Below the pieces are notes generated by a model that was not told where the DNA came from, ran no database searches, and saw only the letters and a program-made list of their open reading frames with translations. A program made the translations under genes and the position numbers. A DNA stretch of 37,778 nt from NCBI GenBank assembly GCA_034696485.1, contig JAQIWT010000083.1, forward strand, positions 1 through 37,778, read 5' to 3'. Positions 1 to 37,778 of this stretch are shown piece after piece. Source of the DNA: Isohypsibius dastychi. Taxonomy: Eukaryota; Tardigrada; Eutardigrada; Parachela; Isohypsibiidae. Position 1 is the stretch's first letter, and each line of letters begins with the position of its first letter.

Positions 1-2
1 TC

Positions 3-70
3 GTCCGTTGACCTGACCCGTCGAATAAGTCTGTCCGTTGACCCAAAAGTATTGAAAAAAGTATTGAAAA
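3..70. repeat. Short direct and tandem repeats
   Basis: The 11-mer GTCCGTTGACC occurs at 3-13 and again at 33-43, 30 bp apart. It is followed by a perfect tandem duplication of the 12-mer AAGTATTGAAAA at 47-58 and 59-70. The block starts at the window edge, so a longer array may continue outside. Confidence 0.6.
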
Positions 71-113
71 ACGTTCAGCAAAATGGTCGGGTATTTCGGT
101 GGGGGTTTTGTAT

Positions 114-145
114 GTCCCCCCCCCTCCCCCTTGGGGGGGGGGGAC
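114..145. repeat. Poly-C/poly-G palindrome
   Basis: GT, nine C, T, five C, TT, eleven G and AC read in order from 114 to 145. The outer GT plus nine C can pair with the terminal G run plus AC as a stem of about 11 bp with a short loop. Either strand could also form G-quadruplex or triplex structures. It is one of four long G/C homopolymer tracts in the window. Confidence 0.7.
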
Positions 146-634
146 AAAAACACAAATTCCCGTAATCAAACGTCATCGGTACACAGCTTAAGCGTGCCTC
201 CAACTTATGAAATTCCATCGTTTCTATACAGATATGCTCCTGCGTATGTAACGCTAACAAAAACTAGTTATGTTGAACTGTAAGAATTTTTGGTTCTCGT
301 TAGACCAATTTCTAGAATTTCGTTCATGAAACAGCCGACTGAATGACAGCGATTTGAACGAACGAACACTCGGCTATTCAAAACCAAAATTGTCAGTCGG
401 AAAGGTCACTTTGTTATGGCGCATCTGGCCGTTTCGCTGTACACTGATCCAATGACTCATTTGCAGATCAGGCGTTCTAAAACAACAGAAGCCTTCACTT
501 ACGTCGGGTTACTTACTTTGTTGTGACTGTTTTGTGTTCTACATTTACCACATCCGATCGGAGAAGTGTTGCTATCCTTTGGTTGAATATAACATATCCC
601 CGGCTCATCGGGACTGCTGATCGTAATTTGGATC

Positions 635-1778
635 ATGGATAGTTTTGAGAGAACCTTGCTTGTCAAACCAGAAGTATTTGTTTACAAAATTCCCCCTCGG
701 ACTACTACACGTGGTTACAGGTACATTCATCTAGTTTTTCTGGAATTATTACTGTTCATGAATCGTTTTTCAGAGCATCCGATTGGAATTTGGATAAGCC
801 AGATTTCGTGTTGCGTTTGCGAGTTCTTTCCAAGGATCCCAAATGCGTTGTACGATTGGAAGATAAAACCAGCGGTATTGTATTTTTCGCCTTAGACAGT
901 GAACTATCAGGAAGGATTTCTTATGGAGATTTTTTCTCAGGTGAACTGTTTGGGGAATGCCCTGTGGACACTTTCCCAGGCCCTGCGATTGAAAGCGTCT
1001 CGGATTCAAGTCGCTATTTTGTTCTTAGGCTGCAAGACCCTTCTGGTAAATTGATTTTGGGGAGTTGTTCTAAGGCTCCCAGCTGTAAATATTGTCTTTT
1101 TAGGAAGATCGGCATTTTTGGGTTTGGGATTCACAGATCGCAGTGATTCTTTCGATCTCAATGTTGCTCTGCAGGATTATTTCAAGTTGGTTTAGTTGGC
1201 CCAATCATACAGATTTTGCTTCTCCAAGAAAGCAAAATGAGCTTTTGGATATTTTCAGGGGAATTCGAACGGAAGAGAATATCGTGCAAGAAGAAGCACG
1301 CGATTTAAACAAAGCTCCATTGGATTTAGCTTTTAAAGAAGGACAAATGATCAAAATTAATATTGGAGTAAGTAACCTTTCCTCAGCTCTGGTGCCGTAT
1401 TAATCCTTTTATGCTGTAACTATGAACTTTTTGTAGAAAAAAAGCTCATCTGTTACAAAAAGACCAACTTCCGATAGCAGCTTCACCCCCGGTCTCTTAC
1501 CTCCTCCCCCGGGAGGTTCCAGTGGTCCAAGGATAATTCCTCCTCCGCAGTCTGCAGCTTCCGGTCCACCCAGAGAGGCACCCGAACCAAAAAAGCCACT
1601 TGTTTCTGAAGGCTCAAGTGGACTACTGGATTTCGATCCGCTTTCCTCGAATACTGATGGCCAAGGAGATTCCATGTAATTTTAGCTAGTTGCAAGTACA
1701 AATTCTCAACAGTGCTGATTAGTTGTTTGTAGGTTGGCCGGAAAGTCTTCTTCGGACAGATCGTGGATGGGTTTCTAG
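635..1778 (+). CDS. NECAP: NECAP, adaptin-ear-binding clathrin-coat protein
   Basis: Clathrin-coat accessory protein that binds AP-2 and helps cargo sorting in endocytosis. I read seven exons: 635-720, 774-874, 941-1045, 1104-1185, 1259-1367, 1437-1675 and 1733-1778. They join to about 255 residues, close to the usual NECAP length. The N-terminal PHear domain shows the family landmarks [40 protein letters not shown] and [21 protein letters not shown] proline/glycine-rich middle follows. The tiny last exon supplies DRSWMGF and the stop, matching the C-terminal WxxF AP-2 ear-binding motif (WVQF in vertebrates). Skipping that splice would end the protein at a TAA just inside the intron and lose the motif. 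The start is the first in-frame ATG of a family-like N-terminus. The homology is certain; exon ends are by eye. Confidence 0.93.
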
Positions 1779-2053
1779 CAATCGTACTCGATGCTTTAGA
1801 TACGCAATAGATACGCATTTGTTTGTTTTTGATGATTTTACTTCTTTTAATTTGTCGTTTCTGCATGACTCAATGCCCCAATCATTCCACTATACATTTC
1901 ATAATATAAACTTTGATTATGAGCTAGAATAAGGGGTTATTCGACACAACGTGAGATGATCGATAATTGGATAAAATGACGCGAATATTTCTGAAAATGA
2001 AAAGAACTTCCGGCGCCAGACTGACTGTGCTACTTTGCAAACAGAAGTATATT

Positions 2054-3489
2054 TCAGCTTGAGAAAGAGCTGGACAAAAAACGGACAGCAACGGCGAAAG
2101 TTGCCAAACCGGCGAAGAACAGGATTCGAAGCCATTTTCTGGCGAAAGCGTTTCTGGGGACCCGGTTGAATTCGTCATTGTTCTGTCCATTTTCGGATTC
2201 ATCTTTAACAGCTTCTTTGCTGGTGACATCCTCCTTTTCTGTGGCCTCCTTCGCTGATTGACTGACTGCATCCTTGTGCATTTGCTCCAGTTTCTTAAGA
2301 AAAAATACTTGAAAGATGTACTGATCGAAGTTGATGATAATCCTTACCGGGAGAATTGTTGGAAACAATGACCGGAAAGTCTGATTATTGAGATTCCACG
2401 CAACCGAGGCCCGCGCCAGTATACGTTTTTCCAAATCCTACGACATTACCGTTAAATAATTCCAGCCAACCCTATTGCAAAGCGCTTACGGTTGTCTTGA
2501 TTGATCCAACAGTAGTCTGATTTCCGGTCTAACAAGAAAAATATCGAATTGAATAAGAGGAATCGAACAAATCCACTCCAAGTTACCATAAAACTGACGA
2601 GTCCACACAAAATCGTCCCCACATTCCAAGCCGGGTTCCAGCTCTCTGAATACAAAAACAGAATAAATAGCCATAAAACTAAATGAATCAGAGATATTCA
2701 CCAGGATGAAAGTCCGAGTTTGATAAACATAACCTAGATAATCAGAGATAAAGTGACCGACAGCCAGATGTGGTGTAGCAATCTGCTTTCAATAAATTTG
2801 GAAGTGCAAAGCATAATAATGCAAAATGATCCAAAAACTAATGCCGTCGACAACTTCGTAAAAAAACCTCGTACCTCGTGTTCGGAGAGAATCGACCGTT
2901 CGGGGTCAGCACCATAATGCTGGGTGGCTAACAGAAACAAAGGTAGATCTAAGATGTCCATAACGCAGAAGTACAGAAACCGCAACAAAGCTTTACTTTG
3001 AAAGGATAATCCCTGTAAAAAAATCTGTAACAATTTTTGTACATACGTCGAGAGATTCATGTAACTTACGATGGAAATATGATTCTCCCAAGGTAAAATC
3101 CACCTAAAACAGAAACGACTGAAATTGGACTTGCATCTCTCCTTGAATTAGCAAGAACAATTACCCTCATACGGAGAATCTTCTGGTCCGGTCACGACGA
3201 AATACCTTCACAGAAACAGTCAACCAAAGAAATTCTTCTCTTCTCCTTCGAGGTTACTCAGAGAAAACCAGATTCTCAACCATTCAGCACTAACTCACCA
3301 TTCCAGAACATTATTCGGTTTCGGTGCTGCAGTCACATAGGGAACAGGATCTGAACAGCAACAAATGACAGCTCAGCATTGAATTACTAATGCATCGACT
3401 AAAGCTTCTCAAAACTGAGGTGCGGACTAACCTTTGATCAATCTGGCGAAATCCTTTTGCAGTCGCATGACAGCAACCTTTTCTGCCAT
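2054..3489 (-). CDS. UBE2J2: Ubiquitin-conjugating enzyme E2 J2-like, tail-anchored
   Basis: ER-membrane E2 that transfers ubiquitin in ER-associated degradation (yeast Ubc6 family). I read eleven small exons beginning MAEKVAVMRLQKDFARLIKD at 3489. Matches to UBE2J2 include DPVPYV..NNVLEW, VVTGPEDSPYEGG, PPSIMVLTPNGRFSPNTR, and the active-site stretch RLCLSNSDFHPESWNPAW, whose Cys is the predicted catalytic residue. VGTILCGLVSFM follows. After the UBC fold comes an acidic/lysine-rich linker, then a C-terminal hydrophobic anchor (ILFFAGLATFAVAVRFL) just before the stop, as expected of a tail-anchored E2. Two introns end in AAG rather than CAG/TAG (3206-3208 and 2294-2296). The 3' end faces NECAP with 275 bp between stop codons, so the 3' UTRs may overlap. 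Confidence 0.93.
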
Positions 3490-4132
3490 TTTGAACCAAA
3501 TGTTCTCTTCAGATCTCCAGGAAAACTGCGGATTCAACCGCGAATACAGCGACGTAGAGCAACAGGAAAGGCAGAAGAACAGAGGAAATTGACAGCGTCT
3601 GAAGTGGTCTAGCTAATGATAGAGGCGATCCCCGAACTCTGAGGTTGATTAATGAATGGTATCAGCACGTTCCGAAAAAGCAAAACTGGAGAAGGAAGAG
3701 CTGCAGACTTACCACTTGATATACTACGTACAGTACAACAGAAGACGAAAACCAGGCGGAAAACCACAATAATGAAATTCCATTCCACGCATGTGTGAGA
3801 ACAGAGGCGCATGCCTTTACGTCACCCAAACCCCCAAGAAACATGTACTGTAACACCTTTCTTTAGGGATTCGTTCGTTGCACCGCTTCAGGGGAGATCA
3901 TGAAAGTTGTAATGCGTGAACTACGATACTCTACGATACTGTACTTTATTTAAAATTTAAATAGGCAGTGTGTTCCAGGCTTGCCACTTGTACGACTGAA
4001 GAGTTTGAACCAGAACCAGCCGATGGAATTTCAGTCAAATCAATTCAAAATTAGGAATAGGAACCACAATACTGAGCGCATATAACTTAAATGACCGGTC
4101 TTAGGAGCTGGCAATGTGGAAGAACTGGAAGG
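3490..4132. other. Intergenic: DHCR24 3' UTR and UBE2J2 5' region
   Basis: There is no supported gene in these 643 bp. On the minus strand the DHCR24 3' UTR runs to an AATAAA at 3945-3950. The remainder up to 3490 should hold the UBE2J2 promoter and 5' UTR. The longer open frames (3609-3856) have no family-like features. Confidence 0.5.
3945..3950 (-). terminator. Poly(A) signal, DHCR24
   Basis: AATAAA on the minus strand, about 185 nt past the DHCR24 stop codon. It is the first canonical hexamer downstream. Confidence 0.55.
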
Positions 4133-6490
4133 TCAATGCCGAGCACTTCGGTTTGTTTTCTCGTAAACATCAGGAAATGCGTCGCCGCACCCAAGATCTG
4201 CTCGCATCCGGTCGTATAAAGAGTGATCGAACATCTGGCGGAACTCGTCGGAGGTCATGTAACTATCCGCGTATAACATTTGAAACCTGCAAAAGAAAAA
4301 TCTGCCACTAAAGAAAATCGGGCTCTATTGGCGAAATCCCACCCATTGTGATCTCGAACAAACTCTTCGACCACCCTTGTGGTCGATCGGAAGTGGAAAC
4401 CTTTTTGCTTGGGCTCTCCATAAGCTCCAATGTCCACGTACATTTCACCGGCTTTGTTTGGATCCGTCGAATGAACAAAACCGGGCCGAGAAGGAAGCCA
4501 GAATGGACACAGCCACAAAGGGTAAATGTTGACCTGTTTGTCGAAAAATATCAGGCTCTCATGCAAATCCTTCATTGGAACTAGCAGATCCTACAGAGAA
4601 GAACGTATCTCATGATAAACTATCTTTGACGGAGACAAACTTCAGTGAGGTGAGTATAGCAACCAAACCTGAATCATTTGTCGTTCCTCGTATAATTTCT
4701 TAATAGTCGCGCCTTGGGTCAACTTCAGAAGCGATACCTTTGGTGGTACCATCCATCCGAGTAAATATCGAAACACGGGTTGATTACCGAAAGGAATGAT
4801 GTTCTGAAAAGAAAACACGATCAAGTTTGTAATGACTCTTAATGACCTTTCAAATTATTTGCAAATCGCATAGGCAAAATGTCGATTGAGGAACTCGGTG
4901 AATTAAAAATTGTACCTCTAACATCCAGAAAATGCTCCGTGTATGCCGATGATAATAATGGCGAAGTGGAATATATTCCACTCTAGATTTGTCCTGTGTC
5001 AGATGACTTTCCACGTGCTTGTAAAACCAGGGCTTCCAAAAGCAACCAATAGTATTGATCTAGATTAGAAAAACAAAAAAAAATTGTTCTCAAGTCATTT
5101 CCGGTAACCAATTTCGTCACCTTATCGGGTTCAGCTTGGTTTGTGAACTGTCCCGTCATAACAACTGCTTCATCTCTCGAAAACACCAGACTTTCAACAA
5201 AATGATTATTCACTCTGTCGGAAGATTTTTCAGCAAATACGTCCGCCCCGTTCGCCGAAGTCCGTGTTGGGAAATATTCAATCCGAACGTATTTCGCAGC
5301 TGGAAGAATTCGAATCTCAGCAGAAACCAGAAACCCCAAGGTGCCGTGGGACCAAGGTACTGCCAGGAACAGTTCCCGGTTCTCCTCCTGCAATGACAAA
5401 ATTTAAGACCAAGGCAAACACTTAGAAAACTAAAAAGTTTAGACTCCAAAAAAATCAAAAAAACCCCCATAAAACAGCAGCAAATTCGAAATTCCAGACT
5501 CTGCCAATTAAAAACGACCAGATGATAAACCTTACTTCGAAACAACCAAGATCCAGATGTATGAGAACATTAGATCACTTACTGCTGAACAATGAACAAG
5601 GGAGCCGTCATGTAAAACAATATCACACGCAACAACAGATTCGGCAAACAGTCCGTAAATATGAGAGGACGTCTCAATTCCAACACCCATAATCAATCCA
5701 CCTACGAATCACAGAACTAAGGTAGCTCACGAACTCAACTGATATCCTATAAATATATTGTTTCTGAATCTAACCAACAGTAAGATCATCCAATTCGGGA
5801 ACAACAGGCAAAGTGTAGCCAAGTGGATTCAACGTTGCAGTCAGTTGCCCCATGGTCACTAGTGGTTCCACGCGCACAATATTCCTCCGCGTATCGATTT
5901 CCAACACATCCATTAAATTAATCTGAATAGCGTTCAATGTGCTCTTGTATAACGGAGTCCGGAAGCTTATCGTAAGCCATCCTGGACGTGCGGTGCACAT
6001 CTTCCTTTTCCGACCAGACTGGTTCCACAATCTCACCTGCAGATCTTGAACCTCTGATTTCGAAATAATTTGCAAAGAATGAAAAAAAGTGTCAAAAAAT
6101 TGAAAACGAGAGATAAAATCGTTTCCCTAATTTATGCAAATTTATTCATCACGCGATTTCGAAAGGCTCTCCCAAAAATCATACCTGGTGCTGAATATCC
6201 TCAACCCGTTTATTGTGCTGCGTTGGAGCACTCCTGAGGTAGAAGATAAATCTATTGCGAACGTAGAATAGCACATCGTAAAACGCGGAAACGGGCAATA
6301 AAAACAGACAAACGAAGATCCAGCGATAATTAATCAGGATATGCTCAAGTCCTCTGGTTTTAAGGACATATAGAACTGACACGAGAAAAGTGGCCAGCAC
6401 TGCAGATATAAACATCTCGGATGCAGTCGAAGGATGATACAGTAACGATTGATCAAACTGATTTCGCAATCCTTGGAAAAAATTCAACAA
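4133..6490 (-). CDS. DHCR24: Delta(24)-sterol reductase (24-dehydrocholesterol reductase)
   Basis: FAD-dependent ER enzyme that reduces the C24 double bond of sterol side chains in cholesterol synthesis. It resembles human DHCR24 throughout. The N-terminal membrane region reads [20 protein letters not shown]. The FAD-binding (PCMH-type) domain shows [51 protein letters not shown] and [14 protein letters not shown]. Later landmarks are [40 protein letters not shown] and [10 protein letters not shown]. The C-terminus [19 protein letters not shown] ends like the human protein. I used the ATG at 6490; the human start aligns nearer an internal Met at about 6415, so the first 25 residues are uncertain. 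It lies only 97 nt downstream of the small TM gene on the same strand. Confidence 0.96.
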
Positions 6491-6586
6491 TCGTTTTTTG
6501 GTTGAGCCCTTCCTTTACAAAGCGAAAAACAGCTGTTTTGCCGGATCAGCGTTGACTATTGGACTGAATAAGACGGTGGCGCATGA

Positions 6587-7033
6587 TTAAATGAAATTTG
6601 GTTCCGCATGCCCCCTGATATAACGTCGGGCCATCGGGTTCATGGTCAGAACATAGCCCACCAACGACAAAATCAATCCTCGGGCCAAACGCCACAGAAC
6701 TAAACTTAGCTTGAGATCAATTTTGCCTTCGTCACCAGTCTCGTGACATGGCTCACAAAAAACTCGACCGATACATTTGATTCGAGCAAACTTTAACCCT
6801 TGAGAAAAACTGACGAACCGATACCAGAGTCCACAAGAATGTGTTCAAGAAATGCTTCGGGGCGTGTTATACTATTACCGCTGCCAGCACCTGATTTTTG
6901 CTGACCTTGAACGAGAAGAGAAGAACCGACCGACTGAAATGAAATACCAAGTTTCAGTCTGAGCTGGTTATACGAAATTTACAATGAGACTGGTATTGAA
7001 TTTTAAACTTAGTACTACCAACAATTTCGACAT
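6587..7033 (-). CDS. Small single-TM protein, unrecognised
   Basis: I do not recognise this protein. Three exons (7033-7019, 6933-6906, 6798-6587) join in frame to 84 residues starting MSKLLSVGSSLLVQGLKF. The middle has a Cys cluster (KCIGRVFCEPCHETG). One hydrophobic helix (LARGLILSLVGYVL) follows, and then a basic tail, MARRYIRGHAEPNFI. Splice sites are GTAGTA..CAG and GTCAGC..AAG. The last exon carries most of the coding evidence: a long open frame with biased residue content. The first 15-nt exon is the weakest part. Size and the positive tail would suit a small mitochondrial or ER membrane protein, but that is inference. It sits directly upstream of DHCR24. Confidence 0.45.
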
Positions 7034-7472
7034 GTTTGTCTGTTTGGCAGTCAGCAGGGGTATCGAGAATTTTTTTTCAACACGATTAAATAATAGCTCG
7101 CACCAGACAGCACAAAGAAACTGATTCCCAAAAATGAAAGTCACTAATTCAGCTTAATAACAGTGGCTACCGATTGACTGTTGGACTGAAAAATGAACAA
7201 AGCGTAGTTTTGCACTTTGTGGAACCAAACGTGGATGAAATCTCGCCGAAAAGGTCACGAAGACAGGAGACGTCTTCATCTCGACAAAAAGCCAACTGTG
7301 ATCTATCTTTATTCATCACAGAAAAGGCAAATATAGTGTGCGATTGAATCAAGCTAAGACTAAAGCATTCACAGTCCACAGCAACAGTAAAAAGCTGTTT
7401 TGATGTTCGCAAAATTAGCCGGTGGAAGTCTATGATAGTTGAGCATCAATTCGCGAACAGCATTAGCACGGA
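7034..7472. other. Intergenic: PEBP 3' UTR and small-TM 5' region
   Basis: The minus-strand open frame at 7167-7412 has no family-like features and contains the likely PEBP poly(A) hexamer, so I read it as 3' UTR. Nothing else is supported. Confidence 0.45.
7308..7313 (-). terminator. Poly(A) signal, PEBP gene
   Basis: AATAAA on the minus strand about 160 nt past the PEBP stop. Confidence 0.55.
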
Positions 7473-8405
7473 TCACCAGCAATTAAACAAAAGAGCTCCT
7501 GCACAAAACAAAGACAACGCAATCGGGTGGTTCAGATCGTGGATTCCTCCAGCACCATTTCCGCCGGCCTTTTTGGGTGTCGGTGCAGGTGACACAGACT
7601 CATCCCACTGCGCAACGAAAAAGTTTCCACCGATCGGATTTCCAAGTTGATTTTTTTCGACTAGTTGATTAAACGGATATCTCAATCTGGTCGGTTTCAG
7701 AATCAGAGGGTCATTTGGTGATATTCTTCCAGCTTGTTTATAAACCAAAATCACATATCGATGGGGACCTAAACCAAACAACGCATTTAGCAAACAATAC
7801 ATCATCTCCGCAGTTATTTGCAGTCGCACCTGAACCGTTTGGTGGCTTTGGTCCAGAATACGCTTGACCAACATCTCCATCCTGGAATCTGTTTCCCGGT
7901 ATGTTTACAATAAGCCAATGAAGGATTGGACTTATGGAATTGTTGGTGATGGACGGTGCGTCCAAATCTAGTAGAGAACTCATTTGTCTATTCACCAAAT
8001 AAAATTCGGCTTCGTAGACGCAACCAATGACTGACCGATCATAATCAACGTATGAAGATCATTCACATTTTCCATGAAAGAATTCCCGGCAAGAGATGGT
8101 GCAGTTTTTGTGTTGTTGGGGGTAAATTCATTCCCTAGATTGACAGGTTGAGGTGTCCCCGGAAACGAAGCCTAATGAAAACGTTTAACAAAACTGCAAA
8201 AGGAATCTCATGTAAAGATGATTTATTGTAAACGAACTTACCGTCAGAAACGCCGGCGCTGTTTTAGTGTTCCCGGGACAATGCGGGCCTCCGTGTAACG
8301 TTTTGTGATTTCTTCGGCGACAAAATTACTATGTCCTGGGATGATAGTGGACTGACCCGTCACAACCGCAAACAGGAACGGGATTACAAAAACAGAAACT
8401 TCCAT
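7473..8405 (-). CDS. Secreted, GPI-anchor-like PEBP (phosphatidylethanolamine-binding protein) family
   Basis: PEBP/RKIP-fold protein of unknown ligand. The start at 8405 gives a signal peptide (MEVSVFVIPFLFAVVTGQ). Later exons show PEBP landmarks: PQPVNLGNEFTP, a DLDAPS motif (family DPDAPS), ILHWLIVNIPGN, YSGPKPPNGSGPHRYVILVY and NPIGGNFFVAQWDE. The tail is glycine-rich, then ends in a hydrophobic stretch (PIALSLFCAGALLF) with no cytoplasmic tail, which resembles a GPI-attachment signal. Introns at about 7789-7849, 7950-8015 and 8176-8241 join in frame. The first exon has a problem: its reading frame meets TGA at 8244-8246 while the family-like sequence continues one frame over, with the shift near the A run at 8262-8265. 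An 81-nt intron at 8259-8339 would also restore frame. Family is secure; N-terminal structure is not. Confidence 0.82.
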
Positions 8406-8913
8406 GATAATTTCTGTGATTAACTTAAACACCGACTGTACCCCAAAATCCACCTTCAAAAACTTGTGTTTTTCACTTCAGCCACTTGATCTTGCCCCAA
8501 GAAATATGATGACAAGTAAGTGCGCGTGTTCGTTCTACTCTCAAAAAGAATGCCAGGCCGGTTGAGCTTTGAACTGCTTGGCTCGATATGAATGACTAAA
8601 ATGACGATTGCCTGAAATTCTTCAGGCGATCGATAAAAAGTATGCGCATGCCACAAAAAAATACCACAAGCTGCTGCCAAGTTTGAAAATCGTCTACTCT
8701 GTTCGTGTCAAAAGTCCAGAGGAACACATGTTATAAGTGCTGCAGGTTTTGAAATTGTTCATCCCAAGCCAAATTTATTGTGGTTTACATTTAGAATTTT
8801 CCCGATTCTTGAAAACATTGATTTAAATAGCCGACTTACGTTCCGCGTAACCGGAAACTTAGGATGCAAGCTGTCGAAAAACTATCAAATAAACAGATTT
8901 CGGCTAGACGATT
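8406..8913. other. Intergenic: COQ9 3' UTR and PEBP 5' region
   Basis: No gene is supported. The minus strand has an AATAAA at 8774-8779 that should end the COQ9 transcript, leaving about 370 bp for the PEBP promoter and 5' UTR. The open frame at 8456-8680 has no recognisable features. Confidence 0.45.
8774..8779 (-). terminator. Poly(A) signal, COQ9
   Basis: AATAAA on the minus strand about 135 nt after the COQ9 stop. Confidence 0.55.
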
Positions 8914-9956
8914 TCAAAAGCTTCTGCGCTGATTCAGTCCGGTTATGTTGGCCATCTAAGAAAAAATAATGTTCGTAATTCATCTCTGGAGATAAATCAT
9001 ATAGAAAATCATCATACCGTAACAGATGCAGATTGTAAAAACGGAAAAAGATACCCCATTGGTTTTTCAATCTATAAGAACAACAAAATGTTGACCAGCT
9101 ATAAAACCTATCATAACAAAACTACGGAAAGACACTTACGCTATGATAAGCGGTGCCCAGTTTCTCGAATTCATCCATGCGACGATCGAGAAACTCCCAA
9201 GTGTCCGAAAATTCTACGGACTGATCTTGCAGCATGAAGAGTTCCGTTGACTGATAGATTGCAGCAATGAGTGCTCTCCGTGGATACCACATTGACTGCA
9301 AAAACGTCATGTTCAAACAATCAAACACCATTTCGATCCAAAACAAATACATCAACTCTTTCATCGCCGCTCAGATGCCACATATCATCGGCGAGTCCCC
9401 CGACCAACCGGAGATATCTCAGCGCATTTTTTGGCTGAGCCAGAATAGCGAGCGCCGAATCCCAGTCATTTAAATCCACTTTATTCAATGACAATCTATC
9501 ATATATGGCCGCCTCAAAATATCCAGGAAGCGGATCAGATTTTGGGGTTGATGTGTCCCGTTGTCGAAACGATCTGCGGAATTTCTCATTCTTCGTTTCA
9601 TACGCGCGAACGACGAGGGCAACAGGTCCTTCCGGAAACAGTCCTTTTGCAGCAGGGGAATATGAGCAGCGTAAGCATGCTATAAAAAGAACGCGAATGA
9701 AATGAAGTGAAAGGTCATCTGAAAATAGTCAAACACGTACCGGCGTCCAACGCTTCGTCGGTCCAGCCGTAAATTGGTACTTCCTTCTCGATTGCAGTCC
9801 TCAAAATCAACGTGCGTTGAAAATCCAGATTTCCGGTTTTTTCATCATCCGAATCACTTGTGTTCGAATCATCCGATGATGAGGAGCTGCTGCTACTTGA
9901 ATAACTTTCACTTCCAGTAGAATTTGAAAGCTGCCGACCTTGGTAGATACAACGCC
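8914..9956 (-). CDS. COQ9: Ubiquinone biosynthesis protein COQ9 (5' end unresolved)
   Basis: Mitochondrial lipid-binding protein that presents ubiquinone precursors to COQ7. A serine/aspartate-rich N-terminal stretch leads into TLILRTAIEKEVPIYGWTDE. Next come YLRLVGGLADDMWHLSGDE, SMWYPRRALIAAIYQSTELF, MLQDQSVEFSDTWEFLDRRM, and a last exon MANITGLNQRRSF, matching the family ending (LTGLNQRR). The residues before the last junction (MGYLFPFLQSASVT) fit the membrane-binding amphipathic helix. The first recognisable exon begins after a CAG at 9957-9959 and has no in-frame ATG. A possible 49-nt intron (9957-10005) joins it to an upstream open frame rich in Arg, Lys and Leu, which suits a mitochondrial presequence but also lacks ATG. 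Identity is firm; the start is missing or supplied by an unseen exon or leader. Confidence 0.9.
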
Positions 9957-10069
9957 CTGAAACGAACAGAATATTGCCACTAACAGTAAGATACGCTTAA
10001 CGTACTCTGTTTAAAATCGGAAAGCTTATCAAAACAAACAACACGAAACTTCGACCGAAGATACTGCAC

Positions 10070-10075
10070 TTTATT
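10070..10075 (-). terminator. Poly(A) signal, glomulin
   Basis: AATAAA on the minus strand about 62 nt past the glomulin stop. It lies inside the open frame that could be COQ9's first exon, so the two transcripts nearly touch or overlap. Confidence 0.5.
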
Positions 10076-10136
10076 CAAATTAAGCAACCTGCGATAAAAT
10101 TTAAAACAATGTAAACGACTCAATCTCGACTCATAC

Positions 10137-11870
10137 TCAGTTCTGCAGTGATTTTAATTGGTTTTTCAAACTATCAACTGCCAAAGAAATAATATTAGTC
10201 CAGTTAAAACTTCGCTGCATTTCCTCTAGAGAATCCGCGGTATTTGTTCCGTCAACCTGAGCCTTCTTCTGCTGTTCGAGTTTCATTTCCGCCCTCGCTT
10301 CGTAAACTTTCTTTTCCCAGTAGACCACATATTCTTCTATGCAATGCATAATGTTCAAAATTCCAGACCGGTTCTTCCGGTCAATCCCGATCACCATTGT
10401 GAAAAATCCGAAGATCGAGGCAACGAGTCCACTTGAATCGGTGATAGCATCAAATTCCCTCGTCCGCAGAAGCATTTTGAAAATGTCCATCATTTCCGGT
10501 TGATCAAAAGAAGCCGATCCATGTAAAAATTCAACAGCTGGTTTACGAAGTGCGACTAGCAAAACTTCCCGTATCGTCGGTGATTTTTGAATCTCTTCTT
10601 CTTCCCACAAATGTCGGATTGAAAGATGCAGGCAGCTCAATGTCATTTTCGAAAAAATATGCTGGACGGCCAAATATATCCTTCTTCTCGCTTTTTCATC
10701 CTGAAGGTATTTCGCTTGTCCTAAAAGATCAGCTCCTAAATGCCTCAATAACTGCGGCTTGACCTTGTCAAACTCAAGAGACAAATCCGGAATCCGATCC
10801 AATAAAAAGGTCAAAAAGTTGAGATGCTGGGTTAGTTGATGCTGTCCATGGCACGCCGAATAAGGAACCAAGATTTCAAATAAATAATATTCGGCGGAGA
10901 GAGGTGATGGGAAGTGATCTGGTTGCACTTCGCAACATCTGACCAGAAACGCGAGCTTGGCGATACTCTCTTCCGTGATAGGCACTCTGGTCATGTCAGA
11001 ATCAGCACCGGAAGCACTTTTCATCCACTCGATTAGATGGGAAAAATTCGCCACAATTTTTCCAAGCATGCAAACGATTCTTTGATAGCTTTCAAATCCC
11101 TTGGCATATGAAACCGGAAATTCGGCGACGGGAGAACTCAGAAGATGCAGCAACGATCTGGCAAGAAGTTCCCGATAACATCCGACAATTTCTTCCTCAC
11201 TCAACTTGGATTTCTCTCCAGGTAAACTAATATTCTGCTGATCCAGTCGGACTTCCTCGACAAAGGGTTGGACGAAATCACAAACTTGTGTCTGAAGCTT
11301 CACCAATCCGGAATAATCCGTAGTTTCTCCGGAATCCATTCCATTCCAATTAAAATCTCCGACATACTCGTCGAGTTGGTTGAGAAAAATTGAGAGCCAG
11401 AATAACCGATGTTTAGACAATTTCCGGATTGTAACGCGAACATTCGGCAGAAGAAAAGGCACAGCAGAGCCATTTGGAAGGAAGTCACGCTCGAAGACAC
11501 AGCTGAAACTGGCGACAAGCTCCATCGGTTTGCCGAATTCCACGATAACAAACATTAATATCTCCAAGGAAGCCAGCAGGTCTTTGGATAGATTTTTGCG
11601 GCAAACAGCTTTAGCAACTGTTGTGATGAGAGTGTCAGCAAACTGCTCGATTTCTCGCTTTCTGGTACAAGGTTGCTGGAGCAAGGCTTCAAGTTCCACG
11701 GCAGACCGCTTCTTTATTGCTCTGATGACTTCTTTGAACCATTCTGATTTGTCTGTGGTATCATCTTCTGGTGAATCCGGTTCCTCCGGAGGTTCAGATT
11801 CTCCATCAGTTTCCCAATCAGAATCAGGGTTCCCCGTACATTCCATTTCTTTCCCATTGGCTTCGAGCAT
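10137..11870 (-). CDS. GLMN: Glomulin (FAP68-like), single exon
   Basis: HEAT-like helical protein. In mammals glomulin binds RBX1 and blocks E2 recruitment by cullin-RING ligases. The ATG at 11870 (MLEANGKEMECTG) opens 577 residues, close to the human 594. An acidic N-terminus (SDWETDGESEPPEEPDSPED) precedes the helical body. Best family matches are DYSGLVKLQTQVCDFVQPFV followed by EEV, and AFLVRCCEVQPDHFPSPLSA followed by EYYL. The frame remains open upstream of 11870 but without an ATG; a second in-frame Met lies nine codons downstream. The coding region has no intron, unlike every multi-exon neighbour. A possible 5' UTR intron (GTAAGT near 11992, acceptor CAG near 11950) is visible. The stop lies about 180 nt from the first COQ9 exon. 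Confidence 0.85.
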   Translation of the reverse strand: MLEANGKEMECTGNPDSDWETDGESEPPEEPDSPEDDTTDKSEWFKEVIRAIKKRSAVELEALLQQPCTRKREIEQFADTLITTVAKAVCRKNLSKDLLASLEILMFVIVEFGKPMELVASFSCVFERDFLPNGSAVPFLLPNVRVTIRKLSKHRLFWLSIFLNQLDEYVGDFNWNGMDSGETTDYSGLVKLQTQVCDFVQPFVEEVRLDQQNISLPGEKSKLSEEEIVGCYRELLARSLLHLLSSPVAEFPVSYAKGFESYQRIVCMLGKIVANFSHLIEWMKSASGADSDMTRVPITEESIAKLAFLVRCCEVQPDHFPSPLSAEYYLFEILVPYSACHGQHQLTQHLNFLTFLLDRIPDLSLEFDKVKPQLLRHLGADLLGQAKYLQDEKARRRIYLAVQHIFSKMTLSCLHLSIRHLWEEEEIQKSPTIREVLLVALRKPAVEFLHGSASFDQPEMMDIFKMLLRTREFDAITDSSGLVASIFGFFTMVIGIDRKNRSGILNIMHCIEEYVVYWEKKVYEARAEMKLEQQKKAQVDGTNTADSLEEMQRSFNWTNIISLAVDSLKNQLKSLQN

Positions 11871-12692
11871 TTTTTCGCAGTCAGAAAACAGACACAGATT
11901 CCTCCGAATGTGGTGAGCGATCACGCAAAACCAGAATTTCAGCAAGCCTCCTGTTGAAATGCAAAATAAGATTATTTCTCTAGTTCCACTTACAGCTCGT
12001 TGCTTTCTTCATCCATCGTCCTGCTACACGCAATGTCAACATATTCTGTCAGAAACTGATCCAAAGCCCTAACAAAGTTATCAGTAAGACGACATTAAAC
12101 CCATAGTTCTGAAAAACAGTCCATTGCTCAATTATTTTTTCGTATGAAAGTTTTGCACCAAGTTGAGTTCTCCATGGAGCAGTATAATAAGCACATCTCC
12201 TACCTGCTAAATTTCCGACTTCTGTTGGGATTCAGATACAAGACTTGGATTTCCCAGAATTTTAAATCGTAAATTGAGAGCGGACTACACACACCGCATT
12301 AATATTAAAATAAAACCAAAATTAATTAAATATCGATGTACAGAGCACAATGTGCGAAAACAGGGGAAAGGCTTCGCGCGATACTTCGAGTTCGGCACGT
12401 TGGGCCCGTTTTCGCAATGCACGCAAACGTTGCCATCTGACGCTCCCTATTCTCCGAACAGTCGTTTATTACTTCATGCCGGACACTTGAACTTCTCCGT
12501 GACCAATAAACCGGGGAAGCATTATAATCCCAAACCAGACTCATTCAAATGACAAGACAAATTTGCCAGGCAGAAAAACGCAAACCACAGTAAGAAAAGA
12601 AAAAGGCACCAGTCAAGACCGGAGTTCGTAAGGAAACAGTGCACGGTGTGATCTGAGAAAGACAAACACCATCACAGATTGCAAACAAAACG
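11871..12692. other. Intergenic: P5B ATPase 3' UTR and glomulin 5' region
   Basis: The only internal signals I can support are a minus-strand AATAAA at 12465-12470 and a likely glomulin 5' UTR exon with a GTAAGT donor near 11992. A short upstream ATG (12016) opens a frame that is out of register with glomulin. No further gene is seen. Confidence 0.45.
12465..12470 (-). terminator. Poly(A) signal, P5B ATPase
   Basis: AATAAA on the minus strand about 220 nt past the ATPase stop. Confidence 0.45.
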
Positions 12693-15600
12693 CTAAAAAT
12701 TGGTTGAGTGATTCTCGAATTCCGGAGCTGAATGAACGCTGAGCACACTGAGAGACCCCGACTTCTCCGAGCTCTTCTCGTCGTTTTTTGCATATGTAGT
12801 CTCTCCAACAGGAGGCCAGTCCGGTTTCAGCTGCACCTGGCGGGAGACTGTCTTGAATTTGCTTTTTGAAAACGTCTTTCTCCTAACACGATTAACCAAT
12901 CTTTTGAACTTGGCCGAATTGACCCATTCCTGAAATAAAAACAATTCCATGCATAATGACTGCCCAAAAGTTAATAAGATGAAGATACCTCAAGGATAAC
13001 TGCAACGGCGAAATTAGCTGCGACAAAGGCCAGGACTGTCGCTCGAAACGGATAATGAGGATGTTCCGGGTCGTAAATCACCTAAAAGGTCACATTCTAT
13101 AACGAAACTACAGGATTGCTAATCTGAATAATGCCCACCTTCAAAAATCCCAACCACCACGGTACATACATCAAAAGACCGGTGGTACACAAGAGCAAGA
13201 CAACGATTGCCAGTGTGAATACAACTGCAAGAGACAGCGCGTACTGGAAGGTTCGAAAACATCAAAAATGCTACCATACCATTGGTATATATTCGCTTCC
13301 GATAAGGCGGTCCACTCGAAAAGACGAAGGCCAAAATAAGATCCTGGAAAGCTGCGGTCAGGAAAATTATTGACGACTCCCACGATACCTGAAAATAATA
13401 AAGAATAAGAGGAAAACAGAGCAACAAATTCCCGTAAATTCTTACGATGTGCTCGTCATTCGAATCTGGATTAGCTTGACTCCACCTGAACAGGAAGTGA
13501 CAAATCAGATGATCTGTTGTGTAGAAATACAGTACATTCCGAAGAACTCACCACGACTGGCTTTGCAAATACAAGATAACCAAGGCTTGGAACAAGATGA
13601 TGACCAGCATATGCAGGAAGACCGATAAAATGGTGACTGGCGCCATCAGGCTGGCCGATGGACGTTTCTTTACAAGATGGTCAGCTGGCTGCGTATACCC
13701 CACTGCAACAAAAGAAATGCATTGAACGGCACACTCCGAAACCATCTCGTTCTAATATAATCCCTTACTCAAAACGGCAACCGTGGTCGTGATAGCCATG
13801 TCCAAATAAAGGAAGTGTGCGTCTGCCAAAATGGTTCGTTTCTACAAAACCAACTGTCATGTTTCCGGCATCAACTACAAATTTAGTCCGGAAAACAAAC
13901 CTGGTAAAGGATCAGCACCGCCACAAACTGGACTATGCTGCAACCAAATAAAAAAACCAATTGAAACTGTTACAACATGAGAAAGGTACATACCTGTATA
14001 ATGCCATGTATTTGAATACTCCGAATGAAGTCACCAATGCGCATCTTCCCTCCCTGGTGGACGAAGAGTCAGTAAATATATAAATAAGTCAGATTGCGCA
14101 AACTCACCGAATAACAATCGGAACGCATTCGATTGTGTTTTTTCGAGATGTAAACGGCGAAGCCACGGAGGCTTCTGCTTCTGACAATGAGATCCCCGCA
14201 TGCGCCGCTTTCAGAGCCTGGAAGAAAATCATCTTAGCACAAGTATAATACAATTAGTTAACAAGCTTCTCTTACCCCACAATCATTGGCGCCGTCTCCA
14301 CACATCGCCACGATATACCTACAGGAAAAAGCAACGATGACGAAAAGATTAGGAAATGGGAAGAAACCATCACACATACTCAAGATCAATGAACTTTTCC
14401 ACTAGGTCAGTCTTCTCGTCTGGACTCATCCTGGCGAAGATTGTGGCGCGCACCAAAATCTAAATGAAAAACAGTTAAAAATCGTAAATTACTGCGAAGT
14501 ATGAAAAATCTGGTTAATCCTTACTTCCGGCATCAGATCTGGGAAGTGCTGGAGCAAGGCGCTGAAAGATCTCCCACTCAGCGCAAAATGATATCGCGGG
14601 CGCTCCATAGCAATCAGAAATTCATCGGCAGAGGCAGCCTACAACACCGTACGTCTCACAGTCAGAATACAGCGCTCCTGCAATATACAAAGGGATCTCT
14701 GTACCCGAGACGGTGTGCTGCTGTCGTCATCCCGTTCAGCTAACGAGGTATCAGAGGAAGATACGGCAGAATCCGAATATCGCCAAAGAATATGAGCAGG
14801 ACTGTCGGTCAAATCATCCGGAGGCATGACATCAACAACAACAATATCTTCCTCCTTCATCACCATCCCGCATTCTCGAGCTACACTCACGGCTGTCATC
14901 AAATTATCTCCTACCATACCAACATCAACTTGTAGCACAACTAAATCAACCAGATGTCGGAATGAGCGAATCCTACCTGTGACCATAACGCTTCGAATAT
15001 CAGCTTGATTCAAGGTGGCGATTACACCGGCTGTTTCTTCCTTCAAACTATTTCGCATAATCAACAATCCCAGAAAGGTGAGGTCACATTCGACGACTTC
15101 TCTACAAAAAATGCCCAATGGTTTTAATTGCTCAACGAAGGATCAACAGCGACCCAGCACACCTTTTCAATCGCTGGAGCTCATGCCAGGTGGTCTTCGA
15201 CTCCAAGTCCCGGCAAGCCAGCGCGATAACTCGGAAGCCTTGCTTGGCGTAAAAATGCAGAATCTTATGGAAGTTCGACGGCACTAAAAAGGAGTTTGAT
15301 ACCATACTGGTTGATTACCGTAAACGAAAGCGCATACCGGTTTCAACCATGCAAAGTGAAATGACTTTTTCGGGGGAACCTTTGGTATAAACAGAGAAAT
15401 GATCGTCCATCTGCGACCGAGTGATGACTGACATTCTCTGCAGATTCGAAGCGAACGGAAACTGTTTCACAATGCCAATGTGGTCCGAACTCATTCCAGA
15501 CTCCGCTTCGCCCGCATCCGATACAACGGATATCTTCGACTGTGAATTCGGCGGACAAACCGAAGTTGATATCAGGGAGTTAAATACTCCAGATTCTCCA

Positions 15601-18523
15601 TCCCGTGTTGGCTCATAAATCAACTAATTAAAACAATACTGAGGTAAGCAAATTACCCAACAAAATTAATTTACCCATTCCGTGGCTTCAAACAGTTTTA
15701 CATCCAGAGGGTCACCTGACAGGTGACCTTTGATCAAAGTTAGCGAATGACATGTAGCCATCCCTTTGATGACGGACGAACTGGGATCCATTTTCTCAAC
15801 GTCAGAAATCATATCTCCCAAGGCACCATCAACAACAGGTACCACTCCCATCAGATCCAAACCTTCTTCCGTCAGAGTACCGGTCTGAAAAATTCGATGT
15901 ATAACACCAACTTATCTCTTCCAAATCTGGATATCAAACCTACCTTGTCAAAACAAACCAACTTGATTTTCCCACAAACGTTAATGCGGGATGGACTTAT
16001 GCAAAATATATCCTTCTTTTTTAATCTTGCTTGTGAATAAACGACTCCAACCGTTAACGCCGCTGAGAAGAAATGAAGATGAGAAGAGAAACTAACAGCC
16101 ATGTGCAAACACCTACCGGGTAAAGCAGGTGGCACCACGATCGTGATGAGGTCCAGCGCACGCAGTACCATCAGCCCTAATTCCTAAAATGCCGAAACAT
16201 AAATAATCCATCTAACGGATATCTGCATGAGCTTGTCACTTACTCCACGTTGCGCGTACAGGTAAGTAGAGTAGCACATTCCACAAACAGCTATGCCAGC
16301 CTATGTTTAAGCACAATATCATAATTCTGAAAGGTCATTCGCTATTCACTTACCATAACGCATACCAACCGCAAAGCATCTCGATTAAACTTGAATCCCA
16401 CAGGCTTTGGGAACAATATCGACCTGACCAAATCACCTTTCACGGTGTAGAACCCTGCGAAAAGCAAATATTTAATCAACGCAATATCGATAGCGTCCGA
16501 ATCAGCCAGATTTGACTTAGAAACTTTTTTTGCTAAAAAGGAACACTTGTCAGTTTATGCAATGTCTTACCTGTTTCAAGAACTACGGCAAGAACATTGG
16601 CTCCTCCATAATACCGGGTCTATAAAAAGAAAGACCATATGAATATCTCCATCAGCGCGTCAATTCGAAGGAATAGCTCACCTGAATAACGGTTGTCCCA
16701 TGAAATAAGATATGCTTTTTATGTTCTTCTTGCGAAAATTCATCGGTGTCATGGGCATTCAATGCAACTTTCGTGATAGGAGCACTTTCACCTGCGAATT
16801 TCAAACAAGATCGATATCGTATTTGCATATATATCCAGACCAAAACCTACCGGTCAGAACTCCTTCGTTGACTATGCAATTTCCTTCAATCAACACAGCA
16901 TCACATGGCATCCGGCAGCCATGTTGCGGAATAACAATGATGTCGCCTGAAAACACTCAGTTTAGATTCGTGGTTCAGCGAGTGCAAAGTCATAATCTCA
17001 TCAGAATAGCGCAATCACTGAGTCATAGCTATAAACTCTTACCCGGAACAAGCAGCTTTGCTTCGCATTCCACGAGTTCTGAATAAAAACTGATAAATCA
17101 ACCGGAAGACACAAAATTCCACAGAGACTTACCGCCCTTTTCACTGACTACCATAAAATTCTCCGAGGTGGAAGATTTCAATACCATTTCTCGGAGCCGA
17201 AACCGTTGCTATAAAAGCAAATTCAAAGTTGAATATACTGACTCAGAAAAAACCATTTTTTTGAGTGACCAACCGTACGAACTGTGTGCAGGCTGATCAT
17301 AATTCCAAACAAAGAAACGGTAAGTACACATGTGGCATATATATAGTAGTTGTCCAATGACCACAGGATGATACAGAAAATTTGGAAGCAATAAAACGGG
17401 TTCAGGACCTGCAACGCAAGAAAGCTAATTTTCTAAAACATTGAATTTGGGCGTGAGATCCAACCTCTTCAAACAAAAGCCGATGAATAGCTCTGATTTC
17501 GATGTCAATCAAATTGCATCCAAAAAACCGTAATCTGGAATTAAAGTTGATATTGAAGACAAAGCCAGCGAATTGTGCATAGATTTTCACTTTTGCCGTC
17601 GTTCCGTGGGAGAAATGCCGGTTTCCCGAGAAAGAAGATCACCACATTTCAAGGAATCGGAAACGCCACTGAGAAGCTTGAACGTATCATCCACCGAATG
17701 CCAAGCATATCGAACATATTGGTGATCAAAAATGCGAACGCTGTACTCCTTAACTGCAGCGGCGCATCCCTCGACAACTTCCGGTCCCTTTCCAGCCGCG
17801 GGTTCACTCAAACATCGATGATGTAAAAGCTCAACTCCCAACGGCTTTCCATTCTGGTTTGATTTCTTTTGTGGATCTTTCTCGATGATACGATGCGAAA
17901 CAATGCAAAACTCGCCGACATAGTCATCCCTGAAAGCAATAACGTTCAACATCCATATTCAAACTGCACGATAAAATTTTACATCGAGGCTGGATCCGTG
18001 TCAATAACGCGGGTCAGAATCTCGTAGCAAAAATAATCGTTGTCAGAATCCTGGAAAATACTCTAGTTAGACCCAAAAAATACACCAAAGCAATCATATT
18101 TACCTTCAACAAAACTGCAGAGGCGTCCTTCAAATCACACCGGATCCGCCGGATGGAATTCGCCCAAGTTGGATGCCATGATAGAGCAATATAACCAAGT
18201 CCAAGAGTAGTGATTCCAACAAAATGATAAAGGAATGTCCGAAGAAATGTAGATTTATATCCCCAACATTGCTGAAGAGAGACCTCGATAAAACCACTAT
18301 TCTGAAGGCTGCGCTGGAAAGCAACTTACAAGGTGGCCTTTAAAGCCATCTTCCAGAAGCTTTGGTACGAAAACACGCTTGCTTGGTCGATATTCGTGAC
18401 CTTCATCATGAAGAGGAGCCGCATCTGAAAAAGCAAGAAAAAGGGACGCTACTATCGGAAACAAGAATCAAAATTGGTTCAATCGATTTTACTTGGGTTA
18501 TCAGGGTTAACAGCAGCTGACAT
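12693..18523 (-). CDS. ATP13A: P5B-type ATPase, ATP13A2/ATP13A3-like
   Basis: Multi-pass P-type ATPase of the P5B group. Characterised members (ATP13A2, ATP13A3) export polyamines from late endosomes and lysosomes. The gene has about two dozen small exons. The start at 18523 gives [10 protein letters not shown]. The N-terminal spike-type membrane domain includes [20 protein letters not shown]. The actuator loop has [10 protein letters not shown], split by an intron near 16800-16851. The M4 motif is PPALP (near 16130), the P5B form rather than P5A PPELP. The phosphorylation site [20 protein letters not shown] is split by an intron at about 15885-15945. Further on are KGSPE (about 15370), MVTG, and the hinge motif CGDGANDCG (about 14290) with [20 protein letters not shown]. 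The C-terminus carries KPDWPPV before a polar tail. All catalytic motifs are intact. Which vertebrate paralogue is closest is not clear. Confidence 0.93.
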
Positions 18524-19265
18524 TGTAACCTGGAAATATAGACACATTTATTATCAACGAAGATTAGAATTTCGTGGTCCTACGATCTCACCTTATCGAT
18601 GCTAGGGTGGTGGACTTTTGTCAAAAAAACGGAAGACAAGCAAAGAGTTTCGATGAAGTACAGTCATAACAGGAACCATTGAATTTAGTTATTCCCGATT
18701 AAATAACGGATTATATGCACATATCATATCCATTGTAAGGCAATATCGAGGTCAAAAGCCGTGAATCTTTTTTCCGAGATGCGCGAAATTCCTTCGGGAA
18801 CACGATCAGAACGGAAAATCCAATACGCACACCCCACTCCGATTCAAATTCGATCTCCCACGCAAATTGATAAGAACTGTGTCGACACAAAAAAATCGTA
18901 GTTTTCTACCTTGCTCGGGAGCGGCAGCCGACTACAGTCTACAGATACCGCGGATTATCGGAAATACTCCAGCTCTCAAGATGTGCTGCGGAAATGATAC
19001 GAATTGGGTAATCAGCAACTACTTCGTCATAGCTTGATTCGTCATTGATTGATAGATTGATTGACCGTCATAGTAAGCCACGCCCAACGATCCATTTCGC
19101 ATTTTTATTCCAAGTTTGTATGCTAGAGTCACAGGCGCAATCACAGCAAGAAACATGAAAGACGGCGGATTCAAAACTGTAAAAATTATTTTACAAGCTT
19201 GAAAATTATACAGGTCATCATCATTACAGAGCATCTGTAAGCACCCGTCAACCAGTGAATTTTAT
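18524..19265. other. Intergenic: NKRF-like 3' UTR and P5B ATPase 5' region
   Basis: The minus strand has AATAAA hexamers at 19261-19266 and 19104-19109. A hydrophobic minus-strand open frame (19019-19234) includes the second hexamer and has no family features, so I treat it as 3' UTR. The rest should contain the ATPase promoter. Confidence 0.45.
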
Positions 19266-19266
19266 T
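19261..19266 (-). terminator. Poly(A) hexamer overlapping the NKRF-like stop codon
   Basis: The stop TAA (19266-19268) runs straight into TAAATAAA, so AATAAA shares its first base with the stop codon. A second AATAAA at 19104-19109 is in a more usual position and is probably the main signal. Confidence 0.4.
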
Positions 19267-22200
19267 TAGACCAAATTTTCCGGCTCAACTAGCTCATAGC
19301 GGCCAGCCGATCCACCGACTCGCCGTAGCTCCGAAACAAGCTGAGGCAGATCAAACTTGTATCTAACAACCAGGTGGCGGTTTTCTCCAGAACCCAAACT
19401 GTTATGACTGAGTTTGTATTTCTCCGCCGCATTATGGATGACCTCCCTTTCTTCCGGTGAGAATTCATTGCTGAACACCAAATCCCGCAACATGACGGCA
19501 TTTGCTATGAAGCACTGGAACAATTTCTCAGACTGATCATTAATCAAATATTTTTCAATCCCTTCGTCTTGATAACCCAGACCACGTTTTCCATAACTTG
19601 AGTAACTGGTCATCCCGCTGCTGTACGCAATGGGCTGTGTCAAGCCGGTTTCCTTCTTTCCTAACCCTTTCCCGTCGCACCAACCGAATTTCATGAGCAA
19701 TTTCCGACCGAACGATTCTTTAACGCAGATTTGATCGTGACTTAACACCGCTGCCGCAACCTGATCCAGAATCAGGTCCGTAGAAGTTCCCCCTAAGAGA
19801 TCTGTACGTGAAACCGGTTGGGTGAAGGCACTTTCCGAAGCATGGATCTGCAGAAAATTCAATGGTGATCATACACAGCGAATGGTTCTTTAACATGCAA
19901 AACACTTTTTTCGGGGAAATACAATTAACTTTTTGTTGTTAAATATACATAATTGCAAACAGAGGCTGGTAAAAAAGAGCGGGGGGGGGGGAATCACCCA
20001 AAAAGAGTTCCCTTCGCCACTGAATTCGGGTAATTTGTAAAAACGTCAACAAACCAACTGAGTTGAGTTGATTGAGTTTGATTTGAGTTGAACGTCAACA
20101 AACCAACTTCATGCTATTGCTAAATACGGGAGAAATACTGCCGCTCACCTTCACAGTTATGAATCGTTGTCTCAGAGCATGAAGAGCTTTCAATGCTACG
20201 GCATTTTTAGCTTCTTTCGGGGTGGTGCCATCGCAGCACAGAATTACCGTACGAGCGTAGACAAACTTGCAGCTGAAATATCAAATTGGAAGATGGAAAT
20301 GTTTTCAGAACTACCGTTCCTACCGATGATAATCACTGGCTGATTTCGGTGATTCGGGGTGAAATGCAAGTAGGTTGGATAATCGATTTGCGTCAATGGT
20401 TTCTTGCAAACTTCGCGCCGCATCTGTGTGCGTGAGATTTCCGTTCAGACGTACGATAATTTCGTTAGCAGGACGGCTCTTCAGAAATTTAATGGCATCC
20501 AAAAAGGCCGAGTCAACAACAAAATCAGTCATAACGAGACCGCCATCCGGATAATACTTTGAAACTTTAACCACTGAAGAGCTAATAATATCACGGTTAG
20601 CTCTAGGAACTCGCTCCTTAAAAGCTAAAATCTCAGTGGTCGGAAAACGGTCACGTGATCCAACTGAAAAACAGGAATCGACCAATTACAAACCAGTTCA
20701 AAGCGAAACTGCTACACCGTTGATTCTTATTTTAATTAGGCTGCAAAAAATAAAATGCGAGCCTCAAGCATTACTGTGGCCAGCAGCAGTTCAATTCGGC
20801 GTATTCTCACCCTCAGCATTTTTTGGTTCGGGAGGCGATAATTTGGCTGGCTCCAGCACATGTTGGGACTGTCTGGCGGCGGCGCTGCTGTTTTCAGGTT
20901 TCTTGATAAGGTTTGGATTCAGTTGTTCCAGATCGGAACTCAGTGGTTTCGGTTCGGATATGTGAATTTGAGACAACAGTCCAGCCAGAAACACGTTTCG
21001 AGGAGCTCGCTCTGTAAGACCAACAATGAAACGAAGTCTCTCAAGTAACCGGAAACACACCTTTCATGGACTTCAAAGTTTCTTGTGACGCGATAACATT
21101 ACCAGGTGGACGAGCTTGATTATCACGGTCCGGAAATTCCGATACGCACACAGCTGCAAACACCAAATTCAGAATCGTGAAATGACAGCGGAAACTGATG
21201 AAACCCACGGGGAGTTTCTGCAACTTCCGGTCCGACAATATCACAAATTCGTTTGAGCTCAAGATCGTCCAGAACCGGACTAATCGCACTTTTGGTAGGT
21301 GCGATTTCGAGAACAGCCAACCGTTTAACAAAAGCGGCTGGAACTGGCGCACTCGGTTTCTCAGAAAATGTCTTCTGCGACATCACGGCTTTTATCTCAG
21401 CGGAAGCTTCACTCGATCTCAAAATCAGGCCGCCAAGGGGGGCAGGCACGCTCAACATCGATGAATCGAAATGATCGTCCGCAGCCAGTAGTTTATCCTT
21501 TTCATTTCTTTCCAGGATACTCGTAAGCTCTTCAACTTCCTTGTCCAAATCTAAAAGACCATCAAGACCAACTGAAATAACATTGATTTCCCACAGTACC
21601 ATATATTTTATTCTGATTTTAAACGGAAACTGTTTTTGAAAACATTGTATTTTGGACTAAAAAAGGTAAGAAGAAAAAAACAAAGGGAAAGATAAACAAA
21701 AACCGCTCCTCAACAAATCATCTTTGATCCTCAAATGCTACACTCGAAAGAGCTAATCGGTCCTCCGTTTTCAGTCTTGCTATTTTGGAAAACGAACTAT
21801 TCGAAAAGGGGTTTCAGAATTTGTATTACATAAAAGGGAGCACGGCAATCTCACCTGAGTTTGTGTCACGAGCTTCTGAACTGGCAAAGAAGGGACGCAC
21901 CTCGGCAGGGTGCTGACTATGTGCTGCCGGAGTTCTGGCGGGTGAAAATGATTCCAGCACGGCAACAAATTCATTGAAATTCATTCCCCCAGTCGTCACA
22001 TTCGCATTCGAAACATTCTTTTCTTGCAGCGGCGCCTTTCCACCCCCGTTTTGATGATGCTGTCCAGACGGCAAAACACCTTAAATCAACTCAGTATCAG
22101 CAACGAACAAGGTTATTTTGACACGGTATTTCCGCAGAAATGTACTTACGCGGTGTCTTAACCTCATTAACAGGAACCTGATGATGGTGTTTCCCTTTTC

Positions 22201-22626
22201 CACGTCCTTTTCCTCTGGAATCATCGCTGTTCGGAGGCGCAATCTTCGGTGTGGGAGCTCCTTGGAGGAGCAGCTCCTGAATACCAGCCTGCGCTGCCAT
22301 CGCGTTCAAGGCTGCCATGTGCTCTGCATTATACCTAGAAATATATGAATTCCAACATCCGTCAAATTTCCTCGCACAGAAATTTGTGCGCACCTGCAGC
22401 CTAGAGTACGGCTGTTAATTAGAGTCCAAGAATAGCAGTTCAGCACAGACAGCGGAGCAGATGAACTGTGCTGAAGATGGTAGGTGATAAATTCCCGACG
22501 GCATTCGAAACTCCAGTCGTTCTCAGTTGGCCCACGAAGGCGCTCGACATCGTCCAAGGTATCCCCTTTAGTTTTCCCTTTTCCGTTCTGAGAGCTGCTT
22601 GTAGGACGGTTCTCCTGACCAGACAT
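19266..22626 (-). CDS. NKRF: NKRF-like XRN2-binding protein (XTBD, dsRBD-like, G-patch, R3H)
   Basis: Nuclear/nucleolar RNA-binding protein. Human NKRF recruits XRN2 and the helicase DHX15 for pre-rRNA processing. The start at 22626 gives MSGQENRPTSSSQNGKGKTK. An N-terminal XTBD follows (ENDWSFECRREFITYHL, CYSWTLINSRTLGCRYNAEH), the module found in NKRF, CDKN2AIP and nematode PAXT-1. A low-complexity middle is rich in Lys, Gly and His. Then come two regions resembling the NKRF core (exons near 20320-20680 and 20150-20275, the latter CDGTTPKEAKNAVALKALHA). A G-patch follows (LLMKFGWCDGKGLGKKETGL), then R3H (EEREVIHNAAEKYKLSHNSL..ENRHLVVRYK) and a C-terminus GRYELVEPENLV, close to human NKRF. 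The intron at about 19863-20150 holds a G11 run and a small repeat. Order of domains supports orthology. Confidence 0.88.
19981..19991. repeat. G11 homopolymer in NKRF-like intron
   Basis: Eleven consecutive G on the plus strand inside the intron between the G-patch exon and the dsRBD-like exon. On the transcribed RNA it reads as a C run. Confidence 0.8.
20042..20108. repeat. Direct repeat with TTGAG-rich spacer
   Basis: The 18-mer AACGTCAACAAACCAACT occurs at 20042-20059 and 20091-20108. The 31-bp spacer is built from degenerate TTGAG/TTGATT units. It lies in the same NKRF-like intron as the G11 tract and looks like a small slippage-derived repeat. Confidence 0.75.
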
Positions 22627-22947
22627 TCTTCCACAGGTTATTTGAATCCGTACTGTACAACGAAAACCACAACACCAACACAACAGCTAAACTAATTCCT
22701 CGATTCGACGTTTTCTGCTGATTGAGGATGTCCCAGGAATTTGCGTGAACTGTTTGCTCTTGAATTACGGATTGTGACCCCTGGCCCTGGAAACTGGTAC
22801 AGACCCCCCCCCCCCTCCCCTTCAAGCCCCGGCTCACCCACTCTTTTTGTTTGGGGACACTAAAAACGAGTGTTCTTCGGCATTTATATATGTATTCTAA
22901 AACCATTGAAATAACACCTTGAACTTTAATACCATTTAGGATTTCGT
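22627..22947. other. NKRF-like promoter region
   Basis: About 320 bp upstream of the NKRF-like start. The main landmark is a C12 run at 22804-22815 followed by TCCCC, which reads as a G-rich tract on the NKRF-like sense strand about 180 nt before its ATG. No coding exon is supported here. Confidence 0.4.
22804..22820. repeat. C12TC4 homopolymer tract
   Basis: Twelve C, one T and four C on the plus strand upstream of the NKRF-like start. It is a G run in the direction of NKRF-like transcription. Confidence 0.8.
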
Positions 22948-23348
22948 ATGCATGTCGAGGGTTATCCTAATTTGCATATGTGTAACGTGTATTCGTTTTT
23001 CTCAAGATACCGAAAAGAATCCCTAAAATCTGACCGGTACGTTTCAACTTTCAAGCAAAACTTTAGGAGTAATCGTGTTTACTGGTTTCAAGACTTCATA
23101 GAGGACACAGGTTCAACATCACCGCGATTGAGGTAATAAATTCTAGATGACCAATCTACTTGTACGTTTTGCAGAGTAAATCGATCAGCAAACGACTCGA
23201 AAGAACGAAGTCTTTTCGTAAAATTCGTCCCCTTGACAAAAACTCAGTTCGAATGAAAGAAAAGACACGAGATTCAAAGAAAGCTCAAAATGCGACAGTG
23301 TGTACAAAAACGAATAATCAAAAGAAAAGGTCACAAACTGCCGACTGA
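22948..23348 (+). CDS. Doubtful small basic ORF, two exons
   Basis: I do not recognise this product. A frame from 22948 reads through YRKESLKSDRYVSTFKQNFR and VYWFQDFIEDTGSTSPRL. A GTAATA donor near 23131 and an acceptor after AATCGATCAG near 23191 would join it in frame to a lysine/arginine-rich exon (SKRLERTKSFRKIRPL...) ending at TGA 23346-23348. The stop is only two bases from the ERCC6 stop on the other strand. The acceptor chosen is not the first AG, and no homology is visible, so this may be non-coding. The tail is highly basic and would suit a nuclear protein if real. Confidence 0.28.
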
Positions 23349-23350
23349 TC

Positions 23351-26300
23351 TCAAGACATTTCTTTGTACTCCTCCCTCAACGTCCACATCCCAACCCCAT
23401 TTCTCTTCTGAAACGAGCATATAATCCTCAGAACAGCCCGAAAAAGTGTTGATTCCTGAGTTGGAAGCTGCGACCGGAATTTGGCAATCATGATTTCGGA
23501 AGTTGCCTCGCCGGGTGTGTCAGTTTCAAAGTTCAAAAACTGAACCATTCGACGGGCAAGCGCGAGATTCTCCGGAGACGCAAATGTCGATATCTTCGAA
23601 TTTGGATTCTGGCCGAAATTCACGTAATCCTGCGACTGGCTATTTTCCTGACCGACAGAAGATCCCGAGCTCGTATCGTCTGGCCGCGCAGAAATCTTGC
23701 GGATTTGTGAAAGCAGTTGTGACGCGCTTGGAGGAGAGTCGTCTTCAACATCATGACCTTTTGGAAAAACTCGTCAGAGACCTTCATTCCACTAATCTTT
23801 AACCTGCATAATACCTAAAACGCTAAATGCCTGCCCAGTCCAATTGGGTATTCCACTGCTGGCGTCATGACACAGCTTCCGAGACTCGCGAATCACGCGC
23901 ATTGCTTCATGTGCCACCTTCTCAGCCTCCTGCTCTAAAACAGCGTGGTCCTGATCTCCGCCGTTTGCAACGTCCTCAAAGGGAATAGCTGAATGCACAG
24001 GAGTTTTCTTGAAGAGCTTTCTGAGAATAAAGTCATCATTGTGAGCTGGGAGCATTTCCGCCTCGACGGGAGACTGATACTGTTCCCTTTTCGCCAGGAA
24101 CTCCACCATTTCACCATCCACAGATTTTTCCCGTCGTCCAAGTTTATCAGATTTCATCTAAAAGGTGAATTTAATTATCTCATCCCCTGCACATAACGTT
24201 CTCACGTATCATGATTTGCAACGCAAAGAAACTCACCATTTTTGATCCAGCACTTGAAGTAGGGTCCAGATCGCCGTTTCCAATTTTCTTGCTGATAGCT
24301 TTTGCCATCAGCCTTAACTTTTCTTTGGGATCGCGGGCTTCCTTCAAATCCGGTTTGGTGGACCCATCTCTATCTGGCAGAACTCCGCCAAAACTCGCCC
24401 CGGTTTCGGTCAGCTCAGTTTTCTCAGGTGGCGCCAGTGTGAACAGTTCGTGGAGATCATTGTGCTTGAAAAACCGTTTCTGCTTCGGATCTTTGAGAAC
24501 ACGATTCGTTAAATACTGCTTGAAAATCTGACGATGATAAATCTTTTCTTCGATTGTTCCAGCGCACAAAAGTCGGTATATTGTCACATTCTTCGTCTGA
24601 CCAATCCGCCATGCCCGTTCTCGAGCCTGCGGACAAAATCGAGCGTGAAATCAGGTTTCATGAGAAGTAGAATAACAATAGTCACCTGAGTATCAGTCGA
24701 TGGATTCCAGTCGGGATCGAAAATAATAACTCGATTTGCACCGGTCAAATTTACACCTAGTCCGCCCACTTTTGTAGTCAAAAGAAATAGAAATGTTTCG
24801 GGATCCTGGAAACACTGGGTCTTGAACACAAACCGACTCATGAAAAAACGGGACTGTTACTTCATTGAACGATTTGATCAAACTCTGGCGCTTTTGAATT
24901 GCTGTATTTCCATCCATCCTCAAATAACTATATGAAGAGGTCTGGACGAACTGTTCCATAACGTCGAGCAGCTTGACAAGACATACAGCTGGAAACGAGT
25001 CATTGGTGAAGTGGATTAATGAAAATCACTGACCTTCCGGCTTTGCGAAAAAAGCAACACTTTGTGACCCTGACGCTTCCAGATCTTTAACAACGCTTCC
25101 ACCACAATCATCTTCCCTGACCGCCGCCAGTACCCAAATTTCTGCTCTTCCTCGTTTGTCACAATCGGCTTTCCGGTTCTCGTGTCGAGAAACGTTTTCG
25201 GGCCACCATCAATAAGGTCCGGATGATTACACAGTTTCCGCAATTGCATCAATCCGACGAAAACCTTTTCAAACGAAGGGTCATCCAAATTCCAGCTGCA
25301 GCGGAACAAAGATCAAATGTCACCTGCAAGCTCCCATGCATGACGTTTTTCAACTCATCAGAATCGAGATATTCCTGGTACAGCTTTCGCTGATGATCGG
25401 TCAACTGGCAGAATAGGACCTGCTCATCCTTCTGTGGTAACTGTATGCAAGTTTTGACATCCGCTTTGCTTCGACGTAAAAGATACGGAGTAATAGTGTC
25501 CTTCAATACCGTAGCGCATTTGAATGCCGTTTGCACCTGCAAAATTTCCGGTTCAGCACAATAAGGCTAAATTCTAAGCTTGAAAAGTATGTACCTGGAT
25601 ATCAGAGGCCATTTCGCGTGACCCTTGAATTATCGGCACGCTGAACTGTTCGAGGAAAACGTTCATGAGGCCTAGCTTCCCCGGGTATGCAAAGTCAAAA
25701 AGTGACCACAACTCTTTCAAGCTGTTCTGCATTGGAGATCCAGAGAGTATTACCCGATGAGGGGTCCGAAACTAATTGTGGAACACAATTAGTTAACTGG
25801 AATTTCCAAAACAAACATAAAACCCGACGGCCCGCATACCTGCTTGCATGTGATCGTGATCTGACTATCTGGATTTCGAATTTTATGACCTAAAGAAACT
25901 CCAGTCAGCGTTGACCTGTTAGTCTATATTCCATTAATGTCCTCAAACCTTCGTCCAAAATGACATAATGCCATTTTTCCTTCAGTAAGACATCCTGGTA
26001 GCAAAGCAGGCCTTGGTAGGTAGTCAATAAAATGGCGTTTGTTTTCTGGGCCATCAGTACCAGAGATGACTAAGATAATACAACAGAGCTCAGTTCGGGA
26101 AGAAATGACAGAATTCGAAACTGGGAATGTCGATATACCCTGGTTCCGGTGTGAGAGCCCGAGGCGTGAAGAATCATGACACGAAGGGGTGGCCACCACT
26201 TATGGAATTCGTTCAGCCATTGAAACAAAACTGTGGCTGGGCAGACAATAATACACGGGCCAAGACCCGAAGCCCTGAAAAGTTCGGAAGTCAGAGGCTT

Positions 26301-27573
26301 GTTAGATTTTCCTTGCTTCGAAATCACCGTTGGCCGGAATCCCACAATCGAGAGTGATGAAGTCCAGCAAGAAATGCGATAATCTGAATGGTTTTCCCAA
26401 GGCCCATCTCGTCGCCCAAAATACCTCCAACTTCCTGACGGTGTAGTTCCCATAACCACCGGACACCGGCTTTCTGATACGGATATAATTCCGTCCAAAT
26501 TTTACGCGGTATCCTTAAGCCCTCGGTCAATGTGATATCTTCATCCGAAAAATTCTCTTCACTATGTTCAGCAGATTTCGATTCCTCATACACTCTGCCA
26601 AAAGCGGAATACTATCGGTTACCTTACCGTTTCGAAGTTGTCGCCTGAACCTGCAGAAATGCTCACCTTAATCGCTCAAAATAAAACTTCGAGTCCGAAT
26701 CGTCTCGGGTTCCTTTTCGTGATCGTCTTCCGGCCACATCTTCGTCAGCATCCTCATCTACGGCAAACAATTTCATACAAATCGCCGCTTTGTTCAATTT
26801 TTGTTTGAATTTCAAGTTAGTATTAAATTATGGCATCAGTACTGTATTTCCATCACCGACCTTCGGAAACGCTTTCTTCGTCAACGTTTGAATCTACTTC
26901 GTCGGATTCGTCATCAGAGACAATAAATTTCTTTTGTTTCTTGGGCTTTCGAGATTGTTTGCCAGATGGAAACTTCCGTTTGGCAGAACTAAACTGAAGA
27001 GCATTACTCCGAGACTTTGAGAGCGAGGACGTTGTAAATGATCTTGAATAAGATGGTTTCGGATCGGCAGATCTAGATTTCATCCGACTTTCTTGGTCAG
27101 CAAGATAACGCTCGATGAGAGTATTTCCAGGACTTCGGGAAGCAGACTTTGAGCTTCCAGGGCCTAAACTTGAATCTGTGATTGGCTGGACAGCTTGGTT
27201 TACAGCATCTGTTCCACCCGTAAATCTACAATTATAGGTCATTCGAATGGTCCCAAGAACAAATTATAAGTAAAATATCATACGCTTTCTTATGTCGCGA
27301 CAAAGCCTGTTCTTCCAAACACTTTTCCGCTTGAGCAACGACACCAGCTTCAAGGTCTTCTTGATTGAAAACCTGAAGTCCGAGATTATCCAACACCGTC
27401 GAGTCCTTCGACTGAGCTTGTGGAATGAGGGAGACATCAACACGGAAGGGCAGATGTTCTTCGGAAGAGTTCCCAACCACAACATTGGTGTTTTGATCTT
27501 CATTCCATTCAGGGACGCTCGGTTCAAGTCCCTCTTCTTCCGATGGATTGTCACCTGAGACAGCTGCGTTCAT
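23351..27573 (-). CDS. ERCC6: ERCC6/CSB SNF2-family ATPase
   Basis: Swi2/Snf2 ATPase that recognises stalled RNA polymerase II and starts transcription-coupled repair. The start at 27573 gives [20 protein letters not shown]. The N-terminal segment [20 protein letters not shown] matches the CSB leucine-latch region. A basic, serine-rich linker follows. The ATPase core shows [13 protein letters not shown], motif [37 protein letters not shown], motif [12 protein letters not shown] (DEGH, intron-split), [61 protein letters not shown], and [11 protein letters not shown] leading into [32 protein letters not shown] continues the Rad26/CSB-specific region. The C-terminal ubiquitin-binding-type tail ends [31 protein letters not shown], like human CSB. 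All helicase motifs look intact. It is divergent from THUMPD1 with 270 bp between starts. Confidence 0.95.
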
Positions 27574-27843
27574 CTTCCCAAATGTATCAAAATGGCGTGA
27601 GTGAAAAGAACCAACTTTGCTCCGAAATATCCAATTTAGAATTTGAACTGAAAACAGAAACAGACGAATATTGGATCTGAGCAGTGATGGATTGAGGGTT
27701 TCTTTGGACTGGCAGGGGGGGGGGGGTACACGTAGTTTTCTTTCGGTGTGGGTATCACCAGCAAAGCCACCACTGGATTTGAGCCGTGGGATTGTTTACA
27801 ATACTGGTAGAATTGTTTCTTCGTTGTTGCTGAATCGCGAATC
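27574..27843. promoter_or_regulatory. Bidirectional ERCC6/THUMPD1 promoter region
   Basis: Only 270 bp separate the two divergent start codons, so both promoters must lie here or in 5' exons. A G12 run at 27715-27726 on the plus strand sits 118 nt before the THUMPD1 ATG. No TATA box could be assigned. Confidence 0.5.
27715..27726. repeat. G12 homopolymer in bidirectional promoter
   Basis: Twelve G on the plus strand, sense for THUMPD1. Flanks read GGCA before and TACACG after. Confidence 0.85.
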
Positions 27844-28962
27844 ATGCCGAAAAGCCAGAAACGGAAATTCTTCCAAGCTAAGCCTGGTCAGGGCAACAAG
27901 CGCTCCCGTCGCGAGGATCTGACTCCCGGAATGACTGGATTTGTAATCACCTGCACCAAAGGAAATGAGCAGCGGACTGTCATTGAAGCCTACAATATTT
28001 TGAACGAATATATGGACATCGAGCTGAAGAAAGAAGGAAGCAGCCCAAAAGTTGCGGATGGTGCATCGCCTGTAAAAGAGGAAACGGCAGCAGAACATGT
28101 GGTATCTGGAGCAAGCGAAGACCCCGAAGAATTGGACATGGAGAAAGCAATGGCTGAAGAGCTCAAGGAATATCGGGCAAATGCAGGACTGGAAGAGCGC
28201 AAAGCGCGTTTCAAAGCTGTGGAATCCGGTTGTGCAAATATGGTTTTCATTTCTTCCTCAATCATCGATCCTTCCAGATTTGCATTTGATATTTTATCCG
28301 ACATCCATCTGAAAGGGAAAGGTAGAGGACGTTACATGCAGCGACTTTTACCCTGCGTGGGTTCTTCGAGAGCTGATCTGGACAGCGTGAAGAAAATGGC
28401 AGAAAAGGCGCTGACCCCGTATTTTTCGAGTAAGAATCTGTTGCAGCAACTTTCCGTTTTTTAGAGCGGATTATTATTTTCAGGTGCAGACAATCCTTCT
28501 TTTCTCATCTTATACAAAACGAGGAACACGGCTTTGACTTTATCCCGGGTGAATGTGATCCAGGCATTTGGGGAGATTATTCACGGGATCAATCCACTTT
28601 GCCGAGCCAACCTGGATGATCCAGATTTGGCCGTCTCTGTCGACATTATCAAAACCATATGTTGTGTCAGCGTGGCCAGAAACTATGCAAAATTAAGGAA
28701 ATATAACGTTCACGTGGACGAAACGCAACACAGCGAACACGATAATCGTGTAACCATCCCGAAATCCACGAAAGCGAAAGAAACCGTGAGGAAAGAAGAA
28801 TTTACTTCCGGCACAAGTGAAATGTCCCGGGTTCTGGCTGACATGGCTGAGCAATCGGAATGCGATGGAAAACTGCCTTCTGAATTATCAACATCTGTTC
28901 CAGATAAACCTGACACCGCGGTTGAACCAGAAATAAATCTTGGAGAGTCGGTCGCTCTTTAA
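27844..28962 (+). CDS. THUMPD1: THUMP domain protein THUMPD1 (Tan1-like)
   Basis: RNA-binding adaptor that presents tRNA to the NAT10/Kre33 acetyltransferase for ac4C12 formation. Two exons, 27844-28429 and 28484-28962, join in frame to 354 residues, close to human (353). The start MPKSQKRKFFQAKPGQGNKR is followed by PGMTGFVITCTKGNEQRTVI, a conserved N-terminal segment. An acidic insert precedes the THUMP domain. THUMP core pieces are RYMQRLLPCVGSSRADLDSV, then after the junction NPSFLILYKTRNTALTLSRV. NVIQAFGEIIHGINPLCRAN and IIKTICCVSVARNYAKLRKY match the ending of the family. A polar, apparently disordered tail closes the protein. The 54-nt intron is clean GTAAGA..CAG. Confidence 0.93.
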
Positions 28963-29015
28963 TACGGGCTTTCTTTTTGCACCAAAACGCGGCATAAAAT
29001 ATTAACAGGAATGTC

Positions 29016-29021
29016 AATAAA
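29016..29021 (+). terminator. Poly(A) signal, THUMPD1
   Basis: AATAAA on the plus strand 54 nt past the THUMPD1 stop. A second AATAAA lies near 29062. THUMPD1 converges on FHIP with about 150 bp between stop codons. Confidence 0.6.
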
Positions 29022-29113
29022 ATTTGAAGAGCAAAAATCACAGTCCGAATCCTGGTAAAATAATAAAAAAGTTAAACATGAAAACTAGACAGCTGGTCTC
29101 ATTTCCGGGTAGT

Positions 29114-32100
29114 TCAACCTTCGCAAAACGACATCATTGACAAAATAGCTCGTTCCTGGCAAATAGCGGCCAGTTCCTGGATAAATTCGTTCAACAAAAC
29201 GGCCGTCAACGAAAAAACACGCAGACGAGTATCCGGCGGAGGAGCTTCGGGTAACGCGCTATTGCGTCTCGAATACTTCGTCGTTCGCCTGTCGACTTCG
29301 ACAGTTTCTAGCTGCGCTTCGTCGTATTCCGAAAAAATTCCGTCGACGATCATTTCTTCCCGTATGTTGTCACCTGACTTTTTCTGATCCCGCCGCGAAT
29401 AGTTGCCAGATGGAAGTTCCGTGGACGGTGAGCCAGCTCGAGCAGTCCGCAGAATCAGCGAGCAATAGGCTCGCTCGATCATCAACCGGCCCAGCGGCGT
29501 CTTCGGCACTGCGGAATCCACGGCCACTTTGAGTGAATCGATGATCTAAATGTACGCCAAATTTACTAACAACCAGTTCACTAGCTCTAAACAAAATACC
29601 GCACCTGAACAAGAGATCGTCCGGCTGGATGGTTTTCAGAATTTTCCCGAAAAATAAAATCCCACAACTGCCCATGAGGCAACAACAGCACTTTGCTGAT
29701 CAAACCAAGCAGCTGGATGTTGTAATAGAGATCCTGCTCGAGGATATGATCCAGCTTGTACAATAAGCCGGCGATAAACGGCCCAATAAACTTGACTCCG
29801 TGAAGTTCCAGTTCTGCAAAAACTTTATTACGTCTGACTTCTAAACAAGAAAAATTGAAAAGAATTAAAAAATACCCGGAAACAGAGCAATTGCTTTGCG
29901 CGGCCCGAACTCTTCCGAAGAATACACTGATTCCTCAATCACCGTTCCCCGTCGCGGCCTCGTCACGCCATATGCGTCCCAGCATTTTCGAATATTCTGC
30001 CGAGCCGAAATAAGATAAGGTATGTATCCGGGAAGCGCCAGGATGTCATCAGGAACCGTGGGAATGGCTTGTTCCGAAGTTTTCTTTTTAAACAGCTTTT
30101 TCATGAACCCTGTCTCCTGAACTTCCGGTACCTCCCGTGGCTCGATCACAAATCCCAGCTCTTTACAACATTCAGGTGCAAGCGATAGTATTGCTTCAGC
30201 CGTTGCCAAATCATCCCACTCGTTAGAAGTCCCAGTTGACTGAATCCCGGAAGACGGTCGTGCTTCGCTTAAAAACCTGAGTGGATCGTTGTTCAAGCGA
30301 TAATCTTTGTGCAGAACAATCCAAATGTTACCTGAATATGAGATGATCAAGAAGCGGCTGGTAATGCATGTCCATCAATGTTTGAACCAAAGATATTGTG
30401 ACAGTGGCCACCTGAATGAAATTTTCTCCTTAATTATTCAGACAATAGTTAGAACTCAAATAAAATAACCCTACTTTTGTATGGCTGTTATAAATATTCG
30501 CGACAATGTAGTCCACCAAAAGGCGATCGCCGATCCCTGTGGTAATTAAATACTTCAACAGAGCGCTTCCTATTTGTCTGTCTTGAAGGGTCCGGATCAC
30601 ATAATCAAAATACGCAGTGGCCACTAGTAGATCTTCGCCAAATGTCTAGAAATTAAACCAGACGTTAACACCAAATATCATCATTCACTGCCAAAAATAC
30701 TTTGGTCAAGGCAGGGGTCATGACGTCCATCATGAATTCTATGAACGAATTTCACAGGTGATTACGAATACCTAACCAATCAAAATTCGACCACTTACGT
30801 TCTAGGCACAGCTGCACTAGACGTTCCTGAACAACCGGATGCGAAAGCTGAAAACTGGATTTGTACATAGCGGAATTTTCAAGGAATACCGAGTAATTAC
30901 CTGCATAACCGCATTGCAAAACTCCATAAACTCGGTAAAATGCTGCAAGTCAGGAGAACAAGCGACATCGTTGCTGTCGATGCGGGACCAACCAGGGTAA
31001 TATGCGCCGACACCTCTTTTCGGCAGTTGGAAATAAGAACGACATAGACCATCAATAAGAACCTGTCGAGCAATAGGTTTAGAATACATCAATTTGAAGT
31101 AAAAACAAGCGCAACACCGAAAATTCTCACCACGCATAAATGAGAGCTGTTCGCAACATGCTCGCAGAGAAGATCATCCCCTTGAATCACCCTCAAAATA
31201 GCGAGGACGGCGCTTCGGGCCTACGAGAATACATGTCATTAATGGAATGAATATTTGAGCAACGTAATCAAAGAATTACCAGCTGTCCTGTTTCGCTGCC
31301 ATTTCCGATGTGTGGATAAAGATACGAGAGCAACCGGAAACTAAAACATGAACATCAGTTGCAAAAACATACATTTTCCGGACTCATGCAAGCTGACAAA
31401 CTCACTCCCGAATTACATGAGGACCATCCTCCAGCTCTGAATCGTCCACCTCCACAAAAAACTGCAATAAATCAGGTGCTTGCTTCAGACAGTAAGTCAA
31501 CTCGTTTATGACGGCCATCATCTTTCGGTCAGTATCCTCATGTCTTGAAAACGTCACAGCGTCAAAAACTGCCAGCATCGGAAGAAGAATAGATTCCTGT
31601 GAAATCAAACGCGGATCCTTCAGACATGACGATACAAGTGTTTCCAGGATTCTCAACAGATTCCACCGGAGCATCAAGGCAACAGGTTCAGGAAGCTGCG
31701 GGTGAGTCGCATATCCGACAATGCGGAGGAGAACAGAATTCACGATAATGTATTCCAAAACTTCGTCTTCGAGCAATATTAGGGTATCTTGGCTGGGCGA
31801 ATCTGATCTGCAACAAAGAATGTGCATCAGATTAGATTGATGTTAAGTCTGCAATGTATTTTTCCGTCGTGGTTGGTTACTTGAAACTGTGTTGATCCAA
31901 CGTGGAATGAGACTGAAGTCGGGCAACCGCGGCGGCCAAGGAAGTTATAACCTTCAAAAGAATGAAGACATGCCAGAAAGTCCAGTTTGTTTTGGTTTTT
32001 AAATTAAAGAAAGCATGGACATACTTTGTCAAACCAGGCGGTAAGTTTATCTCGAACATCCGCACGCTCCAAGTCTTTCACTAAAGCAGATACGTCCACA

Positions 32101-32249
32101 CTGCCATTTTGCTCTGCTGAAGTATCTCCGACATCGAGAGGTGCAAGAAGGCGATGAATTTGTTCCCAGGTGGACTTGATGGTCTCCAGCGCAGTCAATC
32201 TTCCTTCCGCAAAACTCCGCTCTCTCGGAGATGAATGAAAATTTTCCAT
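29114..32249 (-). CDS. FHIP: FHIP family (FAM160), FTS-Hook-interacting protein
   Basis: FHIP proteins link the FTS-Hook dynein adaptor to Rab5 early endosomes. The start at 32249 gives MENFHSSPRERSFAEGRLTA, then an early helix resembling the family (IKSTWEQIHRLLAPLD). The armadillo-like body includes LEDEVLEYIIVNSVLLRIVG, MLRWNLLRILETLVSSCL, CLKQAPDLLQFFVEVDDSEL, PDLQHFTEFMEFCNAVMQ and VATAYFDYVIRTLQDRQIGS. A linker with a lysine-rich patch (MKKLFKKKTSEQ) follows, and the C-terminal domain ends VLLNEFIQELAAICQERAIL, which resembles the human FHIP ending. Roughly ten exons with short introns. The assignment rests on several weak-to-moderate matches in the right order, not on one strong motif. 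Which of FHIP1/FHIP2 is closest is open. Confidence 0.75.
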
Positions 32250-32316
32250 GATATCGGAATCGATGTGGGAAATTATATTTCACCAGTTCGCTGTTTTCTT
32301 CTGCGAATGCAGTGCA

Positions 32317-32425
32317 TTATATACAAAACAAAACACGTCCAGCGAGGTTCTTTTGATGCACTTTTGAGCGGTGATGGAAAATGACGTGCTGACGTACATA
32401 CCCCTCAACCACGGACGTAACGTCA
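32317..32425 (-). promoter_or_regulatory. Putative FHIP promoter: TATA-like box and CRE half-sites
   Basis: TGACGT occurs at 32382-32387 and 32390-32395, and its reverse ACGTCA at 32420-32425. A TATATAAT on the minus strand lies at 32317-32324. Relative to the FHIP start at 32249 the order is CRE-like sites, TATA-like box, then ATG, as expected of a minus-strand promoter. Half-sites of this length are common, so this is a suggestion. Confidence 0.35.
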
Positions 32426-33194
32426 TTTCCGTAAGCAATTTTCCGGTAGGCATTCGGATGATTTTCATAATTGCTTATTTAATGGGGACTAGATTTATAA
32501 TGTAAAGGCCGTTCGGCTGAAGTTAACGACTTGCTTTTCTGCTCTAATTGAACTACAAATAAGCGGAATAGCTAAAGACATTTCTCGTAGGGATTAGATG
32601 AAAGGAATTGAACGGGTTTTTTAAACGCACGACCCACAAATTTCCACACCGCAGAGAAACGAAGGTCATGATTGTCAAAACGCCACAAAGTAGTTTTTTT
32701 CATATTGCGATGATCAGAAATTTTTTGCTTGCAATCTGTAAATTTTGAATATTTTATGCGCAATTTGCTTTGCAAAGGATCGGATCGGATTTTTGGCGAG
32801 TACTGGAATGGCGCCGTGATATTTTGGTTTTTGCAGTTTCAAGGTTAATTGATTTCATGTAACAATTGAACTCACAGATTTTGGATGGCAACAAAGTTTT
32901 AACATCATCCAACACTTAATTCTAAATTAACCTTTACCGGAAATGCGCGAACATAGTGAACGAAGCTACAAGACGTTTTTGATCGCCGCTCAAAATGGCC
33001 TTAAGCGATCGCTTTGTTCTCCGTTTTCAAGTCTGACCGAATTCTCACCGGTATCATCCCTTCCATCAACAGGCTCTTAACGAATCGGGTGACGAAAGAC
33101 TTTGAAATAGCCAGGACCGTATTTGTTCAGACAATGTTTTTTATTTACGTCAGTCTTTATTATCTTCTAAACGCTTGCACTTTCTGGGTCAGTT
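32426..33194. other. Intergenic: Slo 3' UTR and FHIP upstream region
   Basis: No gene is supported. The plus-strand open frame at 33014-33244 overlaps the Slo tail and its poly(A) signals. The stretch is AT-rich and otherwise featureless to me. Confidence 0.45.
33156..33161 (-). terminator. Poly(A) signal, Slo-like gene
   Basis: AATAAA on the minus strand 34 nt past the stop, with a second copy at 33140-33145. Confidence 0.6.
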
Positions 33195-36100
33195 TCAAAT
33201 ATCAAGCGTGCTATACCGCAGTTTTAAATACCGATCTTGCATAATAGCTACATCTTTTTTCATGCTGCTCAACCTTCTTTCCAAAGACTGTAAATCGGCG
33301 TCTATGGCTTTCCTGTTCAGATCAACGCTGTTCTCCGGGGTCAAAGATTCCACAGAGACACGAGCAGTAGAGTGATTCAAAAGCGGCGCAGTTTCTTCCC
33401 CGTCTTCCTCCTGAATCGTTTCCGGTCTTTTAGCTGAGACTCTCTTCTCCATTTGCAAGAGATTATTGTATTTCTCCTGCATTCTCGCAACATCGGAATT
33501 GACGGACATCAACTTTGACTCCAAAGACTTCACATCCAAATCCACAATTCGACTGGACCCGGCTGATGCCGTAACCTTGCCCCTCAAAGGTGGTTGGAAT
33601 TCCCAGTCAGCCCGCTAAAATCAGTCGCTATTATCACAAAACGGATTCTAAAAAAATCGCCCAGTTACCCGGAGAGCGAAGATCTGATCGGAAGACATGA
33701 CCTCCAGCGTTTCAGGAGGATTGCAGAGCACATAGCGCTTTGTGGAACTTGAATCAAGTAACCGGAATAGTCCGAGGACAACAAGGCCGTATGAGACTAG
33801 CGCATCCACAAATAAGCCACCGTAGAACGAACCCTACAGAAAACGCAATATTGAGTTTTTTGTGAATAACCCAGCTGTATAATTGGTCTCTGGCTCGCGT
33901 CAAAAATAAAAAAGTCAAGCGAATACTTTTCTTATCTTTTCGTTTAACATCGATTGTGCTTACCGCATGTATAGCCAATGGTCCATTTTCTACTGCAATC
34001 TGAATGACAGACACCTGGTCCGTGTTTTCTTTTTTCTTCGAAATGTTTTCGCCCCCGATGAGACCGGCACCTTCCGCTAGAATACGTTCCAGTTCCAACG
34101 AAGCGCCACCGAGAATGATAGTGTTGATCACTTTGATGATGGTGGGATTGAAGAACGATGTAATCGTCAATAAATCCAAAACGCTCCCACCGAATGCGCG
34201 TCCGCCCGCATACGGTTGTGTCAGATAAAAAGCGGTTCCCGGTAGATCCTCGTCTTCGTCGTCCAAAAAGGCCACATTAGATTCCTTCGCTAAATTCAGA
34301 TACCAAAATCACCATAGCTCAGTAGGAACAGGTCATCGGTGTCCATCGCTCACCTAAATCAGTGATAAGCGGAACATCGTTGCCGACTTTCCGATCTGGT
34401 TTGAATTCAGATTCAAACAACGAACTGGTGCTCGAGGGTTCTCCCGCAATTTTCAAGGTTCCTTGTTGGCCTATATCTCGCTCAGCTTCTGAAAACCTCA
34501 TAGCCCGGACATTCAGTGTTGCAAGAATAACCCCTTTATCGAGCATTGATGGATCCGTGACCTTTTCACCGGTGCTCGATGCGCCAAGTATCACGCACTA
34601 CATTAATAAAAAAAAATCTTAGCGAATGTAAAATTTCATGTGTAAGCGACTCACCATTCTGCAAGTGTTCAGCTGGACAGTTCGCAAATCTGAGCGATTC
34701 AGCGCGGTACCCTAAACGTTCAATAATCGCGATACCTGATATTTAGACAGCCGCGATATGTTCAAACTTACCTTAACAATACAAATTTTCGGAAGGTTGT
34801 ACAAATATTTCCATTCTTTCTCAAGAAATTTCGGATCGCCGAGAATGACGATCTCTTTCAAATCAACGAACGGTATCACGCTTGACCGGAGTGGTAGCAC
34901 GAAGCTCGCCAGACCAAGTATCTGGGAGTTTGGCTGCGACAAAACGCAAACCACAATATGATCCCGAAAATACCGCGCTCTGAATAACTCTGTCATCAAT
35001 GTGAAACACGTGCAAAGAAAGTAATCTTTCTTACGCCGCTTCTTTTCGAGTCTTCAAAAAAAATCATTTAAATGAAAATCGCTATAAACACTTTCGGCAA
35101 TAATCAACTGATAATCACCTTGATCACACTTCCGATTGGTCTAGCCGGTGTCCAGTAAAACATACCAGTTGAATCATAGGTGCATTGAACATTTGCACTA
35201 CCAGCTGCAGTGGTAGCTGTCGTTTGTGAATCGTCGTCGGCACTGATGATGCTCGTGTCTTCCTCTTCTTGTTTTTTGGCCAATTGCTCCATGCTGCCAG
35301 ATGGGCTATGTTATAATATGACAGTTAAAAAAAGACAGGTAGCCATAATAATTTACATAATAATTACTGTACATACGTGTTCGGATATTGACAAATGTAG
35401 GAATATATTTTAGCTTCGACTCCAGTTTCGTTGATCTTCGAAATTGTCCGGGCCAACACTGATGATTGAGCAGCGAGTTCCTTCAGGGTACTCAGTCCTT
35501 CCAGCAGTCCCTTTGTTTCTGAATAAAAGAAACTCTTCATTATTGAATGACCTCATGCTTTATATTAAGGAAAACTGAAACTGAGAATATCCCTTTACCC
35601 ATCTGACAGCTGCATTTCTGAATCAGCCGAGCGTCTTCAATGCCCATGTGGCATCTGGTGCAGTAATATTGAGCTCTTCAAAAAAATCAACGATCACCCC
35701 GAAACTTAGTCCAGAAACTGGTTGGTTTACCGATCAACCTCACTTGTCGAGTCTGCAATGAAATATCCAACAGTCCCTTCCATGACGATACTAGTCGGCT
35801 TAGGATTTATCATAGGAAATGAGCATGAATCCTTAGGGTTGTCTTGGATGGCCAGTAGTACTATTTTCAATCTTCTATAGCAGAACTCGCATGCCTGCGT
35901 GAATGTCATTCCAACAAACGCTTCGCTAAACGGCCGACAGTATAATTCGAGAGCACTGCCTCTTTCATAATGCTCCAAATGTTTCTCCTTTTCGCGATAC
36001 TAAATATAAAGAAAATCAGTGTAAATCAGTTTTGAAAGTTAAAAGGTCATGTAAGGTATTGGGTCAATGCTTCGGTTAAATATTCACATTAAACTGTCAG

Positions 36101-37778
36101 GGCAGTAATATCGAAACTGGTTCTTGAAATATTTATATACCTTTTTCTGGGAGTCAAACGATCGGGTTGTAAAGAAGTTCGCCATCAAAGTCGAAAACCC
36201 TGGCGCCAAACAGCTCTGTGCCAATAAACCCAGCCTCAGTTCCGCCACTGCAATTACATCGAAATTAAATCCTTTCACACCATCATTATTAAACACTTAT
36301 TAACTCACAGCATATAACAATATCCCCGTGGTTCTCAGGTTTCCAGCTAGGAATGTTTTGAAGATAGGCCTTAAAAACACATCCGGTTGCCAATTATGCC
36401 AAAACTGCCAAACCGGTTGTCTCACTTTATTGTGATATTGCGCGAGCTGGACGATGATCTGGGTGTCATCTTTGTAGTTCTTCAACGACACTACACGCAT
36501 TATATCTGAAAGAATAGCATTTCACGTGAAACGTCAGCAATTAATTTATTTTTTACTGAGTTTTAATATCGCACAACTTACTTGCCGCATCATGAGCATC
36601 CCCATCGCTTGCTGCCCTGTCCGCTGAAAAAACAAACATATTCTAGATGTTTTGGAAACCAAGTTTCTCGACAAGAGATCGACTGCTTTAAATTAATACG
36701 TGTGAGTTGAACTTACCTAAAATCAACACGGCTTTTGCATCTGCAATTTGAACACGATTCAAATCCTTAATGTTCATCACGGTTCCTCGCAGATAATCCA
36801 GTTTAGTGAAATAACGCTCCTGAAGGATTTGCATGTCTTCGTCCGGTCTGTCTCTGAAAATTAGATACTGGTGGTTCAGTTGACTTTTTGACTTATCCGA
36901 TATACTCTGATAGAATGACGATCTTGAAAAATTCGGATGTATCGCGATCCGGGTGCTGCAACAACGGAAATCAGGCAAGGACAAAAATTAATCAAGTTCC
37001 AAATTGTTTTGGCACAGAATTTCAAACTTGACTCTGACTTACGTACATAAAACTCTTTCAAGAAAGTCTCCATAGAACTAGCGGTTATTTGCTGACCGCA
37101 TACTACTATGTGGCTGCAATATTTCTCGTGAAATGGCGTTAATCCAGCAAGATACTGCAATGTCGACTCACATGAACATTCGGGATAAAGTATAGCTGGA
37201 AAGCAATGTCTGCAAATTGGTGAACAACATAAATCAAGACACCCGTACTCTTTGTCATAATCAGGTTTGATCTTGAACCGAGCCACAATTTGCGGTATGG
37301 CTTGACCAACGATTCCCTGAAAACAACAGATTAATGAGCCTAAAAATTTTATGAGTAAACCAGTAATTAATAAGTACACGTGGTATTAATTACCAAAGCG
37401 AGAATCTGGAAAGCGTAAATGATTACGCGGCCCATCATAGTGTGCATCCGCATCATACTCAGGTCCAGCAACGTAATGCGTCCGTAAACATATAAAAAAC
37501 ATCGCCAGAAAATGATGTTCTGACCGTTGTACAATGGTACTCCATCTTTTGGATCGTAGAGAAAAGGATCACCCAAGTTCTCCACCTGAAATTATGCTAA
37601 TTCGAATATGATTTGATTCAACTAGACCGCAATTTCAAAAAGCGTTAACAACTACCTATCTGTCAGATTTGATACTTACCAAATGCAGAAATCCTGCTGC
37701 AATCATCATAACGCCGAAAACAAGAACGATGAGCCTTATAAGGCGGACGGTATTCACTGATTTTATTATCCGGCGATA
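33195..37778 (-). CDS. SLO1-like: Slo/BK-like channel with altered pore filter (5' end outside window)
   Basis: The window starts inside S5 ([20 protein letters not shown]) and runs to the stop at 33195. S5 ends [13 protein letters not shown], as in BK. The pore exon (37393-37586) keeps FWRC and the S6 start GR at BK spacing, but the filter position reads LLDLSM instead of TVGYGD. S6 ends [12 protein letters not shown]1: [103 protein letters not shown]2: [29 protein letters not shown], and the Ca2+-bowl [12 protein letters not shown] with YLTQPYAGG. The tail after [14 protein letters not shown] has two heptad-rich segments ([40 protein letters not shown]), likely coiled coil. The fold is certain; K+ conduction is doubtful. 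Confidence 0.92.

Follow-up and report, generated by a model that had tools for sequence, protein, structure and literature searches.

A family of tardigrade proteins, probably derived from Slo1, in which the K+ selectivity filter is replaced

Introduction

The TVGYGD selectivity filter is the defining feature of K+ channels, and the selection of K+ needs four matching filter strands. In the genome of the tardigrade Isohypsibius dastychi, an initial annotation made from the sequence alone described a Slo/BK-like channel gene whose filter is replaced. Such a locus raises two questions: whether it is a decayed or wrongly assembled gene or one that is maintained with a changed pore, and, if maintained, what its product may do.

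Gene structure and pore

The window, that is, the whole stretch of DNA analysed, is a complete contig (C83) of 37,778 bases from an assembly of 30.4 Mb in 1648 contigs. The 3' part of a Slo1-like gene lies on its minus strand, running from position 37778 to a stop codon at 33195, and is cut before S4 by the contig end. Spliced alignment to Slo1 produced two gene models with local disagreements. Manual inspection decided between them and fixed where the linker exon (35518) and the last exon begin. The model has 21 exons (the first partial) separated by GT-AG introns, and no premature stop was found in its 1006 codons. Neighbouring genes on the same strand are represented by a RAI16-like piece (31402-31842) and a piece of an SNF2-related helicase (26070-26501).

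The partial first exon (37680-37778, minus strand as for all features below, donor gtaagt) encodes the end of the S4-S5 region and S5, with S0-S4 lying beyond the contig end. The next exon, also placed by spliced alignment, carries the turret, the pore helix, the replaced filter and the first half of S6. It occupies 37394-37585, one base inside the initial annotation (37393-37586) at each end. The introns on either side are 94 and 77 nt long, GT-AG and in phase 0, and their positions are the same in the canonical Slo1 gene of this genome. As initially described, the exon aligns to Slo1 without gaps from FWRC into S6, and by direct reading and this alignment LLDLSM (37454-37471) stands at the TVGYGD position. 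The corresponding human Slo1 segment reads VTMSTVGYGDVYAKTTLGR. The turret is longer than in human Slo1 by seven inserted residues, in line with the annotation. No filter motif occurs in the other frames of the exon or in the flanking introns; the further statement that the other frames meet stops did not hold for one of them, which is free of stops for 60 codons, most of the exon's length. When the full window was searched in six frames for [TS][VIL]G[YFL]G, the sole match was a minus-strand TLGLG at 18208, a long way from the gene.

The second half of S6 and the following linker were placed at 37243-37316 by spliced alignment and junctions, with an uncertain 3' junction: the 129 nt between 37242 and 37114 are open in frame and may be an intron or 43 extra codons. 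RCK1 follows in seven exons (36141-37113, spliced alignment) with the equivalents of D362 and D367 present; its Pfam domain, PF22614, is below cut-off in the window piece and above it in the orthologues. The RCK1 C-lobe (BK_channel_a) occupies two exons (35599-35999; PF03493, 1.9e-11), and the RCK1-RCK2 linker another two (35119-35518), joined at in-frame GT-AG junctions chosen by hand. RCK2 spans six exons (33669-35051; PF22614, 1.1e-10) and includes the Ca bowl (34237-34269), where alignment identifies the equivalents of D895 and D897. The first RCK2 exon is a micro-exon of 17 nt (35035-35051, TRKEA) with GT-AG splice sites. The last exon (33195-33614) encodes a C-terminal tail of two similar, amphipathic-looking repeats, judged by eye to be probably a coiled coil, and the stop codon.

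Slo1 paralogues in the same genome

A second, canonical Slo1 gene was found on contig C434. It has TVGYGD and a DDDDD Ca bowl and is 60% identical to human Slo1; its model covers human residues 20-1056, the linker being rough. The window protein is 42% identical to the C434 protein and 39% to human Slo1. On C853 (5220-9900) there is a divergent Slo1 paralogue that keeps TVGYGD but no longer has the Ca-bowl aspartates or the S6 proline. Both this protein and that of the window are Slo1-like and far from human Slo1 (32% for C853, 39% for the window), but they have changed in opposite ways. A further Slo1-like gene with TVGYGD, on C867 (12742-14116), has an altered S4 with H at the R213 position; its model stops within S6, 190 bases short of the end of the contig. 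A search of the assembly with canonical S0-S5, made for the missing S0-S4 of the window gene, returned C434, C867, C853 and a weak match on C797. Searches with two filterless relatives (P0004 and P0123, see below) found no second filterless gene, matching only C83, C434, C853 and C867 in an assembly that may itself be incomplete.

Filterless relatives and their phylogeny

The spliced product had 5603 matches among 5.77 billion proteins searched, and the best 120 were examined. The top four of these are all tardigrade and all filterless (FL): P0001 (Paramacrobiotus metropolitanus, 62% identity to the window protein), P0002 (Hypsibius exemplaris, 60%), P0003 (H. exemplaris) and P0004 (P. metropolitanus). 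Two pore-only searches gave five matches among 118 candidates and three among 436, and added P0121 (Paramacrobiotus), P0122 (Hypsibius), P0123 (Ramazzottius varieornatus), P0124 (Paramacrobiotus) and P0125. The last contains pieces of subgroup FLb (see below) with the pore exon read in the wrong frame; it is a mis-modelled fragment and was dropped from the counts. The same replacement is thus present in eight proteins, all database gene predictions, from three named tardigrade species (four from Paramacrobiotus, three from Hypsibius and one from Ramazzottius), which bears out the initial reading of a Slo/BK-like protein with LLDLSM in place of TVGYGD. Two of the checks suggested with that reading, related species and a second Slo1 gene, spoke for it.

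The motif T[VI]G[YF]G[DE] is present in 116 of the 125 proteins retrieved, and the nine without it are the eight FL proteins and P0125. The two pore-only searches (118 and 436 candidates) returned no FL-type pore from a named non-tardigrade. A filterless Slo with a different loop is possible elsewhere, since it was the best 120 of 5603 matches that were examined. Across the nine FL rows, window included, TVGYGD is absent throughout and the loop has the consensus T-[LW]-[LI]-D-L-S-G-x-R. Its D, L and S are invariant (9/9), the G is found in 8/9 (M in the window), and the arginine two residues after the G position is again present in all nine.

In a 20-row tree from which the pore columns were excluded, the nine FL rows form one side of a branch with full support (100/100). 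As this tree had two long branches, the C853 and C867 paralogues, it was rebuilt without them, and the FL branch was recovered with the same support (100/100) in the resulting 18-row tree, again with pore columns excluded. The root was not inferred, and the trees were built without Slo2 or Slo3 rows. Four subgroups are seen: FLa (the window protein, P0001 and P0002), FLb (P0121, P0122 and P0123), FLc (P0124) and FLd (P0003 and P0004). Support for the order of the subgroups is only moderate at two branches of the 18-row tree (90/94 and 88/91). FLa, FLb and FLd each include both Paramacrobiotus (Macrobiotoidea) and hypsibioid species. Because of this, the duplications that gave rise to these three subgroups, together with a single replacement of the filter, would on this tree be older than the split between Macrobiotoidea and hypsibioids. 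The window gene is not a lone oddity, but belongs to one (FLa) of at least four tardigrade subgroups.

Several features of individual entries were seen alongside. The C-terminal repeat tail of the window protein is specific to FLa, with related tails in P0001 and P0002. For each of the FLb proteins P0121 and P0122 the annotation places a SURF1 domain ahead of the FLb part, in a single protein of about 1850 aa; these are either read-through gene models or a real fusion. FLa and FLb entries have the same listed longest-contig size within each species (1912070 in Paramacrobiotus, 354596 in Hypsibius), and therefore FLa and FLb may be neighbours in both. P0003 carries a reticulon-homology domain (PF24456, residues 1254-1408) at the end of FLd, which was not found in its Paramacrobiotus orthologue P0004 and probably reflects a fused gene model. 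Seven of the eight relatives are named calcium-activated potassium channel in the database, a name that is probably wrong for their function; P0123 is listed as hypothetical.

Conservation and predicted structure of the pore

Among the nine FL rows the pore helix plus loop has a mean pairwise identity of 0.75, the highest of 14 segments, followed by values of 0.73 for the Ca bowl, 0.72 for S6, 0.68 for S4 and 0.67 for RCK1. Against eight canonical Slo1 rows the same segment has an identity of 0.23, the second lowest after the S6-RCK1 linker (0.18). S5 and S6 have mean identities of 45% and 28% to the canonical proteins. The S6 was initially described as conserved relative to BK, which is not what these values show: it is conserved among the FL relatives. 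Taken as a 27-residue window, the pore ranks 52 of 992 in conservation within FL. When only pairs from different subgroups are compared, its rank is 84 of 1034 (5 of 38 with non-overlapping blocks); the highest-ranking windows then fall in the gating ring, parts of which are better conserved than the pore. Columns fixed in both groups but different between them are enriched in the pore (9/29 versus 65/911 elsewhere, Fisher test p = 2e-4), a partly circular test, since difference was the reason for choosing the pore. As judged by these identities, the new loop is under constraint and not in decay, and the initial argument against simple decay is supported: the gene shows no sign of it. The initial proposals of a non-conducting subunit, a dominant regulator of another Slo channel or a calcium sensor are hypotheses, and the conservation of the loop would point at least as much to a new function for it as to a dead pore.

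A structure of P0124 was predicted with AlphaFold2 from an alignment of 28 proteins, eight FL and 20 canonical. It has S5 at residues 271-300, a pore helix at 321-333, then a loop, and S6 at 345-373, although the 20 canonical rows may impose a K+ channel fold on the model. Block pLDDT is 81-91 from residue 321 to 360 and then falls to 73 and 48; over the whole model the mean pLDDT is 65 and pTM 0.56, with RCK1 poorly predicted. Foldseek with this model gave 770 matches at E up to 10. In the best 50 of these, Slo1 entries fill the first 47 places (best E 1.2e-20), and the remaining three are Slo2.2 or an entry with the title potassium channels. TM-scores normalised by query length reach only 0.22-0.40, low values that are put down to uncertain placement of the predicted domains. 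In this model the re-entrant loop seems to persist in the FL proteins.

Voltage sensor, calcium sites and domains

In all eight FL rows with S4, the R213 equivalent is N, the R207 equivalent is lost and R210 is kept. An excerpt of PMC12218146 cites work in which gating charge is carried only by R210 and R213. At the Ca bowl, D895 and D897, given as the side-chain ligands in an excerpt of PMC4319557, are kept in all seven FL rows that reach the bowl, and D898 is lost in all seven. D367 is kept in 9/9 FL rows. The E535 position is uninformative: E is found there in 2/7 FL rows and also in just 1/8 canonical rows.

In each of the six FL proteins given to Pfam (P0001-P0004, P0121 and P0122), PF22614 (two stretches), PF03493 and PF21014 are above cut-offs, and RCK1, BK_channel_a and RCK2/Slowpoke_C occur in the order of Slo1. 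When single pieces of the window were used, PF03493 and the RCK2-piece PF22614 passed the cut-off and the RCK1-piece PF22614 and PF21014 fell below it. No ion-channel domain was found by Pfam in the six FL proteins. PF07885 scores 58 bits with the pore region of C434, and gave no match at E 1 in the two FL pore regions tried.

Function and alternative explanations

The FL proteins very probably represent a functional family in which the filter has been replaced. Alone, they would almost certainly have no K+ selectivity, because the selection of K+ needs four matching filter strands. The retained Ca bowl and gating ring suggest that FL proteins may be regulated by Ca2+, which we consider probable, and the stripped S4 suggests that their voltage dependence would be weak. 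The new loop and the FL-specific S6 are strongly conserved, which argues that the pore may still have a job.

The best explanation overall, to which we give a probability of about 0.5, is a Ca2+-regulated FL assembly whose re-entrant loop would have a new job. A family derived from Slo1 (BK) in tardigrades would have had its K+ filter replaced once, as the tree suggests, before it split into at least four subgroups. Its members keep the S0-S6 plus RCK1-RCK2 layout and the two Ca-bowl side-chain ligands, and have lost two of the three S4 arginines. Ca2+ binding to the gating ring would still move S6, FL subunits would assemble mainly with each other, and the loop would do the work of the pore, as a new filter with a ring of Asp and a ring of Arg outside it or as a Ca2+-controlled plug. 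Against this explanation, a plug or scaffold role would likewise conserve the loop, and the window protein departs from the family at one loop position (M for G). For assemblies made only of FL subunits, in which the loop would have become a new element for permeation or closing, the odds seem a little short of even. A more specific version, in which FL proteins are Ca2+-gated, largely voltage-insensitive channels that pass something other than K+ (as non-selective cation or as anion channels) through a ring of T-L-L-D-L-S-G-x-R loops, is tentative and on the doubtful side.

In the main rival reading, FL subunits would act as silent modulators, entering tetramers with canonical Slo1 of the C434 type and lowering or changing its current. 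By analogy this is conceivable but unlikely: the genome also encodes a canonical Slo1, and the gating ring and S5/S6 layout are retained, but the silent Kv subunits keep GYG, whereas a filterless subunit would be expected to abolish conduction. S5 and S6 also differ strongly from the canonical proteins, and a dominant negative would not need four subgroups that share one loop sequence. Another possibility is a Ca2+ sensor that is not a channel: its pore would stay closed permanently, and its gating ring, anchored in the membrane, would signal to partners. The loss of the filter and of two S4 arginines with the Ca-bowl ligands kept would fit such a role, as would the extra C-terminal repeats of FLa, but the high conservation of the pore helix plus loop and of S6, both near the top of the 14 segments, is unexpected for a mere anchor, and we judge this reading to be quite improbable. 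Assemblies of FL subunits with each other are thus favoured over both silent partners of Slo1 and a non-channel sensor.

A pseudogene, an assembly error or a missed alternative pore exon has next to no probability. The contig does end inside the gene, and the gene model includes several manually chosen junctions. However, the reading frame is open for 1006 codons over 21 exons, and at 42% identity to C434 any decay would be old and visible. The flanking introns of 94 and 77 nt are devoid of the filter motif, and an assembly error or alternative pore exon is in particular very unlikely, given the same replacement in eight proteins of three named tardigrade species.

No description of filterless Slo proteins, in tardigrades or elsewhere, was found among the papers listed from the open-access literature, with subscription papers mostly outside the scope of the search. 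A calcium-activated potassium channel is reported in an excerpt of PMC5531438 (2017) to be duplicated in both Hypsibius and Ramazzottius; that excerpt does not mention the pore of the duplicated channel. It also suggests that calcium takes part in tardigrade signalling during drying, and FL genes are candidates in this signalling, as a matter of speculation. Tardigrade Slo paralogues that have lost the filter, with the loop and Ca-bowl ligands preserved, amount to a natural experiment on repurposing a channel scaffold, and their function can be tested directly in H. exemplaris, a laboratory animal.

Comparison with known channels

The closest known system is Slo1/BK (KCNMA1, slowpoke), with structures from Aplysia (7rjt and 5tj6), Drosophila (7pxe) and human (6v22). 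FL proteins share with it S0-S6 followed by RCK1-RCK2, the D367 site, D895 and D897, the S6 proline and a CxxCH segment, and P0002 (Hypsibius FLa) scores 718 bits against Aplysia Slo1. They differ from it in having [LW][LI]DLSG (LLDLSM in the window) for TVGYGD, in the loss of R207 and R213, in A at the S6 G311 position, in the longer turret and, in FLa, in the C-terminal repeat tail. Slo3 (KCNU1) has a Slo1-like gating ring and retains the K+ filter; the FL gating ring is nearer to that of Slo1 (P0002, 540 bits to 3mt5) than to that of Slo3 (383 bits to 4hpf). Slo2.2 (KCNT1), a Na+-regulated K+ channel with a six-helix pore module plus RCK1 and RCK2, scores only 67 bits with P0002. By score, P0002 is nearer to Slo1 than to Slo3 or Slo2, the trees being without rows for the latter two. 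The silent Kv subunits (Kv5, 6, 8 and 9) modulate Kv2 current with their GYG filter in place; a modulatory, non-conducting role is possible for both them and the FL proteins, but the FL proteins are without GYG.
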